Positions 1-64,000 of a stretch of DNA of 64,000 bases are shown here, piece by piece. How positions within the stretch are numbered: position 1 is the first letter of the stretch; every line of letters begins with the position of its first letter. The notes below the pieces were generated by a model. It was given only the letters and a program-made list of their open reading frames with translations, searched no databases and was not told the origin of the DNA. Source of the stretch: an uncultured Bacteroidota bacterium (GTDB lineage: Bacteria; Bacteroidota; Bacteroidia; Flavobacteriales_F; PHOS-HE28); NCBI GenBank assembly GCA_902826215.1, contig CADEDY010000002.1:124001-188000 (forward strand), in the 5' to 3' direction. The position numbers were made by a program, and so were the translations under genes.

Positions 1-1398
1 CGCTCTATTGAGCGCTTCGTCCAGCACGATGCCTGTAGGACCTTCTCCGACCTCGATCGGATCAGGCACGGTGCGCGCGCCTGTAGTTCCAATGGTGATC
101 ACGTTGTTGGATCCCATCCCGGTGACATAGGCCTTGCTGCCATCCGCCTTCCAAACGATACCGCGCGGGTCGCCGATGGAACGCTTGCGTGTTGCAGGTG
201 GTGACGTGTGTGTGCTGTAGTTGATGTGCGGATTCATGTCCACGATGGTGGGGGTGCCCGCAGGAGTGAAGCGAGAGACGTTCACGCGCAGGAATTTTCC
301 ACGGAGGTTCGGCTCGAAACGGACCTCGTTGGTTGCATCGGTGCCGATCACATAGACCTCGCCGCTCGGATGCACCGCCATCGACATGAGGATGTTCCCC
401 AAGGTCTGCTTGTAGGTGACGCCGGCTGTCGTTGGGTTGTTCGCATTGATCATGGCGACGTCGCGATCCGGCATGTCCCAGCCCGCAACGCGCGCGGTGT
501 TCGGAAGTCCTCCGGTCACCAAATTGGTCCAGTTCGCGCCGTTCGCGTCCATCCATTGACCCGCCGCGTTCTTGCGCACGACCAAGCTGTTGTTGCCCGG
601 TGGCGGTGGATTGCTTGGGTTCATCGGTGGGTTGAAGCCTGCGCCCGCATTGGGTACCGGAACAATGCCACCATAGGGTCCTGCAGGGTTGGCCACCACA
701 TTCGGGATGCTGCTGCACGCTCCCGTCTGCACGGAGCAGAAGCCACCGGCATGGAATTCGTTCCCTGGTATCACCGTCGTGCGGTTGCCACTTTCGAAGA
801 ACGCACAGTAAACGGTGTTCCCATCGGGGCTCACGGCTAGTGCACGCGGTTGTTCGCCCTTCAACAAGACTTGTACAGGAGCGGTGCTCAAATTGGCCGG
901 ATCGAAGACCTGGATCATTTCCTGTTCCGCAATGCTCACGAATGCCTTTTGAGGACTACCAGCGAACACCACATCGGCCGGTTCGTTCTCGGTGGTCACA
1001 CTGCGGATGGTTGCTTTCTGGGTCAGGTCCACGATGCTGATGTCGTCGCTCACCGTGTTGATCACCCACGCTTCGTTATTGGTGCGGCAGCGCACCGTCA
1101 CAGGATCCACGCCGACCGGAATGCTGGCGTTGTGGAGAATGCCGCTCGCGCTGATGGTGTACACTTCCAGCGAGTTGTTCCCCGTGTTCACTGCAAGCAG
1201 TTTCGTTCCATCGGGCGTCTTGTCGATCGGATGCACATGCGATGATTCGAAATTGACGAAGTCACTTACCGGCACAGCGGATTTGGCGATCACCGGAGCT
1301 TCATCGCGTTCTGCGGTCCCGAACGCCGAAAAGGTGACCACACCAATGACCGTAAGTAGAATGAGCAAGGTATTCCGGTGGGTAGCGAATGTTCTCAT
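1..1398 (-). CDS. Secreted YVTN-type beta-propeller protein (3' part outside window)
   Basis: The minus-strand frame is open from an ATG at 1398 to the first base of the window, giving 466 codons without a stop, so the C-terminus is missing. It starts with a signal peptide (basic MRTFATHR, then a hydrophobic stretch ending near SAFGTA). The rest consists of degenerate propeller blades with the marks of the YVTN/YncE family: TPDGTKLLAVNTGNNSLEVY near residue 60, SPDGNTVYCAFF in the middle, and AYVTGMGSNNVITI near the end. A Pro/Gly/Asn-rich insert lies around residues 210-260. Such proteins are exported and are often surface or periplasmic binding proteins; a T9SS sorting domain may follow outside the window. 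The specific function is unknown. It is the last gene on its strand after the aldehyde dehydrogenase. Confidence 0.85.
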   Translation of the reverse strand, partial: MRTFATHRNTLLILLTVIGVVTFSAFGTAERDEAPVIAKSAVPVSDFVNFESSHVHPIDKTPDGTKLLAVNTGNNSLEVYTISASGILHNASIPVGVDPVTVRCRTNNEAWVINTVSDDISIVDLTQKATIRSVTTENEPADVVFAGSPQKAFVSIAEQEMIQVFDPANLSTAPVQVLLKGEQPRALAVSPDGNTVYCAFFESGNRTTVIPGNEFHAGGFCSVQTGACSSIPNVVANPAGPYGGIVPVPNAGAGFNPPMNPSNPPPPGNNSLVVRKNAAGQWMDANGANWTNLVTGGLPNTARVAGWDMPDRDVAMINANNPTTAGVTYKQTLGNILMSMAVHPSGEVYVIGTDATNEVRFEPNLRGKFLRVNVSRFTPAGTPTIVDMNPHINYSTHTSPPATRKRSIGDPRGIVWKADGSKAYVTGMGSNNVITIGTTGARTVPDPIEVGEGPTGIVLDEALNRA

Positions 1399-1520
1399 GG
1401 GAGTGGCTGCTAGTGATGCGGTCCAAGCATTCCTGTGCCCTGGTCTTCGCATGTAAGAATGCCAAGGACCGGCGAAAGGAAAGCCAAACTACTGCATCAG
1501 GTCGGGAATCACAACCCAAG

Positions 1521-1536
1521 GATCGACCCGTCGATC
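1521..1536 (-). terminator. Short hairpin just after the aldehyde dehydrogenase stop
   Basis: GATCGA and TCGATC form a perfect 6-bp stem around the 4-nt loop CCCG, ending 2 nt past the stop codon of the aldehyde dehydrogenase gene. No T-run follows, so intrinsic termination is only a possibility. Confidence 0.3.
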
Positions 1537-1538
1537 GA

Positions 1539-2993
1539 TCAGTACACGATCAACCTCGGCTCGGTCATCTCTTCCATGGCATACTTCAGCCCTTCGCGAC
1601 CGAGACCACTGTCCTTCACACCGCCGTACGGCATGCTGTCCACACGGAACCCTGGGACGTTATTGATGATCACACCTCCGACCTCCAATTGGTCGTGGGC
1701 CAGCTTCACGTGGGCGAAGTTGTTCGTGTAGACGCCAGCTTGAAGCCCGTAGGTGCTGTCGTTCACTTTCGCGACCGCATCGCTGAAGTCGGTGGCTTGT
1801 TCAATGACCGCGACAGGACCGAAGACCTCTGCGCAATTCACCTTCATGTCGTGCTTGGTGGAAGTGAGCAATGTGGCTGCGTAGATGTTGCGCTCGGCAT
1901 CGATCGCTTTGCCCCCTACCAATATGTGTGCACCACCTTTTACGGCTTCATCCACCCACGTGGAAATGCGCTCGAAGTGGCCTTTGTCGATGATGGGTCC
2001 AACGGAAACCGCTGGGTCGCTTGGTTCGCCGGACTTCAAGCTGCCGAACTCCTTTACCAGCAGATCGCGGAAATCGTTGAAGACGGACTTCACGGCGTAG
2101 ATCCGCTGCGTGCTGATGCAGGTCTGTCCAGCATAAAGGTTGGCGCCCATCGCGACGGTCTTGGCAGCTGCAGTGAGGTCAGTGCCCTCGTCGATGATCA
2201 CCGAGGCGTTGCCGCCGAGTTCCAGTGCCACCTTCTTCTTGCCGCAGATCGCCTTCAAATGCCAGCCCACCTTATCGCTCCCGGTGAAACTGAGCATGGC
2301 GATGCGTTCGTCCTTCACGAGCTTCTCAGCCACTGGGATACCACAGAGCATCACGCTGAACGCACCTTTCGGCCAGCCGATCTCTTCCAGCATCTGGCCC
2401 AGTACGAATGCGCTCAAGGGAGCTTGGGGCGCCGGTTTCAACACGACCGGACAGCCGACGGCCATGGCCGGAGCCACTTTGTGCAGCACGAGGTTGAGCG
2501 GGAAGTTGAAAGGGGTGATCGCCGCGATCACTCCGATCGGGAAACGCTTGGTAAAGGCGGTCTTCCCAGCACCGGCGCCATGGTCGATCGGCACACTTTC
2601 ACCCGTGAAGCGAAGGGCTTCCGCAGCTGCGGTGCGGACCGTGGCGATGCACCGTACGATCTCTCCTTTCGCGTAGCCAAGGGGCTTCCCGCCTTCCCGA
2701 ACGATCAACATGGCGAGCTCCTCCTGTCGCTTGGCGATCAATGCGGCGAGCGCGTCCAGCTTCTCGCTCCGCTCGCCCGCGCTCATCTTTCGCAAGGGTT
2801 CTCGGCTTGCCGAAGCGGCAGCGATCGCCTCTTCCATCTGCGCTTCCGTGGCGTGTGGGATCCGCGCCAGTTCCGTACCGTGGTACTTGTCAACGACGGT
2901 GTTGAAAGTGCCGTCACCGACCTCGATCCATCGGCCGTTGATGTAGTTGGCTGGACGGACGACGTTGGTCGGGGCGTTCAATGTCTGTGGCAT
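1539..2993 (-). CDS. NAD(P)-dependent aldehyde dehydrogenase
   Basis: Full-length 484-residue ALDH-superfamily enzyme that oxidises an aldehyde to the acid with NAD(P)+ in the cytosol. The active-site set is present: Asn163 in TPFNFPLN, Glu258 in ELGGN and nucleophile Cys292 in GQTCIS, with the GSDKVG cofactor loop near residue 238. The C-terminal PYGGVKDSGLGREG motif is typical of the succinate-semialdehyde/glyceraldehyde-3-phosphate branch. It follows the amine/amide cluster on the same strand but has its own promoter ending 4 nt before the ATG. Oxidation of the aminoaldehyde made by the upstream class III aminotransferase would fit; the substrate cannot be read from sequence. Confidence 0.93.
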   Translation of the reverse strand: MPQTLNAPTNVVRPANYINGRWIEVGDGTFNTVVDKYHGTELARIPHATEAQMEEAIAAASASREPLRKMSAGERSEKLDALAALIAKRQEELAMLIVREGGKPLGYAKGEIVRCIATVRTAAAEALRFTGESVPIDHGAGAGKTAFTKRFPIGVIAAITPFNFPLNLVLHKVAPAMAVGCPVVLKPAPQAPLSAFVLGQMLEEIGWPKGAFSVMLCGIPVAEKLVKDERIAMLSFTGSDKVGWHLKAICGKKKVALELGGNASVIIDEGTDLTAAAKTVAMGANLYAGQTCISTQRIYAVKSVFNDFRDLLVKEFGSLKSGEPSDPAVSVGPIIDKGHFERISTWVDEAVKGGAHILVGGKAIDAERNIYAATLLTSTKHDMKVNCAEVFGPVAVIEQATDFSDAVAKVNDSTYGLQAGVYTNNFAHVKLAHDQLEVGGVIINNVPGFRVDSMPYGGVKDSGLGREGLKYAMEEMTEPRLIVY

Positions 2994-2997
2994 GGGT

Positions 2998-3026
2998 CAA
3001 AGGTATTGCCCATACGAAGTGCCCAA
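2998..3026 (-). promoter_or_regulatory. Bacteroidota promoter, leaderless layout, for the aldehyde dehydrogenase
   Basis: On the minus strand TTG (3024-3026), an 18-nt spacer and TACCTTTG (2998-3005) match the Bacteroidota -33 TTG / -7 TAnnTTTG consensus. Only 4 nt (ACCC) separate the -7 box from the ATG, so transcription should begin at or next to the start codon. There is no room for a ribosome binding site. Confidence 0.65.
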
Positions 3027-3063
3027 TGATCCAAGGAGCGAAGCACACCACTGCGACCACCGT

Positions 3064-4056
3064 TCACTTGGCCAAATACCGCCCTACGGGCTTCAGCAAC
3101 ACCACCTGAACCTCCTGCTCCTCGAACTTCTTGAAGCTGGCCTCCACCTGTTTTTCAGGCCAAACGATCTTCACATTGCCCTTCGCCACATCATAGACCG
3201 CGGTATACAGTGTTCCGAATCCACGCAGGTACTGCTGGCTGTAGAGCGGAGGTTTCAAGAACTGTTTGATGAGCCCGGCCCGTGTCAGTTTCGGATCGGC
3301 AACACATTGTTCTAGGACGTGCTTGCGCTCGATGGTGTGTGTGAATGCCGCATACTCGTCCCATTCCACTTGATGTTGGTGGTTGGTCGCAACAGCCTGG
3401 TACACCACTTGCGCTGGTCGATCGGGATCGAGGTAGACGGTGGCGTAGTTGCCGGACTTATCCACTATTGTGACGTTGTACGCCATATGCGTCGGGAGGC
3501 GCTGCAGAACGACGCACGCTTCCTCCACGTTGCTGCAGGTCTCCAACACGTATCGGATGATAACAGGTATGCCGAAGCCTATACCCGTGACCTTTCTTCC
3601 GCCGAAGGCGAGCGCCACAGCAAGACCATCGGCATTCATGCCATCCAATAAGCCCCAGCCACTGTCCTGCACGCCGATCACGGGTTTGCAATACTCCGTG
3701 TAACGCATGCGCCCATCGAAGTAACGTGGGTCGAAGTCGTAGTTGCGGATCAGCGTCGGTGCGCCTTTGGTCCATGCCACTTGGGAGCAGCCGGCCATGT
3801 AAGGAGGCGGGCACCACATGCTCAGGAACCGAGCGGCCATGTCGTCGTTGTGTGCAAGTCGGCACAGACTGTTGTACACCGGGATCAGCTCCGGCATATG
3901 CAGTTCCAGCACGGAACGGCAGGTGACGAGATCGGGACGTGCGTCCTCGCCTTCACTCACATACCAGATCCGGTACAAGGGCCAAGCGCGATCGAAATAG
4001 GTCTGCCAGCGGTCGCTGGGCCATGCTTCGTGGACAAGTTTCAGGTGGACGTACAT
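3064..4056 (-). CDS. C45-type autoproteolytic NTN hydrolase / acyltransferase
   Basis: A 330-residue protein resembling the peptidase C45 family (acyl-CoA:6-APA acyltransferase, carcinine hydrolase Tan and relatives), which make or break linear amide bonds. Known members self-cleave before a Cys that becomes the N-terminal nucleophile. Here Gly89-Cys90 in YMAGCSQVAW is the expected site, followed by the family-like TLIRNYDFDP, LLDGMNADGLAVALAFGG and THMAYNVTIVDKSG segments. No signal peptide is visible. It lies downstream of the ATP-grasp ligase on the same strand, separated by a palindromic element. Pairing a ligase with an amide hydrolase suggests that the two make and remove the same conjugate, which is inference. 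Confidence 0.82.
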   Translation of the reverse strand: MYVHLKLVHEAWPSDRWQTYFDRAWPLYRIWYVSEGEDARPDLVTCRSVLELHMPELIPVYNSLCRLAHNDDMAARFLSMWCPPPYMAGCSQVAWTKGAPTLIRNYDFDPRYFDGRMRYTEYCKPVIGVQDSGWGLLDGMNADGLAVALAFGGRKVTGIGFGIPVIIRYVLETCSNVEEACVVLQRLPTHMAYNVTIVDKSGNYATVYLDPDRPAQVVYQAVATNHQHQVEWDEYAAFTHTIERKHVLEQCVADPKLTRAGLIKQFLKPPLYSQQYLRGFGTLYTAVYDVAKGNVKIVWPEKQVEASFKKFEEQEVQVVLLKPVGRYLAK

Positions 4057-4086
4057 CGGCTCTCTTCGTTCGCAGCATCGGGAATA

Positions 4087-4155
4087 GGGTATTGAGTATA
4101 GCGCAGCGTTCTCGCGACGCGCTAGTCTATACCCAATACCCTGTACTCAATACCC
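4087..4155. repeat. Long palindromic (REP-like) intergenic element
   Basis: GGGTATTGAGTATAG (4087-4101) and CTATACCCAATACCC (4127-4141) form a 15-bp inverted repeat with one mismatch, which becomes a G-U pair in minus-strand RNA. A third arm, TACTCAATACCC (4144-4155), is a perfect complement of the first 12 bases. Inside the loop TAGCGC (4099-4104) pairs with GCGCTA (4119-4124) around TCGCGA. It fills most of the gap between the ATP-grasp stop and the C45 start. It could be a REP-type repeat, an attenuator or a processing site within the operon. Confidence 0.7.
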
Positions 4156-4165
4156 GCATTCTCAT

Positions 4166-5773
4166 TCACATCATCTTGAACCCACCGATCTCCAACAAGT
4201 GCTCATGGCCGTTGGAGCCGTGCGCGCCGGGGACCACGCTCTTGTATTCTGCCTTGATGGCGTTGAGCCATTTCCTGGAGCGCTCCAGTAGCTCGAATTT
4301 GTCGGTCATCATGCGGCCGCGCATCACGAGGATGCCGATGTCCGCTCCTTCATAGAGCCAATCGCCCACGCGGGTGATGCGGAGAAAGAAGGCTTCGTTC
4401 TCTTTCTCTACATAGCGGCGGTGTGTGTCCATCCGCCAGAAGTAGATGCTGCCATCCTCGCGCATGCGCCAGATACCGCTGCGTGGTGCTTCGGTCACAC
4501 GGCGAACATCGTCCTGGGTGTGCTTGATCACCATCTGACCCCAACTGTCGATGTTCTCCTCCTTGGCCCATCGGCGGTTCAGCGCGTTCACGTTCAATTC
4601 GTACGGTTGATCCATCCATTCCATGATGTGGAAGAGGTGGAGCGGCGCATCGCTCATGGCGAAGACAGCGTGGTTGGTGATGCTGCTTGCGCCTGTAATG
4701 CGGGGGTTCAATTCACCGAGGTAGATGGCGCCGTTGTCCTGATCGATGAGGAAGTCGAGCTCGAAGTAGCCCTTGTAGCCTTCCTTGCGCAACTGATCAC
4801 CGAAGAGCTGTGCGTACTTGCGCGCCTTGCGACGGATGGCCGGGGTGAAGGTGTCCGCATAGATCTCGTTACCGCACCAGCCGCCTTTGTAGGGCGTCAG
4901 TTCCTTGAAGCCGACAAGCTCCGTCATCAATGGCGCTACTATCGTTCCGTGACGGGTCACGCAGGCCTCCATGGCAGCACCGCGGCAGTTGATGCGCTTC
5001 ATCACCTTGCATTCCTTCTCCGCTTGGAACTCCTTCGCGTACTTGTCGTAGTCCGCCTTGTTCTTGATGAAGAATGTGGTGTGTCCACTATCCCCGAACG
5101 GCGTTTGTACCACGAGGTCGGTACCCAGTTTCGCGGAGACCTTGTTCAAGTGATCGTAGCTTTTCACCGGGCTCAACACGTATGGCACGCACGGCACACC
5201 GGCCTTCTCTGCAACCCGGTTCGTGTTCACCTTGTTGTCCATGAAGGTGCGCATCTTGGCACTCGGGAACATCACCTCCAGCCCGATCTTCTTCGCCAGC
5301 TTCTCGGTCTTCTCATCGAACATGAGGAAGAGCACCTTGCCGGCCTTGCCCTTCACTTTCCGGCTCTCGATGTAATCGCGGACCTCGCTGTGGGTGAGCA
5401 GGTAATTGTTGATGTCCTCGATGCTTTGGAACTCCTCGTGGGGCTCCTCCTTCATCGGACTCATCAGGTTCGGGTGCAACCCATCGAAGCACTCGATGTA
5501 GGTGATGAACTTGAAGCCTTTGATCCACTCGTCAGCACCCAGCAGATTGAAATTGGTAGCGCTGATGAAATAGATCGGCGTCTCGTTGCGGTAGAAGAAG
5601 CGGCGGATGTCACTGACGCCTTTCACCGTGGGTTTGGAAGAGACGCGATTCGGCTTGATGACCTTGCGTGGTGCGGCCTTGCGTGCCGCTGCACGGGTCG
5701 GTGACTGTGCAGCTTGTTTCGCTTTCTTCATAGCAGGACGCTTCGCAGCGACCTTCTTGGTCTTCTTGCTCAT
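4166..5773 (-). CDS. ATP-grasp ligase with Lys/Ala-rich N-terminal tail
   Basis: A 535-residue protein. Residues 1-51 are a basic low-complexity tail of Lys, Ala, Pro and Arg resembling histone-H1-like bacterial tails. From about residue 58 it is a globular ATP-grasp (biotin-carboxylase-like) protein: flexible loop TPFGDSGHT at 224-232, acidic ELD at 338-340, and metal-binding ELNPRITG at 354-361. Such enzymes activate a carboxylate as acyl phosphate and join it to an amine or thiol. No biotin or carboxyltransferase partner is nearby, so an amide or peptide ligase is more likely than a carboxylase. The gene begins 3 nt after the decarboxylase stop, so translation is probably coupled. Substrates are unknown. 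Confidence 0.85.
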   Translation of the reverse strand: MSKKTKKVAAKRPAMKKAKQAAQSPTRAAARKAAPRKVIKPNRVSSKPTVKGVSDIRRFFYRNETPIYFISATNFNLLGADEWIKGFKFITYIECFDGLHPNLMSPMKEEPHEEFQSIEDINNYLLTHSEVRDYIESRKVKGKAGKVLFLMFDEKTEKLAKKIGLEVMFPSAKMRTFMDNKVNTNRVAEKAGVPCVPYVLSPVKSYDHLNKVSAKLGTDLVVQTPFGDSGHTTFFIKNKADYDKYAKEFQAEKECKVMKRINCRGAAMEACVTRHGTIVAPLMTELVGFKELTPYKGGWCGNEIYADTFTPAIRRKARKYAQLFGDQLRKEGYKGYFELDFLIDQDNGAIYLGELNPRITGASSITNHAVFAMSDAPLHLFHIMEWMDQPYELNVNALNRRWAKEENIDSWGQMVIKHTQDDVRRVTEAPRSGIWRMREDGSIYFWRMDTHRRYVEKENEAFFLRITRVGDWLYEGADIGILVMRGRMMTDKFELLERSRKWLNAIKAEYKSVVPGAHGSNGHEHLLEIGGFKMM

Positions 5774-5776
5774 GGT

Positions 5777-8527
5777 CTATTTCGTCTTCTTGGATCGAAT
5801 TCCTTTACCGTTTCCTTCAGGCGTGGCTGCACTCCGCATTCCTCCCATCGCTGTTCCCGTCTTTTGCCTGCCCAGCGCAGCATCCGTGAAGATGCGCAGA
5901 CCGAGGTCCTCCCGATAGCCGTGGATCTCTTTCACATCGATGGCCAATAGGAAGTCGATGATCTCGTGGTTGATGACCTGACCGGGGACCAATACCGGGA
6001 AACCCGGTGGGTAGGGGATCACGAAGGAGGCGGAAACAAGTTCCTGTCCGGCAGCCATGCGCGAAAGGCATTCGTGCAGCTTGATGTGCTGGCAACGTTC
6101 CTCTTTGTACCCGAGGAAATACGCGGCACGTAGGTCCCCACCAGGCACGCCGGGAACCGCTTGGAAGGACGTGTGGAAACTGCTGAAATCCGGCAATGGA
6201 GGCACTTCCTCCACCAGTGATCGGATCTTGCTGAGGTGTGTTCGCTTCTCGGCATGGTCCATGCCGGCATTGCGCTCTTCCAATTCATCCGCGATCTCCA
6301 GCAGCACTTTGGTGAGATAGGCCAATGAGCCACGAGTGGTACCGATGTTGGTCATGAACAGGACGCTGTTCCGCGCGGTCTTGTTGACCTGGATCGCGTA
6401 CTTGTCCATGAGGTACTGGTTCTTGAACGTATCCCCGTCGATGCCCGTTTTACCGGTGTACAGGTTGATCTTGGTGGGGTCCACGGCGAAGTCGTCCTGC
6501 GCCCATGCTTGTTCGATGTGGTTCCACCCTTTATCGCGCCGGTAGTAGCCATCCACGCCACTGGTTCGGTATTCCTGCGGCACCAATTCGCCGATGGTGA
6601 TGATGTCGAACCACTTACGCAACTTCTCATGTTCGCGCACGGTGCGGCGCAGTAGAAGTCCCAGTTCGATGGCCTTCTCCACGAGTTCATAGCCCTCGAA
6701 CATCACTTGCCGACGTCCCACGTCCATGCTGGCGAGGATCTGGTAATTGGCGCTCGTGCTGGTATGCGTCATGTACGCTTCGTGGAATGCGGCCTCGCTC
6801 TTACGTTTGAAGTCCTCGTCCCAGATGTGGATCATGCTGCCCTGACGCAAGGAGGTCAAGGTCTTGTGCGTGCTCTGCGTTGCATATACGCGGATACGCA
6901 CCTTCGTAGGGTCCGGCAATCGCGGGTCTTCACCGGGCTTGAGTGAAGCGATGTGCGCCTTGTATTCTTCCTTGTACGCCTCGGTCCTGTACTTGGCATG
7001 GAGTTTCGCAGCCACATGCATCGCGGTGCGTTGACGTAACAAGTAGCTGAATCCGGCAAAGGCGAACCACGCCTCGTCCCACAGGAAGATCATGTCCGGC
7101 TTCAGCGCGAGCACCTGTTCCATTACACGCTCCACGTTGTACACCACCCCGTCGAACGTGCTGTTCGTGAGCAGGAGCATCTTTGCTTTCTCGAGCCTTC
7201 CTCCTTTGCGCAGCACGAGCATCTTCTCGCGGATATGCTCCAACGGAACCGCTCCGTACATGCTGTACTTCGGCAACGGATAGCTGTGCAGGTACACCGG
7301 ATACGCACCGCTGAGCACCATGCCGTAGTGATGGCTCTTGTGGCAGTCTCGATCGATCAGGACCACGTCGCCGGGTTCGATCAGGGCCTGCACCACGATC
7401 TTGTTGGACGACGACGTGCCGTTCGTGGCGAAGAAGGTCTGCTGTGCTCCAAAAGCCTGGGCTGCGAGTTCCTGCGCTTTCTTCAAAGGGCCGGTCGGTT
7501 GTAGCAACGAGTCCAAGCCGCCGGTGGTGGCGCTGGTCTCGGCAAGGAAGAGGTTGCGACCGTAGAAATCACCGAAGTCCTGGATCCAGCGGCTCTTGAA
7601 CACGCTGTTGCCGCGCGAGATCGGCATGGCGTGGAAGACGCCCATCGGCTTGGTGCTGTATTCCTTCAGTGCAGTGAAGAAGGGGGTCTTGAAGCGTTCC
7701 CGGATCCCACGCAGGATGGTCAAGTGCAATTCCTGCATGTCCTCCGTGCGGTAGAAAATGCGCCGGAAGTTCTTGAGTGTGTTGTCCTGCAGACCGGTCA
7801 CTGGAGTGTCCGTAACGTAGTAGCGGTCCACTTCGGGGCGGAATTGTTGAATGATCTCTCCAAGCTCCGGTCCCATTTGGGAGCGGTTCCTATCGCTCAG
7901 GTCCAACCGGTCGAATGCCCGGATGAATTCGTGCAGGAGTCCTTTGGCGTTCGCGCTCGGGAAGGGAACGCCATAGCGCACTACACAGGCTTGGATGTTG
8001 TGGTTGAAGAGCAACGCGATCAGAGCGTCCTGTGCCGTGCGGACCACAACCGGGTCATACGCGAAGGGGTCACTTGCGTCACGGCACTTGCGCAGTTTCT
8101 GCTTCAGGGCTTCTTCTTCTGCGTCATCGATCTCCTCCACGAAGAGTACTTCGAAATAGTTCTGCCGCGGTTTTCCTTCCTCTTCCACCGCTTCCTCCGG
8201 TCCGCTCAACAGGTCGCCTTTGGAAGAAGGATCGTTGCGGAACGCTCCACTGACGAGGTTCCGTACCACGTGGTTCAATGCCTGATGCAAGGAGCGGTAT
8301 TCCTTGGCATGCAGCAATTCCTGCAACCGTGTCACTCGTTCCCGGCCTGGATAGGCCCAATACATCTCGATCGTTTGCAGATCCGTCAACAGTGCGTCGA
8401 CCTCTTCGGGATCTCCCCGACCCTCGTCAAGCGCAAGTGCTGACTGCTTCAATTGCTCCCACGTGTGGAAACGCAGGCGAGCGGCGTTGAAATGTTGGCG
8501 GTGCGAAATTCCTGGATCGGTGGGCAT
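5777..8527 (-). CDS. Long PLP-dependent Orn/Lys/Arg-type decarboxylase
   Basis: A 916-residue fold-type I PLP enzyme of the Orn/Lys/Arg decarboxylase group. Key features are the cofactor loop FFATNGTSSSNK (365-376), DRDCHKSHHYG (392-402), Asp484 in WDEAWFA, and the Schiff-base Lys555 in QSTHKTLTSLRQGSMIH. The roughly 300 residues before the PLP domain are long, charged and helical and do not look like the flavodoxin-like wing domain of E. coli inducible decarboxylases. The C-terminal part after residue 780 resembles the usual specificity domain (YPPGFPVLVPG). The expected reaction is decarboxylation of a basic amino acid to a diamine or agmatine, but the substrate is not decidable here. It is followed directly by the ATP-grasp gene. 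Confidence 0.87.
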   Translation of the reverse strand: MPTDPGISHRQHFNAARLRFHTWEQLKQSALALDEGRGDPEEVDALLTDLQTIEMYWAYPGRERVTRLQELLHAKEYRSLHQALNHVVRNLVSGAFRNDPSSKGDLLSGPEEAVEEEGKPRQNYFEVLFVEEIDDAEEEALKQKLRKCRDASDPFAYDPVVVRTAQDALIALLFNHNIQACVVRYGVPFPSANAKGLLHEFIRAFDRLDLSDRNRSQMGPELGEIIQQFRPEVDRYYVTDTPVTGLQDNTLKNFRRIFYRTEDMQELHLTILRGIRERFKTPFFTALKEYSTKPMGVFHAMPISRGNSVFKSRWIQDFGDFYGRNLFLAETSATTGGLDSLLQPTGPLKKAQELAAQAFGAQQTFFATNGTSSSNKIVVQALIEPGDVVLIDRDCHKSHHYGMVLSGAYPVYLHSYPLPKYSMYGAVPLEHIREKMLVLRKGGRLEKAKMLLLTNSTFDGVVYNVERVMEQVLALKPDMIFLWDEAWFAFAGFSYLLRQRTAMHVAAKLHAKYRTEAYKEEYKAHIASLKPGEDPRLPDPTKVRIRVYATQSTHKTLTSLRQGSMIHIWDEDFKRKSEAAFHEAYMTHTSTSANYQILASMDVGRRQVMFEGYELVEKAIELGLLLRRTVREHEKLRKWFDIITIGELVPQEYRTSGVDGYYRRDKGWNHIEQAWAQDDFAVDPTKINLYTGKTGIDGDTFKNQYLMDKYAIQVNKTARNSVLFMTNIGTTRGSLAYLTKVLLEIADELEERNAGMDHAEKRTHLSKIRSLVEEVPPLPDFSSFHTSFQAVPGVPGGDLRAAYFLGYKEERCQHIKLHECLSRMAAGQELVSASFVIPYPPGFPVLVPGQVINHEIIDFLLAIDVKEIHGYREDLGLRIFTDAALGRQKTGTAMGGMRSAATPEGNGKGIRSKKTK

Positions 8528-8546
8528 AACGGAAGGACCTGTTCGT

Positions 8547-8554
8547 GAAAGATA
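8547..8554 (-). promoter_or_regulatory. Possible -7 box upstream of the decarboxylase
   Basis: TATCTTTC on the minus strand differs from TAnnTTTG only in the last base and sits 19 nt before the decarboxylase ATG. No clear TTG lies at the -33 spacing, so it is a weak candidate for an internal promoter of the cluster. Confidence 0.35.
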
Positions 8555-8619
8555 GCGTCCGCGAATGATCCCGGACCGATTCGACGCCTGCTAGTGAGAA
8601 CGGTCGTTCCTAGAGTAGG

Positions 8620-9129
8620 TCACTTTTTCTTGGCTGGTTTCGGTGAGGCTTGTTTGGATGCAGCCTTTTTCGGTGCGGCCTTGGTCGCGGGTTTGATGGC
8701 TTCGTTCGTGCGCGGGTTGGCTCGTGCCGGACCTTCATGCAGCGCAAGTCGATTCCCTTCACTGTCGATGAACAAAGCGAAGTAGCCAGCGGCTTCGCTG
8801 ATCAGGGTCTTCTGCATGATGATGCGTCCTCCCGCGAGCGGAACACGGCGCAGCACACTGTCCAGGTCGTTGCCGGTATTGAGGTAGATGAGCACCCCCG
8901 TATCGTTCGGCGTACATCCCGGACCGGCAATGAGCGCACCACCGATCCCTTTGTCAGCGGGGAAGTAGGCCATGGCGAAATCGCCGCTGAAGCCCACCTC
9001 CATTTCCATGCTGTAGATGGTGTTATAGAAGGTGGCGGCCCGGTTGATGTCCCACACTGGGATCTCGAACCAAGTGACGAAGTCCTTGAGCCGGATGTGA
9101 TGCTTGCTGGTCGCTGCTGTACTTCCCAT
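8620..9129 (-). CDS. VOC (glyoxalase/bleomycin-resistance fold) protein with Lys/Ala tail
   Basis: A 169-residue single vicinal-oxygen-chelate domain: FVTWFEIPVWDINRAATFYN at 17-36 is the typical first strand and helix, and IISEAAGYFALFIDSEGN-like sequence near 110-126 with LALHE (128-132) ends the fold. Residues 146-169 are a basic PATKAAPKKAASK-type tail ending in PAKKK, like the tails on the ATP-grasp protein and the DksA-like protein. VOC proteins bind metal and small molecules, and many are uncharacterised. It lies between the amidase and decarboxylase genes on the same strand, so a part in that pathway, enzymatic or regulatory, is possible. Confidence 0.85.
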   Translation of the reverse strand: MGSTAATSKHHIRLKDFVTWFEIPVWDINRAATFYNTIYSMEMEVGFSGDFAMAYFPADKGIGGALIAGPGCTPNDTGVLIYLNTGNDLDSVLRRVPLAGGRIIMQKTLISEAAGYFALFIDSEGNRLALHEGPARANPRTNEAIKPATKAAPKKAASKQASPKPAKKK

Positions 9130-9161
9130 GGCAAATGCGCCGAAGCTCGGCGAGGTGTTGG

Positions 9162-10121
9162 TCAGAGTCCTGTTTGTTCAGTTGGTGGGCGAACCGAAGA
9201 CATGATCGTTGTCGGGGAGACGTCAGCGGAGGCGCGTACCTCTTCCAGTATCTGCAGCTGGCCCAATTCCTGCACGCGGCGTGGTTTGATCAACGGACCG
9301 AGGCTATCAAGATACGGGTGTTTCACGCCGTTCTGGTAAATGGTCCAATCGATCATGTGGTCGCGGAAGCTCTTGAGCGGTTGCCCTAAGCGCAGAACGC
9401 CCAACTCCCTGCTACGCCGCACTTTTTCCAAATTGATCTCGATCGGGAAATACTCCTCGTTGTTCTGGGCCTGGTAGATCACGCGACCATCCGGGCCGCA
9501 AACGATGCTGCGACCACTGCCGCCAGTATCCAAGCCGTTCACATCGAAGAAGTAGCATTGGTTGATCGCGGCGCTCGCACGTGCGATGCTCAGTTCGATG
9601 TCACGATCGATGGTGCCTGTGAGCGTCGGGTGAAGGATCACTTCGGCGCCCATCACGGCCAATGTGCGCGTGGTTTCGGGGAACCACATGTCGTAACAGA
9701 TGCTCACACCGAATTTACCCACATCGGGCACATCGAAAACGCAGAATTCGTGGCCCGGCGTAACACCCACTTCGTACGGATAGAAGGGGAACATCTTGCG
9801 GTAACGAGTCACGACACTGCCTTCGGGGTCGATCACGCTGGCTGTGTTGTAGATGAGTCCATCCTTCTTCTCGAAGATGCTGCCGGGGAGGAGCCATACG
9901 CCGTGCTTGGCAGCGGCAGCGCACATTTCCTGTTCGAACGCGCCGGGAACCTCTTGTGCATTGTGGGTCAAGGGCCCATAGGCACAAAGCTCACTGAACA
10001 CCACCATATCCACCCAGGGATAGATGTTCATGAGGATATCCAACTTCAGCTTCATGGCCGCCACATTGCTGTACGAGGCGTTCACGCGCATCTGGACGCC
10101 GGCGATCGAGAATGGTTTCAT
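9162..10121 (-). CDS. Carbon-nitrogen hydrolase (nitrilase superfamily)
   Basis: A 319-residue amidase-like enzyme with the full Glu-Lys-Cys triad: Glu44 in VFSELCAYG, Lys109 in YRKMFPF and Cys142 in SICYDMWFPE. The family hydrolyses carboxamides, nitriles or N-carbamoyl groups in the cytosol; N-carbamoylputrescine amidase is one well-known member. The ATG at 10121 is chosen over an upstream start at 10187 because family homology begins at KPFSIAGVQMRV and AAAGGAA, a plausible ribosome-binding stretch, precedes it; the longer form would also overlap the aminotransferase gene. It lies 62 nt after that aminotransferase. The substrate is unknown. Confidence 0.9.
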   Translation of the reverse strand: MKPFSIAGVQMRVNASYSNVAAMKLKLDILMNIYPWVDMVVFSELCAYGPLTHNAQEVPGAFEQEMCAAAAKHGVWLLPGSIFEKKDGLIYNTASVIDPEGSVVTRYRKMFPFYPYEVGVTPGHEFCVFDVPDVGKFGVSICYDMWFPETTRTLAVMGAEVILHPTLTGTIDRDIELSIARASAAINQCYFFDVNGLDTGGSGRSIVCGPDGRVIYQAQNNEEYFPIEINLEKVRRSRELGVLRLGQPLKSFRDHMIDWTIYQNGVKHPYLDSLGPLIKPRRVQELGQLQILEEVRASADVSPTTIMSSVRPPTEQTGL

Positions 10122-10183
10122 ACTGTTCCTTTGGTCTGTTGGGTGTTGTACGGTCGGGAGCTGGGCAACTTCAACCCACAACC

Positions 10184-11494
10184 TCAACCAACGATCTTAT
10201 CGAGTTCCTCTTCCATGATGTCAAGCCCTTTGTTCAAGAGTTCATCGCTGATCACGAGCGGACAGAGGATACGGATGATGTTCTTTTCGGTACCAGCGGT
10301 GATTACCACCAGATCGCGTTTTGCGCAAGCGTTCATCAAGGCAGTGCAGGTGTCGGCATCGGGTTGCATCGGGTCGCCGTTCTTGACGAACTCCATGGCC
10401 ATCATGGCGCCGAGACCACGCACGTCACCGATCTGCTTGTGCTTCGCCTTCATGTTCTCGAAGCGCTTGCGGATCACTTCACCCACGTGCTTGCCCTTGC
10501 TGTTGAGGTCGATCTCCTCCATGTACTGGAGCGTCGCCAAGGCTGCAGCACAACTTACCGGGTTGCCGATGTAGGTGCCACCAATGCTGCTCGGTCCGGC
10601 TGCGTCCATGATATCGGCCTTGCCCATCACCGCTGCGATCGGCATGCCGCTGCCGAGGCTCTTCGCCCACGTGCTGATGTCCGGTGTTACTCCGAATTGT
10701 TCGTAGGCGCTCCAAGCACCGGTGCGGCCGAAGCCGCTCTGGATCTCGTCGAAGATCAAGAGGATGCCATGCTTGTCGCAGAACGCTCGAAGACCCTTCA
10801 GGTAAGCAGCAGGGGCCACATTGAAGCCGCCTTCACCTTGCACCACTTCAATGATGATGGCCGCAAGGTTCTCCGGAGCTACAGTGTTGTGCGACAGCTC
10901 TTCCAACCGGTGCAATTCGGCTTTCACGAAATCCGCCTCACTCCGTCCTGCACCGTACCGGTAGAAATTCGGGAATTGCGTGCGATAGACCTCTGGTGCG
11001 AACGGTCCACAATCCGGCTTGTAGCCCACCTTGCTGGTCAAGGTCATCGCCATCATGGTGCGGCCATGGAAGGCATCGGTGAAACACAGCACCCCTTGGC
11101 GTTTCGTGGCTTGCCGTGCGATCTTGATCGCGTTCTCCACGGCTTCGGCTCCGGTGCTTACCAACAAGGTCTTCGTTGGTCCGCCGTGCGGAAGTAATGT
11201 ATTCAACTTCTCGCACAGTGCGATGTACGACTCGTAGCTGGCCACGTTGAAACTCACATGCAGGAATTTGGCTGCTTGTTCTTGGATCGCTTGCACTACG
11301 GGTGGTGGGCAGTGCCCTGCGTTCACGACACCGATGCCGCCAGCGAAATCGATGAGCTCGCGACCATCCTCGTCGGTGATGGTTGCCCCGCTGGCCATTG
11401 CGGCCGTGGCATGGTTGAACATACCTACCCCGTTCGGGACAGCACTTTTCCGGCGCGCGATCAGTTCTTGGCTCTTGGTCATTTGGTCGGTCAT
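10184..11494 (-). CDS. Class III aminotransferase (GABA/diamine aminotransferase type)
   Basis: A 436-residue PLP aminotransferase of the GabT/PuuE/YgjG group, which moves an omega-amino group from an amino acid or diamine to 2-oxoglutarate or pyruvate. Visible motifs are FAGGIGVVNAGHCPPPVV (substrate loop), STGAEAVENAIKIAR (PLP phosphate binding), FHGRT, Asp249 in IFDEIQSGFGRTG and Schiff-base Lys278 in TWAKSLGSGMP. The length is standard. It is the first gene of the same-strand cluster (aminotransferase, amidase, VOC, decarboxylase, ligase, C45 hydrolase), with the aldehyde dehydrogenase downstream. A GABA or aminoaldehyde-forming step fits that set; the exact substrate is inferred only. 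Confidence 0.9.
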   Translation of the reverse strand: MTDQMTKSQELIARRKSAVPNGVGMFNHATAAMASGATITDEDGRELIDFAGGIGVVNAGHCPPPVVQAIQEQAAKFLHVSFNVASYESYIALCEKLNTLLPHGGPTKTLLVSTGAEAVENAIKIARQATKRQGVLCFTDAFHGRTMMAMTLTSKVGYKPDCGPFAPEVYRTQFPNFYRYGAGRSEADFVKAELHRLEELSHNTVAPENLAAIIIEVVQGEGGFNVAPAAYLKGLRAFCDKHGILLIFDEIQSGFGRTGAWSAYEQFGVTPDISTWAKSLGSGMPIAAVMGKADIMDAAGPSSIGGTYIGNPVSCAAALATLQYMEEIDLNSKGKHVGEVIRKRFENMKAKHKQIGDVRGLGAMMAMEFVKNGDPMQPDADTCTALMNACAKRDLVVITAGTEKNIIRILCPLVISDELLNKGLDIMEEELDKIVG

Positions 11495-11575
11495 GGCAGC
11501 AGCTTTCGTGTACGAAGGTCCGAACTAACGGCGAACATGGTCGAAGGAACCAGGATCCGGCAAGTAGCACTGTGT

Positions 11576-14164
11576 TCAGTTCAACCGGTGCGCAAGGGTC
11601 ACGGTCTGTTTGTAGCGCTCCACATTGCCTTGTAGGTCGAATACTTCGAGGAGGATGATGTACGGGCCCATGCGGCCGAGGCTTCCGCCTTCGAGCAGAC
11701 CATCCCAAGAAATGGCACCCGAAGTACCGAGCAATTGGCTCTCCATCAGTTTGCGTGCTTCGCGCCCAGCTAGATCGTAAACGGTCATGTTCCCAACGAA
11801 GCCTGGTTCTTGGAATCGGTAACCGATCGTGAGCAGGTCCTGATAGCCATCGTTGTCCGGTGAGAAAATGGCCGGGTTCACGATGATCTCTCCACTCGCC
11901 TCAGGTGCTTTGGCATATTGCGAGTTCTGGAACCCTGGCGTGGCCTTGCCTGCGATGTCCGCTGCTGTTTGCCAATTGGTATCGTCGCTGGTTGGACGGT
12001 CGGGGTCCACACGTTCCAGGCTATATCCCTCCGTGTTGTTCACCAGTGCGAAGTGCAGGTCGTCGCTGTAATTGAACCGATCGAGCTGGGTGCCTGTCGG
12101 GTCCAGAAGCACCACCGACCCCGTTCCGTTGTTGTAGCTCGGCAGGTCGGTTTCGATGAAGCGGTCCGCGTGGCTTTGCGGATAGTTGCTGACGATATTC
12201 AAGGTGCTTTCGCAGACCAAGGCATACTCGCCCGGCAAAAGCAAGAAGGAGGATGTAGTGATCGGCAGACCAGCGCTCACTGCCCCGTTCGACACATTGG
12301 CCAATCCCCAGCCCGCCATGCTCAGGGTCTTCTGCGAACGGTTGTAGATCTCCACGAAATCACTGCCTGTGCCAAAGGGGTCGTAGAGCACCTCGTTGAT
12401 CACGACATCGCCGACCGCGACAGGCTCTGGAAGTGCGAAAGTGGCCGTGTTGTTCGCCGCGATGAGGTTGCCCGGACAATCGGAGACATCCTCCACCACG
12501 ATGGTATACACCGTACCAACGACCAAGGGTTGAAGCAGGTTGATCGTTGCGCCGGTCGTGCCGTTGGGGAAAACATCGCCTGTGCCGATCGACGGGGTGA
12601 TGAAATAATTGCCGCCGACCAAGCTGGTGGCGTCCATCGCTTCACTGAAGACCAATCCAAGGGTCATCTCATCGGGTACTTGAACAGCGAGAAGCGAGGG
12701 TGGTTGCATATCTGGAACGATGGCGTAGATGCTGTTCTGAACACCCGGTGTGCCACCGACCGGAGCGTTGCTTGCCCGCCAGTTGGACGCCCCGCTGCAC
12801 GGCGATGTCGGGTCGATCTGCTCCAAGGTCCAGCCGCCGGCCGACTTCGCAGCATCTTGATACCAGCTCAGCGCATAGGTCACCGCATCGATCGTGTTCG
12901 CATTGTCGTCCTTCAGCACCAAGGCATCGCCATCGTTGTTCAGCGCGGGCAAACTCGTCAGACCGATCTTGTTCGATACCGTCGGGAAAAAAGGCAGGCT
13001 TGCGTTGGCCATGAGCAGGACGTATTCGCCGGGGCCGAGCAAATAGCTCGGGAGCACAACAGGCGTTCCGCCATCGCTGAACATCCAGCCCGCCAGGTCG
13101 AAGGTCAAGGAAGTCGTGGTGTTCAGGACCTCCACGAATTCGACTTCCGGCAAGCCGACCACGGGTGTCGGGTCTGCCATGAGCTCATTGATCACCACAT
13201 CACGAAAGGAGGCGGCCTCCGGCACGACATAACTGAAGTTGATGGCTGCCGGACCTGCGTACACATTGCCCGTTGGGTCCTGCGCATCGGCCACGGAAAG
13301 TTGATAGGCGCTGCCGCTCGTGAGCGCGATGGCCGGTGTCACATGCACCAAGTTGGGGCTTGTACCATCCAATATCTGTGAAGCGACCCCGATGAACGGG
13401 AGGATGTCGTAGGTGCCGATGAATGCGGGGTCAATGGGCTCGCTGTACAGCACGTCCACCTCTGTCGCCGAGATGGCCGTGACCGACACAATGGACGGCG
13501 GGGTGAGGTCGACCGGGATCGCACCCACCACGAAGTCATCGAAGTAGTGGTTGTTGACCGCTGAGGCTGCTGTGCTCTGTTCGATCCGTATGCCGAAGTG
13601 GGAAGCTGAAGTGAAGTTGTTGTCCGTTATCGTGCCTGCCGATGTATACGAACCCGTCGCACCATCGTCGTAGAAAAGCTGCCATTCGCCCGCTGAGCTC
13701 CGTGTCACCTTGATCCGAAAAGGGTTGCTGGTGCTGCTGTTCACCACGCCATCCGGGCTTTGCAGGGTGGTTGAGGTGCCGGTCCCAGCGGTGCTCCGGA
13801 ACAGTTCCAAACGGTCCGCAGTGCCTCCCATGCGCAGGTAGTATCCGTTCACGCCGGAAGAAAGGTCGACCCCGTTGCTCATGAGGTAGATATCCGTGTA
13901 GTTGGCGCCACTGCTGGCGAAGCGCAGGTCCACGAAGAACTCCCACTGAGCATCGTTCACCAAGGTGCTCGGGGTGCTCAAGAAGTAGTTGGCGGCTCCG
14001 CTGCTCTGCGATTGCAATACGCCCGTTGCCGCGGTGAAGAAGGTGGTGTTACCGGTCCACGTTGGCGAATTGGTGAAGTCCAGATCGGTGAAGTCGTCGG
14101 AGAATTGTCCTTGGGCATTGGCCAAGGTAAGCGTGACGAGAAGGGTGGTCAGCAGGCTTTTCAT
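11576..14164 (-). CDS. Secreted lamin-tail protein with T9SS C-terminal signal
   Basis: An 862-residue exported protein beginning with the signal peptide MKSLLTTLLVTLTLANAQGQ; this start is preferred to an upstream one at 14215 because the extra residues are basic and lack signal character. Order of domains: a LamG/concanavalin-like region (about 20-215), two Ig-like modules opening with TPPSIVSV and QPPSLLAV (SbsA/Big_5-like), each followed by a lamin-tail domain (VVINELMADP and VVINEVLYDPFG, both with VE(I/V) plus GPGEY or LPGEY signatures). It ends in a gliding-motility-type sorting domain, NPAIFSPDNDGYQD to the C-terminus. It should be secreted by T9SS and kept at the cell surface. The ligand is unknown. 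Confidence 0.88.
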   Translation of the reverse strand: MKSLLTTLLVTLTLANAQGQFSDDFTDLDFTNSPTWTGNTTFFTAATGVLQSQSSGAANYFLSTPSTLVNDAQWEFFVDLRFASSGANYTDIYLMSNGVDLSSGVNGYYLRMGGTADRLELFRSTAGTGTSTTLQSPDGVVNSSTSNPFRIKVTRSSAGEWQLFYDDGATGSYTSAGTITDNNFTSASHFGIRIEQSTAASAVNNHYFDDFVVGAIPVDLTPPSIVSVTAISATEVDVLYSEPIDPAFIGTYDILPFIGVASQILDGTSPNLVHVTPAIALTSGSAYQLSVADAQDPTGNVYAGPAAINFSYVVPEAASFRDVVINELMADPTPVVGLPEVEFVEVLNTTTSLTFDLAGWMFSDGGTPVVLPSYLLGPGEYVLLMANASLPFFPTVSNKIGLTSLPALNNDGDALVLKDDNANTIDAVTYALSWYQDAAKSAGGWTLEQIDPTSPCSGASNWRASNAPVGGTPGVQNSIYAIVPDMQPPSLLAVQVPDEMTLGLVFSEAMDATSLVGGNYFITPSIGTGDVFPNGTTGATINLLQPLVVGTVYTIVVEDVSDCPGNLIAANNTATFALPEPVAVGDVVINEVLYDPFGTGSDFVEIYNRSQKTLSMAGWGLANVSNGAVSAGLPITTSSFLLLPGEYALVCESTLNIVSNYPQSHADRFIETDLPSYNNGTGSVVLLDPTGTQLDRFNYSDDLHFALVNNTEGYSLERVDPDRPTSDDTNWQTAADIAGKATPGFQNSQYAKAPEASGEIIVNPAIFSPDNDGYQDLLTIGYRFQEPGFVGNMTVYDLAGREARKLMESQLLGTSGAISWDGLLEGGSLGRMGPYIILLEVFDLQGNVERYKQTVTLAHRLN

Positions 14165-14237
14165 GGGTCGGCGCTTGCCGCGCGAAGCAGCGGACAAGGT
14201 AGTACTTTGGACCACCTTTTCACGTTCATACTAGCAC

Positions 14238-15248
14238 ATGAAAGTCGCGGTCGTAGGTGCCACCGGAATGGTCGGTCAGGTCATGTTGAAGGTGCTCGAA
14301 GAGCGCAAGTTCCCGGTGGATGAGATGTTGGCAGTGGCCAGCGATCGTGCCTCTGGTCGAATGGTGCGTTTTCGGGGGAAGGACATTCCTGTTGTCGGTA
14401 TGGAAGCTGCTGTTGCAGCCAAGCCCGATATCGCCTTGTTCTCCGCTGGGGGCGGTGTTTCACTGGAGTGGGCTCCCCGCTTTGCGGAAGTAGGCTGCAC
14501 CGTCATCGACAACAGCAGTGCTTGGCGCATGGACCCGACCAAGAAGCTCGTGGTGCCCGAGATCAACGGCCAGTTGCTCGAAGAGGGTGATCGGATCATT
14601 GCGAACCCGAACTGCAGCACGATCCAAATGGTGTTGGCATTGGCTCCGTTGCACAAGGCGTACAACGTTCAGCGCGTCGTCGTTTCAACCTACCAGAGCG
14701 TGACCGGTACAGGCATGAAGGCGGTTGCACAGATGGACAACGAACGCAAAGGCATCGCAGGTGACATGGCCTATCCATTCGCCATCGATCGCAACGTGAT
14801 CCCCCGGTGTGATGTGTTCACCGACAACGGATACACCAAGGAGGAGATGAAGCTGGTGCATGAGACCAAGAAGATCCTGGACCCGAACATCCGCGTTACG
14901 GCAACCGCTGTGCGGGTGCCTGTTACCGGGGGGCATAGCGAAGCGGTGAACGTGGAGTTCGAGAAAGAATTCGAGCTGGATGAAGTGCGTCGGCTGTTGC
15001 AGGCAGCACCCGGCATTCTGCTCTTCGATGACATTGCGAAGGATGAGTACCCCATGCCCTTGGTGGCCAACGGGCGCGACGAGGTGTTCGTAGGAAGACT
15101 GCGCCGCGACGAGACCCAGCCGCGCACCTTGAACCTTTGGATCGTAGCGGACAATCTGCGAAAGGGGGCTGCGACGAATGCCGTGCAGATCGCGGAACAG
15201 GTTGTCGCTTTCGTAGATCGCCGAAGGCTGGCAAATGTCCGTTCGTAA
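14238..15248 (+). CDS. asd: Aspartate-semialdehyde dehydrogenase
   Basis: A 336-residue enzyme that reduces beta-aspartyl phosphate to aspartate semialdehyde with NADPH, the branch point to lysine, diaminopimelate, threonine and methionine. It has the N-terminal Rossmann motif VVGATGMVGQ, active-site Cys126 in NPNCSTIQ and the later GGHSEAVNVEFE segment with the acid/base His. Length and motifs match the family throughout. It is transcribed divergently from the lamin-tail gene, with 73 nt between the two starts. A TACTTTGG stretch about 35 nt upstream resembles a -7 box with one base fewer in the spacer, so a promoter is likely but not clear. Confidence 0.96.
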   Translation: MKVAVVGATGMVGQVMLKVLEERKFPVDEMLAVASDRASGRMVRFRGKDIPVVGMEAAVAAKPDIALFSAGGGVSLEWAPRFAEVGCTVIDNSSAWRMDPTKKLVVPEINGQLLEEGDRIIANPNCSTIQMVLALAPLHKAYNVQRVVVSTYQSVTGTGMKAVAQMDNERKGIAGDMAYPFAIDRNVIPRCDVFTDNGYTKEEMKLVHETKKILDPNIRVTATAVRVPVTGGHSEAVNVEFEKEFELDEVRRLLQAAPGILLFDDIAKDEYPMPLVANGRDEVFVGRLRRDETQPRTLNLWIVADNLRKGAATNAVQIAEQVVAFVDRRRLANVRS

Positions 15249-15288
15249 TGATCACGTTCCTAGAACCTTCCACTCAAAACCAGGGACC

Positions 15289-16218
15289 ATGGACTCTTTC
15301 GTTCCTTGCCGAAACAGCTTGCTGATCCTGTTGATCGGGACATTCCATGTTTCTGTCTCTGCACAGGAGTCGACCACTCGGCGTTCACTGATCGCAGATG
15401 GCTACCTCGGCTTCGGCAATGGCTCGGCTTACAGTTCCAAATACAACTTGGACGATTGGCGTAGCGCTTTGCCGAATTCGGAATTGCTACGACGCGATAT
15501 TCCTCTGTCCAACGGCCAGAACTACGCATACAACGAGGCCATCTATTACGGCAATGGTCCATACGGGCGCTTCGGCTCCACCAGTGGAACCGCTTACGTG
15601 GGCATAGGTCTTGACTTCGGTCGGAATGCCCCGGACGGATCCAAGTTCGAGAAACGCTTGCGCATCGGCTTCGCTTACACAGGCTTCGAGAGCGCTGCGG
15701 ATTCTTGGGGAACTTCCAACACGGCACGGTATGACACGGTGGTCTCCCAATCCACCGGTGCGCAATTCTACCGGGACACCACGTTCAGCGAGACTTACGC
15801 AGTGAATGCTTCGTGGTCGCGCATCGGACTCGATGCTTCTTACACGGTGCGGCGTATGAACAGTTCGCGTTGGGCATGATACGTGGGCGCTGGAGCGCAA
15901 GTGGGTGCCACGATGAACAGTGACGTGAGCGTTTCCCATCGGATCACCCGGTCGGACCTGAACAACGAAGAACTCTACGCAAGTTACCGGGAGGTCGAAG
16001 AGTTCGAAAGTCATCGTCTTCGTTCCAACTACTGGGGCGCTACTTATGCATTGGCTGGTTTGGACTTCCAGCTGAGCCGCAAGAGTCCTTTCCTGAGCAA
16101 CCTGCACCTGTTCTACGAAATGCGGCCGACCGTGCAATTCAGCGCTCCGGCTGGAGTGGCCGCGCAGGTGCAAGGCGGTGTGCGTTCCGTCTTCGGACTC
16201 CGCTTCGATCTGCGTTGA
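15289..16218 (+). pseudogene. Outer-membrane-type protein interrupted by one in-frame TGA
   Basis: An ATG at 15289 opens a signal peptide (CRNSLLILLIGTFHVSVSAQ) followed by beta-strand-rich sequence with Tyr/Gly/aromatic alternation, as in outer-membrane barrels. The frame stops at TGA 15877-15879 but continues open and homologous in style for another 112 codons to TGA at 16216-16218. The junction reads SSRWA-stop-YVGAGAQVGA, so a Trp codon TGG changed to TGA would restore a smooth strand. The full product would be 309 residues. Either this is a recent nonsense mutation or a base-call error; ordinary TGA stops elsewhere argue against a changed genetic code. Function unknown; probably a surface or membrane barrel. 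Confidence 0.72.
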
Positions 16219-16899
16219 TCAAGCGTCTGCTTCAGTCCGACCAACACCTCCTTCCGAGGCGATCGTTGGTTCGCTGATCGGCTCTTCGGGCAAGGTTGGG
16301 ATCACCACGTTCCGTGGCCCGCGTTGCGCAAGTATGAAGAGTGCCACGCCAATGGTGATCGCGGCATCAGCGATGTTGAACACCGGCCGGAAGAACACGA
16401 AGTAGTCGCCACCCCAGATCGGCAGCCAATCGGGCAGGCGGCCTTCCCATACCGGGAAGTAGAACATGTCCACCACAGCACCATGCAGCAGCGGCGCGTA
16501 GCCGCCATCCGGAGGAAGGAACACGGCTTTCTCGAATGGCGTGCTGGCGCTGAAGAGCACGCCGTAGAATGTACTGTCGATGATGTTGCCCAAAGCACCG
16601 GCCAGGATCAATGAAACGCTGACCATGAGCCCTGTGGAGACACCGCGCTGGATCATGCGGTACAGGCTGTAGCCGATCCCACTGACGGCAGCGATCCGGA
16701 ACAAGGTCAGCAAGAGCTTGCCCCACGTGCCTCCGAACTCCATGCCGAAGGCCATGCCCCGGTTCTCGATGAAGTGCAAGAAGCCCTTATCGCCCAAGAT
16801 CGAGATGGACCCATCGTAGAAGAAGTTGAGTTTCACCCACACCTTCAACGCCTGATCGGCGAGGAGGACCAAGAGAACGATGAGGAATGCGCGCTTCAT
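16219..16899 (-). CDS. lspA: Lipoprotein signal peptidase II
   Basis: A 226-residue inner-membrane aspartyl protease that removes the signal peptide from prolipoproteins after lipidation. The two catalytic aspartates are present as Asp108 (GALGNIIDS) and Asp178 (FNIADAAI), with the conserved Asn-Arg pair in ENRGMAFG near 45-52 and about four membrane helices. The protein carries a roughly 40-residue polar C-terminal extension beyond the family core (PTLPEEPISEPTIASEGG), longer than the E. coli enzyme. Its stop codon abuts that of the outer-membrane gene, both read from TGATCA (16216-16221). It is followed upstream by the DksA-like gene on the same strand. Confidence 0.95.
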   Translation of the reverse strand: MKRAFLIVLLVLLADQALKVWVKLNFFYDGSISILGDKGFLHFIENRGMAFGMEFGGTWGKLLLTLFRIAAVSGIGYSLYRMIQRGVSTGLMVSVSLILAGALGNIIDSTFYGVLFSASTPFEKAVFLPPDGGYAPLLHGAVVDMFYFPVWEGRLPDWLPIWGGDYFVFFRPVFNIADAAITIGVALFILAQRGPRNVVIPTLPEEPISEPTIASEGGVGRTEADA

Positions 16900-16945
16900 G
16901 CCTGGCGACGTATGAACAGGGATCGGCTCGCGCCGAACCGGTCCA

Positions 16946-17866
16946 TCAATTGCCCATCTGCTGCTTGGCCTCGATGCTCAACGTGGCATGCGGAACCAGG
17001 CGCAAACGTTCCTTGCTGATCAAACGACCGGTGACGCGGCAGATGCCGTAGGTCTTGTTCCGGATACGCAGCAGTGCGTCCTCCAAGTGCTTGATGAATT
17101 TCTCCTGACGGCCGGCGAGTTGGGCGGTCTCTTCGCGGCTCAGGGTCTCACTACCGTCCTCGATCAATTTGAACGAAGGGCTGGTGTCGTCCGTGCCGTT
17201 GTTGTCCGTGTTGGCCAACGTCTGCTTCAACAGATCGTAGTCCTTGCGCGCTTCGTCCAGCTTGCGTACGATGAGGTCCTTGAACTCTTGGAGCTCGTCG
17301 TCGTTGTAGCGCAATTTGGAAGCGTGCTCCAACGTGGACACATGTTTCTTCACTACCGGTGCCGACATGGGGCGGCTGGGAGCGGAGATCTGGGTGACCA
17401 GGGGTTTGTTGGCAGCGGCCTTAGCAAGTTCCTTTGCTAGCGCCTTTTCTTCCTTCTTCGTCAATTCCTTCTTCACGGGTTTGGCTGATGTGCTCGCAGG
17501 CTTTACGGCCTTGGGGGCTGGTTTGGTCTCAACTTTCTTCGGTGCGGCCTTCACTGGAGCCGCGGCTTTCTTGGCCACTGGTTTCGGTGCTGGCTTCTCC
17601 ACCTTCTTTGGTGCTGGCTTCACTACTTTTTTAGCGGCCACCTTCTTCGCGGGAGCTTTCTTCACGGCCTTCTTGGCGGCTGGTTTCGGAGCCACTTTCT
17701 TGGCTGGCGCTTTGGTTGCTTTCTTGGGCGCAGGTTTCGCGGCTTTCTTGGCAGCTGGCTTAGCGCTCTGCTTCTTGGGAGCCGCCTTGGCGACTTTCTT
17801 CGGTGCAGGTTTCGCGGCCTTCTTTGCAGGCTTGGCGACCTTCTTGGTGGCTGGTTTCTTGGCCAT
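16946..17866 (-). CDS. DksA/TraR-family protein with long histone-H1-like tail
   Basis: A 306-residue two-part protein. Residues 1-152 consist almost only of Lys, Ala, Pro and Val in repeated KKxAKPAPKK units, like bacterial H1-like proteins and expected to bind nucleic acid or polyanions. Residues 186-306 are a DksA/TraR-type module: a coiled-coil helix pair (LQEFKDLIVRKLDEARKDY onward) and the zinc-finger-like YGICRVTGRLISKERLRLVPHATL. Only one Cys (276) of the classical four-Cys finger remains, so zinc binding is doubtful, as in many Bacteroidota relatives. Such proteins act on RNA polymerase in the stringent response. It lies between ileS and lspA on the same strand and has a good -7 box. 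Confidence 0.88.
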   Translation of the reverse strand: MAKKPATKKVAKPAKKAAKPAPKKVAKAAPKKQSAKPAAKKAAKPAPKKATKAPAKKVAPKPAAKKAVKKAPAKKVAAKKVVKPAPKKVEKPAPKPVAKKAAAPVKAAPKKVETKPAPKAVKPASTSAKPVKKELTKKEEKALAKELAKAAANKPLVTQISAPSRPMSAPVVKKHVSTLEHASKLRYNDDELQEFKDLIVRKLDEARKDYDLLKQTLANTDNNGTDDTSPSFKLIEDGSETLSREETAQLAGRQEKFIKHLEDALLRIRNKTYGICRVTGRLISKERLRLVPHATLSIEAKQQMGN

Positions 17867-17894
17867 GGCGGTCCCGGGTTTGGAAAATGATCCG

Positions 17895-17902
17895 CAAATA
17901 TA
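17895..17902 (-). promoter_or_regulatory. -7 box of the DksA-like gene
   Basis: TATATTTG on the minus strand is an exact TAnnTTTG match 28 nt upstream of the ATG at 17866, leaving a leader of about 20-25 nt. No good TTG is found at the -33 spacing. Confidence 0.55.
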
Positions 17903-17916
17903 GGCGCATTGCCGCG

Positions 17917-20900
17917 TCAGTTGGCCGACCGGACAAGGGAGACCGTACAGCGCGTGGTCTCGTCCAGCTCCACTTCGTGCGACACCGCACCGCCATTGGG
18001 CAACTGATCGACCAGAACCTGTTCCGGTCCAGTGGTTGCCAGCGTTTCTGCTAGGATGTGCGCGGCATGGGCCTTTATGGCCCCTTCGAACCGCTCGTCC
18101 CCGTTGCGCTGGATGTGCAATTCGATCCGGTCCGTGATCTCGAATCCGCTCTCTTTCCGCAGGGTTTGGATCCGGCTGACCAGTTCGCGGGCCAGGCCTT
18201 CTTGGATCAGGGCTTCATTCAGGGTGATGTCCAAGGCGACCGTGACCGGGCCGACCGAGGCCACGCTCAAGCCGGGGATCGCTTCTGCCGAGATCTCCAC
18301 ATCGTCCCGAAGCAATTCGACCTCCTGCCCTTCGACCTTCAGGAGCATGGTGCCCTTGGCCTCGAGCTCTGCGATCTGCGCCTGATCGAAGGCATTCACC
18401 GCGGCTGCCACGCTCTTCATCAATTTACCCATGCGGGCCCCCAATTTCTTGAAGTCGGGCTTGATCTTCTTCGTGAGCTTGCTTTCGTTCGCATCCACGA
18501 TCACCAGCTCTTTTACGTTCACCTCGCTGAGGACCAGTTCGCGGATGGCTTCAAGGCGGCGGCGCATCGTTGCGTCCGTTACCGGAACCATCATCTTTTG
18601 CAGGGGCTGGCGCACACGGTGACCTTCCTTCTTGCGGATGCTCAGCACCAACGTCGTCAGACTTTGCGCCAACTTGGTGCGCTCCTCGAGTTCCGTGTCG
18701 ATCGATGCCTCGTCATGCTTCGGCCAATCGCTCAAGTGAACACTGTCTCCGGTGAGATCACGGTACAGTCGGTCACTGAAGAAGGGGGCGATGGGCGCAC
18801 TCAACATCGCGACCACTTCCAAGCAACGATGTAAGGTCTGGTAAGCGGCGTTCTTGTCGGCACCTTGCTCTCCTTTCCAGAAGCGGCGACGGTTCAAGCG
18901 AACGTACCAGTTGCTCAGATCCTCTACCACGAAGTCCTGGATGGCACGCGCGGCGATCGTTGGCTCGTAGTCGGTGTAGTTCGTGTCAGCGAGTTTGATC
19001 AAGGAGTTGAGACGCGACAGGATCCACCGATCGGATTCCGTGCGTGCAACGCTGGCATCGACGCTCAGGTTGGGCCGGTCGATGTTGGCGTAGAGCGCGA
19101 AGAAGCTGTAGGTGTTGAAGAACGCACGGAAGAATTTGCGCTGCACCTCGGTGATGCCTTCGGCATCGAACTTCAAGTTGTCCCAAGGGGAAGCATTGCT
19201 GATCATGTACCAGCGCACCGCATCGGCACCGTACTCGTCCAGCGTTTTGAACGGGTCCACCGCGTTGCCCAGGCGCTTGCTCATCTTCTGGCCCAACTTG
19301 TCCAATACGAGGCCGTTGCTCACCACGGCTTTGTACGCGACCTGATCGAAGACCAGCGTGCTGATCGCGTGCAACGTGTAGAACCAACCGCGTGTTTGAT
19401 CCACTCCTTCGGCGATGAATTCCGCCGGGAATTTCTCGCTCAGCGAATCCTTGTTCTCGAAGGGATAGTGGAGCTGCGCGTAGGGCATGGAACCGCTGTC
19501 GAACCACACGTCGATCAGGTCGGTCTCCCGCGTCATCGGCTTGCCACTTGGTGAAACGAGCACGATGTTGTCCGCATAGGGGCGGTGCAGATCCACCTTT
19601 TCGTAGTTGGCGTCGCTCATGTCCGCAGGATCGAAAGCTGCGAGCGGGTCGGCCTTCATTACGCCGGCCTTCACGCTCTTCGCGATCTCGTCCTTCAGCT
19701 GTTTCAACGAGCCGATGCACAGCTCTTCATCGTGGTCCTCGGTGCGCCAGATCGGCAACGGGATGCCCCAGTACCGACTCCGTGAGAGGTTCCAGTCCTG
19801 CAGATTCTCCAACCAATTGCCGAAGCGTCCGGTGCCGGTGCTCTCGGGTTTCCAGTTGATGGTCTTGTTCAATGCGATCAAGCGGTCCTTCTTCGCCGTG
19901 GTGCGCACGAACCAACTGTCCAGCGGGTAATACAGGATCGGCTTGTCGGTGCGCCAACAGTGCGGGTAGTTGTGTTCGTACTTCTCCACTTTGAATGCAC
20001 GGCCCATCTCCTTCAGCACAATGCTGAGTTCCACGTCCACGCTCTTCTCTGGTGCCGTGTCAGCAGGGTAGTATTCGTTCTTCACGTATTTGCCCGCGAA
20101 CTCGCCCATTTCCTTGGTGAAACGACCTTGCAGATCAACGAGTGTGAGGGACCCGATGCCGTGCTGTTTGGCGACGCGCATATCATCCGCTCCGAAACTG
20201 GGCGCTGTGTGTACTACGCCGGTACCATCTTCCGTGGTCACGAAATCGCCACCGATCACCTTGAAAGCATCGCCTCCATCCGGGGTTCCGTAGGGTAGCA
20301 GCTGCTCGTAACGCATGTCCTCCAATTGGTGACCGTAGAACTCCTGGTCCATGGTCCAGGGAATGTTCTTTCCGCTCTTTTCATAAGCGATGGCAGCTTC
20401 ATTCCATGCACCAACATCCACGAAATGCTTGTCGGTGAAATAGGCAGCGACGCGAGACTTTGCGAGCACCATGGTCTGGGGCTCGTGCGTGTACGGGTTG
20501 AAGCTCTTGATGCGCACATACTCCAACTTCGGTCCGACGGTGAGTGCAGTGTTGCTCGGAAGCGTCCAAGGAGTGGTGGTCCAAGCAAGGATGAACACAT
20601 CACCGAAAGCATCCTTGAATAGAAACTCACTAGCATCGTCCATCTTGACCTTGAACATGGCCACCGCACTGGTGTCCTTCACATTCTTGTACGTGCCGGG
20701 CTGGTTCAGCTCATGCGATGAAAGGCCTGTGCCCGCTGCGGGTGAATAGGGTTGGATGGTGTAGCCCTTGTACAGCAGGTCCTGGTCGTAGAGTTGCTTC
20801 AGCAGGTGCCAGACGCTCTCGATGTACTTGGTGTGGTAGGTGACATACGGATGCTCCAGATCCAGCCAGAAACCGATGCGACGCGTCATGTCGTTCCACA

Positions 20901-21294
20901 CATCGGTATAACGCATCACGGCCTTCTTGCACGCAACGTTGTAGTCTTCGATACTGATCATCTTGCCGATGTCCTCCTTGGTGATACCAAGCTCCTTCTC
21001 GACGCCCAATTCGATCGGCAGGCCATGCGTATCCCAACCGGCCTTGCGATGCACGAGCTTGCCCTTTTGGGTTTGATAACGGCAGAAGATGTCCTTGATC
21101 GCACGCGCCATCACATGGTGGATACCCGGCAGACCATTCGCGCTCGGGGGGCCTTCGTAGAACACGAAAGGCGGCGCGTTCTGGCGTAGCTCGAGGCTTT
21201 GGCCGAAGGTGTCCTCGGCGTCCCATTGCTTCAGGACCTCTTCGGCGACCTTGGGCAGGTCGAGTTCGTCGTATTGCTTGAATTGCTTGGACAT
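17917..21294 (-). CDS. ileS: Isoleucyl-tRNA synthetase
   Basis: A 1125-residue class I synthetase that charges tRNA-Ile. The HIGH-type motif is PPSANGLPGIHH (about residues 49-60) and the KMSKS-type motif GQKMSKRLGN; the CP1 editing domain lies between them and a long anticodon-binding and C-terminal region follows. It is longer than E. coli IleS (about 940) and resembles the large, eukaryote-like form typical of Bacteroidota, often linked to low mupirocin sensitivity. The ATG at 21294 is preferred to an upstream start at 21336, because the family begins at about KQYDELDLPKV and the -7 box lies inside the longer form. Confidence 0.96.
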   Translation of the reverse strand: MSKQFKQYDELDLPKVAEEVLKQWDAEDTFGQSLELRQNAPPFVFYEGPPSANGLPGIHHVMARAIKDIFCRYQTQKGKLVHRKAGWDTHGLPIELGVEKELGITKEDIGKMISIEDYNVACKKAVMRYTDVWNDMTRRIGFWLDLEHPYVTYHTKYIESVWHLLKQLYDQDLLYKGYTIQPYSPAAGTGLSSHELNQPGTYKNVKDTSAVAMFKVKMDDASEFLFKDAFGDVFILAWTTTPWTLPSNTALTVGPKLEYVRIKSFNPYTHEPQTMVLAKSRVAAYFTDKHFVDVGAWNEAAIAYEKSGKNIPWTMDQEFYGHQLEDMRYEQLLPYGTPDGGDAFKVIGGDFVTTEDGTGVVHTAPSFGADDMRVAKQHGIGSLTLVDLQGRFTKEMGEFAGKYVKNEYYPADTAPEKSVDVELSIVLKEMGRAFKVEKYEHNYPHCWRTDKPILYYPLDSWFVRTTAKKDRLIALNKTINWKPESTGTGRFGNWLENLQDWNLSRSRYWGIPLPIWRTEDHDEELCIGSLKQLKDEIAKSVKAGVMKADPLAAFDPADMSDANYEKVDLHRPYADNIVLVSPSGKPMTRETDLIDVWFDSGSMPYAQLHYPFENKDSLSEKFPAEFIAEGVDQTRGWFYTLHAISTLVFDQVAYKAVVSNGLVLDKLGQKMSKRLGNAVDPFKTLDEYGADAVRWYMISNASPWDNLKFDAEGITEVQRKFFRAFFNTYSFFALYANIDRPNLSVDASVARTESDRWILSRLNSLIKLADTNYTDYEPTIAARAIQDFVVEDLSNWYVRLNRRRFWKGEQGADKNAAYQTLHRCLEVVAMLSAPIAPFFSDRLYRDLTGDSVHLSDWPKHDEASIDTELEERTKLAQSLTTLVLSIRKKEGHRVRQPLQKMMVPVTDATMRRRLEAIRELVLSEVNVKELVIVDANESKLTKKIKPDFKKLGARMGKLMKSVAAAVNAFDQAQIAELEAKGTMLLKVEGQEVELLRDDVEISAEAIPGLSVASVGPVTVALDITLNEALIQEGLARELVSRIQTLRKESGFEITDRIELHIQRNGDERFEGAIKAHAAHILAETLATTGPEQVLVDQLPNGGAVSHEVELDETTRCTVSLVRSAN

Positions 21295-21314
21295 CAGGGC
21301 TTTCGAAAGGGCCG

Positions 21315-21322
21315 CAAAGATA
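21315..21322 (-). promoter_or_regulatory. -7 box of ileS
   Basis: TATCTTTG on the minus strand matches TAnnTTTG exactly, 20 nt upstream of the ileS ATG. The -33 TTG is not evident. Confidence 0.5.
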
Positions 21323-21332
21323 CGGAGAGCCA

Positions 21333-21386
21333 CCAAGCTCAGGTCGGGCGCTATGCGCAGCCTAGCCTCTGACCTTGTCGGCTTGG
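21333..21386 (-). terminator. Nested stem-loop after the permease gene
   Basis: CCAAGC (21333-21338) pairs with GCTTGG (21381-21386) and AGGTC (21341-21345) with GACCT (21371-21375), enclosing a GCGC-TAT-GCGC hairpin (21348-21358). It lies 7 nt past the permease stop and before the ileS promoter. The stem has internal loops and no T-run, so a termination role is tentative. Confidence 0.3.
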
Positions 21387-21393
21387 GCTTGGC

Positions 21394-23136
21394 TCAAATG
21401 ATCAGTCGCACACCTCCAAGTTCAGCTACGCGATACGGGAACTTATCCCCCGGCGACCCGATGAACATGAAGTTCGTGGGGATGTTCCATTGCTGACTGA
21501 GGTGTTGGACCAGCGACGGACCGAAGGTTCCCTCGATCTCGATGAACTCGATGGAGATATCCGGGTAGGCACGATCCAGGACCTTGACATCATTGAGGAA
21601 CTCCGCTGGTGTAACATCGCCCGTCTTCTTCACGGTCACGATCTTCAATCGCTTGGTGATCTCGTTCTCCTCCACGTACATCATCACTTTGTTCAGCGCA
21701 GCAATACCGTCCCCTTTGGTGAAATACACGAATTCCTGCTGCGTGAGCGAGCGTATCGTGCGGTTCAATCGCAACCTCGTGAAGCGAGCCAGTTCGTCGA
21801 CGCTTTTCAGGAAACTGGTGACCACCACCGCGAGGTATTCCAGGATCACGTTCCGCTTCAGGAAGACCTGTATGATAAGGACGGCCGGCACGAAGTACTG
21901 AAGGAAGACGACCAATAGATCCGGCTGCAGACGCACGTTTCCATACAAGGCCGTGATCACCAGCAGTAGGGCCAATGCGACCACAAAGGGTTCTGCACTT
22001 TCCGGCCGCGGAAGCCGTGCACGTTTGATCTTCAAGAGGAAATTCCCAAAGGCGAAGTAGGCCATTACGATCAGGAAGGAAATGGTGTACACACCGGCCA
22101 ATGCGCCGATGTCGCCCGCGGTGATCAACAGCACGGAGACGCATAGGCCGTAGAACAGGATAAGGATCCGAGGTGAACTGCCACGGGCTGTTTCCTTCAA
22201 CAGGAATTGCGGCAGCACGCGATCCAAGGTCATGCGTTTCATCAATCCGCTCACACCTACGAAGCTGGTGAGCACGGCACCACAGAGTACGAGCACCGCA
22301 TCCACGGAGATCACGGTGCTCAACCAGGCACCACCAACTTCCAAGCCCATGAAGCTGAGCAACGCTTCCTTGTGCTCCCCGACCGTGGCCAAAGGCAGAA
22401 CGGCTATCGCCACCAAGGCCATCAGCGGATTGATGGTGGTGACCGCGAGCCACATGTTGCGTAAGGTCTTCGGGAAAACCCCCTTGTCCTGCTCCTCCAC
22501 GAAGTTGGCCGAACTCTCGAAGCCGCTGACGCCGAGCATGGCCACGGAGAAACCGAAGAACAGCGATGCCGCTATGCCTCCGGAGGGTAAGGGTGCCTCG
22601 AAGTTCAGGGCTGCGATGGAGACGCCATGCGTGATCACATAGAATCCACCGGCGAGGATCAATAACGCCATCGAAGCCAAGTGGATGACGAAAATGACCA
22701 CGGCCACAACAGCCGATTCACTGATCCCAGCGATATTGAGCAATAGGAAGATCGTGAGCACAACAAGTGTCGCGATGATGACCGGGGTGGCTGGCACCAA
22801 CGCGTGCAGGTAGTGCATGGCCTCGCTCGCACTGATCACAGCGGTCGCCATGTAGCTAAGGATCGTCAGGCACGCGGCGATGCTGGCATTCGTCTTGTTC
22901 GTGGTGTTCAGCAGCACGTTGTAAGCACCTCCGTTCAAGGGAAGGGCACCGACCACTTCGCCGTAGATCTTCCGGAAAAGAAAGAGCACACCTGCGACCA
23001 TGGCCAGTGCCACGAAGGCCCACGCACCGGCATAGCCGATCGTCAGCGCGCTCACATACAGGCAACTGCTGGTGATGTCGTTGCCGCAGATCGCGGTGGC
23101 GCTGAGCGTGCCTAACTTCTTGGTGGGATGTGACAT
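21394..23136 (-). CDS. APC-superfamily amino acid permease with C-terminal soluble domain
   Basis: A 580-residue inner-membrane transporter, taking the ATG at 23136; the alternative TTG at 23184 adds 16 polar residues and overlaps the DUF1003 stop. About 12 hydrophobic helices follow the APC pattern, starting with LGTLSATAICGNDITSSCLY (TM1 unwound-helix region) and GEVVGALPLNGGAYN. After roughly residue 430 comes a basic linker (FTRLRLNRTIRSLTQQEF) and about 110 soluble residues with alternating strands and helices (KIVTVKKTGDVTPAEFLND, DISIEFIEIEG), a possible cytosolic regulatory domain. An amino acid or polyamine is the likely substrate class. It is adjacent to and co-oriented with the DUF1003 gene. 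Confidence 0.87.
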   Translation of the reverse strand: MSHPTKKLGTLSATAICGNDITSSCLYVSALTIGYAGAWAFVALAMVAGVLFLFRKIYGEVVGALPLNGGAYNVLLNTTNKTNASIAACLTILSYMATAVISASEAMHYLHALVPATPVIIATLVVLTIFLLLNIAGISESAVVAVVIFVIHLASMALLILAGGFYVITHGVSIAALNFEAPLPSGGIAASLFFGFSVAMLGVSGFESSANFVEEQDKGVFPKTLRNMWLAVTTINPLMALVAIAVLPLATVGEHKEALLSFMGLEVGGAWLSTVISVDAVLVLCGAVLTSFVGVSGLMKRMTLDRVLPQFLLKETARGSSPRILILFYGLCVSVLLITAGDIGALAGVYTISFLIVMAYFAFGNFLLKIKRARLPRPESAEPFVVALALLLVITALYGNVRLQPDLLVVFLQYFVPAVLIIQVFLKRNVILEYLAVVVTSFLKSVDELARFTRLRLNRTIRSLTQQEFVYFTKGDGIAALNKVMMYVEENEITKRLKIVTVKKTGDVTPAEFLNDVKVLDRAYPDISIEFIEIEGTFGPSLVQHLSQQWNIPTNFMFIGSPGDKFPYRVAELGGVRLII

Positions 23137-23180
23137 GTCAATACGTCGCGCTGGAACAAGAGTACGATGATCGGTGGCCG

Positions 23181-23750
23181 TCAACCATGTTGGCCGGATG
23201 CTTTCAGCAAGCGGTCCAATTTATGGTCCATCGCATTCATGGTCTTGGATTGGTTCTCTTGCGCTTCAGAGAGCGACCGTATCTCTTCCTGGATCAAGAG
23301 ATCCATTTTCTGATGCAGGCTCCGTAACTCCAACTCGGCCTTCAGGTTGATGAGGTAGTCGTTCTCACTGCGCTTTCGATCCTTCTCCTCTTGCCTGTTC
23401 TGGCTCATCATGATCACGGGAGCCTGCAGTGCTGCGATGCACGATAAGATAAGGTTCATGAGGATGAACGGATACGGATCGAACTCGTTTCCTTTCGGTG
23501 CCGTGGAGTTGTAGGATATCCAAACGGCCAGTACTGCGAAGAAGGCGATGATGAATGCCCAACTGCCGCCGAACGCCGCCACCTTGTCCGCTAGCCTTTG
23601 CCCGCGCGTGATCTCCTCGCGCGGCGGATTCGCGAGGTTGTTCAGGATCAACTCCTGTTCTTGGATCGTCTCGCGGACGATGCTTTGTAGCTTCTCGATC
23701 CGCTCATTCCTGTGGTGGAATTCAGGATCCGATCCGGGTTGCTTCTTCAT
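23181..23750 (-). CDS. DUF1003 family membrane protein
   Basis: A 189-residue protein matching the DUF1003 pattern: ADKVAAFGGSWAFIIAFFAVLAVWI (first membrane helix), then FDPYPFILMNLILSCIAALQAPVIMMSQNRQ (second helix with the family's FILMNL and MSQNRQ hallmarks). The N-terminus is charged and helical. After the helices, about 80 residues form a predicted coiled coil (RSENDYLINLKAELELRSLHQKM and on). The biochemical role of the family is unknown. It lies directly upstream of the permease on the same strand and could form a unit with it. Confidence 0.9.
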   Translation of the reverse strand: MKKQPGSDPEFHHRNERIEKLQSIVRETIQEQELILNNLANPPREEITRGQRLADKVAAFGGSWAFIIAFFAVLAVWISYNSTAPKGNEFDPYPFILMNLILSCIAALQAPVIMMSQNRQEEKDRKRSENDYLINLKAELELRSLHQKMDLLIQEEIRSLSEAQENQSKTMNAMDHKLDRLLKASGQHG

Positions 23751-23897
23751 AGTGGGACGCCGTATTCAGGATCATGGCCTGTGCCAGTGGTTGAAGATAC
23801 CATCCGGATGTTCCTTTCCATGCCTTGGTCGACGCACTTGCCGGAGTGCTAATTTCGGCGTCCTTCGCTGCAACTCAGGGATCTTCCTTCCCGCTTC

Positions 23898-25082
23898 ATG
23901 ACCAACAGTTCCCAGGGATCGCCGGCCATACGGCTCAGCCTCCATGATTCCATACACATGATCCACCGCGAGGATTGGATGCATGTGGCCAAAGGCGCCT
24001 CGCCCTATTTGAAGTACGATCACCTGCTCGCGTTGGAGGATGCCATGCGCGGCGCCATGGACTTCCATTACGCGATCTACTACTGCGAACAGAACCAGCC
24101 CATGGGCATCGCCTATTTCCAAGTGGCGGACCTGGTGGACAATGGCAGCGCCTATCGTGCTGGTGTGCAGAAACTCGGGAAAGGGATCGGCGGTCGTATC
24201 GCCAAGGAGATGAAGGTGCGTTGCTTGGTGAACGGCAACGTTTTCCATTGCGGGGATCACGGATCATATTTCAAACCCGGAGTGAGCGATGAGCAACGTC
24301 TATCCATCGTCGCGGATACCATGCGGCGGCTGGACAAGGGCTGTTATTTCACGTCGAAGGCGAGTGTTTTGATCGTGAAGGATATTTGGCCGGACGAGTA
24401 CTCGGCCGCTTCGGCACTTGAGGGGAAGGCGTTCGCGCCACTTACCATGGAGCCGAACATGGTCATGCATCTTTCTCCCGGATGGAAGGATCTGGACGGT
24501 TACACGGAAGCGCTCAACGCCAAATCCCGAACGCGGATCCGTTCGATACTGAAGCGCGCCGAAGCGTTGGAGGTGCGGTCGCTTTCCACAAAGGAGATCC
24601 GGTCGGCAACACCGATGCTGCAGGCGCTTTTCGATCAGGTCCTGGAACGGTCTCCGTTCACGTTCGGGCGAATGAGGACCAGCGTGTACTCGGCTTGGAA
24701 GGAGCAATGGCAAGGGTCGCTGTGCTTCCGTGGCTTCCACCTCGATGGAAAGCTCGTGGGCTTTACATCGGCTTTCGTTCTTGGGGATACGTTGGATGTG
24801 CAGTACGTGGGTATCGACTACGCGTTGAACGAACAACACGGGATCTACCAGCGCATGCTCGTGGATCTGATGGAGTGCGCCATTGAGAAGGGAATGCGCA
24901 GGATCATCTTCGGTCGCACGGCGGAACAAGCAAAGAGCAACCTCGGTGCGGTTCCCGTGGATATGCGCTTCTATGTAAAGCACCGGAATGTGTTGGCCAA
25001 CAAACTGGTAGGGCCGTTCCTGCGGAAGTTGCGGCCGGTCGCCTTCGAGCAGCGCTCACCGTTCAAGAAGGAAATGGCTTGA
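23898..25082 (+). CDS. FemAB/CelD-like GNAT acyltransferase
   Basis: A 394-residue cytosolic protein with the double-GNAT look of the peptidogalycan biosynthesis/recognition and CelD (BcsL) group. The second half contains the acyl-CoA-binding type segment: FRGFHLDGKLVGFTSAFVLGDTLDVQYVGI followed by IYQRMLVDLMECAIEKGMRRIIFGRTAEQAKSNLGA. The first half has a related fold (MDFHYAIYYCEQNQPMGIAYFQV). These enzymes acylate amino groups on cell-envelope or small-molecule acceptors; the substrate here is not known. Its stop codon abuts the ATG of the next gene (TGAATG), so the two are probably translated as a pair. Confidence 0.78.
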   Translation: MTNSSQGSPAIRLSLHDSIHMIHREDWMHVAKGASPYLKYDHLLALEDAMRGAMDFHYAIYYCEQNQPMGIAYFQVADLVDNGSAYRAGVQKLGKGIGGRIAKEMKVRCLVNGNVFHCGDHGSYFKPGVSDEQRLSIVADTMRRLDKGCYFTSKASVLIVKDIWPDEYSAASALEGKAFAPLTMEPNMVMHLSPGWKDLDGYTEALNAKSRTRIRSILKRAEALEVRSLSTKEIRSATPMLQALFDQVLERSPFTFGRMRTSVYSAWKEQWQGSLCFRGFHLDGKLVGFTSAFVLGDTLDVQYVGIDYALNEQHGIYQRMLVDLMECAIEKGMRRIIFGRTAEQAKSNLGAVPVDMRFYVKHRNVLANKLVGPFLRKLRPVAFEQRSPFKKEMA

Positions 25083-26231
25083 ATGGATTCGCTAACGCAG
25101 ATCGTATTGGGTGCGGCAGTTGGTGAACTCGTGCTAGGCAGGAAGGTCGGGAACAAGGCCATTCTTTGGGGCGCCATTGCGGGAACCATCCCTGATCTGG
25201 ATGTGCTGAACCGCTCTTTCTTCGATGACCTGCGAGCGAACGAACTGCATCGAGGCATCACGCATTCCATCCTGTTCAGTGCGGTGATGGCGCCGCTATT
25301 GGGGCGCTGGATCAAGAGCAACCAAGCTTCCTTGTTGAGCGTGTTCATTGGGCTCGTTATGGCGGTGTTCTTCTTTGGAGCGGACAGTTTCGCAGGGAAG
25401 TCCATGGTCGTCATTATCGCTTTCGCGATCATTGGACTTGTGTTGTGGAAAGTGAAGGGCCGCGACCCGGCTTCTGCAAAGGAGTGGAGCTGGTTGTTCT
25501 GGTGGAGCTTGGTCACGCACCCCTTGCTCGACTGCCATACCACCTGGGGGACTCAACTGTTCTGGCCATTGCCACTGAAGGTGGCTTACAACAATGTCTT
25601 CGTGGTGGATCCACTGTACACCGTTCCATTCCTCATCTGTGTGGCCGTGGCGATGTTCTTCAAGCGCACGGATCCCCGTCGACGTTGGATCAATGGACTC
25701 GGCTTGGTGCTGAGCACAGCATACATGGCTCTCACACTCGTGTTCAAGTTCAGTGCGCACAGACAAATCCGGGCTTCGGTGGAGCGCCAAGGAATTGCCT
25801 ACACCGGGATCTCCACGCGACCTACTCCGTTCAATTCCATCCTGTGGAACACCAACGTGAATGCAGGGGACCACTACGACCTAGGGTACTACTCGCTTTT
25901 CGATACCCGGCCGGAAGTCGAACTCGTGGGCATCCCCAAGAACCATCAGCTACTTGGTCCATGGGCCGACCATGAAAAGGTGCAGCGCTTGATCCGCCTG
26001 TCGGATGACAATTATGTGATCCAACTGCGTAACGACACGCTCGTGTTCTGTGATCTCCGATTCGGTCAGATGGGTGAGCCGTCCGTGGACAAACCCTTCG
26101 TCTATTCCTATCAGTTGATCCCCAACGGGACTGAACTGGACGTCAAATTGCTGCCACCTCGTGCGCCGAACGGAGAGCAGTTCAGCACGATACTGGCCGA
26201 ACTCTGGACCCGTTTGAAGGGCAAGAGCTGA
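25083..26231 (+). CDS. YdjM-type membrane-bound metal-dependent hydrolase
   Basis: A 382-residue protein of the YdjM/DUF457 superfamily: an N-terminal DSLTQIVLGAAVGE, Asp38/Asp40 in TIPDLDVL and the HRGITHS motif (His56, His61) give the metal-binding His/Asp set found in this group, spread over about five membrane helices. The C-terminal 150 residues are soluble and carry no recognised motif. The family is described as inner-membrane metal-dependent hydrolases of unknown substrate, some of them LexA-regulated in enterobacteria. The start follows the GNAT stop with no gap. Confidence 0.87.
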   Translation: MDSLTQIVLGAAVGELVLGRKVGNKAILWGAIAGTIPDLDVLNRSFFDDLRANELHRGITHSILFSAVMAPLLGRWIKSNQASLLSVFIGLVMAVFFFGADSFAGKSMVVIIAFAIIGLVLWKVKGRDPASAKEWSWLFWWSLVTHPLLDCHTTWGTQLFWPLPLKVAYNNVFVVDPLYTVPFLICVAVAMFFKRTDPRRRWINGLGLVLSTAYMALTLVFKFSAHRQIRASVERQGIAYTGISTRPTPFNSILWNTNVNAGDHYDLGYYSLFDTRPEVELVGIPKNHQLLGPWADHEKVQRLIRLSDDNYVIQLRNDTLVFCDLRFGQMGEPSVDKPFVYSYQLIPNGTELDVKLLPPRAPNGEQFSTILAELWTRLKGKS

Positions 26232-26257
26232 GGTCCGATCCAGTGTTCGAGGGACCT
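26231..26257. terminator. Possible bidirectional terminator between convergent genes
   Basis: AGGTCC (26231-26236) and GGACCT (26252-26257) pair across a 15-nt loop, spanning the short gap between the YdjM-type gene and the convergent DUF1761 gene and touching both stop codons. The stem is short and lacks a T-run. Confidence 0.3.
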
Positions 26258-26765
26258 AGCCGAAGTGTGCCAGCACCATGTACATCAGTGCGATGGTGAC
26301 GACCCAGTAGCCCCAGTTCAATAGGAAGTATGTGAAGGACTTCCGCTCGAACAAAGCACCGGTTCCCATGACAGGAAGCAACACAAGAATGGAGATGATG
26401 AGGCTATGTGCCAAGCCATGGCTCCAACTATGGAAACGTGCACCGTAGCCGTCGATCAAGCTCTTCAGTTCCATGCCGAAGGGGGTTGAGTCGTCAACGC
26501 CAAGGCCGTGTTCGGCAACGGGCCGGAAGAAGGCTTGGAATGAAGCATGATGATCACCGAGGACCTTGTACGTGAATGACAGGACGATCGCAAGCACAAA
26601 GCTCAGTCCGAAGATCAGGGGCATGTTCCCGGTCTTCAAACGCTCTTCCGTCAACCCCGTGGCCTTCATCCAAGCGTTGCCGAAGACCTTCGGGTTGTAC
26701 CAGATGAAACCGACGAGCATCGGTATCAATGCTGCAATGATCTGCACGAGCCAATTGATCTCCAT
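26256..26765 (-). CDS. DUF1761 family membrane protein
   Basis: A 169-residue inner-membrane protein. MEINWLVQIIAALIPMLVGFIWYNPKVFG is the usual DUF1761 opening with its WYNP motif; three further helices follow, and SWSHGLAHSLI near residue 120 carries the conserved histidines. Molecular function is unknown for the family. The start at 26765 is chosen because the family begins exactly there and a TACATTTG -7 box stands 17 nt upstream, although the frame stays open further upstream. Confidence 0.88.
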   Translation of the reverse strand: MEINWLVQIIAALIPMLVGFIWYNPKVFGNAWMKATGLTEERLKTGNMPLIFGLSFVLAIVLSFTYKVLGDHHASFQAFFRPVAEHGLGVDDSTPFGMELKSLIDGYGARFHSWSHGLAHSLIISILVLLPVMGTGALFERKSFTYFLLNWGYWVVTIALMYMVLAHFG

Positions 26766-26782
26766 GGTGGTTTGATTTTGAT

Positions 26783-26790
26783 CAAATGTA
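26783..26790 (-). promoter_or_regulatory. -7 box of the DUF1761 gene
   Basis: TACATTTG on the minus strand matches TAnnTTTG exactly, 17 nt before the ATG at 26765, and supports that start. No TTG at the expected -33 spacing. Confidence 0.5.
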
Positions 26791-26806
26791 GCCGTCGCCC
26801 TCAACC

Positions 26807-27430
26807 TCACATCCCATCTCCGATCGCCAGAAGGAACATGCGAATGCTGAAAACCAGCAAGACGATGCCGATGCCTATGTGCAGCTTCTTCAGCATTGCT
26901 GTGGTGAGCAGTCGACGCAGTCGGGGCGCGTAGAAGGCCTTTGCCAGATCGGTCACAAGAATGCCGACCAGTGCACCGGCAAGAAGCATCCACTGGCCGA
27001 GGCCGTGACCGTACGTATTGCCAGCATGGAACGATAGGCTGATCCAAATAGCGAATACGAAAGGGTTCAAGAAATTGACCAGGAAGCCAGTGACGAATAG
27101 GCCCATGGCTCCTCGATGATCCAGCTTTTGTTCCCGCTCCATGTTGTACTGAGGTTTCGCGACGTAGTAAACGCCTAGCATGCCAAGAAGGACCCCGGCG
27201 ATCGATCCCATCCATGGTCCACTGATATGCCGCTCAAGCTGATCCGAGAGACCAGCCGTGCAGATCCCGACCACCGCGATGTCCGATAGGATGATGCCAA
27301 GAGCAACTGAAACTCCACCGCGCATGCCATGTCCCAACGATGCCCGAAGAAGAGTGAAGAACACCGGTCCTATCAACAGGGTGGTGGCGAGTCCGATGCA
27401 TAGACCTTCTACGAAAGGAATGGCATTCAT
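26807..27430 (-). CDS. LysE-family amino acid exporter
   Basis: A 207-residue protein with six hydrophobic helices and the LysE/RhtB family layout: FVEGLCIGLATTLLIGPVFFTLLRASLGHGMRGGVSVALGI near the start, and GFLVNFLNPFVFAIWISL with the conserved NP pair in the middle. It probably exports an amino acid or similar small compound across the inner membrane by proton exchange. It lies downstream of the cation/proton antiporter on the same strand. Substrate cannot be assigned. Confidence 0.88.
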   Translation of the reverse strand: MNAIPFVEGLCIGLATTLLIGPVFFTLLRASLGHGMRGGVSVALGIILSDIAVVGICTAGLSDQLERHISGPWMGSIAGVLLGMLGVYYVAKPQYNMEREQKLDHRGAMGLFVTGFLVNFLNPFVFAIWISLSFHAGNTYGHGLGQWMLLAGALVGILVTDLAKAFYAPRLRRLLTTAMLKKLHIGIGIVLLVFSIRMFLLAIGDGM

Positions 27431-27439
27431 CGATCTGCT

Positions 27440-27473
27440 GGGATCAGGGCGAACCCTTTGCGCACCCTATCCC
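27440..27473 (-). terminator. Stem-loop overlapping the antiporter stop
   Basis: GGGAT (27440-27444) plus AGGG (27446-27449) pairs with CCCT (27465-27468) plus ATCCC (27469-27473), a 9-bp stem with one bulged base around a 15-nt loop. It overlaps the antiporter stop codon and precedes the LysE-type start. No T-run is seen. Confidence 0.35.
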
Positions 27474-28669
27474 GGGAGCGGAACGTCATCGACCTTGGGT
27501 TCATCGCGCTTCGCTCCCATGAGGCCGACCGCCATAACAGTACACGTGCCGAGCACCATAGCGAACAGAAGTCCGGTTCCAACTTCCGGTATCTGGAACT
27601 TCTCGGGAAGGCTCAGGTACAACAGGATGCTGATCAAGCCGCGCGGCGTTATGTATGTCAATGGGCGAACGTCCATGCGCAAGGCGAACTTGAGGACGAT
27701 CGCTCGGATGGCCAGGGTAATGATCAGCATCGCTCCCGCCAACTGCAGCATGACCCAGTTCTGGAGTTCGTGGGGCACGATCGTATAGCCGAACAGTACG
27801 AAAAAGAACGTGCGCAGCAAGAAGGCGCTCTCCCGTGACAGTTGGTGCATCTGCTCCATGTCGCGATCGAATTGCCCGTAGAGGAAGCGCTCTTGGAACC
27901 ACCGGAACGGGATCAACTTGGCGTTGGCGAGGAACAGGCCGAAGCCAAGGACCACGACCAATGTGGATAGGTGGAATTGCTTCCCCACGGCGTACACGAG
28001 TACAAGGATCGCCATGATCAGGAAGAACTTCACGGAGTGTGTGATGCGACCCAGCAACCACAAGAGCACCATGCAGAACACCGCGCTCAGAACCATCACG
28101 GCGGCAATTTCGAAAGCCAAGTGACCGAAGGCCTGCACGCCGAAAGAATCGTTGGAGACCACGAAATTGAACAGGACGATCCCAAGGATGTCGGAGAACG
28201 ACGACTCATAGATGACGAATTCACGCGTTTTGCCGGCGATGTGGGCTACGGACGGGATCGCCACGGCGGAACTGATCACGCTCAACGGTATCGCATTGGC
28301 CACGCAATTCAACCAAGGTGAACCGGTATACCAATGCAGTAGACCAGCGATCGCAGCCGCGGTAATGACCAAGAGACCAAGTGCTGCGACGAACGCTTTC
28401 TTGATCAGGATGTTCTTCGATCGGTCATAGGCCAGGTCCAACCCCCCTTCGAAAACGATCATGATCAAACCGACATTTCCCAGCGCAGGAAGTATGTTCA
28501 CGATGCCAGGTCGATTGATACCCGCATAGTCGATCGCGAATCGCAAAGCCACACCCAAGCCCATCAAAAGGATCACAGCAGGAAGCTGCGTGCGCTTCGC
28601 GAACAGGTCGAACAGATAGCTGAAAATGACCAGCGCACTGAGTATGATCAGAAGGGTGTACGCGTTCAT
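27467..28669 (-). CDS. Cation:proton antiporter (CPA family)
   Basis: A 400-residue inner-membrane protein with about 12 helices matching monovalent cation/proton antiporters. FEGGLDLAYD (near 94-103) is the CPA conserved loop, SVISSAVAIPSVAHI and ESSFSDILGIVLFN (near 155-168) carry the transport Asp, and YITPRGLISILLYLSLP is the helix-11 signature. It should exchange Na+ or K+ for H+ in pH and ion homeostasis. No cytosolic nucleotide-binding (TrkA-N) domain is attached. It is the first of two co-oriented transporter genes. Ion specificity is not visible. Confidence 0.9.
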   Translation of the reverse strand: MNAYTLLIILSALVIFSYLFDLFAKRTQLPAVILLMGLGVALRFAIDYAGINRPGIVNILPALGNVGLIMIVFEGGLDLAYDRSKNILIKKAFVAALGLLVITAAAIAGLLHWYTGSPWLNCVANAIPLSVISSAVAIPSVAHIAGKTREFVIYESSFSDILGIVLFNFVVSNDSFGVQAFGHLAFEIAAVMVLSAVFCMVLLWLLGRITHSVKFFLIMAILVLVYAVGKQFHLSTLVVVLGFGLFLANAKLIPFRWFQERFLYGQFDRDMEQMHQLSRESAFLLRTFFFVLFGYTIVPHELQNWVMLQLAGAMLIITLAIRAIVLKFALRMDVRPLTYITPRGLISILLYLSLPEKFQIPEVGTGLLFAMVLGTCTVMAVGLMGAKRDEPKVDDVPLPG

Positions 28670-28762
28670 TCAGGTCCGAAGATCGTCATTCGATGGCGTG
28701 TTCCGATGCGACGATCATCGCCGCATGCGAACGATCGTATGTAGGAAATGTGTAGCGTAGCC

Positions 28763-29506
28763 TCAGCCCTTGAAACGGACCATCACCATATTTCCCTTTT
28801 CCTCGCGGCGCGTTTCGAGTTGGTCCTTCAAGGCGCTAACCAGCGATGACAACGAGGCATGGCCATAGCTACGCGGATCGAACCCTGGATCCAACCGACG
28901 CAGCGCTTGACCGATCAAGCTCAATGATGCCTCCTCCTCTTCGCCTTTTGCCACGTTGAAGGCCTTTCGCAGTTTGCGCATCAAGGCTGCATTCGAGGAA
29001 AGGCTTTGGGCCGCCGCTTTTCGCGAGCCGGTGCTGCGAGGCTTCGTATCCCTTGGCTCTTCCTGCACATCCAGATTCTCCACGTAGATGAACCGCTCGC
29101 AGGCTTTCACGAAGGAGTCGGGGGTCTTCTGCTCACCTACGCCCATCACGAACAATCCGCTTTCGCGCAGCCGTGTGGCCAATCGGGTGTAATCACTATC
29201 ACTGCTAACGATGCAGAAGGCGTCGACCAATTCGCCATGCAGAATGTCCATTGCATCGATGATCAGTGCGCTGTCGGTGCTGTTCTTGCCCTTTGTGTAG
29301 GCGAACTGTTGCACCGGCTGGATGGCGTTGCTGTTCAACAGGTCCTTCCATCCGCTCATGCCGGTGGTGGTCCAGTCCCCGTAGATCCGACGAATGGTGA
29401 TGGTGCCCTGCTTGCTCACCTCTTCGAGGATGGGGGCCAAGCGTTTCGGGGCGGCGTTATCGCCATCGATCAGCAAGGCGATCGTGGTGTCGTTGATCTT
29501 CTTCAT
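28763..29506 (-). CDS. NYN-domain putative RNase with C-terminal LOTUS/OST-HTH domain
   Basis: A 247-residue protein. Residues 1-145 form a NYN (PIN-like) nuclease domain with the acidic cluster Asp14/Asp16 in LLIDGDNAAP, Asp78 and Asp84 in STDSALIIDAMD and Asp103/Asp105 in SSDSDY, arranged for metal-dependent cleavage. A basic linker (about 146-170) leads to residues 172-245, which fit an OST-HTH/LOTUS RNA-binding domain (LMRKLRKAFNVAKGEEEEASLSLIGQALRRLDPGFDPRSYGHASLSSLV). Such NYN-LOTUS proteins are thought to bind and cut RNA; targets in bacteria are little known. It lies just upstream of no obvious partner, downstream of the O-acylation pair. Confidence 0.9.
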   Translation of the reverse strand: MKKINDTTIALLIDGDNAAPKRLAPILEEVSKQGTITIRRIYGDWTTTGMSGWKDLLNSNAIQPVQQFAYTKGKNSTDSALIIDAMDILHGELVDAFCIVSSDSDYTRLATRLRESGLFVMGVGEQKTPDSFVKACERFIYVENLDVQEEPRDTKPRSTGSRKAAAQSLSSNAALMRKLRKAFNVAKGEEEEASLSLIGQALRRLDPGFDPRSYGHASLSSLVSALKDQLETRREEKGNMVMVRFKG

Positions 29507-29508
29507 GC

Positions 29509-29536
29509 AGCGGTGAAGGTAGCCTTCGCCACCGCT
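29509..29536 (-). terminator. Hairpin after the SGNH gene
   Basis: AGCGGT-GAAGG (29509-29519) pairs with CCTTC (29523-29527) and, after a 3-nt bulge, ACCGCT (29531-29536), an 11-bp stem with loop TAG. It lies 21 nt past the SGNH gene stop and just before the NYN gene start, so it may end the O-acylation operon. There is no T-run. Confidence 0.4.
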
Positions 29537-29557
29537 TGGGAACTTTGAACAAGACCA

Positions 29558-30400
29558 CTATTGCCCGCGAAGTGCAGCTGCCAGCCACCCGCTGTACCGC
29601 TCGGCGTTAGCGGGTTGCAGGTGCAATCCATCCGCTGTGCGCCACGTCAACTGCGGATCGGTGCGCAAGAAAGGATGATCGGGAAAGCGTTCCTCGATGA
29701 GTTCGCGACTGCGAATGGCCAACGGGCTCTTCGTGATCTCGGGAGAGACCGGGACCTCCATGAAGATGACCTTGATGCCTTTTTCCTCCAATGCTGCTAC
29801 GTTCTCTGTCAAACGATCAATGAACCGCTGTTGCACACTGTCCGCAGGGACCTGGGCGAAGCTGGCCATGTTCGTATCGAACAGGTTCTGGCTCATTTCC
29901 ATGCTATCAGCCGCATTGGTCGAAGTTTCTGGTGCCGATCGCATGCGCTCCTTCAGCCATCCGACGAGCACACCGGTGGGTTGGTTCTCTTCCCGGAGGA
30001 TGGGAACTTCGCGCCGAAGCTCATACAAGCCCGGCTCGAACAACGCATCCAGGAACGCGCGGTCCGGTTCCTTGAAGAGCATGTTGGTCTCGATCAGTAC
30101 ACGTGCGGGGTGCTTCCCCGAACGTCGGATGAGTTCAAGGCCGTCGTAGATGCTCAGGCCTCCGAAACCCAGGTTGCTTGTTCCGGGTGGAAGGCTGTCG
30201 AGGACGATCCGAAAGGCGAGTGATGAACCGACGATCACCGTCGCATCGGGTTGGTCCGGCCCGAAAACGAATTGCTCCGCCTTGATGCGGTTGCCGCTGG
30301 CCTGATGTTGCGATGTATCGCGACCCACCTTCACAAAGCGAACGAAGAGCACGTAGCCTGCAACAAGGACGAGGAAGACGATGAACGATCGACGTATCAT
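29558..30400 (-). CDS. SGNH/AlgX-DltD-like acylation partner protein
   Basis: A 280-residue protein with one N-terminal membrane anchor (residues 4-20) and an extracytoplasmic domain. VIVGSSLAFRIV (about 56-64) supplies the SGNH nucleophile Ser and TADGLHLQPANAERYSGWL near the C-terminus gives the catalytic Asp-x-x-His, the pattern of AlgJ/AlgX/DltD-type O-acetyltransferases. It begins 9 nt after the MBOAT gene, so the two form a typical pair in which MBOAT moves an acyl group across the membrane and the SGNH protein transfers it to a polymer. The acceptor glycan is unknown, as no polysaccharide genes are nearby. Confidence 0.85.
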   Translation of the reverse strand: MIRRSFIVFLVLVAGYVLFVRFVKVGRDTSQHQASGNRIKAEQFVFGPDQPDATVIVGSSLAFRIVLDSLPPGTSNLGFGGLSIYDGLELIRRSGKHPARVLIETNMLFKEPDRAFLDALFEPGLYELRREVPILREENQPTGVLVGWLKERMRSAPETSTNAADSMEMSQNLFDTNMASFAQVPADSVQQRFIDRLTENVAALEEKGIKVIFMEVPVSPEITKSPLAIRSRELIEERFPDHPFLRTDPQLTWRTADGLHLQPANAERYSGWLAAALRGQ

Positions 30401-30409
30401 GGCTCCCGA

Positions 30410-31816
30410 TCAGAACTGGAAGTAGATGAAGGACGCTCCGCCACCGGAGTTCACCAAGATCAGAAAGAGCATGATGCCATATGCAACCGGCTTGATCCGT
30501 TCCATGATGGGTCGTGGTTGCTTCATCCACAGATAGGTCAAGTGGTACACCACCACAGGCAAGGAGAACAACAGGGTGAAGAAGAGGATGATGGGTTGCA
30601 GGTTAGCGATGTGCGTGTTCTGGAAGAGCATCTGCATGTACACGATGACATGGTCGAACTCGGGTAACTTGAACAACAGCCAAGCAAAGGTCACGCCGGT
30701 GAAGATGAAGAGCATGTGCACGAAGCGCGGCAGCTTGTTCTTGGTGGACCAGCCAAGGTCCTTGGTCAGTCGCTCCAAGGCGAGGACCAGTCCGTGGAAG
30801 AACCCCCACACCGCATAGCTCCATGCGGCCCCGTGCCAAAGACCGCCCAGTACCATGGTGATCATCAAGTTCTTGTAGGTGTAGAAGCCGCCCATGCGGT
30901 TGCCACCAAGCGGGATGTACAGGTATTCCCGCAGGAACGAGGACAGTGAGATGTGCCAGCGCCGCCAGAACTCGGAGAAGGTGGTGGAGATGTATGGGAA
31001 GTTGAAGTTGTCCATCAAGACATACCCGAACAAGCGCGCTAGTCCGATGGCGATGAGCGAGTAGCCAGCGAAATCAGCGAAGATCTGCATGGAGTATCCG
31101 AACAAAAGCACCAGCAAGGTCACGCTGTGCATGTCCTTGAAATAGGGGAAGGTGATCCAGAAGGTCTGATCCTTGAGGTTGTCCGCCACGACCATTTTCA
31201 GGAAGTAACCGACGACGAGCGACGCGAAGGCACTGTTCCACGCGATGTCGCGGAAGTATTTGGTGCGGATCTGTGGAAGGAATTCATGTGCCTTGACCAC
31301 CGGCCCAGCAACGAGCTGTGCGAAGAAGGCGATGAAAGTACTGATGCGCAAGGTGTGTTCCCACAGCCCCTTAGCGACGATCGAGGAATAGTCCGGCACC
31401 TCTTTGCCCCGGTACGCATCAACGACCAAGCTGATGCCTTGGAACGTGAAGAAGGAAATACCGACCGGAAGGGGGATCGCTACCAGGAACTCGCCGACAC
31501 TGCTTCCTTGGAAGAAGGACCGACCGATGAGGGGGCTGTACTTAAAGATGATCAGGACTGCGAGGTTCAGGACCACGCCGAGGGTCGCATATCCCTTTCG
31601 ATGCTCCGCTTTGCCGAATACGACCGCATGGCTTGCCACGACGTTGATGCCCAGTGAAACGATGAGCAACAACAGCAACCACGGCATGTTGTAGGCATAG
31701 AAGATGAAGCTCGATACGATGATCACATGCAGCTGGAAGCGGTGCATGAACGGCACGTAGTACAACAACAACGTCGGTAGTAGAAGTAGAAGAAAGGGAA
31801 CGCTGTTGAAGAGCAT
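30410..31816 (-). CDS. MBOAT-family O-acyltransferase (AlgI-like)
   Basis: A 468-residue inner-membrane protein with about 11 helices, of the AlgI/DltB type. It opens with MLFNSVPFLLLLLPTLLLYY, typical of AlgI relatives, includes FPLPVGISFFTFQGISLVVD-like sequence in the middle (IPLPVGISFFTFQG) and the family's DFAGYSLIAIG and FWRRWHISLSSFLREYLYIPLGG. The catalytic His lies in GLWHGAAWSYAVWGFFHG. It should pass an acyl, usually acetyl, group through the membrane to the SGNH partner encoded next. Function in surface glycan modification is likely. Confidence 0.93.
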   Translation of the reverse strand: MLFNSVPFLLLLLPTLLLYYVPFMHRFQLHVIIVSSFIFYAYNMPWLLLLLIVSLGINVVASHAVVFGKAEHRKGYATLGVVLNLAVLIIFKYSPLIGRSFFQGSSVGEFLVAIPLPVGISFFTFQGISLVVDAYRGKEVPDYSSIVAKGLWEHTLRISTFIAFFAQLVAGPVVKAHEFLPQIRTKYFRDIAWNSAFASLVVGYFLKMVVADNLKDQTFWITFPYFKDMHSVTLLVLLFGYSMQIFADFAGYSLIAIGLARLFGYVLMDNFNFPYISTTFSEFWRRWHISLSSFLREYLYIPLGGNRMGGFYTYKNLMITMVLGGLWHGAAWSYAVWGFFHGLVLALERLTKDLGWSTKNKLPRFVHMLFIFTGVTFAWLLFKLPEFDHVIVYMQMLFQNTHIANLQPIILFFTLLFSLPVVVYHLTYLWMKQPRPIMERIKPVAYGIMLFLILVNSGGGASFIYFQF

Positions 31817-31911
31817 GGACCGGCACCGTGCGCGGCCAAAGTAACGCCACGTCGGCGCATTTGAACGATCAGCGCGGCCCCGGGGTTACGCCTTCACCGC
31901 CCGGCCATGGG

Positions 31912-33180
31912 TCACATCAACCCCTTCATCATCCGGTTCCAATACAGCCAGGGCAGACCGTACTTCTTCAGGAGCCACATGCTCCAAAGCGGCTTGGTCG
32001 TGTCGAACAGCTTCCCGAGCAAGGGGTCGGTATCACGAACGTTGTCATACTTGAACTCGGCCAACAACATCTTGCCATAGCCTGTCACCAATGGACAACT
32101 GCTGTAACCTCCGTATTGTTCCTTCGATAGAGCGCCATCTTTGATCCGCTGCAGGATGTTGCCGACCACGACAGGGGCTTGCTTTCGAATGGCTGCCCCG
32201 GTCTTCGCGGTGGGAAGCGCTGCTGTATCACCCAAGCCGAAGATATTCGGGTAACGTTTGTGCTGCAGTGTATTGATGTCCACTTCCAGCCAACCCTTGC
32301 TCGGTCCTTCCGCGTAGGCCAATGGTGACGCCTTGATGAAGTCGGGTGCGCTTTGTGGAGGTGCTAAATGAAGCATGTCGTAAGGCATCACGATGGTGCT
32401 TTCCCCCTCCACTTTCTCTTTCAGGCCTTGGTCTTCGTTGATCACACAGGCATTGTCACCCGGTTTGCTCCATTTGAAATGGATCTCCTTTTTCACCGGA
32501 TCGATCTTCACCGGGTTGTAAAAGGTCTTGAGAATGATGCCCTTCTTGTGGATCACATCCATCAGCGCAGGAACGAATTCCTTGACCCCGAAGATGACCG
32601 ACCCCGGCGTGGCGAAGACCAGGTTGGTCTTTTTGCGTACCCCTGTTTTCCGCAAGAGGTCGTCGGAGAGGTAGGCGGCCTTCTGGGGTGCTCCCCCGCA
32701 CTTGATCGGTGTGCTGGGTTGGGTGAATACGGCATTACCGCCCTTGAAGGCCTTCAACACGCGCAACGTCTTTTCGGGGTCGATGTAGTTGCTGCAGACG
32801 AAGTCCGTTGCAAGGGCTTCGCGCAAGCCGGGTAGCGCATCGATGTCCAGTTTGATGCCGGGACAGACGATTAGGTGGTCGTATGTGTACCGTTGGCCCG
32901 ACCTGGTGTTCACTGCATTTGCTTCGGGCTCGAACGTGGTGGCGAAGTCCTGGATCCAATCCACGCCTTGGGGTATCTGGTCCTGTTCTGCCCGTTTGGT
33001 ATCGGCCATGGCGAACGTGTCCGCACCCACAAGGGTCCAAGCAGGCTGGTACCAGTGTTCCTTACTGGGCTCCACCAAGCCGATGGTCAAGGTGTTCTTC
33101 TTGCGCTTCAGCTGCGCGGCCGTCATGATGCCAGCGGTTCCGCCACCGATGATAAGGACGTCGTAGTGTGTTCGGGCCAT
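31912..33180 (-). CDS. Sulfide:quinone oxidoreductase-like flavoprotein
   Basis: A 422-residue FAD-dependent enzyme of the SQR group that oxidises sulfide to polysulfide or persulfide and passes electrons to quinone at the membrane. It has the FAD dinucleotide motif IIGGGTAGIMTA, the redox-active Cys161 in PIKCGGAPQKAAYL and Cys362 in GYSSCPLVTGYGK, and the second FAD motif NIFGLGDTAALPTAKTG. A third Cys present in some SQR types is not evident, as in type II. The C-terminal 25 residues (WSMWLLKKYGLPWLYWN) form an amphipathic membrane-binding helix. It is downstream of the YceI gene, separated by a strong hairpin. Confidence 0.9.
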   Translation of the reverse strand: MARTHYDVLIIGGGTAGIMTAAQLKRKKNTLTIGLVEPSKEHWYQPAWTLVGADTFAMADTKRAEQDQIPQGVDWIQDFATTFEPEANAVNTRSGQRYTYDHLIVCPGIKLDIDALPGLREALATDFVCSNYIDPEKTLRVLKAFKGGNAVFTQPSTPIKCGGAPQKAAYLSDDLLRKTGVRKKTNLVFATPGSVIFGVKEFVPALMDVIHKKGIILKTFYNPVKIDPVKKEIHFKWSKPGDNACVINEDQGLKEKVEGESTIVMPYDMLHLAPPQSAPDFIKASPLAYAEGPSKGWLEVDINTLQHKRYPNIFGLGDTAALPTAKTGAAIRKQAPVVVGNILQRIKDGALSKEQYGGYSSCPLVTGYGKMLLAEFKYDNVRDTDPLLGKLFDTTKPLWSMWLLKKYGLPWLYWNRMMKGLM

Positions 33181-33261
33181 GGAAAGGTTGTTGAGGAATA
33201 CGAAGGTGTGGCAGCGGCCACTGGGTGAGTGTGATGATCATCACACGGGCCATTCCAATGC

Positions 33262-33288
33262 AGAAGCCCCGGACGAACCGGGGCTTCT
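33262..33288. terminator. Strong stem-loop after the YceI gene
   Basis: AGAAGCCCCGG (33262-33272) and CCGGGGCTTCT (33278-33288) form a perfect 11-bp GC-rich stem with a 5-nt loop, ending 20 nt past the YceI stop. It is the most convincing terminator-like hairpin in the window, though a clear T-tract is absent on either side. Confidence 0.65.
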
Positions 33289-33307
33289 GATGACGGCCGA
33301 GCAGGAC

Positions 33308-33859
33308 CTAGCCTTGCTTGCTCACCTGCACTTCGCAGCTGATGCGTACCTCATCGCTCACCAGAACCCCGCCGGCCTCTAGAGGTGCATTCCAGTTCAG
33401 GTGCCATTCTTTACGGTTGATCTTCCCGCTGATGGTGAAACCTGCCTTGGTATTGCCCCAAGGGTCTTTCATGACACCACCCCATTCCACGCCAAGAACG
33501 ATCGGTTTGGTGAGGCCATTGATGGTGAGGTCACCGACCAGGTCCCAACTACCATCGTGATCCACGGCCTTGGTTCCTTTTGCAACGAAGGTGATGCGCG
33601 GGTGCTTTTCCACATCGAAGAACTCGGGGCTCTTCAGGTGTGCGTCGCGCTGTTCATTGCCTGTGGACACACTCGAGGCTTCGGCCCAGAACTCGACCTT
33701 GGCTTTGCTCAGGTCGTCTCCCGGTGCCTCGATGTCGGCGCCGAACTTTTGGAAACTACCCGTGACCGTAGTGATCATCAGGTGTTTCACTTTGAATTGG
33801 ATCTCACTGTGGACCGGGTCGATGGTCCATTTGGTCAGTACAGTTGCTTCTCTTCCCAT
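33308..33859 (-). CDS. YceI family protein
   Basis: A 182-residue lipocalin-like protein: WTIDPVHSEIQFKVKHLMITTVTGSFQKF is the family opening and the rest keeps FDVEKHPRITF, DLTINGLTKPI and the C-terminal RISCEV strand. The family is known to bind isoprenoid quinones and other lipids. No signal peptide is seen, so this member is probably cytosolic, unlike E. coli YceI. The ATG at 33859 is taken; an upstream start at 33913 would add 18 residues and overlap the pirin stop. Its location between pirin and SQR links it to redox or stress roles by context only. Confidence 0.92.
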   Translation of the reverse strand: MGREATVLTKWTIDPVHSEIQFKVKHLMITTVTGSFQKFGADIEAPGDDLSKAKVEFWAEASSVSTGNEQRDAHLKSPEFFDVEKHPRITFVAKGTKAVDHDGSWDLVGDLTINGLTKPIVLGVEWGGVMKDPWGNTKAGFTISGKINRKEWHLNWNAPLEAGGVLVSDEVRISCEVQVSKQG

Positions 33860-33909
33860 GGTCTTGTGGTGTTCTTTGCTGGCGCGCGCCGCCGATGGAT
33901 GGTGTTCTA

Positions 33910-34788
33910 TCAAGCAAGTTGCATCGGTACATCCTGCAACAGGATCTCGGCACCGTTCGGGCCGATCTCGATGTCCATGCGTTCGGTGTCCCAGACGCCG
34001 ATCGCATCGCGCTTACCGAGTTCTTGTCCGTTGATGGTAGCGCTTCCTTCGATCAGGAACGCGTACACCCCGTTGCCTTTGCGCTTCACGTCGTAGCTCA
34101 CTGCTTTGTTCGCATCGAAGGTTCCGATGTGGAACCAGGCATCCTGGTGGATCCAAACGCCCGCATCCTCCGGGTTCGGCGAGAGTACTTGTTGGAAGCG
34201 GTTCTCGCGTTCCTTCGGGTCCAAGGTCATCTGCTGGTACCGGGGAGTCACTTGGCGCTCACGCGGGAACAGCCATATCTGCAGTGTGTTCGCGTCCTTG
34301 TCGTTGTATGGGTTGAACTCACTGTGCTGGATGCCTGTGCCAGCGCTCATCACCTGAACATCGCCGGCGTTGATGATGCTGGTGTTGCCCATGCTGTCCT
34401 TGTGTTGCAGTGCACCCTTCAAGGGGATCGTGATGATCTCCATGTTGTCGTGCGGGTGGGTGCCGAATCCTTTCCCTGCGGCAATGATGTCGTCGTTCAT
34501 CACCCGCAGCACGCCGAAGTGCATGCGTGTGGGGTCGTACCAGTTGGCGAAGCTGAACGAGAAGTTGGCCTTGAGCCATCCGTGGTCCGCAGTACCACGT
34601 TCGTTGGCGCGGTGGATGATCATGTTCTTCATGCTGATCGGGGGTGTTGGCGGCAGGTGGTCGAAGCCGACAGGGTCGGTGGGGTTTTGGATCGGCGTTG
34701 CCTCCTCAGAGGCCTTGATGCCGGTCGCTCCGGCAAGGAGTGCTCCCGAGCCCAGAAGGCTGCGGTGGAGAAAGGATCGTCGTTCCAT
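33910..34788 (-). CDS. Pirin-family cupin protein with Tat-like signal peptide
   Basis: A 292-residue bicupin protein of the pirin family. The metal site shows His111 and His113 in FGTHPHDNMEI and the later GTGIQHSEF His and Glu. Unusually, the N-terminus MERRSFLHRSLLGSGALLAGATG looks like a twin-arginine signal (RRSFL, then a hydrophobic stretch), suggesting export after folding with its metal; pirins are usually cytosolic. Pirins often have quercetinase or regulatory activity. The start at 34788 is supported by a promoter box ending 4 nt upstream; a longer form to 34824 would lie over that promoter. Confidence 0.87.
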   Translation of the reverse strand: MERRSFLHRSLLGSGALLAGATGIKASEEATPIQNPTDPVGFDHLPPTPPISMKNMIIHRANERGTADHGWLKANFSFSFANWYDPTRMHFGVLRVMNDDIIAAGKGFGTHPHDNMEIITIPLKGALQHKDSMGNTSIINAGDVQVMSAGTGIQHSEFNPYNDKDANTLQIWLFPRERQVTPRYQQMTLDPKERENRFQQVLSPNPEDAGVWIHQDAWFHIGTFDANKAVSYDVKRKGNGVYAFLIEGSATINGQELGKRDAIGVWDTERMDIEIGPNGAEILLQDVPMQLA

Positions 34789-34792
34789 GGTG

Positions 34793-34825
34793 CAAATATA
34801 TTCCATGGAAAATAATACCAGCAAA
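34793..34825 (-). promoter_or_regulatory. Promoter of the pirin gene, leaderless layout
   Basis: On the minus strand TTTG (34822-34825), a 21-nt spacer and TATATTTG (34793-34800) match the Bacteroidota consensus. Four nt (CACC) separate the -7 box from the ATG, so the mRNA is probably leaderless or nearly so. Confidence 0.65.
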
Positions 34826-34881
34826 TGGAAGTGGACTGAATTGTTGCAAGGCTAACCTGAATGGAAGCGACGGAGCGATGC

Positions 34882-34900
34882 GTTGGACAAGGAGTCCAAC
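34882..34900 (-). terminator. Hairpin at the end of the nuo operon
   Basis: GTTGGAC (34882-34888) and GTCCAAC (34894-34900) form a perfect 7-bp stem with a 5-nt loop, starting 1 nt after the nuoN stop codon. It is well placed to end nuo transcription, though no T-run follows. Confidence 0.5.
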
Positions 34901-34901
34901 C

Positions 34902-36269
34902 TCAGAGATGCAGGAGCCCTGGGAACAAGCCCAAGAGCATCACGGCGATGCCGCAGAAGGAAATGACCAGCCAGTTGAGCGGAGAGACCACCAATTGTGG
35001 TCCCTTATCCCGAGGCGTGAACGCTTCGCGGATGACGATCACGTAGTAGTAGATGCCGACCAAGGCCATCAGTACCGCGAAGGCCGTGGTCTTGAGGAAA
35101 CCGCTCTCGATACCGATCAGGAAGACCCTGTACTTCGCTACGAAACCGGCCGTGAGCGGAATGCCCGCAAGCGAAAGCAAGAGCAACATGGTGACGATGG
35201 CGAGCCATGGGCTGCTTCGGAAGAGCCCTTTGAAGATCCGGATGTTCTCGTCGCCTTTGGCGGCACGCTTGGCTAGTGTGAGCACCACGAACAAGCCCAC
35301 GGTCGCGATGGAGTAGGTCACCGTGTAGAAGAAAAGTACGCTTGGCGTCAAAGGGTCCCGACCCAGGAATGCCAATAGCAGGAAGCCCGTGTGCGCGATC
35401 CCCGAATAGGCCATCAATCGTTTGAATTGGCTCTGACGCAAGGCAACGATGTTACCGAGGAAGAGGGTGAGCCAGGTCATCACCACGAGCATCATGTCCA
35501 AGGCCTTGGGCAGGTCCATGTACTGGATCAAGCGATAGAACGCGGCGAAGGCAGCGGTCTTCACTACGGTGCTCATGAAGGCCGTCACCAAAGTGGGTGA
35601 ACCTTCATACACATCCGGGCTCCAGAAATGGAAGGGCACAGCAGCCACCTTGAACGACAAGCCGGCAATGGTGAAGAACAACCCGAGAAGAAAGAGCATC
35701 TCGGTGCCCGGGATCGGGGCGGAGGCATAGGCCTGGATCACCGCGAGGTCGAATGAGGCGCACGAACCGTACAGGAGCGCAATTCCCAAAAGGAAGAACC
35801 CGGAGGCAAAGGAGCCTTGGACGAAATACTTGAACGCTGCTTCGCCACTGCGGAAGCTATCGCGCTTACCACCGGCAAGGATGTACAACGGAATGCTCAG
35901 GATCTCGATACCCAGGAAGAGGATCAACAAGTGCTGGTAGCTGGTCAGCATGATGGCGCCGACCAAGGAGAAGAGCATCAGCGCATATTGTTCCGCTACG
36001 TTCTCGTGCAACCGGGCGTAGTAGTCCACACCGAAAACGAAGAGCAGCACCGTTAGGAGGATCAGCGCTTCGCTGAATACCAAACCGAATCCATCGAACT
36101 GGACCATGTGTCCGAAGAACTCCGTGTTCACGTTCCAGCCACTTCGCAAGAGGAAGAGTGCTGCCAATAGACCAATGATCCCCAGCGGCGCAAGGACTTT
36201 TCGGGGTGCCATCAAGCCTGCATAGAGCATCAGCACGCCGAGGATGGAGATCAGGATCAGTGCGCTCAT
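34902..36269 (-). CDS. nuoN: NADH-quinone oxidoreductase subunit N
   Basis: A 455-residue proton-channel subunit of respiratory complex I with about 14 helices, homologous to Mrp-type antiporters. FLGIEILSIPLYILAGG and KYFVQGSFASGFFLLGIALLYG match the NuoN core, and PFHFWSPDVYEGSPTLVTAFMS carries the conserved Lys/Glu-linked helix region. It is the last gene of the nuo operon, 1 nt after nuoM, and is followed by a hairpin. Confidence 0.97.
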   Translation of the reverse strand: MSALILISILGVLMLYAGLMAPRKVLAPLGIIGLLAALFLLRSGWNVNTEFFGHMVQFDGFGLVFSEALILLTVLLFVFGVDYYARLHENVAEQYALMLFSLVGAIMLTSYQHLLILFLGIEILSIPLYILAGGKRDSFRSGEAAFKYFVQGSFASGFFLLGIALLYGSCASFDLAVIQAYASAPIPGTEMLFLLGLFFTIAGLSFKVAAVPFHFWSPDVYEGSPTLVTAFMSTVVKTAAFAAFYRLIQYMDLPKALDMMLVVMTWLTLFLGNIVALRQSQFKRLMAYSGIAHTGFLLLAFLGRDPLTPSVLFFYTVTYSIATVGLFVVLTLAKRAAKGDENIRIFKGLFRSSPWLAIVTMLLLLSLAGIPLTAGFVAKYRVFLIGIESGFLKTTAFAVLMALVGIYYYVIVIREAFTPRDKGPQLVVSPLNWLVISFCGIAVMLLGLFPGLLHL

Positions 36270-36270
36270 C

Positions 36271-37716
36271 TCACGGCAACATGGGTATGGCGGTGATCAA
36301 CTGCTGCACCGGTCCGTTGATCAAGTTGAGAATGGGTGCGGGATAGACACCGAGAATGAAGGTCACGGCTATCAGCGGGACCAGTACCAGATGATCGCGC
36401 AACGTGGCGTCGTCCATCTCCAACTGCCACTTGTCTTCGCCGAGCATCACGCGCTGATACGCGTAGAGCATGTAGATGGCACCCAGTACGATGGTGGTCA
36501 CAGCACCGAAGGCCATCCATCCGTTCAGTTGCCATATGCCCGCGAACATGAGCCATTCACCGATGAACCCTTGCGTGAAGGGTAGCGCGATCGCGTTCAC
36601 CATGACCAATAAGAACAGGGCGGCCAAGCGCGGGGTCCGTGCTTTCAATCCACCCATGGCACCCATCTCGGTGCTGCCGACCCGTTCACGAAGTGCACCG
36701 GTGAGGTAGAGCAGGCCTACCACCATGATCGCGTGTGCGAAGGCTTGGTACAGAGAGCCGGTCACCGCATACCCATTCCACGCGAAGAGACCTGCGCACA
36801 ATAACCCCACATGGCTCAACGACGAGTATGCGATCAGACGCTTCAAGTCCCATTGTCGGAAAGCGATGACCCCGCCATAGATCGCTCCGATCAGACTGAG
36901 AATGATCACGGTGTTCTGCCAATACGCAGCACCTTCCGGCACGATCGGGAATACCAACCGCAGGATGCCGTAGAGCCCCATCTTCAGCATCACCGCCGCA
37001 AGGACCATGGTGCCCTGCACGGGAGCCATGCTGTACGTATCCGGTTGCCAGCCGTGGAAAGGAAAGATCGGAAGCTTGATCGCGAAGGCCAGGAACAGCA
37101 CCCAGAACAACCAGATCTGCGTATCCAGCGGAAGGTCCAACGCCGCAAGCGCACTGAAGTCGCCGTTGAAGCCGCCTTCCTGCACCATGCAGTAGAGGAT
37201 TCCGAAGAGCAAGGAAAGACCGCCGAGCAGCGTGTACATGAAGAAGCGTACGGTGATGCCACGTCTGCGCTCGCCGCCCCAATAGAGCAGGAGGAAGAAC
37301 ACAGGCAAAAGGGCCAACTCGTAGAAGATGTAGAAAAGCAGGGCGTTCTGTGCGGTGAACACACCGAGTAGGAATGCTTGGGTGTAAAGAAGCAATGCGT
37401 TCACAAGGGAGGGATGCTGCAAACGCTCCCCGAAACCCGCACCGATGATGAAGGGGAAGACCAAGGCCGTGAGCAGGATCATCAACAATCCGATGCCGTC
37501 GTAGCCCATCACCAACCGCAGTCCCCATGCCGGCACCCAGTCACTATCCACGGCGATCACGGGATCGCCTTGATAGGCGAAGCAGAGCCAGCCCGTGAAG
37601 ACCAAGGTCATCAAGGTGGAGGCCAGTGCGACGACCCGTGCTTGACGGGTCGGTGTGGCTACGACCATGAAGGTGGCCGCTAGGAAAGGGATGAGCAACA
37701 GGATCGCAACGATCAT
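36271..37716 (-). CDS. nuoM: NADH-quinone oxidoreductase subunit M
   Basis: A 481-residue proton-channel subunit of complex I with about 14 helices. FYIFYELALLPVFFLLLYWGGERR contains the conserved membrane Glu, and FPFHGWQPDTYSMAPVQGTMVLAAVMLKMGLYG is the standard NuoM signature. Start and stop nearly touch the neighbouring nuoL and nuoN genes, so translation is coupled. Confidence 0.97.
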   Translation of the reverse strand: MIVAILLLIPFLAATFMVVATPTRQARVVALASTLMTLVFTGWLCFAYQGDPVIAVDSDWVPAWGLRLVMGYDGIGLLMILLTALVFPFIIGAGFGERLQHPSLVNALLLYTQAFLLGVFTAQNALLFYIFYELALLPVFFLLLYWGGERRRGITVRFFMYTLLGGLSLLFGILYCMVQEGGFNGDFSALAALDLPLDTQIWLFWVLFLAFAIKLPIFPFHGWQPDTYSMAPVQGTMVLAAVMLKMGLYGILRLVFPIVPEGAAYWQNTVIILSLIGAIYGGVIAFRQWDLKRLIAYSSLSHVGLLCAGLFAWNGYAVTGSLYQAFAHAIMVVGLLYLTGALRERVGSTEMGAMGGLKARTPRLAALFLLVMVNAIALPFTQGFIGEWLMFAGIWQLNGWMAFGAVTTIVLGAIYMLYAYQRVMLGEDKWQLEMDDATLRDHLVLVPLIAVTFILGVYPAPILNLINGPVQQLITAIPMLP

Positions 37717-37717
37717 C

Positions 37718-39610
37718 TCAGGTGCTCAGTAAGGTGATGAAGAGGAAGGCGATGATGCCCACCACCATGGCCAATAAATGGAAACTGGCGTTGCCGGTCT
37801 GTACGCGACGAACAACGCGGCCGATGCGCAATGCCGCACCGCCAACACCATTTGTCAGCGGGATCATGATGCGCGATTCGCCGACAGTGTGCAGTTTGGT
37901 GCTCATCCAACCGAAGGGTCGTTCGAACAGTGCTGCGTACAATGGATCTATGCGCCAACGCTCTGCGAGCAACCGCTTAAACAGCGGCATGGTCTCGGGT
38001 TCGCCGTCCAACTCCGCCTTGCGCGCGAACCGACCGTAGGCATAGGCTATCGTGGAAGTGACCAGTAACACAGTGCTGCCCATCAGGATCCATTCCGTGG
38101 TGACGCTCAGGTGTAGCGTCTCATTCGATATGCCGGAGGAAGCCGTCGCCAAGAAGTGCTTCAATGCTTCGTGACCGCCGAAGAGGTGTGGCAGGTTGAT
38201 CACTCCACCGACCACGCTGAGCGCGGCAAGGACCATCAAGGGCACGGTCATCGAAAGTGGACTTTCATGCGGATGTGCCTTGCCTCGGTAGCTGCCGAAG
38301 AACACCAAGAAGAGCAAGCGGAACATGTAGAAGGTGGTGAGCAAAGCACCGAACACCAATACGGCGTATACGACCGGTGAGCGCTGGTAGGCGAAGGCGA
38401 GGATCAGGTCCTTGCTGAAGAAACCACTGAGCAAGGGCAAACCAGCAATGGCACAGGTGCCAATGAGGAACGTGACGTACGTGATCTTGATCGAGCCTTT
38501 CAGACCACCCATCTTACGGATGTCCTGTTCGCCGCCCAGCGCATGGATCACACTACCAGCCCCGAGGAAGAGCAGAGCCTTGAAGAACGCGTGCATGATC
38601 ACATGGAACATCGCCGCACTGTACGCGCCCATGCCCAATGCTGCGAACATGTACCCCAACTGGCTCACGGTGGAATAGGCCAGCACCTTCTTGATGTCGT
38701 TCTGGAACAGACCGATACTCGCCGCAAGCAACGCGGTCGCTGTACCGATCACGAGGATCACATCTTGGGTGAGGGGTACCAGTTCGAAAAGGCCAGAGCA
38801 ACGGACCACCAAATAGATGCCAGCCGTTACCATGGTCGCCGCGTGGATCAACGCACTCACAGGTGTCGGACCGGCCATGGCATCGGGCAACCACGTGAAT
38901 AGTGGGATCTGTGCGCTCTTGCCTGTTGCTCCCACGAAAAGCATCAACGTGGCAGCGATCAAGATGGGCGCATTCGCGCTGAATCCATCGGCTTGCTCCA
39001 AGATCACACTGTATTCAAGTGTGCCGAACTGTTGAAAGAGCAACACCATCGCCAGCACCATGCCCACATCGCCGATGCGGTTCATCACGAAGGCCTTCCG
39101 TGCTGCGTAGTTGTAGTCGGGTACGTTATACCAGAATCCGATCAGCAGGTAGCTGCACAATCCGACGCCTTCCCAGCCAATGAAGGTGATCAAGAGGTTC
39201 GACCCCATCACCAACAGGAGCATCGCGAAGCTGAAGAGGTTGAGCTGTGCGAAGAAGGTGCTCGCACGCGCATCGTTGTGCATGTAGCCGATGGAGTAGA
39301 GATGGATCAACGAACCGACACCCGTGACCAACAACATCATCGTCAGTGCGAGCGCGTCGTAACGGAAAGCGAATGGGATGTCCATGCCCGTGATCTGGAT
39401 CCAGTCGAACACGCGCACCGTATGTCCGCCGGTCGAAGGGTCGAAAGTGCTGAAGGCGACCGCCGTCAACACAAAGGCACCGACCATCAAAGCCGTGGCA
39501 AGCATTCCGGCGACAGTTCCGCTCAAGTATCGACGCGCCGAGGCGATCAGAACGGCACCGACCAATGGCAATGCAGGAACCAACGAGAAGAGCAGATCCG
39601 CCGTCACCAT
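37718..39610 (-). CDS. nuoL: NADH-quinone oxidoreductase subunit L
   Basis: A 630-residue proton-channel subunit of complex I. Besides the antiporter core (GWEGVGLCSYLLIGFWY, TWLPDAMAGPTPVSALIHAATMVTAGIYLV), it has the long C-terminal extension with the horizontal helix that runs along the membrane arm. The gene overlaps the nuoK end by 7 nt and is 1 nt before nuoM. Confidence 0.97.
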   Translation of the reverse strand: MVTADLLFSLVPALPLVGAVLIASARRYLSGTVAGMLATALMVGAFVLTAVAFSTFDPSTGGHTVRVFDWIQITGMDIPFAFRYDALALTMMLLVTGVGSLIHLYSIGYMHNDARASTFFAQLNLFSFAMLLLVMGSNLLITFIGWEGVGLCSYLLIGFWYNVPDYNYAARKAFVMNRIGDVGMVLAMVLLFQQFGTLEYSVILEQADGFSANAPILIAATLMLFVGATGKSAQIPLFTWLPDAMAGPTPVSALIHAATMVTAGIYLVVRCSGLFELVPLTQDVILVIGTATALLAASIGLFQNDIKKVLAYSTVSQLGYMFAALGMGAYSAAMFHVIMHAFFKALLFLGAGSVIHALGGEQDIRKMGGLKGSIKITYVTFLIGTCAIAGLPLLSGFFSKDLILAFAYQRSPVVYAVLVFGALLTTFYMFRLLFLVFFGSYRGKAHPHESPLSMTVPLMVLAALSVVGGVINLPHLFGGHEALKHFLATASSGISNETLHLSVTTEWILMGSTVLLVTSTIAYAYGRFARKAELDGEPETMPLFKRLLAERWRIDPLYAALFERPFGWMSTKLHTVGESRIMIPLTNGVGGAALRIGRVVRRVQTGNASFHLLAMVVGIIAFLFITLLST

Positions 39611-39936
39611 TTCAAGCGGTTCAGTTGGTTCACATCCACGCTATCCACGTTGCGCTTCATCATCACCAGAATGGCCAGGCCAACGGTGACCTCTGCAGCG
39701 GCCACGAGCATGATGAAGAACACGAAGACCTGTGCCCGTGGATCGCTGTGGTAGGCGCTGAACGCCGTGAGCAGAAGGTTCACACTGTTGAACATCAACT
39801 CCAAGCACATCAGAATGATGATGGTATTCCGGCGGAACACCACTCCGGCAATGCCGATGCTGAAGAGTAGCAAGCTCAGGATCACGTAGTGCTCCAAAGG
39901 AACCAATCGGATGGCGGTGATGACCTCTTGTTCCAT
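39604..39936 (-). CDS. nuoK: NADH-quinone oxidoreductase subunit K
   Basis: A 110-residue subunit with three membrane helices. The conserved glutamates of the proton path are seen in IIILMCLELMFNSVNLL and VAAAEVTVGLAILV. It overlaps nuoL by 7 nt and follows nuoJ directly. Confidence 0.96.
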   Translation of the reverse strand: MEQEVITAIRLVPLEHYVILSLLLFSIGIAGVVFRRNTIIILMCLELMFNSVNLLLTAFSAYHSDPRAQVFVFFIMLVAAAEVTVGLAILVMMKRNVDSVDVNQLNRLKW

Positions 39937-39937
39937 G

Positions 39938-40501
39938 TCAACCTTCCGCGTCCAATTCGTGCTCGGTGAGCGGTTTCTCGGTGAAGGCGTTCCGAACGGG
40001 TGGCGTCCAGGTCTTTTCCTTCTTCGCTAACATCACCACACCGACCATGGCGCTCAAGAAAAGCACGCTGCTGATCTCGAACGGCAAGAGGAATTCACTG
40101 AACAACGACATGCCCACGCTATGCACCAGACCCACGCCAGGGTCGAAGGCGTTCGCGGCGGTTACGCTGATCCCATTGCGCAAAGCGGCCAGCAGCGTAA
40201 GGAAGAACAGACCACCTGAAAGTACAGCAGCTACGCGTGTGCCCAAGGTCTTCATCGGTTCTGCAGCACGATTCAGATTGAGCAACATGATCACGAAGAG
40301 GAACAGCACCATGATCGCGCCGGTATACACGATGATGTGGACCATCGCCAAGAATTGCGCGTTCAAAAGGACATAATGCCCTGCGATGCTGAGGAAGCAG
40401 AGGATCAGAGCGATCACGCTGTTCACCGGGTTCTTCGCACTCACCACGGTCAGCGCGCTGATGACACTGATGGCTGCTATGAGATAGAAGAGGTAGAGCA
40501 T
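39938..40501 (-). CDS. nuoJ: NADH-quinone oxidoreductase subunit J
   Basis: A 187-residue membrane subunit with five helices. YTGAIMVLFLFVIMLLN is the pi-bulge helix 3 signature, important for coupling. The ATG at 40501 is used: the family starts at LYLFYLIAAISV, and the longer reading from 40552 is just the antisense-free end of nuoI and lacks a membrane pattern. With this start the gene begins 4 nt after the nuoI stop. Confidence 0.94.
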   Translation of the reverse strand: MLYLFYLIAAISVISALTVVSAKNPVNSVIALILCFLSIAGHYVLLNAQFLAMVHIIVYTGAIMVLFLFVIMLLNLNRAAEPMKTLGTRVAAVLSGGLFFLTLLAALRNGISVTAANAFDPGVGLVHSVGMSLFSEFLLPFEISSVLFLSAMVGVVMLAKKEKTWTPPVRNAFTEKPLTEHELDAEG

Positions 40502-40505
40502 GCGA

Positions 40506-41096
40506 TCAGCGGTTGTGCGAATGGTGCTTGATCCGTTTGAAACGCAGCACATCAGGCGTTTGCCGCTTGCTCACATCAATGCGCTGGTCGGCTGCGAGGC
40601 CTTCCACAAGAATGTCCTTGCCGAAAACGAAGGGCATGCGCAGGTAGGTGCTCTCCACGATGCGATCGGTGAGGAAGATGGCCTCTTTGGGACAGGCATC
40701 CTCGCAATCACCGCAGTAGATGCACCGCAACATGTCGATCTCGTAGGTCGCCGCATATTTCTCCTCACGGTACAAGTTCTCCTCGCCAGGTCTGCGTTCC
40801 CCGGATGTCATGGTGATCGCTTCCGCCGGACACGCAACGGCACACAGACCACACGACGTGCAGCGCTCCCGGCCTTGGTCATCACGCTTCAGCACATGTT
40901 GCCCACGGTAGATCGGTGCTATCGGACGCTTCCGCTCCGGGTACTGGATCGTTGGTCGCTTGGTCCGGAAGAAGTGCTTGATGGTGATGAAGAGTCCGCC
41001 GATGATCGCTGGCAGATAGATGCGCTCCATCAGCGTCATCTTCTTGTTGCTCACCACGCGGGAGCGGTCGGTCAGGGGTTGCATCGCGGTTGCCAT
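40506..41096 (-). CDS. nuoI: NADH-quinone oxidoreductase subunit I
   Basis: A 196-residue peripheral subunit with two 4Fe-4S ferredoxin motifs, CTSCGLCAVACP and CIYCGDCEDACP, that hold clusters N6a and N6b and pass electrons to NuoB. The length suits the family. It lies 1 nt after nuoH. Confidence 0.96.
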   Translation of the reverse strand: MATAMQPLTDRSRVVSNKKMTLMERIYLPAIIGGLFITIKHFFRTKRPTIQYPERKRPIAPIYRGQHVLKRDDQGRERCTSCGLCAVACPAEAITMTSGERRPGEENLYREEKYAATYEIDMLRCIYCGDCEDACPKEAIFLTDRIVESTYLRMPFVFGKDILVEGLAADQRIDVSKRQTPDVLRFKRIKHHSHNR

Positions 41097-41097
41097 C

Positions 41098-42114
41098 TCA
41101 GAAACCGTTGATGATGTAATACAGGCCGCCCGTGACCACGATGTTCAGGATCGCCAAGGGGATCAGGCGTTTCCATCCGAGGTTCATCAGTTGGTCGAAC
41201 CGGAAACGTGGAATGGACCACCGCACCCACATGAAGAAGAAGATGAAGAAGAAGGTCTTCGCGAACATGGCAGCAACGCCGATGATGGTCACGAGGTTGG
41301 GATCCAAGCCGAGCGAAGCCAATCCGGGAACGTGGTAGCCTCCGAAGTACAAAGTGGCGATCACCGCGCTGCTCATGAACATATTGATGTACTCCGCGAA
41401 GAGGTAGAAGCCGAGCTTCATGCTGCTGAACTCCGTGTGGTAACCACCGACCAGTTCGGTCTCGCATTCGGGCATGTCGAACGGTGCACGATTGCATTCC
41501 GCGAAAGCGCAGACGATGAAGATGAGGAAGCCCAAAGGCTGTTGAATGATACCCCAGCCGTGTGCAGCTTGGTATTCCACGATGCCGCTTAGGCTCAACG
41601 TGCCCGTCATCATCACCAAGCCCACGATGCTCAAGCCCATGGCCAGTTCGTAGCTTACCATCTGGCTCGCTGCCCGGATCGCCCCCAGCAACGCGAACTT
41701 GTTGTTGCTGGCCCACCCACCGAGCATGATGCCGTACACACCGATGCTGACCATGGCGAAGACGTAGAGGATGCCGATCTCCGGATCGGTGCCTTGAAGG
41801 TCGAAGGTGTGCTCGCCTATCGTCAGCGTTCCGCCCCAAGGGATCACTACCCCGGTGAGCAACGCGGTGATCATGGCGATCGCCGGACCCATGAAGAAGA
41901 GCTTGCGGTTCGCCGTCGCTGGCACGAAGTCCTCCTTCATGAACATCTTCGCACCGTCGGCCAAGGGCTGCAACAAACCGAACGGTCCCGCACGGTTCGG
42001 CCCAATGCGGTCCTGAAGAAAGGCGGCTACTTTCCGTTCTCCATACGTTGAGTACGCAGCTACCGTCAGGGTCACCACGAAGAGCACCAGCAGGAAGGTC
42101 GCGGTGATCATCAT
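41098..42114 (-). CDS. nuoH: NADH-quinone oxidoreductase subunit H
   Basis: A 338-residue membrane subunit forming much of the quinone chamber. YGERKVAAFLQDRIGPNRAGPFGLLQPLADG and AECNRAPFDMPECETELVGGYHTEFSSMKLG are its signature stretches. It overlaps the nuoG end by 4 nt. Confidence 0.97.
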   Translation of the reverse strand: MMITATFLLVLFVVTLTVAAYSTYGERKVAAFLQDRIGPNRAGPFGLLQPLADGAKMFMKEDFVPATANRKLFFMGPAIAMITALLTGVVIPWGGTLTIGEHTFDLQGTDPEIGILYVFAMVSIGVYGIMLGGWASNNKFALLGAIRAASQMVSYELAMGLSIVGLVMMTGTLSLSGIVEYQAAHGWGIIQQPLGFLIFIVCAFAECNRAPFDMPECETELVGGYHTEFSSMKLGFYLFAEYINMFMSSAVIATLYFGGYHVPGLASLGLDPNLVTIIGVAAMFAKTFFFIFFFMWVRWSIPRFRFDQLMNLGWKRLIPLAILNIVVTGGLYYIINGF

Positions 42115-43121
42115 CGGTCCTTCAGCTCTTTGCGCTTCGCGATCTCCGGCACGTTAGGCGCAGGAGAGTTCAGCAGTTGTTGCTTCCGTTGAAGCAGGTA
42201 GTGGCCCTGTCCGATCACGCTGTGGCGATCGATCTTCCGCGGGCCCTCCACGCTCCAATGTTTCAGGTCCTTCTTATCGAACCGACAGGTGTTGCAGATG
42301 AAGTCCTCCACCTCGCCCCATTGATCCTTGCGACCTGTGACGCGCAGCACTTCCTTGCCTTTGAGCCAGAGCACCGTCTTACCGGAGCACTTGTCGCAGT
42401 CGCGGTGCGCATCCACGGGATTGGTGAACCATACCCGGCTTGCGAATCGGAATGTGCGATCGGTCAACGCACCCACCGGGCAAACGTCGATCATGTTCCC
42501 GCTGAAGTCGTTCTCGATCGCATTGCTGATGTACGTGCTGATCTCGCTCACATCGCCGCGGTTGATCACACCATGCACGCGTCCATCGGTTATCTGTTCG
42601 GCCACCTTCACACAACGGTAGCACAAGATGCAGCGCGTCATGTGCAGCTTGATCGTTTCGCCGATGTCGATCGGGTCGAAGGTGCGCCGTTCGAATTCGT
42701 AGCGACTGGTCACGGCGCCGTTCTCGTAGCTCAGGTCCTGCAGGTGACATTCACCGGCCTGGTCGCAGATCGGGCAATCCAACGGGTGGTTGATCAGCAG
42801 GAACTCCACCACCCCTTTGCGCGCTTCCAACAGTTCCGGGCTCGTGGTGTTCTCCACTACCATGCCGTCCATCACGGCAGTGCGACAACTGGCAACAGGC
42901 TTCGGCATGGGTCGCGGGTCCTTCTCACTTGCCTTGCTCACCTTCACGATGCAGGTGCGGCAATAACCACCGCTGGTCTTCAGCTTGGTGTAGTAGCACA
43001 TCGCTGGCGGCACCACGTGACGGTCGGCAGTGTTGCGTTCGCCGATCATGCGCGCTGCCTGCAGGATCGTGGTTCCCTCCGGAACGTCGATCGCGATGCC
43101 GTCTATGGTGACCTTGGGCAT
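42111..43121 (-). CDS. nuoG: Short NADH-quinone oxidoreductase subunit G
   Basis: A 336-residue protein equal to the N-terminal part of classical NuoG. It has the 2Fe-2S site (CYYTKLKTSGGYCRTC), the His-Cys3 4Fe-4S site (HPLDCPICDQAGEC) and the following 4Fe-4S site (CILCYRC with CPVGALT). A further Cys set (CDKC and CNTC) remains near the C-terminus, but the large molybdopterin-oxidoreductase-like domain, which makes NuoG about 700-900 residues in many bacteria, is absent. No stop-interrupted remnant follows, as nuoH overlaps directly. The short form is common in Flavobacteriales. Confidence 0.94.
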   Translation of the reverse strand: MPKVTIDGIAIDVPEGTTILQAARMIGERNTADRHVVPPAMCYYTKLKTSGGYCRTCIVKVSKASEKDPRPMPKPVASCRTAVMDGMVVENTTSPELLEARKGVVEFLLINHPLDCPICDQAGECHLQDLSYENGAVTSRYEFERRTFDPIDIGETIKLHMTRCILCYRCVKVAEQITDGRVHGVINRGDVSEISTYISNAIENDFSGNMIDVCPVGALTDRTFRFASRVWFTNPVDAHRDCDKCSGKTVLWLKGKEVLRVTGRKDQWGEVEDFICNTCRFDKKDLKHWSVEGPRKIDRHSVIGQGHYLLQRKQQLLNSPAPNVPEIAKRKELKDR

Positions 43122-43123
43122 GG

Positions 43124-44479
43124 TTAAGCGGTCGCGAATTTGGGGGATCGCACGAAAGGAGCATGTGCGAAATGCTTCGGGTCCTTCACTTTCTCCGGAT
43201 GCAGCACGTGATACTCGAACTCATCGCGGAAATGCCGGATCGCGGAAGCCACGGGCCACGCTGCTGCATCACCCAGTGGGCAGATGGTGTTGCCCTCGAT
43301 CTTGCGTTGGATGTCCCACAACAGTTCGATGTCCTCCATGCGGCCTTCGCCATGCTCCAAGCGGTGCAGCACTTTCTCCATCCAGCCGGTGCCTTCGCGG
43401 CAAGGGCTGCACTGGCCGCAACTTTCGTGGTGGTAGAAGCGCGTGTGGTTCCATGTACTGCGGACGATGCACTGCGCATCGTTGTAGGCATAGAATCCGC
43501 CCGAGCCGAGCATGCTGCCGCTCGCGAAACCGCCGTCCGCAAGGCTTTCGTACGTCATCAGCCGTGCATCACCGTTGACGGTCTTGTAGTAAAGGTCCGC
43601 TGGAATGATGGGGACGCTGCTACCGCCTGGCACGACCGCCTTCAAGGCTCGACCATCCACGCCACCGCACCATTCCTCGCTGTTCATGAATTCGTCGCAG
43701 GTGATGCCGAGCTCGATCTCGTAGACACCGGGTCGTTTGATGTTGCCTCCTGCGCTGATGAGCTTGGTCCCCGTGCTCTTGCCCACGCCGATCTTCGCGT
43801 ATTCCGCCCCGCCGTCGTTGATGATGGGGACCACGGCGGCGATCGTTTCCACGTTGTTCACAACGGTCGGGCAGCCGTACAATCCTTTCACCGCAGGGAA
43901 GGGGGGCTTGATGCGCGGGTTGCCACGTTTGCCTTCCAAGCTCTCCAGAAGCGCGGTTTCTTCGCCACAGATGTACGCGCCAGCTCCGACCTGCACGTGG
44001 ATGTCGTGATCGAAACCGCTGCCCAGAATGTTCTTGCCCAACCAACCTGCGGCTCGTGCCTCTTCGATGGCACGTTCCAGGATCCGAGCAACGTAGAAGT
44101 ACTCACCACGGATGTAGATGTAGCTCGTGTTCGCTCCCAAAGCGAAACTGGAGGTGATCATGCCCTCGATCAGGAGGTGCGGAATGCGCTCCATCAAGTA
44201 GCGATCTTTGAACGTACCCGGCTCGCTCTCGTCAGCATTCACGACGAGGTAGCGTGGGACACCCTCTGGCTTGGCCAGAAAACTCCACTTCATGCCGGTG
44301 GGGAATCCCGCGCCGCCCCGACCGCGCAGTCCGCTGGTCTTCACTTCGTCCAGAACCGCTTCGGGGCTCATCGTCCGCAATGCTTTCTCCACACTGCGGT
44401 AGCCACCGTGCGTACGATAGCCATCAAGACCTTGGATGCCGGGCTTATCGTCGTGTTCAAGGAGGAGTTTACGGCCCAT
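43124..44479 (-). CDS. nuoF: NADH-quinone oxidoreductase subunit F
   Basis: A 451-residue subunit that binds NADH and FMN and takes the first electrons. GRGGAGFPTGMKWSF is the NADH/FMN site, GAGAYICGEETALLESLEG the FMN loop and ESCGQCSPCREG with a later Cys holds the N3 4Fe-4S cluster. The start overlaps the nuoE stop by 1 nt. Confidence 0.97.
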   Translation of the reverse strand: MGRKLLLEHDDKPGIQGLDGYRTHGGYRSVEKALRTMSPEAVLDEVKTSGLRGRGGAGFPTGMKWSFLAKPEGVPRYLVVNADESEPGTFKDRYLMERIPHLLIEGMITSSFALGANTSYIYIRGEYFYVARILERAIEEARAAGWLGKNILGSGFDHDIHVQVGAGAYICGEETALLESLEGKRGNPRIKPPFPAVKGLYGCPTVVNNVETIAAVVPIINDGGAEYAKIGVGKSTGTKLISAGGNIKRPGVYEIELGITCDEFMNSEEWCGGVDGRALKAVVPGGSSVPIIPADLYYKTVNGDARLMTYESLADGGFASGSMLGSGGFYAYNDAQCIVRSTWNHTRFYHHESCGQCSPCREGTGWMEKVLHRLEHGEGRMEDIELLWDIQRKIEGNTICPLGDAAAWPVASAIRHFRDEFEYHVLHPEKVKDPKHFAHAPFVRSPKFATA

Positions 44480-45036
44480 TACTTATCGGTGTAATTGGTC
44501 CGTGAATTCCGTGCGCGCAACTGCTCGATCAGCGCATCGGCTTTGTCGATCGTCAGGTCCTCGTGGAACTGTGCGCCGCATTGCAGCATGGGCGCAGTTC
44601 CACAACTGCCTAGGCATTCTACACCCTTCAAGGTGAACATGCCGTCGGTCGTGGTCTCTCCGCAATGCACGCCTAGTTTCTTTTCCAAATGCGCGATGAG
44701 GTCGTCGCTACCGCGCAACATACATGGCGTCGTGCGACAGACATCGAGCACATAGGTACCGACCGGGTGCAGGTTGAACATGCTGTAGAAGCTGGCCACT
44801 TCATACACCTCGATGTGCTGCAAACCCATCACTTGTGCGACCGCATCCATGGCGTTCACACTGAGCCAACCGTCGTTCTCCGCTTGTGCGATGTGCAGGA
44901 TCGGGATCAGTGCACTCTTACTCTTGCCTTCAGGATAGCGGGACATGATCGTTCTGCATTCCGTCAAGGCCGCCTCGCTGAATGCGAATGGACGGGTGCC
45001 GGCAATGGTGGTGATGGGTCGTGTGCGGGCACTCAT
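44479..45036 (-). CDS. nuoE: NADH-quinone oxidoreductase subunit E
   Basis: A 185-residue thioredoxin-fold subunit with one 2Fe-2S cluster (N1a) held by CRTTPC and CLGSC. The N-terminal 25 residues extend beyond the E. coli protein. It overlaps nuoF and nuoD by single bases, as usual in this operon. Confidence 0.96.
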   Translation of the reverse strand: MSARTRPITTIAGTRPFAFSEAALTECRTIMSRYPEGKSKSALIPILHIAQAENDGWLSVNAMDAVAQVMGLQHIEVYEVASFYSMFNLHPVGTYVLDVCRTTPCMLRGSDDLIAHLEKKLGVHCGETTTDGMFTLKGVECLGSCGTAPMLQCGAQFHEDLTIDKADALIEQLRARNSRTNYTDK

Positions 45037-46271
45037 TACGCGTCGAGTTCACCAGCGATCACGTTCATGCTGCTCATGGTGAGGATCGCATCGCTCAACA
45101 TGCTGCCTTTGATCATCTCCGGAAAGGCTTGATAGTAGATGAAACATGGGCGGCGTAAGTGCAGCCTGAACGGGGTGCGCCCTCCATCACTGACAAGGTA
45201 GAAGCCGAGTTCTCCATTGCCGCCTTCCACGCAGTGGTAGATTTCACCAGCGGGCACATCCGTTTCGCCCATCACGATCTTGAAATGCCAGATCAATGGC
45301 TCCATGGCGCTGTAGACTTCCTCTTTCGGTGGGAGCATCCAGTCCGGAACATCCGCGTGGATCGAGGTCTTGTCGGTCATCGCATCCAACTTGTCCAACG
45401 CTTGCCTGATGATGGAGAGGCTCTCCCACATCTCCTGTTGGCGGACCATGAAGCGATCGTAGGTGTCGCCGCTCTGGCCGACCGGGATAACGAAATCGAA
45501 CTCCTCGTAGCTGCTATAGGCATCGGCGACGCGCACATCGTAATCAACGCCGCAGGCTCGCAGGTTAGGGCCGGTGAAGCCATACGCCAAGGCGCGCTCG
45601 CCGCTCAAGGGACCGCAGTTCACGGTACGGTCCATGAAGATCCGGTTGCGCACCAGCATCTTCTCGAATTCCTTGAGCACGGGAGGTAGACCCTTGAGGA
45701 TGCCACCGATGCGCTCCCATACCAGCGGATTCCAGTCGCGCTGCCAACCGCCGATCCGACCCATGTTGGTGGTGAGGCGCGCTCCACAGATCTCCTCGTA
45801 GATATCGTAGATCTTCTCGCGCCATTGATAGACGTACAAGAAGGGTGTCGTTGCGCCAGCGTCCTGTCCGATGATGGTGTTGCAGATGATGTGGTCCGCG
45901 ATCCGGGCAAGCTCCATCACGACCACCCGCATGTACTGCGCTCGCTTCGGAAGCTCGATGCCGCAGAGCTTTTCCATCGTCATGTGCCAACCCATGTTAT
46001 TGATGGGTGCACTGCAGTAGTTCATCCGATCGGTAAGGGTCGGGATCTGATAGAACGGCCTGCGCTCCGCGATCTTCTCGAAGGCTCGGTGGATGTAACC
46101 GATGGTCTGTTCGGTGTCCAGGATGATCTCGCCGTCCAAGGTCAGCACGTTCTGGAAAATGCCGTGGGTCGCAGGATGGGTAGGGCCGAGGTTGAGCGTG
46201 GTAAGCTCCCGCAGGTCCTTGCCTTCGACCAGGTCGCGCTGCCAGAAATTTGGGCGTTGCGGTTGTTTCAT
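45036..46271 (-). CDS. nuoD: NADH-quinone oxidoreductase subunit D
   Basis: A 411-residue subunit related to [NiFe] hydrogenase large subunits that forms the quinone pocket with NuoB. NLGPTHPATHGIFQNVL holds the quinone-site His, and GYIHRAFEKIAERRPF and GRIGGWQRDWNP are further family marks. It is not fused with NuoC, unlike in E. coli. Confidence 0.97.
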   Translation of the reverse strand: MKQPQRPNFWQRDLVEGKDLRELTTLNLGPTHPATHGIFQNVLTLDGEIILDTEQTIGYIHRAFEKIAERRPFYQIPTLTDRMNYCSAPINNMGWHMTMEKLCGIELPKRAQYMRVVVMELARIADHIICNTIIGQDAGATTPFLYVYQWREKIYDIYEEICGARLTTNMGRIGGWQRDWNPLVWERIGGILKGLPPVLKEFEKMLVRNRIFMDRTVNCGPLSGERALAYGFTGPNLRACGVDYDVRVADAYSSYEEFDFVIPVGQSGDTYDRFMVRQQEMWESLSIIRQALDKLDAMTDKTSIHADVPDWMLPPKEEVYSAMEPLIWHFKIVMGETDVPAGEIYHCVEGGNGELGFYLVSDGGRTPFRLHLRRPCFIYYQAFPEMIKGSMLSDAILTMSSMNVIAGELDA

Positions 46272-46786
46272 CGACCGAAGAAACTATCGTCCTTGTCCTG
46301 ACGTGTGGGGTCTTCCAGCGGATAATCCTTGCGCAATGGAAAGGCTGGGAAATCCTCCATGTTGAGGATGCGCTTCAGGTTCGGATGGCCTGTGAAACGA
46401 ATGCCGAAGAAGTCCCAGGTCTCGCGTTCCATCCAATTGGCGGCGGGCCAAAGGTCCACAGCGGTCCGGAATTCCGGATGGTCCATTGCGGTGCGGCTTT
46501 TCACGCGGATGCGGTGGCCTTCGCGCATGTTGTGCAGGTGATACACGACACTAAGCTCCAGTTCTTCCCCCGGAAAATGCATGCCGCAGAGCGTCGTGAG
46601 AGATCCGAATCCGAAGTCGTCCCGTAACACACCGAGAACATCATGAAGCGCTTCCTTCTCAACGCTGATGCACAGCAGGTCCCGTTCGTGCTCTACTTGG
46701 AGAATGGTTCCGCCGCGCGCAACCATGGCCTCTTTCACCAATTGGTCGCGCTCCGTCTTCACAGCGAAACCCAGCATCTCAATCAA
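46268..46786 (-). CDS. nuoC: NADH-quinone oxidoreductase subunit C
   Basis: A 172-residue peripheral subunit of the 30-kDa family. The signature [39 protein letters not shown] is complete. It overlaps nuoD by 4 nt and nuoB by 8 nt. Confidence 0.96.
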
Positions 46787-47345
46787 TGGCGTATTTCTTC
46801 AGGAGGTCTTCGTACTCCTTGCTGTAGCGCCGGCGAAGGCTCTCGTTCGCGGCCAGCTCCTGGATCTTCAGGATGCCATCGATGATCTGCTCCGGACGTG
46901 GCGGACAACCCGGGATGTAGACATCCACCGGGATGATCCGATCGATGCCTTGCAGCACGCTGTAGGTGTCGAAGATCCCGCCGGTGCTGGCGCATGCGCC
47001 CATGCTCAACACCCATTTGGGCTCGGCCATCTGCGTGTAGACTTCTCGCAGAACGGGAGCCATTTTCTTGGCGATGGTGCCCATCACCATCAGCAGATCG
47101 CTCTGGCGTGGGCTGAAACTAAGTCGCTCCATACCGAAGCGACTGAGGTCGTAATGCGAGCTCATGGCGCTCATGAATTCGATGCCGCAGCAGCTCGTGG
47201 CGAAGGGCAAGGGCCAGAGGCTGTTCTTGCGCGCCAGGCCTATCGCTTGATCGATGGACGTGGCGAAGAAACCCGTGCCGGTGTGACCCTCGGGGGGGGG
47301 CACGATGGTCGGCTTGGGGCGTTCGAGGGACTTCTCTTGGCTCAT
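46779..47345 (-). CDS. nuoB: NADH-quinone oxidoreductase subunit B
   Basis: A 188-residue subunit that carries the terminal 4Fe-4S cluster N2, with Cys pair [17 protein letters not shown] and [10 protein letters not shown]. The N-terminal VPPPEG is encoded by nine consecutive C bases on the coding strand (47292-47300), a potential slippage site. The gene overlaps nuoA by 4 nt. Confidence 0.97.
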
Positions 47346-47713
47346 TCGAATTTCATGACCCCCTTGCGGAGCACGTAGTAAAGACCGGCCAATACGAAGG
47401 TCACGAAGACCAACATTTCCACGAAACCGATCATGCCCAGCTCCTTGAAGTTAACGGCCCAGGGGTAGAGGAAGATGATCTCCACGTCGAACAGCACGAA
47501 AAGGATCGCGATGAGCAGGTACTTCACGGAGAAGGGCATGCGCGCGTTGCCGTGCTGTTCGATACCGCACTCGAAGCTCTCGTCCTTGTGTTTCCCGTGG
47601 ATCCGAGGTCCGAGCCAAGCGGCCGCAGCGAGCACAAAGCCCACGAACCCCAAAGCGATCAAGGTCTGGAGCGCGATCGGAACGTAGTCGGCCGGGGAGG
47701 AAACTGTTCCCAT
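47342..47713 (-). CDS. nuoA: NADH-quinone oxidoreductase subunit A
   Basis: A 123-residue three-helix membrane subunit. [45 protein letters not shown] includes the conserved loop Cys of the quinone chamber. It is the first of 14 nuo genes in A-to-N order on the minus strand, divergent from dxs. Confidence 0.96.
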
Positions 47714-47741
47714 AATGGTGCGGGAAGGCGAATAAGGTGGC

Positions 47742-47749
47742 CAAAGGTA
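47742..47749 (-). promoter_or_regulatory. -7 box of the nuo operon
   Basis: TACCTTTG on the minus strand matches TAnnTTTG exactly, 28 nt upstream of the nuoA ATG, in the 162-nt gap shared with dxs. No TTG at the usual -33 spacing. Confidence 0.55.
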
Positions 47750-47851
47750 GGTCGCTGCTTAATCTTGCTTCAGCATTGATACGGGTACTTTTCCCACGAA
47801 CGGCCCGTTGATGACGGCGATCTCCATGACTCCCACGAACCAACGGACCGT

Positions 47852-47859
47852 TAACTTTG
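47852..47859 (+). promoter_or_regulatory. -7 box of dxs
   Basis: TAACTTTG on the plus strand matches TAnnTTTG exactly, 16 nt before the dxs ATG, in the divergent nuoA-dxs gap. The -33 element is not clear. Confidence 0.5.
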
Positions 47860-47875
47860 TTCGATAGTACGACCC

Positions 47876-49822
47876 ATGGGCAAGACCGACCCCACCTATC
47901 CGCTCCTTAGTGGGATCCAACTTCCAGAGGATCTTCGGAACCTGTCCGAAGAGCAGTTGCAACAGGTTTGCACCGAACTGCGCGACTTCATCATCGATGT
48001 GGTCAGCGTGAAGGGTGGCCACTTCGGTGCCAGCTTGGGCGTGGTGGAGCTTTCCGTTGCCTTGCACTACGTGTTCAATACACCATACGACCAATTGGTC
48101 TGGGATGTGGGCCACCAAGCCTACGGCCACAAGATCCTTACCGGGCGGCGCGACATTTTCCATACGAACCGCATCCACAGAGGATTGAGCGGCTTCCCGA
48201 AGCGCAGCGAAAGCGAATACGATACGTTCGGCGTGGGGCACAGCAGTACCAGCATTGGTGGGGCTTTGGGGATGGCCGTCGCCAGCAAGTTGAAGGGCGA
48301 AACGGATCGCCATTGTGTAGCCGTGATCGGCGATGGTGCCATGACGGCCGGTATGGCGTTCGAGGCCCTGAACCATGGCGGCACCGCGAACAGCGACCTG
48401 CTCGTGGTGCTCAACGACAATTGCATGAGCATCGACCCGAACGTCGGTGCACTGAAGGAATACCTCACGGACATCACCACCAGCCACACCTATAACAAGG
48501 TGAAGGATGAAGTCTGGAAAGTGCTCGGGAAAGTGAGCAAGTTCGGCCCGAATGCACAGGCCGTTGCGCAGAAGGTGGAGAACGCTGTGAAGAGCGCTCT
48601 TCTGAAGCAGAGCAACCTGTTCGAAAGCCTTCGGTTCCGCTACTTCGGCCCAGTGGATGGCCACGATGTGGACCACTTGGTGAAAGTGCTGCGTGACCTG
48701 AAGGACATCCCTGGCCCGAAGATCCTGCACATCGTTACCACCAAAGGCAAGGGCTATGCTCCGGCCGAGGCGGGTAGCCCAACAGTATGGCATGCGCCAG
48801 GGCTCTTCAACAAGGAGACCGGCGAGATCATCAAGGTGGTGCCCAAGAGCCCGCAACCGCCCAAGTATCAGGATGTCTTCGGGCATACCATCGTGGAGTT
48901 GGCCGAGAAGAACGAGAAGATCGTTGGTGTGACACCCGCCATGCCCACAGGCTGTTCGCTGAATATCATGATGAAGGCCATGCCCGACCGCGCCTTTGAC
49001 GTAGGCATCGCTGAGCAGCACGCCGTCACCTTCAGCGCCGGCATGGCCACGCAAGGATTGATCCCGTTCTGCAACATCTACAGCTCATTCATGCAACGTG
49101 CGTACGACCAGGTGGTACACGACGTGGCCTTGCAGAACTTGAACGTGGTTTTCTGCCTGGACCGCGGCGGATTGGCAGGTGCCGATGGCCCGACCCACCA
49201 CGGTTCGTACGACCTCGCCTATTTCCGTTGCATTCCGAACATGATCGTGAGTGCCCCGATGAACGAGGAGGAGTTGCGCAACCTCATGTATACCGCGCAG
49301 CTGCCCGAACAAGGCCCCTTCAGCATCCGCTACCCGCGTGGCGAGGGGGTGATGACGGAATGGAAGACGCCGTTCAAGGAGATCAAGATCGGTACCGGTC
49401 GCAAGCTGCGCTCAGGGACGGATGTCGCAGTGCTGTCCATCGGGCACATCGGCAACATCGCTGCCAAGGGGATCGATGCCCTCGAAGCGGATGGATACAG
49501 TGTGGCCCATTATGACATGCGCTTCGTGAAGCCGCTGGACGAAATGTTGCTGCACGAGGTCTTCGGCAAGTTCAAGCACGTGATCACCATTGAGGATGGC
49601 TGCATCCAAGGCGGCATGGGCAGCGCCGTGCTGGAGTTCATGGCCGATCATGGATACAGCGCGCAGGTGAAACGCCTCGGCATTCCCGATCGCTGGGTAG
49701 AGCATGGCTCACAGAAGGAGCTTTACGCCGAGTGCGGCTTCGATGAGGTGGCCGTGGTGGCTGCCGTGAAGGAGATGCTGGCCGATCAGAAGGTGAGCAA
49801 AGGGAAACGGGCCAGCGCTTGA
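47876..49822 (+). CDS. dxs: 1-deoxy-D-xylulose-5-phosphate synthase
   Basis: A 648-residue thiamine-diphosphate enzyme that joins pyruvate and glyceraldehyde 3-phosphate in the first step of the methylerythritol-phosphate route to isoprenoids, including the menaquinone side chain used by complex [17 protein letters not shown], the ThDP motif [18 protein letters not shown] through [12 protein letters not shown], and the transketolase-like [21 protein letters not shown] are all present, with the C-terminal domain complete. Transcribed divergently from nuoA. Confidence 0.97.
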
Positions 49823-49844
49823 TCCGGCGTAAGGGTCCCGGAAG

Positions 49845-50840
49845 CTATCTTTTCGTCAGTCTGGCGCTACCTAACGTGCCATTCGTGCCCACCCAGGAAA
49901 GGGTGTATTGCCCGGCAGGCACACTGGCCACATCCAGGGTAAGCCGTCGCGTTTGGGGCGAGTTGAACTCTTCCAACCACTGCAAGGCAACGGTCCCTGT
50001 CCCATCGACCAACTGAAGTATGGTCCGGTCCGCTTTGGGTGCTGGTAGGTCAACGGTAATGATGTCCACACAGGGGTCCGGGAAGGGCCGCAGTGCGATG
50101 GGTTTGAAGAGGCTCGATGGATCTTCCTGCCAAGAACCATCCAACCAGCGCATGATGCGATCGGGCGGCGCCCAACCGCTGCGTTCGGTGATCACGAGGA
50201 GCGGCATCGGGGTCTTCGGGCTGTACCAGGCATAGCGCGTTTCGCTGCGCACGGGCGATTGCCTGTAACGTCGGTCAAGGAATACCAGATCACTGCGAAC
50301 GCGAAGGACATTGGAGACCACGCCGTATGGCATGATCAGCGTGCCCCAAGCGTCCGCCTTCACGATGTGCCGTACCTCTAGGATCGACATGCGACCGGCT
50401 CCCGTCACAGCGACAATGGCCGAATCGATCCATTGATCGTTCATGTTGTTGGGAACGAGCAACTCGCGCAAGGGCGGGTCGAAGCGAAGCAGCGCGGTGT
50501 CCGAGTAGGTGCCCATCCACATCAACGCGGTATCCAATTCCAAGAAGTAGGCGGCTGGCTCACCCGGAACTTGCCGAACCAATGAATTGGCCGGGAATGC
50601 ACCTGCACCCGGTGCAATGTCGGTGGTGGACCACGTGTAAGGAACCAACGTGCCGGTCGGCAGGTTGCTATAGTCCCAGCGCAGCGCTTCACCTGGTTGA
50701 CCAGCTTTCAGGTAAGGGATGTCGTGATACCCGAAGACACTGCCCGTGATCGGCATGATGTTGTCATCCAACACAGGCTGGGCGACCAATGCGATCGAAC
50801 GCGCGATGATCAGCAGGGCGAGCAAGCGTGTTAGGGTCAT
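49845..50840 (-). CDS. Secreted protein with T9SS type A sorting domain
   Basis: A 331-residue exported protein: signal peptide TLTRLLALLIIARSIALVAQ, a beta-rich unique body (about 20-245), and a C-terminal 80-residue domain, LRPFPDPCVDIITVDL to RLTKR, which fits the T9SS type A signal (FPNPxxD-like start, GxxVxxW in the middle, LDVASVPAGQYTLSW, and a basic end). It should be secreted and lipopolysaccharide-anchored at the surface. The body has no recognised domain. Its ATG overlaps the stop of the upstream polytopic membrane protein gene (ATGA, 50837-50840), so the two are translated together. Confidence 0.87.
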   Translation of the reverse strand: MTLTRLLALLIIARSIALVAQPVLDDNIMPITGSVFGYHDIPYLKAGQPGEALRWDYSNLPTGTLVPYTWSTTDIAPGAGAFPANSLVRQVPGEPAAYFLELDTALMWMGTYSDTALLRFDPPLRELLVPNNMNDQWIDSAIVAVTGAGRMSILEVRHIVKADAWGTLIMPYGVVSNVLRVRSDLVFLDRRYRQSPVRSETRYAWYSPKTPMPLLVITERSGWAPPDRIMRWLDGSWQEDPSSLFKPIALRPFPDPCVDIITVDLPAPKADRTILQLVDGTGTVALQWLEEFNSPQTRRLTLDVASVPAGQYTLSWVGTNGTLGSARLTKR

Positions 50841-52252
50841 GGGTTGAATTTAAGGGTTCGATCAGTTGGCCAAGGTGTATTGGTCCGTTCGAACGTGTTT
50901 TCGGTCCATCGACACCAAATGTCCGTATCGAGAAGATCGATCCTCGTGCCTCTAAAAGTGATGTATGTCGCGCCCTTGTCATCGGTACGTAGGTCGGTGG
51001 CACGGACGTCGATCAGTAGTGCCTCTTTTTTTCCAGCAAGCAGCACCGCCTCCGTGAAGCCATTCCGGAAGATGAAGGCACCACGGTACGCATCCGGCAG
51101 ATCGAGCAGATAGGCCGGGCCTTCCGGAAGGTGTTCTAGGATGCTGCGCGTCTGGTCCGAAGCCACCCGCCAATGCGACTGACCGATGCGTTGTTGGAAC
51201 ATAGAACCGACAAGGAGCAGGCCCATCAACGCGGTGCGTGGGATCCGGGATGGAACTCGAGCAAGGAATGAGGCGACCAATGCTGCTAGGAATGCGGATG
51301 CGAGATAGAGGTAGCGATCGCTCTCACTGGTGCGTGTGCTCACGGCGCCGATCATCGGGATGAGCAGGGAAAGGGCCATCCACCACCACCAAATGCGTGG
51401 GATGAATTTCGGAGCACGTCCTTTCCAAAGAAGGTACGCTGCAGTGATCGCAAGGAGCCCGAGCAGCAAGCCACCCTTGATGAGTTGTTGATCCGAATTC
51501 GGGTCGGGTGGCAGGAAAAGGCGTACAAGGACTTTGGGAAGGTTTATGATGAACGCGCCATGCTTCCAAGCGAAGAGTTGGTTGAGGTAGGAGTCGGGGC
51601 TCCATCCAACGGCCAACGAACGAGCCAAGAGATAGGCTGAACCAGAAACAAGCATAGCATACATGAAGGTGCGCCGCTCCGTTCGCTCGGTCATCGGAAG
51701 CAGGAACAAGGGAAGAAGAAGTGCGCTTTCGTAGCAAAGCGCTCCAGCGAACAGGATGGAGCCGACAACCCAGTATCGACGCGGTGAACGCGAACTCGTC
51801 GCGATCAACAGGCCGGCAAGAATGGTCGTTGTGCCCAGTACTGATTCCCGGCCGACCAACCAGATCACGCTTTCCTGATGGAAGGGATAGGCAACGAACA
51901 ACAGTGCTGCCGCCCAAGCGGTCCAGCTGCTGGCCGTGTTATCGTTCTGGCCTCTGCTCCGAACCAGTTGGAAGAGCAGGTATGCATTCGTCCCATGCAA
52001 CACGATGTTGAAGCACCGATGTCCGAAGGCTTCCGAACCCCATATCCAATAGCCTACCCGGAAGGTGAGGTCGGACAACGGACGGAAGAAGCCATTGCGC
52101 CAGGGAATACCGTTCACACCCGCATTCCACAAAGCAGAGTGATCATCGCTGAAGGCCGAGAACCCGAGTGTTCCTCCATGGGTCAGGAATGACGCGATGA
52201 TCAGGACCGGCAGGGCGATCCATGTGTTATAGCGTGTCGTGCTCCAGATCAT
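50837..52252 (-). CDS. Polytopic membrane protein, GT-C/TMTC-like
   Basis: A 471-residue membrane protein with roughly 10 helices and a C-terminal soluble stretch of about 100 residues. The first loop SFLTHGGTLGFSAFSDDHSALWNAG and WRNGFFRPLSDLTFRVGYWIWG, followed by FNIVLHGTNAYLLF and FVAYPFHQESVIWLVGRESV, resemble TMTC-type mannosyltransferase-like proteins (lipid-linked sugar donors). A catalytic Asp pair could be that in SDDHS. Specificity is unknown. An ATG at 52252 is used rather than a TTG at 52264. It overlaps the T9SS protein gene and has a TAGCTTTG box 9 nt upstream. Confidence 0.78.
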   Translation of the reverse strand: MIWSTTRYNTWIALPVLIIASFLTHGGTLGFSAFSDDHSALWNAGVNGIPWRNGFFRPLSDLTFRVGYWIWGSEAFGHRCFNIVLHGTNAYLLFQLVRSRGQNDNTASSWTAWAAALLFVAYPFHQESVIWLVGRESVLGTTTILAGLLIATSSRSPRRYWVVGSILFAGALCYESALLLPLFLLPMTERTERRTFMYAMLVSGSAYLLARSLAVGWSPDSYLNQLFAWKHGAFIINLPKVLVRLFLPPDPNSDQQLIKGGLLLGLLAITAAYLLWKGRAPKFIPRIWWWWMALSLLIPMIGAVSTRTSESDRYLYLASAFLAALVASFLARVPSRIPRTALMGLLLVGSMFQQRIGQSHWRVASDQTRSILEHLPEGPAYLLDLPDAYRGAFIFRNGFTEAVLLAGKKEALLIDVRATDLRTDDKGATYITFRGTRIDLLDTDIWCRWTENTFERTNTPWPTDRTLKFNP

Positions 52253-52261
52253 GATGGCGTT

Positions 52262-52269
52262 CAAAGCTA
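52262..52269 (-). promoter_or_regulatory. -7 box of the TMTC-like gene
   Basis: TAGCTTTG on the minus strand matches TAnnTTTG exactly, 9 nt before the ATG at 52252, giving a leader of only a few nt. It supports that start over the TTG at 52264, which lies inside the likely transcription start. Confidence 0.5.
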
Positions 52270-52288
52270 GATGGCTTCCGCTCTACCG

Positions 52289-52296
52289 TAAGTTCG
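52289..52296 (+). promoter_or_regulatory. Possible -7 box of the plus-strand GT-C-like gene
   Basis: TAAGTTCG differs from TAnnTTTG at one position and ends exactly 4 nt before the ATG at 52301, the same spacing as four other candidate leaderless promoters in the window. It is back to back with the minus-strand box at 52262. Confidence 0.35.
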
Positions 52297-52300
52297 CTGC

Positions 52301-53764
52301 ATGTCCCGACGCGAGGTGCTCGTTCTGCTCTGTGCCTTCGCTCTCAGCGTGGCCGTGCGCTGGCCCTTGCTCAACAGGCCGCTCTCCGCTCATCATGAGT
52401 ATTGCACGGCCTTCACCCTGATCGCCCTGTCCAATTGGTATGATGATGGTTTTGCGGCACATCACGGGGTACCTTCCGGTGGTTGGGTCAAAGAAGGTGC
52501 GAGCTTGTACGCTGACACGTTCGATCGGAATGAACGCGCGGTCGGGGTCTATTACTTCTCGCATCCGCCATTGGCCTACGATATCCCGTACGCGGTGTTC
52601 CGGCTCCTCGGTGTGGCGCCGAACGTCGTCGGGCTTCAGGCCATCAACGTGTTCTTTCAACTGATCGCCATCGGAGCCTTGTTCTTCGCGGTGCGTTGGG
52701 GCTGGCCGCAGGCACCCTCGTTCGCAGCCCTCTTCGCGTCCGTGTTGTATTGCTTCTTGCCCGCAACACTTTGGTTCCATGGCAACGCGTACATGAGCGA
52801 CCTGTTCGTTCAGGTGCCTTGGCTGTTGCATGTGGCTGCTGCAGTGCGCATGTTCCGTTCACCATCCTACGTTGCTCGACGTGATCTTTTCTACTTCGGG
52901 CTTACCCTCTTTCTTACCGTGTACACCAGTTGGTTGGGTGTGTTCGCCGGTGCTGCTGCAATCGTGTTCGTTGGTCTACGATGGTGGCGGGATCGAAGGG
53001 CTCCATTGGCTTCTGTGATCCTCGTTGTGTTCTTGGCCGTCGGTTCCGCACTTGCGATCACAGCGTGGCGATATCTTCAGGTGATCGACGCAGGAGCGCT
53101 TTGGGCACAGATGGCTTCGCGTTTCGCGGCGCGCGGCTCATTCGATCCGAGCGCAGGGATCACCGTACATCTCCGCCAACTGATCGAGAACTATCGCATC
53201 GGTTTCCTTCCAGTCCTCTTGCTGCTCGCTGGGCTACTATTCCATCGTTCCATTGTGCGGAAGGAACGCCTCCGGATCCCGGTCGATGGTTCGGCCTTCC
53301 TCGTACTGACCGGCTTGCCCGTGGTTTTCGACCACGCATTCCTGCTTCAATATGCCGACCATGACTTCGCAGCGCTGAAGGCCGCTCCTTTCCTCTGCGG
53401 ATGCGCGGGTGTGTGGCTCTCAAGGGTCCCATTCCGAGCTGCTGCGATCGCATTGAGCGCGACCTGCCTGGCGGGTGTGCTCTACTTCTATCGTCTCAAC
53501 CCCTTGCCGGGGAAGGACCACGGTCGGTACACGCAGGAGATGGAACTCGGTCACTTCATCGCGGAGAATGCATCGCCGGATGAAGTGGTGTTCGCCATCG
53601 GTCTTTCAACCGAACCGCAAGTTGCATGGTATGCCCGGCGCAATGTGATCGGCATTGGAACAATAGAAGATGCTCGACAATTCCTTGTTGAGCACGAAGC
53701 AGAGCGAGGAGTGGTCTTCCGCAAGCAAGGTGATTCCACTTCCGTGGAACACATCATGCGCTGA
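52301..53764 (+). CDS. Polytopic GT-C-like membrane protein
   Basis: A 487-residue membrane protein with about 10-11 helices. The start RWPLLNRPLSAHHEYCTAFTLIALSNWY has the Arg-Pro-Leu and acidic/His first loop of lipid-phosphate-sugar glycosyltransferases (ArnT/PMT type), and SHPPLAYDIPYAVFRLLG resembles their second-loop HPPL motif. The last 100 residues are soluble (ENASPDEVVFAIGLSTEPQVAWYARR). It probably moves a sugar from a polyprenyl-phosphate donor to an extracytoplasmic acceptor, but this is by resemblance only. It diverges from the TMTC-like gene and converges with the next GT-C-like gene, 3 nt between stops. Confidence 0.78.
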   Translation: MSRREVLVLLCAFALSVAVRWPLLNRPLSAHHEYCTAFTLIALSNWYDDGFAAHHGVPSGGWVKEGASLYADTFDRNERAVGVYYFSHPPLAYDIPYAVFRLLGVAPNVVGLQAINVFFQLIAIGALFFAVRWGWPQAPSFAALFASVLYCFLPATLWFHGNAYMSDLFVQVPWLLHVAAAVRMFRSPSYVARRDLFYFGLTLFLTVYTSWLGVFAGAAAIVFVGLRWWRDRRAPLASVILVVFLAVGSALAITAWRYLQVIDAGALWAQMASRFAARGSFDPSAGITVHLRQLIENYRIGFLPVLLLLAGLLFHRSIVRKERLRIPVDGSAFLVLTGLPVVFDHAFLLQYADHDFAALKAAPFLCGCAGVWLSRVPFRAAAIALSATCLAGVLYFYRLNPLPGKDHGRYTQEMELGHFIAENASPDEVVFAIGLSTEPQVAWYARRNVIGIGTIEDARQFLVEHEAERGVVFRKQGDSTSVEHIMR

Positions 53765-53767
53765 TCC

Positions 53768-55555
53768 TCATTTCCGCTCGAAGACCTGCACCCGTAGATC
53801 GTCGATGAGGTGCGCACCGCCGTGCTGGTTCCAGACGTACACCTTCATCCTGTCGTTCACGGAGCGCACTTCCGGCGTGATGTATTCCACGGTCGCGGTC
53901 ACCCAAGTGTTCCATGTTCCCGGAGGTATGGACCAAGCGACGGCTTTGTACTTGTACGCGGCATTGTCGTGCTGGAAGCTCACCACGATGCTGGGCGGAG
54001 CTTGGGTCGTATCTCCCACCCACAGCCGGGCCGTTGTGCGGATCCATGCATGATCCGTCCAGGTAAGATCCTTGTACGGCACGTCTGGCCCAGGACTGAA
54101 CGGACTTTTTGCGGTGAGCAGTAGTACGCTGTCGGGTCTATCGTCGAACCGATCCATGAACAGGTCTCTGCCGTTGTACCGTTCCTCATCGGTGAAGTGC
54201 TCTACCTGCGTGAGCGGGCGCTGTACGAGTAGCAGTTCCTCAGCATTCGATGGCGGTGCGGTGCGACCGAGAACGGCCATGAAATACGGTCTCGTCATGC
54301 GCTCCTTGCTGAGGATGCCCTGTGACCATTGCCAGGTCTGGAAGAGATTCAGAAGGATCGCCGTGCCGAGGCCGATCAGCATCGGAACGCGCACCCACTT
54401 CCTCGACCATAAAGTTCGTAGGAATATGCCAAGCGGGATAGCAAGCAATGGATAGGTGGGCACCATGCTCCTTGCGCTGAAGCTGCCACCAGCGTACCAC
54501 CAACAGCTCCAACTGGAGACCACCCAGAGGTCGGTGATCAAGAAAATGGCGATGGCCCATGCAGCGGCCGGTAGTCGTCTCCAAAGCAACGGAATGCCAC
54601 AGATGGCAAGGAGCATCAGCGGCGTGTAGATGAACCACCCCTTCCGGAAACTGACGAGGTAGGGCCAGGTGTGCGGTTCCGTGAAGTCGAAGCCTTCCCC
54701 TGGGTTCACGTATGAATAGAACACCCACTGCCCGGTGACGCTCTTCCAATAGATGAGCTGTGGAAGGGTGGCCATCAGGAATGCAACTCCTGCAAGGCCG
54801 ATATGCCCCGGATGTTGATTGATGCATTTCCACTTGGAGGTGCGATCAGTTGCACTTCCAAGTCCCCAGAGCAGGGGGATCAACGCACACACCAATTCCG
54901 AAGGCCGTACCAAGGTGATGAAGCCGACCAACCCGCCGATCCACAAGGAGCGAGAAGTGGACGGCGATCGGTGCCACTGGATGGTCACTAGGATCAGTCC
55001 GGCGTAAAGGGTGAACAGGAACGAATGGGTGAGGAGTGTCCCATCCCACGCCGTGAGTTGGAAATAGTTGGTGCCCAAGGCGATGAGAACGAGCAGCAAA
55101 GCCGTCCATCGATCAGGGAAATAATGAAGCAGGATCCGTCGGAAGAGGAAGAGGCTGAAGAGAGCAAAGGCCAAGCAACCGATCGTAATGCTCACTTGGT
55201 ACGGTGCCGAGAAACCATCCGATGGGTAGCCCAACGGCCCGGCCAGCGCATGTGCGATGAAGAAGAATGGCGCATACATCACGGCCATCCCCGAGCTGTA
55301 CTTGATCACCCGGCTGCCATTCGGGCCGTCGACCAATTGATAGAGCGTGGACGACGGTTCGTACGTGGTCATCACTTCGTCCAACCAAGCCGGGTCATGG
55401 AGCCCGATATCGTCATGGATGAAGGTGGCCGGCAGATAGAGGTAATAGCCGAAGACATCCCAGGTAAGCACGTCGCGCTTCGGCGCGGACCAGCGTGCCG
55501 CAACGATCAACAAGACCATGGCCCAAAGGACCAAGCGTGATTCCCTGCCGGACAT
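53768..55555 (-). CDS. Polytopic GT-C-like membrane protein with extracytoplasmic C-terminus
   Basis: A 595-residue membrane protein with about 10-11 helices up to residue 410 and then a soluble, beta-rich 180-residue domain. DVLTWDVFGYYLYLPATFIHDDIG provides the acidic first-loop residues expected of GT-C enzymes, and HTWPYLVSFRKGWFIYTPL and WSCWWYAGGSFSARSMVPTYPLLAIPLG are typical of glycosyltransferase-family-39-like proteins. The C-terminal part (VWNQHGGAHLIDDLRVQVF) resembles a jelly-roll carbohydrate-binding fold. Substrate unknown. Its promoter box ends 4 nt from the ATG. Confidence 0.78.
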   Translation of the reverse strand: MSGRESRLVLWAMVLLIVAARWSAPKRDVLTWDVFGYYLYLPATFIHDDIGLHDPAWLDEVMTTYEPSSTLYQLVDGPNGSRVIKYSSGMAVMYAPFFFIAHALAGPLGYPSDGFSAPYQVSITIGCLAFALFSLFLFRRILLHYFPDRWTALLLVLIALGTNYFQLTAWDGTLLTHSFLFTLYAGLILVTIQWHRSPSTSRSLWIGGLVGFITLVRPSELVCALIPLLWGLGSATDRTSKWKCINQHPGHIGLAGVAFLMATLPQLIYWKSVTGQWVFYSYVNPGEGFDFTEPHTWPYLVSFRKGWFIYTPLMLLAICGIPLLWRRLPAAAWAIAIFLITDLWVVSSWSCWWYAGGSFSARSMVPTYPLLAIPLGIFLRTLWSRKWVRVPMLIGLGTAILLNLFQTWQWSQGILSKERMTRPYFMAVLGRTAPPSNAEELLLVQRPLTQVEHFTDEERYNGRDLFMDRFDDRPDSVLLLTAKSPFSPGPDVPYKDLTWTDHAWIRTTARLWVGDTTQAPPSIVVSFQHDNAAYKYKAVAWSIPPGTWNTWVTATVEYITPEVRSVNDRMKVYVWNQHGGAHLIDDLRVQVFERK

Positions 55556-55559
55556 GGCA

Positions 55560-55567
55560 GAAAGATA
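55560..55567 (-). promoter_or_regulatory. Candidate leaderless promoter of the 595-residue membrane protein
   Basis: TATCTTTC on the minus strand, one base off TAnnTTTG, is followed by 4 nt (TGCC) and the ATG at 55555. It lies in the 33-nt gap after the start of that gene and the accC stop. Confidence 0.4.
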
Positions 55568-55588
55568 GATGCGAACCAGAAGGCCTAT

Positions 55589-56935
55589 CTACCCCGGCTT
55601 CTTGATCTCGAAATCCTCCAAGAACTTGGTAGTGAAGACGCCCTTGCGGAACTGTTCGTTCTGCATCAGCTGCAAGTGGAATGGGATGGTCGTGTTCACG
55701 CCTTCGATGACGTACTCGCTCAAGGCGCGCTCCATTTTGGTGATCGCCTCTTCGCGCGTTTGGGCGCTCACGATCAATTTGCCGATCATGCTGTCGTAGT
55801 TCGGTGGGATCGTGTAGCCTGCGTACACGTGGGTGTCCACGCGCACACCGTGCCCTCCCGGACTGTGATAGCTGGTGATCTTGCCCGGTGATGGACGGAA
55901 GTCGTTGAAGGGATCCTCCGCATTGATGCGGCACTGGATACTGTGGCGCGTGGGTTCGTAGTTCAAACCACTGATCGGGATGCCCGCTGCGATCTTGATC
56001 TGTTCGCGGATCAGGTCGTAGTCGATCACCTCTTCCGTAATGGTATGTTCCACCTGGATCCGGGTGTTCATCTCCATGAAGTAGAAGTTGCGGTCCTTGT
56101 CCACCAAGAATTCCACGGTGCCGACCCCTTCGTAGTTCACGCTCGCCGCTGCCTTGATCGCCGCTTCGCCCATCTTCTTTCGCAAGGCCTTCGTCATGAA
56201 CGGCGACGGCGTTTCCTCCACCAGCTTCTGGTGACGACGTTGGATGCTGCAGTCGCGCTCGCTCATGTGGCAGAACGTGCCGTACTGGTCGCCTGCGATC
56301 TGGATCTCGATGTGGCGTGGCTCCAGGATGTACTTCTCCATGTACATGCCCGCATTGCCGAAGGCGGCACCCGCCTCCTGGCTTGCCTTCTCGAAGGCTT
56401 CTTGGAACTCTTCTTCTTTCCAAACGAGGCGCATGCCTTTACCACCGCCACCGGCCGTGGCTTTCAGGATCACGGGATAGCCGATCTTCTTAGCCTCCTT
56501 CTTCGCGACGGCGAGGTCCGTGACCAGACCTTCCGTGCCTGGCACGCAGGGAACGCCCGCAGCGATCATCGTACTCTTGGCCGTGGCCTTGTCGCCCATC
56601 GCCTCGATCTGTTCGGGCAGGGCGCCGATGAACTTGATGTTGTGCTGCTGGCAGAGCTTGCTGAACTTCGCGTTCTCGCTCAGGAATCCATAGCCCGGGT
56701 GGATCGCATCCGCGTTGGTGATCTCTGCCGCAGCGATGATGCGCACCATGTTCAGGTAGCTCTCTTTGCTAGGCGGCGGGCCGATACAAACAGCTTCGTC
56801 CGCGAAGCGCACATGGAGGCTTTCCTTGTCGGCGGTGCTGTATACGGCCACCGTCTTTATACCCATCTCACGACAGGTGCGGATCACGCGCAGGGCGATC
56901 TCGCCGCGGTTGGCGATGAGGATCTTCTTGAACAT
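55589..56935 (-). CDS. accC: Acetyl-CoA carboxylase biotin carboxylase subunit
   Basis: A 448-residue ATP-grasp enzyme that carboxylates the biotin on AccB, the first half-reaction of malonyl-CoA synthesis. [32 protein letters not shown] (ATP loop), and [18 protein letters not shown] with the metal-binding acidic residues and the catalytic Arg of the RIQVEH type are present. It lies 9 nt after accB. No carboxyltransferase gene is in the window. Confidence 0.97.
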
Positions 56936-56944
56936 GGCCGTAGG

Positions 56945-57448
56945 TTAGGATGGATCCACCAAGAACAGTGGCTGGTCGTACTCAACAGGCTTGGCATCGT
57001 CCACCAACACCTTCACGATCTTGCCGGTCACGTCGCTCTCGATCTCGTTGAAGAGCTTCATGGCCTCGATGATGCAGATGGGCTTGCCCGGCTTCACTTC
57101 GTCGCCCACGTTCACGAACACCGGTTTACCGGGTCCTGCGGAACGGTAGAAGGTGCCGATCATCGGCGCCTTGATGGTGATGTACTTGGCATCGGTGGCT
57201 GGAGCTGCAGCAGGAGTAGCGGCGGCTACAGCAGCAGGAGCGACTGCCACAGGGGCGGCTGCAGGAAGTGGTGCAGGGGCCGCAGCGGTGATCACTTGCA
57301 CTTCCTTCTTGCTTGAAGGGGTCTTGATCGTGATCTTGAAGTCCTTCTGCTCGATCTCCACTTCGCTTACGCCACTCTTGGCAACGAATTTGATCAAGTC
57401 CTGGATCTGCGTAAGGTTCATCGGTTGAGGCGCTTTGTTAGCGGACAT
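56945..57448 (-). CDS. accB: Acetyl-CoA carboxylase biotin carboxyl carrier protein
   Basis: A 167-residue carrier. Residues 1-50 include the N-terminal region of AccB (LTQIQDLIKFVAKSGVSEVEIEQKDFKITIK), a flexible Ala/Pro hinge follows (about 58-90) and the biotinyl domain ends the protein with the biotinylated Lys in IEAMKLFNEIE. The start at 57448 (MSANKAPQ) is preferred to an upstream start at 57544, whose extra residues do not resemble the family. TACCTTCG, one base off the -7 consensus, ends 6 nt before this ATG. Confidence 0.96.
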   Translation of the reverse strand: MSANKAPQPMNLTQIQDLIKFVAKSGVSEVEIEQKDFKITIKTPSSKKEVQVITAAAPAPLPAAAPVAVAPAAVAAATPAAAPATDAKYITIKAPMIGTFYRSAGPGKPVFVNVGDEVKPGKPICIIEAMKLFNEIESDVTGKIVKVLVDDAKPVEYDQPLFLVDPS

Positions 57449-57573
57449 GGCTGGCGAAGGTAGGGAAGGATGTGTTTTTCGACGGATGGCCCAAAAGCCT
57501 TTGGTAAAGTGTTGGCGAACAGGGGAATACACGACCGCTTTCACCTCGTTCGGGCAGGCTTATGGCATCAAGT

Positions 57574-58566
57574 TCAGCTTCCATACGCCCACTTGAGCCA
57601 GATCGCCCCCCACGTGAATCCGCCGCCGAATGCCGAGAGGATCACGTTGTCGCCCTTCTTCAAACGCGATTCCCATTCCCACAAACACAGCGGAATGGTG
57701 CCGCTCGTGGTGTTGCCGTATTTCTCGATGTTCACCATCACCTTGCTGTCGTCCAGCCCCATCCGGTTCGCAGTGGCGTCAATGATGCGCTTGTTGGCCT
57801 GATGGGGTACCAGCCAGGCTACGTCGTCCGCGGTCAGGCCGTTCTTCTCCATGATCTCGGCGCTCACATCGGCCATGTTCGTGACAGCGAATTTGAAGAC
57901 CGCCTTGCCTTCCTGATAGACGTAGTGCTCCTTCCGCTCAACGGTTCGCTCGGTACTGGGGCGCATCGACCCGCCGGCCTTCTGGTGCAGGTGTTGGCAA
58001 CCGCTACCGTCGCTGCGCAGGATCGTATCCATCACTCCTACGTCCTCCATGGTGGGCTCCAACAGCACCGCCCCGCAACCGTCACCGAAAATGATGCACG
58101 TGGTGCGGTCCTCGTAGTCGATGATGCTCGACATCTTATCGCCGCCCACGACAACCACTTTCTTGTGCTTGCCGCTTTCGATGAACTGACTGCCCGTGCT
58201 CAATGCATAGAGGAATCCGCTGCACGCCGCCATCAGATCGAAGCCCCAAGCGTTCTTGGCGCCGATCGCATCACAGATGATGTTGGCGGTTGCAGGGAAC
58301 ACGCGATCGGGTGTCACCGTCGCCACGATCATCAGGTCGATCTCGTCAGCTCCGATGCCGCGCTTCTTCAACAGACCGTTCACCGCTTCGACCGCCATGA
58401 CGCTGAGGCCCTGGTCCTTGCCGGTCTGGATCCGTCGCTCGGTGATACCGGTGCGCTCGGTGATCCAGGCATCGCTGGTCTCCACCATGGTCTCGAGCAC
58501 TTTGTTGCTCAGTTTGAATTCCGGTACATATCCATTCACGGCGGTGATGGCGGCGCGGGTCTTCAT
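57574..58566 (-). CDS. fabH: Beta-ketoacyl-ACP synthase III
   Basis: A 330-residue thiolase-fold enzyme that starts fatty acid synthesis by condensing an acyl-CoA with malonyl-ACP. The triad is complete: Cys115 in [10 protein letters not shown], His in [11 protein letters not shown] and Asn in [10 protein letters not shown]. It precedes accB and accC on the same strand, linking malonyl-CoA supply with initiation. The usual plsX/rpmF neighbours do not lie upstream; instead a divergent CotH-kinase gene does. Confidence 0.97.
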
Positions 58567-58701
58567 GGGTCGAGGCGTTGTTCTCTAGCGGCCTCCGGGA
58601 GCGATGGATACCCGTGGTATGGTCCGAAAGAGGGTGCCAAGGTATTCATCGGTGCGATCCACCTCAATGGTGCATGGGGTCTTCGGCAGATCGGAGCCGC
58701 C

Positions 58702-58709
58702 TACTTTTG
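58702..58709 (+). promoter_or_regulatory. Candidate leaderless promoter of the CotH-kinase gene
   Basis: TACTTTTG on the plus strand fits TAnnTTTG exactly and is followed after 4 nt (GTCC) by the GTG at 58714. The box supports GTG as the start. No TTG stands at -33. Confidence 0.5.
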
Positions 58710-58713
58710 GTCC

Positions 58714-60792
58714 GTGCGGTTGCTTGTGCTCTTCGTTGCATTCGGTCTTGCGGAATGGAGTTCTGCGCAGTCCTCTGTTGTCATCAACGAACTGCAGGGA
58801 GCCAACCGGAATACCGTCATCCAAGCGGATGGCAGCACACCTGATTGGATCGAACTGTACAACACGGGTGATAGCCTGATCGATCTTGCAGGGATGCGTT
58901 TTTCCGTGGTCGGAAGAATGCATGTTCTGGAGGCACAGCTCTCCATTGCACCAAAGGAGCACCTCCTGCTTTGGTTCGATGGCCATCCCGAACGGGGTCC
59001 ACAGCATGTGGGGTTCACCTTACCGCGCAAAGGCGGGACCTTGCTGCTGATCGCCGCCGACGGGGTGAACATGCTTGATGTCTTCACCTATCCGGCCATG
59101 GCCGGTGACCTCAGCATCGGTCGTTTGCAGGATGGCAGTGCGGCATGGACCTACTTCGAATGCCCAACGCCGGGCAAGCCGAACAACGGAGAGCTGGAAC
59201 TGCATGGCCGAACGTTGACGCCGGGGATCGACAGCTCCCGCACCGCGCATTCCGATACACGCGAAGTGGCACTTCTTGCTGAGCACGCGGATCGTATTCG
59301 GTACACCACCGACGGCACGGAGCCGACCTTGATCAACGGTTCCGACTATACCGGACCGATCACCTTCGACCGTGATCTGGTGATCCGCGCTCGTGCCTAT
59401 TCATCCACCGCGCTGCCGAGCAAGGAGTTCTGTTCCACCTACAACATGGAAGGCCTCGCGGATGTCGGAATCACCATCGCCATGGACCAGGAAGGCCTTT
59501 CGGATGACAGCATCGGCATCAATGTGGAAGGCGCGTTGGCCAACTTCAGCAGACGCGGCCGTGATTGGGAACGGCTGGCCATGGTGAAGTTCAATGGCAC
59601 AACGGATGTGCCCATCCCCATCGGGATCAGTATCCACGGTAGCGGATCGCGAAGCCTGCCGAAAAGGTCCTTCAAGCTGCACGCACGCGACCGATACGAT
59701 AGTCCGGTGAAGGGACTGCGCCTTTCGGGGGAAGAGCATTTCCAGGAAGGTATCCTGCGGGCCGATGCTGGGGCCCACACATTCTTGCGAAATCGTTTCA
59801 TGGAATGTTTGGTACTGTCCAATGACCTGCATGTGGATGTACAACCTTCTATTCCCGTGCCGCTGTACCTGAACGGTCGATATTGGGGACTCTACCGTTG
59901 GATGCCCCCCAAGGACAAGCAATGGCTGGAGCGAATCAGTGGCAGTGAAGCAGTGGATGTGCTCGAAGGACCTGCTGCGGTCGTGCGCTCGGGTAGCGAT
60001 TCCCATTTCAAACCGGCGATGGCCCAGCTCTTCGGCGGTGCACCGTTGGATAGTATCGCCGCGCACATCGATGTAGCCAACCTGATCGACCTCGCCTGCC
60101 TGGATCTGTACACGGGTCGGGCAGATCATGACCTCAATGTGCGCTGCTATCGGCCTCGCTTGGCGGATGGTCGTTGGAGGTGGGTGCTTTACGATATGGA
60201 CCTGTGGGCGCCGGCCGGGGAGAACAGCGTGGAGCGCATGGCTTCGGCTTCCGGCTCAGAAACCCCGTACATCCCACAACTCTTGCATCAACACGAACTG
60301 CGGAACGCCCTACTGGCCCGCATGACGGCCTTGCTCGCAACGGCTTTGTCCCCTGCGAAAGCACAGCGGTTGGCCGACAGCGTGTACGACGCATCCTGCG
60401 AGGAACTGGTCGCTGATCACGAGCGCTGGCAGCCGGAAATGGATCGGCCGGATCCAGAAGCGTGTCACGAGGCACTCGCGACATTCATCCAGCAGCGCCC
60501 CACTGACCTGATCTCCTTCCTCAGCGAACGAACAGGCCTTCGAACACGCTCTGTAACGATCGAAGTGCCATCGGTCGAACGCGGCGCCATGCTCCTCGAA
60601 GGATTACGCTTGCCTTCGGGAACACAACGTATCATCTGTTTCGAAGACGTTCTGCTGGATGTGGAAGTGGTTCCGGTTGAGGGCCAGAGCCTACTGAGTT
60701 GGCGAGGTGCCGATGGCGCCGGAACCAAAGTGACGATCGATCCGGAGCATACGCGGACCTTGCGGCCGAACCTCGTTCCTGCCGTGCCGTGA
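58714..60792 (+). CDS. Secreted lamin-tail / CotH-kinase protein
   Basis: A 692-residue exported protein from a GTG that opens the signal peptide RLLVLFVAFGLAEWSSAQ. Order of domains: lamin-tail domain (SSVVINELQGAN to about residue 140), a chitobiase/FN3-like module with IRYTTDGTEPT near 195-205, then a CotH protein-kinase-like domain (about 245-600: GISIHGSGSRSLPKRSFKLHARDRYD, DLYTGRADHDLNVRCYRP, WRWVLYDMDLWAPAG). CotH proteins of spore formers are atypical kinases; outside them such LTD-CotH proteins are common but uncharacterised. I see no clear T9SS sorting domain at its end. The frame stays open upstream over fabH, but that is antisense and lacks an ATG nearby. Confidence 0.87.
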   Translation: MRLLVLFVAFGLAEWSSAQSSVVINELQGANRNTVIQADGSTPDWIELYNTGDSLIDLAGMRFSVVGRMHVLEAQLSIAPKEHLLLWFDGHPERGPQHVGFTLPRKGGTLLLIAADGVNMLDVFTYPAMAGDLSIGRLQDGSAAWTYFECPTPGKPNNGELELHGRTLTPGIDSSRTAHSDTREVALLAEHADRIRYTTDGTEPTLINGSDYTGPITFDRDLVIRARAYSSTALPSKEFCSTYNMEGLADVGITIAMDQEGLSDDSIGINVEGALANFSRRGRDWERLAMVKFNGTTDVPIPIGISIHGSGSRSLPKRSFKLHARDRYDSPVKGLRLSGEEHFQEGILRADAGAHTFLRNRFMECLVLSNDLHVDVQPSIPVPLYLNGRYWGLYRWMPPKDKQWLERISGSEAVDVLEGPAAVVRSGSDSHFKPAMAQLFGGAPLDSIAAHIDVANLIDLACLDLYTGRADHDLNVRCYRPRLADGRWRWVLYDMDLWAPAGENSVERMASASGSETPYIPQLLHQHELRNALLARMTALLATALSPAKAQRLADSVYDASCEELVADHERWQPEMDRPDPEACHEALATFIQQRPTDLISFLSERTGLRTRSVTIEVPSVERGAMLLEGLRLPSGTQRIICFEDVLLDVEVVPVEGQSLLSWRGADGAGTKVTIDPEHTRTLRPNLVPAVP

Positions 60793-61482
60793 TCAGGCCA
60801 GGACAGCCTGCAACAACGAAGTGAAGAGTGACTTGCCGTCGGTATTTCCCAAGCGCTCATCGGCGGCGCGCTCAGGATGCGGCATCATGCCGAACACATT
60901 GCGCTCCTTGTTGCAAACGCCCGCGATGTTCTCCTTGCTGCCATTGGGGTTCGCTGTATCCAGCACACGACTTTCGGCATCGCAATAGCGGAAGAGCACT
61001 TGGTCATTGTCCTTCAGGGCCTTCAACGTGGCCGCATCGGCATGGTAGCGTCCTTCGCCATGAGCGATAGGGATCTTCAGGGCTTTATCCGGAACCGCAT
61101 TCGTCAGCGCCGTTCGCTTGGTCGCAGAACGGATCCATGTATTCCGTGCAATGAATTTCTGCCCCTCGTTGTGCAGCAGTGCCCCCGGAACAAGGCCTGC
61201 TTCGCAGAGCACTTGGAATCCATTGCAGACGCCGAAAACGAGCCCGCCTTTCTTGGCATGGGCCGCCACTTCCTGCATGATCGGCGAGAACCGCGCAATG
61301 GCACCGCTTCGCAGGTAATCACCGAAGGAAAAGCCACCGGGCAACACCACCATATCCACCCCTTTCAGATCGTGATCCTTGTGCAACAAGCGCTCCACGG
61401 GTTGTCCCATGACCGTGCCCAGCACGTGGATCATGTCCTCATCACAATTGGAACCGGGGAAGATGACAACGCCGAATTTCAT
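60793..61482 (-). CDS. purQ: Phosphoribosylformylglycinamidine synthase subunit PurQ
   Basis: A 229-residue class I glutamine amidotransferase that supplies ammonia for the FGAM synthase step of purine synthesis. The nucleophile Cys86 in FGVCNGFQVL and the His-Glu pair in MMPHPERA are present. The ATG at 61482 (MKFGVVIFPGSNCDED) is the family start; an upstream start at 61539 would add 19 residues. Its stop codon forms a TGATCA palindrome with that of the CotH gene. A separate purL is not in the window. Confidence 0.96.
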   Translation of the reverse strand: MKFGVVIFPGSNCDEDMIHVLGTVMGQPVERLLHKDHDLKGVDMVVLPGGFSFGDYLRSGAIARFSPIMQEVAAHAKKGGLVFGVCNGFQVLCEAGLVPGALLHNEGQKFIARNTWIRSATKRTALTNAVPDKALKIPIAHGEGRYHADAATLKALKDNDQVLFRYCDAESRVLDTANPNGSKENIAGVCNKERNVFGMMPHPERAADERLGNTDGKSLFTSLLQAVLA

Positions 61483-61569
61483 GGATCGATCGCTTGGAAT
61501 TGGTCCTTGGAGCGATGGCGCGAAGGTAGTCCCTTGCAAGGGCTCCGCTCAAGATGCGACCATGGAAGG

Positions 61570-62547
61570 TCAACCATATTGCTGCCACACCGCCAAGACG
61601 ATCAAGCTGAACACCGCCAGTTCGGTGAGCCATGGCCTGCGCGTACCGAGGAAGGCATACACGAAAAGCATGGAAAGCGGCACCGCTGCAAGTACTGCAG
61701 GCGTGCGATGGCTGAGCACGGAGACGAGAAGGATCAGAACGCCCAATGCTGCGGTGAAGGCGAGGAATGCGCTGCGCACGTTCTGCATGCGCACGACACC
61801 GCGATTGTATTGGTCGGCGAATTGGTAGAGCGCGACCAAAAGGATGGCGGAACCGATGATGAGCCGGGTGATGCCTTGCGCAGAGGAGCCCGTGAATCCT
61901 GCGGTGGTCGAGCCTACGACGGTATACAGCGGCCGCCAATGATCCACATCGAACAGGAGGAGCGTGCCCCAAGCCAGGTAGAACACGACGATGACGCCGA
62001 CCAGTGGAACGAGGTACTCACGCCATTGGAACGGGCGGATCACAGAGACGGAGGCCCAAACGACCACGACCAGAAAGGCATACGGCACGTAGAACATCGA
62101 AGCCAGACCAAGTAGGATACCTGCGTCGAAAAGCCTCGCCAGTGCTGGTCCTCCGCTGTTCATGCTCCAGGTACGCCGCATTGCGAAGACCACGAAGGGC
62201 ATGCCGAGCAGGGACGGACCAAGTGCGCCAGGGCTGGAAAGCACCGCCAAGCATACCGGAAAAAGCAGGACGGGCAAGTGGTTCCGGCGATCCACGAGCT
62301 CGCACTCGTTCATCAACACCGTGATCTGGATCGCGAGGATCCCGATGGTAAGGATGTGGACCAAAGCGAAACCTCGGGGGGCATTGCTGAACCAAGCGTT
62401 CAAGATGCTTTGGAACGGCATGGCATCCGATACGAGTACGGGCGCCGCACGGAAGTGGCCGAGGAAGAGCGCGGGAAGCAGTACCAGCAAAGCGATAAGT
62501 ACGCCGGGTTGGTTGCTGCGGAAGAGGTGAGTGAGCATACTGGACAA
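61570..62547 (-). CDS. Polytopic membrane protein, DUF6427-like
   Basis: A 325-residue protein with about nine hydrophobic helices and short loops. FRSNQPGVLIALLVLLPALFLGHF at the start resembles the DUF6427 proteins of flavobacteria, which share its length and lie next to the same small gene and purD. No catalytic motif is visible; the function is unknown. An alternative ATG at 62538 would remove three residues. It diverges from the 59-residue gene. Confidence 0.75.
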   Translation of the reverse strand: MSSMLTHLFRSNQPGVLIALLVLLPALFLGHFRAAPVLVSDAMPFQSILNAWFSNAPRGFALVHILTIGILAIQITVLMNECELVDRRNHLPVLLFPVCLAVLSSPGALGPSLLGMPFVVFAMRRTWSMNSGGPALARLFDAGILLGLASMFYVPYAFLVVVVWASVSVIRPFQWREYLVPLVGVIVVFYLAWGTLLLFDVDHWRPLYTVVGSTTAGFTGSSAQGITRLIIGSAILLVALYQFADQYNRGVVRMQNVRSAFLAFTAALGVLILLVSVLSHRTPAVLAAVPLSMLFVYAFLGTRRPWLTELAVFSLIVLAVWQQYG

Positions 62548-62565
62548 TGGATCCGGTCAGCGATC

Positions 62566-62573
62566 TATCTTTG
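62566..62573 (+). promoter_or_regulatory. -7 box of the 59-residue gene
   Basis: TATCTTTG on the plus strand matches TAnnTTTG exactly, 19 nt upstream of the ATG at 62593. It supports this start over longer readings through the DUF6427-like gene. Confidence 0.5.
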
Positions 62574-62592
62574 GCCGGTCAAGCCCGAAAAC

Positions 62593-62772
62593 ATGCAGCA
62601 GATCTCCTTTGCCATCGGTCATTTCCTTGAGGACACCTTCAAGATCCTTTCCGCCATGGGCTGGATGCCGGTGATCGGGATCTCCATTGTACTGGGTCTA
62701 GGGTTCCTTTATTGGATGAACCTACAGGCCAAATACAGCCGCAAGGCCCAGAAGGACGGCACCCTTATTTAA
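62593..62772 (+). CDS. Small single-helix membrane protein, DUF6341-like
   Basis: A 59-residue protein beginning MQQISFAIGHFLEDTFKIL with one membrane helix (about 24-43, PVIGISIVLGLGFLYWM) and a basic cytosolic tail (KYSRKAQKDGTLI). Flavobacteria carry a similar small protein (DUF6341) between purD and the DUF6427 gene, which matches this position. The 3' end overlaps the purD end by 8 bp on the opposite strand. No function is known. Confidence 0.72.
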   Translation: MQQISFAIGHFLEDTFKILSAMGWMPVIGISIVLGLGFLYWMNLQAKYSRKAQKDGTLI

Positions 62773-64000
62773 CGGCTTGCTGGGCGCCTTTGCCCGTTGG
62801 TTGTTTGATCACGTCCAGGCCGATATCCGGTCTCAGGTATTTTCCTTCGTAAGCGATCAACGCTGCGCTCCTTTGCGCGGCGAGGATGGCTTGCTCTAGA
62901 TCCTTTCCGAACGAGGTCACGGCCAGTACACGGCCACCTGCGGTCACCAATGTGTCGCCTTTCAGTGCGGTGCCGCTTTGGAATACGTAGGCATCACGCA
63001 CCAGCTCCAGCCCATTGATCGGTGCTCCGGTCTCGAAGTCGTTGGGGTAGCCTTCGTTGGCGAGCACCACGGTCACCGCCGTGCGATCATCCACATCCAC
63101 ATGCCGTTCGCTCAACGTGCCGGATGCGATCCCTTCAAAGAGATCCAGAAGATCGCTTCTTAAACGGGGGAGTATGGCCTGTGTTTCGGGGTCGCCCAAG
63201 CGCACATTGTATTCGATCACGTACGGCTCGCCATTCACGTTCATCAGCCCCATGAACAGGAACCCGCTGTATGCGATGCCTTCCTTGCGCAAGCCCCGTA
63301 TCGTGGGTGCTGCAACACGGTCATGCACTTTCTGCATGAAGTCCTTATCGGCGAACGGCACTGGAGAGACCGCACCCATGCCACCGGTGTTCGGGCCGGT
63401 ATCGCCAACGCCGATGCGCTTGTAGTCCTTGGCTGCGGGTAACATCTTGAACGCTTCCCCATCGGTGATGAGGAAAGCTGATAGTTCCACCCCCTTGAGG
63501 AATTGCTCGATCACCACGCGCGATCCAGCGGCGCCGAAGCGACCACCTTCCAGCATGTCCTTCAACACTTTCGCTGCTTCCTTGCGGTCGCTCGTGATCA
63601 CCACGCCCTTGCCGCTGGCCAAGCCATCCGCTTTGATCACGAATGGGGGTGTTACCCGTTCGATGTGCTCCACGGCTGCCTTCAATTCGCCTTGGCCGAA
63701 GACACGATGCGCCGCTGTCGGGATGTTGTGACGGAACATGAACTCCTTGGCGAATTCCTTGCTGCCCTCCAGTCGCGCGCCGGCCTGCTTCGGGCCGATG
63801 ACGGTGACGATGTCCTTGAGCTGCGGATCGGCCACGATGCGATCATGCAAGCCATCCACCAACGGCGCTTCGGGTCCTACGACCACGATGCGGATCCGCT
63901 TCTCGAGCAGGAAGGCACGGAGCTTCTTCTGGTCGTTGAGGTCCAGGTCCACATTGCGCCCATGGCGAACGGTGCCGGGGTTGCCGGGTGTAACGTAGAG
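62765..64000 (-). CDS. purD: Phosphoribosylamine-glycine ligase (5' end outside window)
   Basis: The minus-strand frame is open from the window end to TAA at 62765-62767, giving 411 residues of the C-terminal most of PurD; about 10-20 N-terminal residues lie outside. This ATP-grasp enzyme joins glycine to phosphoribosylamine in purine synthesis. YVTPGNPGTVR at the edge, VVGPEAPLVDGLHD, ADGLASGKGVVI (ATP loop) and EYNVRLGDPETQAILPRL are the family marks. purQ lies 1.3 kb downstream on the same strand. Confidence 0.95.
   Translation of the reverse strand, partial: LYVTPGNPGTVRHGRNVDLDLNDQKKLRAFLLEKRIRIVVVGPEAPLVDGLHDRIVADPQLKDIVTVIGPKQAGARLEGSKEFAKEFMFRHNIPTAAHRVFGQGELKAAVEHIERVTPPFVIKADGLASGKGVVITSDRKEAAKVLKDMLEGGRFGAAGSRVVIEQFLKGVELSAFLITDGEAFKMLPAAKDYKRIGVGDTGPNTGGMGAVSPVPFADKDFMQKVHDRVAAPTIRGLRKEGIAYSGFLFMGLMNVNGEPYVIEYNVRLGDPETQAILPRLRSDLLDLFEGIASGTLSERHVDVDDRTAVTVVLANEGYPNDFETGAPINGLELVRDAYVFQSGTALKGDTLVTAGGRVLAVTSFGKDLEQAILAAQRSAALIAYEGKYLRPDIGLDVIKQPTGKGAQQAVK

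What the first reader, a model, noticed from the sequence alone, without database searches (positions are those of the whole stretch)
49845..55555. T9SS protein translationally coupled to a GT-C-like membrane protein, beside two more
The T9SS-type gene begins inside the stop of a TMTC-like membrane protein (ATGA at 50837-50840), and two other polytopic GT-C-like proteins lie within 3.4 kb. This suggests that a lipid-sugar-dependent glycosyltransferase acts on the coupled secreted protein, linking glycosylation with T9SS export.
Basis: inference. Interest (0 to 1): 0.5.

Follow-up and report, generated by a model that had tools for sequence, protein, structure and literature searches.

The report
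Sugar-transferase gene beside a secreted-protein gene
A bacterial membrane enzyme of the sugar-transferring GT-C type sits directly in front of a gene for a secreted surface protein, but relatives show that the two often part company in a swappable stretch of the chromosome, so a dedicated enzyme-and-target pair is possible yet unproven.

Summary
The anatomy is real. On the minus strand, B (52252-50837) ends in TGA inside the ATG of A (50840-49845), giving ATGA at 50837-50840. C (52301-53764, +) and D (55555-53768, -) are further polytopic proteins. B is a GT-C protein: its AlphaFold2 model (pLDDT 89.9) matches only GT-C-type enzymes at the top (VIA Z 22.3 to STT3B), and a DD pair, E175 and R313 are conserved. 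It resembles TMTC proteins without TPRs or DUF1736. A is an all-beta secreted protein with a sub-threshold T9SS tail. C and D remain unproven as GT-C.

The coupling is weak. Ten relatives with B directly before A have gaps of 10-45 bases, so ATGA is seen here only. In 45 genomes of the genus, A is in 14, B in 18, both in 12, adjacent in 11. A occurs without B (2) and B without A (6), even in the same dxs-accC slot. In a second family B lies beside the sortase PorU2, but a control shows mostly slot synteny.

New and testable: A orthologues keep two O-glycosylation-type D-[ST]-x sites in 14 of 14 (0 of 16 paralogues), also in the two without B. Best reading: a swappable envelope-glycosylation cassette; "B modifies A" about 0.15.

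The parts
49845..50840 (-). Gene A, 331 aa: signal-peptide-like N-terminus, all-beta body, T9SS type A-like C-terminal domain
   Evidence: ORF; Por_Secre_tail 18.2 bits, cut-off 27; AF2 model pLDDT 66; alignment of 12 orthologues
49848..50093 (-). C-terminal sorting-type domain of A (residues about 250-331)
   Evidence: 253-320; weak fold match to RemA CTD 8gl6_D
50526..50534 (-). D-T-A at A residue 103: D-[ST]-x in 14 of 14 orthologues, 0 of 16 paralogues
50493..50501 (-). D-T-A at A residue 114: D-T-x in 11 of 14 orthologues
50418..50426 (-). D-S-A at A residue 139: D-[ST]-x in 14 of 14 orthologues (third residue mostly G)
50837..50840 (-). ATGA overlap of B stop and A start
   Evidence: sequence; junctions in relatives
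50837..52252 (-). Gene B, 471 aa from ATG (475 aa from TTG 52264): GT-C membrane protein, TMTC-like core without TPR
   Evidence: AF2 pLDDT 89.9, pTM 0.91; Foldseek and VIA
52142..52147 (-). DD motif of B (D36 D37), first extracytoplasmic loop
   Evidence: D36 invariant, D37 at least 90% in 33 rows; TMTC motif M1
51314..51316 (-). R313 of B in the DRxLY stretch (TMTC motif M7)
   Evidence: invariant in 33 rows; motif from PMC7801869
52301..53764 (+). Gene C, 487 aa polytopic membrane protein, divergent from B; GT-C status inconclusive
53768..55555 (-). Gene D, 595 aa polytopic membrane protein with soluble C-terminal part; possible PMT_2-type GT-C
47876..49822 (+). dxs, one border of the variable slot
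   Evidence: name from recall of the sequence
55589..56935 (-). accC, other border of the variable slot
   Evidence: name from recall of the sequence

Best explanation
The block is a swappable cassette between the housekeeping genes dxs and accC. B is a GT-C glycosyltransferase-type membrane protein with an intact-looking active site; it most likely takes a sugar from a polyprenyl-phosphate donor and puts it on an envelope glycan or exported protein on the periplasmic side. C and probably D are companions in the same cassette. A is a T9SS cargo of a large paralogous family that usually shares the slot, and here the transcript, with B, but is not B's obligate partner. Shown: gene order, overlap, B's predicted fold and conserved residues, separability. 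Inferred: activity, donor, acceptor, cotranscription.
For: GT-C fold of B (58 chains at Z 8 or more; the 50 entries shown are all GT-C-type by title and recall). Conserved D36, E127, W131, E175, R313 in 33 homologues. Slot survey: of 14 genomes with dxs and accC on one stretch (13 plus the window) the content varies: A in 9, B in 10, A without B in G015, B without A in G003 and G030, C alone of the four in G005 and G066, none of A to D in G007. B stands divergently beside C in 15 of the 18 genomes with B (in one of the 15, G009, B runs over a contig break); G065 and G016 are cut at B's 5' side by contig ends; G034 lacks C.
Against: A and B co-occur more than independence would give (12 both, 2 A only, 6 B only, 25 neither of 45; Fisher p 4e-5, phylogeny ignored) and are adjacent in 11 of 12, which leaves room for a real functional link. 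B and C co-occur about as strongly (p 2e-4).
Confidence: 0.58

Rival explanations
1. B is a dedicated O-glycosyltransferase for A: it glycosylates A in the periplasm at conserved D-[ST]-x sites before T9SS export.
For: Adjacent, co-directional in 11 of 12 genomes that hold both; overlap here; D-[ST]-x conserved at two sites in 14 of 14 A orthologues, and 0 of 16 unlinked paralogues match the motif there; motif total 23 against 9.2 expected in 12 A orthologues, 12 against 17.1 in 16 paralogues. The O-oligosaccharyltransferase of T. forsythia's system was called unknown in PMC8729774 (passages).
Against: Sites persist in G015 and G027, which lack B in draft assemblies of 69% and 82% completeness; 6 of 18 genomes have B without A; orthologues are not independent and the sites may be structural; the general system could serve A without B.
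Confidence: 0.15
2. B belongs to T9SS cargo anchoring: it adds a sugar to the glycolipid to which a PorU/PorU2-type sortase joins cargo.
For: In 12 loci outside the genus B lies on the same strand downstream of PorU2; 14 of 28 genomes of family f26 with both have B within 13 kb downstream, same strand (counted by eye).
Against: Control: in 20 PorU2-bearing genomes without B, tyrS-PorV2-PorU2 is fixed in 20 and ribE follows within 10 kb in 11, and where B is not in that position it is still near ribE in 9 of 14, so slot synteny explains much. In the window's genus PorU2-type genes are in 45 of 45 genomes, B in 18, and the 12 PorU2 loci mapped hold no B.
Confidence: 0.1
3. The adjacency is accidental: short intergenic spacing in a slot that collects unrelated genes; B has no bearing on A or on T9SS.
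For: Both genes are lost or kept separately in the same slot; gene gain and loss on a dxs tree coincide on only 2 branches out of 10 A and 8 B changes; the overlap is limited to this genome.
Against: Same order and strand kept in 11 genomes that fall in several places of a single-gene tree.
Confidence: 0.17

Closest known systems
TMTC1-4, O-mannosyltransferases with TPR (PF08409 TMTC_DUF1736)
   Same: DD in the first loop, RP after it, E in the third loop, DRxLY/ERxxY in the fifth loop; a distant B homologue with TPR carries PF08409 over the cut-off (L190)
   Different: B has no TPR, no DUF1736 hit, Y174 in place of the motif M4 lysine, and a short soluble C-terminal part instead
ArnT (5ezm, 5f15) and PMT/OST-type GT-C enzymes (STT3, PglB, AglB, Pmt4)
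   Same: fold (VIA Z about 20-22 over roughly 330-380 residues)
   Different: 8-12% identity; acceptor and donor of B unknown
T9SS type A cargo (Por_Secre_tail, TIGR04183/PF18962)
   Same: A has a signal-peptide-like start and a C-terminal beta domain with an FPDP...L...G.Y pattern
   Different: A scores below the curated cut-off
General O-glycosylation system of Bacteroidota (D-[ST]-x motif; PMC8729774)
   Same: A has conserved sites of the extended motif
   Different: no tie between B and that system was found; its transferase is reported there as unknown

Membership tests
GT-C glycosyltransferase superfamily (gene B) | GT-C membrane fold | tested here: met
   pLDDT 89.9; top Foldseek rows AglB, PglB, ArnT, STT3; VIA Z 22.3, rmsd 4.7, 372 residues aligned with 6s7t_A
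GT-C glycosyltransferase superfamily (gene B) | acidic residue(s) in the first extracytoplasmic loop | tested here: met
   D36 invariant, D37 in at least 90% of 33 homologues
GT-C glycosyltransferase superfamily (gene B) | transferase activity with a lipid-linked sugar | not testable with these tools
   needs biochemistry
TMTC family (gene B) | DUF1736 domain (PF08409) | tested here: not met
   no hit for B or among 17 rows (B and 16 homologues) at E 0.1
TMTC family (gene B) | C-terminal TPR region | tested here: not met
   471 aa, no TPR hit
TMTC family (gene B) | motifs M1 (DD), M4 (KE), M7 (ERxxY) | tested here: inconclusive
   DD, E175 and DR-x-LY present; the M4 lysine is Y174; other motifs only partly matched by eye
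GT-C (gene C) | GT-C fold or family hit | tested here: inconclusive
   no Pfam hit of use; hhalign to B probability 93.5, E 2e-7; no structure run
GT-C (gene D) | GT-C fold or family hit | tested here: inconclusive
   1 of 8 members over the PMT_2 cut-off; hhalign to B probability 1.4; no structure run
T9SS cargo (gene A) | type A C-terminal sorting domain | tested here: inconclusive
   18.2 bits against cut-off 27; weak fold match to RemA CTD
T9SS cargo (gene A) | host has T9SS genes | tested here: met
   PorU2-type gene with a PorV2-like neighbour and a second, lower-scoring PorU-type gene in G000
dedicated enzyme-substrate gene pair (A and B) | partners not found apart | tested here: not met
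   A without B in 2 of 14, B without A in 6 of 18 genomes

The most novel reading that the evidence does not exclude
The B family is a T9SS-associated GT-C transferase: in this genus it O-glycosylates the neighbouring cargo A at two conserved D-[ST]-x sites before export, and in a second family it works beside PorV2-PorU2, making it a candidate for a missing protein glycosyltransferase of Bacteroidota.
Probability: 0.1. Interest if true: 0.68.

Novelty: new member of a known kind. Interest (0 to 1): 0.32.

Why it matters
The enzyme that joins O-glycans to proteins in Bacteroidota was reported as unknown (PMC8729774, a passage on Tannerella forsythia seen), and few links between GT-C enzymes and T9SS cargo are known to me (recall). 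A family of TPR-less TMTC-like proteins with a confidently predicted fold, a cargo neighbour with conserved candidate sites, and paralogues without the sites as a built-in control make a clear experiment possible. If the pair turns out to be only slot-mates, it is a caution against reading function from a 4-base overlap.

Tried and rejected
ATGA as conserved coupling: rejected, seen in the window only among 11 junctions. PorU2 adjacency as strong evidence for a T9SS role of B: downgraded after the control. A D-[ST]-x signal made by B: not supported, as sites persist without B. PADLOC scan of A to D: no hits. PDB sequence-profile searches: nothing useful; A2 gave one chance hit (Psa28, E 0.72), A3 one weak hit (3rpc, E 0.011, not pursued), A1, A4 and A5 none. 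Promoter and terminator scans: no more than shuffles. The A model (pLDDT 66) is too weak for naming its body; Foldseek gave no hit at E 0.001 or less. Gene trees of A and B (12 genomes) were built but only looked at, not tested; the dxs tree is a single gene with 6 short sequences, so the change counts are rough. NCBIfam gave no support for any of A to D.

Full report
What is there. On the minus strand gene B runs from ATG 52252 (or TTG 52264) to 50837 and gene A from 50840 to 49845; they overlap as ATGA at 50837-50840. No start codon lies upstream in A's frame before a stop. C (52301-53764) is on the plus strand, divergent from B; D (55555-53768) is on the minus strand. The block is bordered by dxs and accC.

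B is a GT-C protein. B itself has no Pfam hit; of 17 rows (B and 16 homologues) 3 reach PMT_2 weakly (best E 0.012) and 3 reach EpsG. With 33 rows, the window's B and 32 homologues from titled genome contigs, AlphaFold2 gave pLDDT 89.9 and pTM 0.91. Foldseek's best rows are AglB, PglB, ArnT and STT3, best E 2.2e-4. VIA-align gives Z 22.3 (6s7t_A), with 58 chains at Z 8 or more. Invariant residues include D36, E127, W131, E175 and R313. Against the TMTC motif list of PMC7801869 (passages read), B has DD, RP, the third-loop glutamate and a DRxLY in place of ERxxY, but not the third-loop lysine, DUF1736 or TPR. Some distant homologues bear TPRs and one carries PF08409 over its cut-off. B is therefore TMTC-like, not a TMTC member.

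A is a T9SS-type secreted protein. The C-terminal domain matches Por_Secre_tail below the cut-off. The A model is all beta but of low confidence (pLDDT 66), with a weak match to the RemA CTD. A belongs to a paralogous family: 7 matches in its own genome, itself included.

C and D are polytopic. C is the commonest of A, B and C in the genus (24 of 45 genomes, against 18 for B and 14 for A). One of 8 D members passes the PMT_2 cut-off. Neither was folded, so 'two more GT-C proteins' stays open.

Is the pair kept? In 45 genomes of the genus A is found in 14 (E 1e-30 or less), B in 18 (E 1e-20 or less), both in 12. In 11 of the 12 B directly precedes A on the same strand; in G062 a 1257-aa ORF with a TraB/PrgY/GumN domain lies between. 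In G009 B is split over two contigs. A without B: G015 (same slot) and G027 (elsewhere). B without A: G003 and G030 (same slot), G010, G058, G016 and G065. The ATGA overlap is found in the window alone; ten relatives have gaps of 22, 26, 25, 23, 30, 27, 10, 11, 45 and 34 bases by the chosen starts. Fisher's test for A with B gives 4e-5 and for B with C 2e-4, ignoring phylogeny. On a dxs tree of 43 genomes parsimony needs 10 changes for A and 8 for B, of which 2 fall on the same branches.

A wider look. A scan of genome contigs found 37 loci. Outside the genus, 12 of them show B downstream of PorU2 (NF052324, E 1.8e-261 for the L126 copy) and, in most of the loci where the contig reaches that far, PorV2 before it (NF052325, E 2.4e-165 for the L125 copy), often with carbamoyltransferase, SxtJ, SGNH and radical SAM genes. 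In 142 genomes of family f26 B is in 30 and PorU2 in 100; of the 28 with both, 14 have B downstream within 13 kb on the same strand. The control weakens this: in 20 PorU2-bearing genomes without B the order tyrS-PorV2-PorU2 holds in 20 and ribE follows within 10 kb in 11, and among the 14 genomes where B is not in that position, 9 still have B near ribE. So B sits in a variable slot there too. In the window's genus PorU2-type matches are in 45 of 45 genomes, 41 over the cut-off, and none of the 12 PorU2 loci mapped holds B.

Candidate glycosylation sites. The Bacteroidota O-glycosylation motif is D-[ST]-[AILVMT], with an extended third position (PMC8729774, passages). At A residues 103 and 139 all 14 orthologues have D-[ST]-x of the extended form; at 114, 11 of 14 do. 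None of the 16 paralogues examined matches at 103 or, with the extended form, at 139 (four paralogues have D-[ST] at 139 with W or Y next). Counts over the body of A: 23 against 9.2 expected in 12 orthologues, and 12 against 17.1 in 16 paralogues. The orthologues are related, and the two without B keep the sites, so this marks A as a possible glycoprotein more than it marks B as its enzyme. The same paper's abstract reports a bias against O-glycosylation of abundant T9SS cargo in P. gingivalis, which would make A unusual if it is modified.

Literature. Searches for 'PorU2' gave 0 papers and PorV2 or PorU-like with 'type IX secretion' gave 1 (one passage search of it). A search joining type IX secretion, glycosyltransferase and TMTC gave no title on such a pair among the 20 listed of 148. 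Nothing seen describes this cassette; these searches cover only the held open-access library.

Verdict.

Noticed in passing
L120, L122, L123, L125-L129, L131, L132, L135, L137: Putative sortase PorU2 and PorV2 followed by a variable cassette (carbamoyltransferase, SxtJ, SGNH, B-type GT-C, radical SAM) in the stretch before ribE; the cassette content changes between genomes.
   Followed up: partly
L153:8986-15216 (G000 C17): The window's genome has a PorV2-PorU2 pair of its own, beside a gene that looks like apolipoprotein N-acyltransferase (name from recall); PorU2-type matches are in 45 of 45 genomes of the genus.
   Followed up: partly
L105:9591-13364: A 1257-aa ORF with an N-terminal TraB/PrgY/GumN domain lies between B and A in G062.
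   Followed up: no
window 47876-56935, slot between dxs and accC: The dxs-accC interval is a variable slot in the genus, with A, B, C, D and other genes in different combinations.
   Followed up: yes
window 57562-60792: Long plus-strand ORF whose later part looks like a secreted lamin-tail/CotH-type protein (recall from the sequence); its listed start runs antisense over the fabH-like gene.
   Followed up: no
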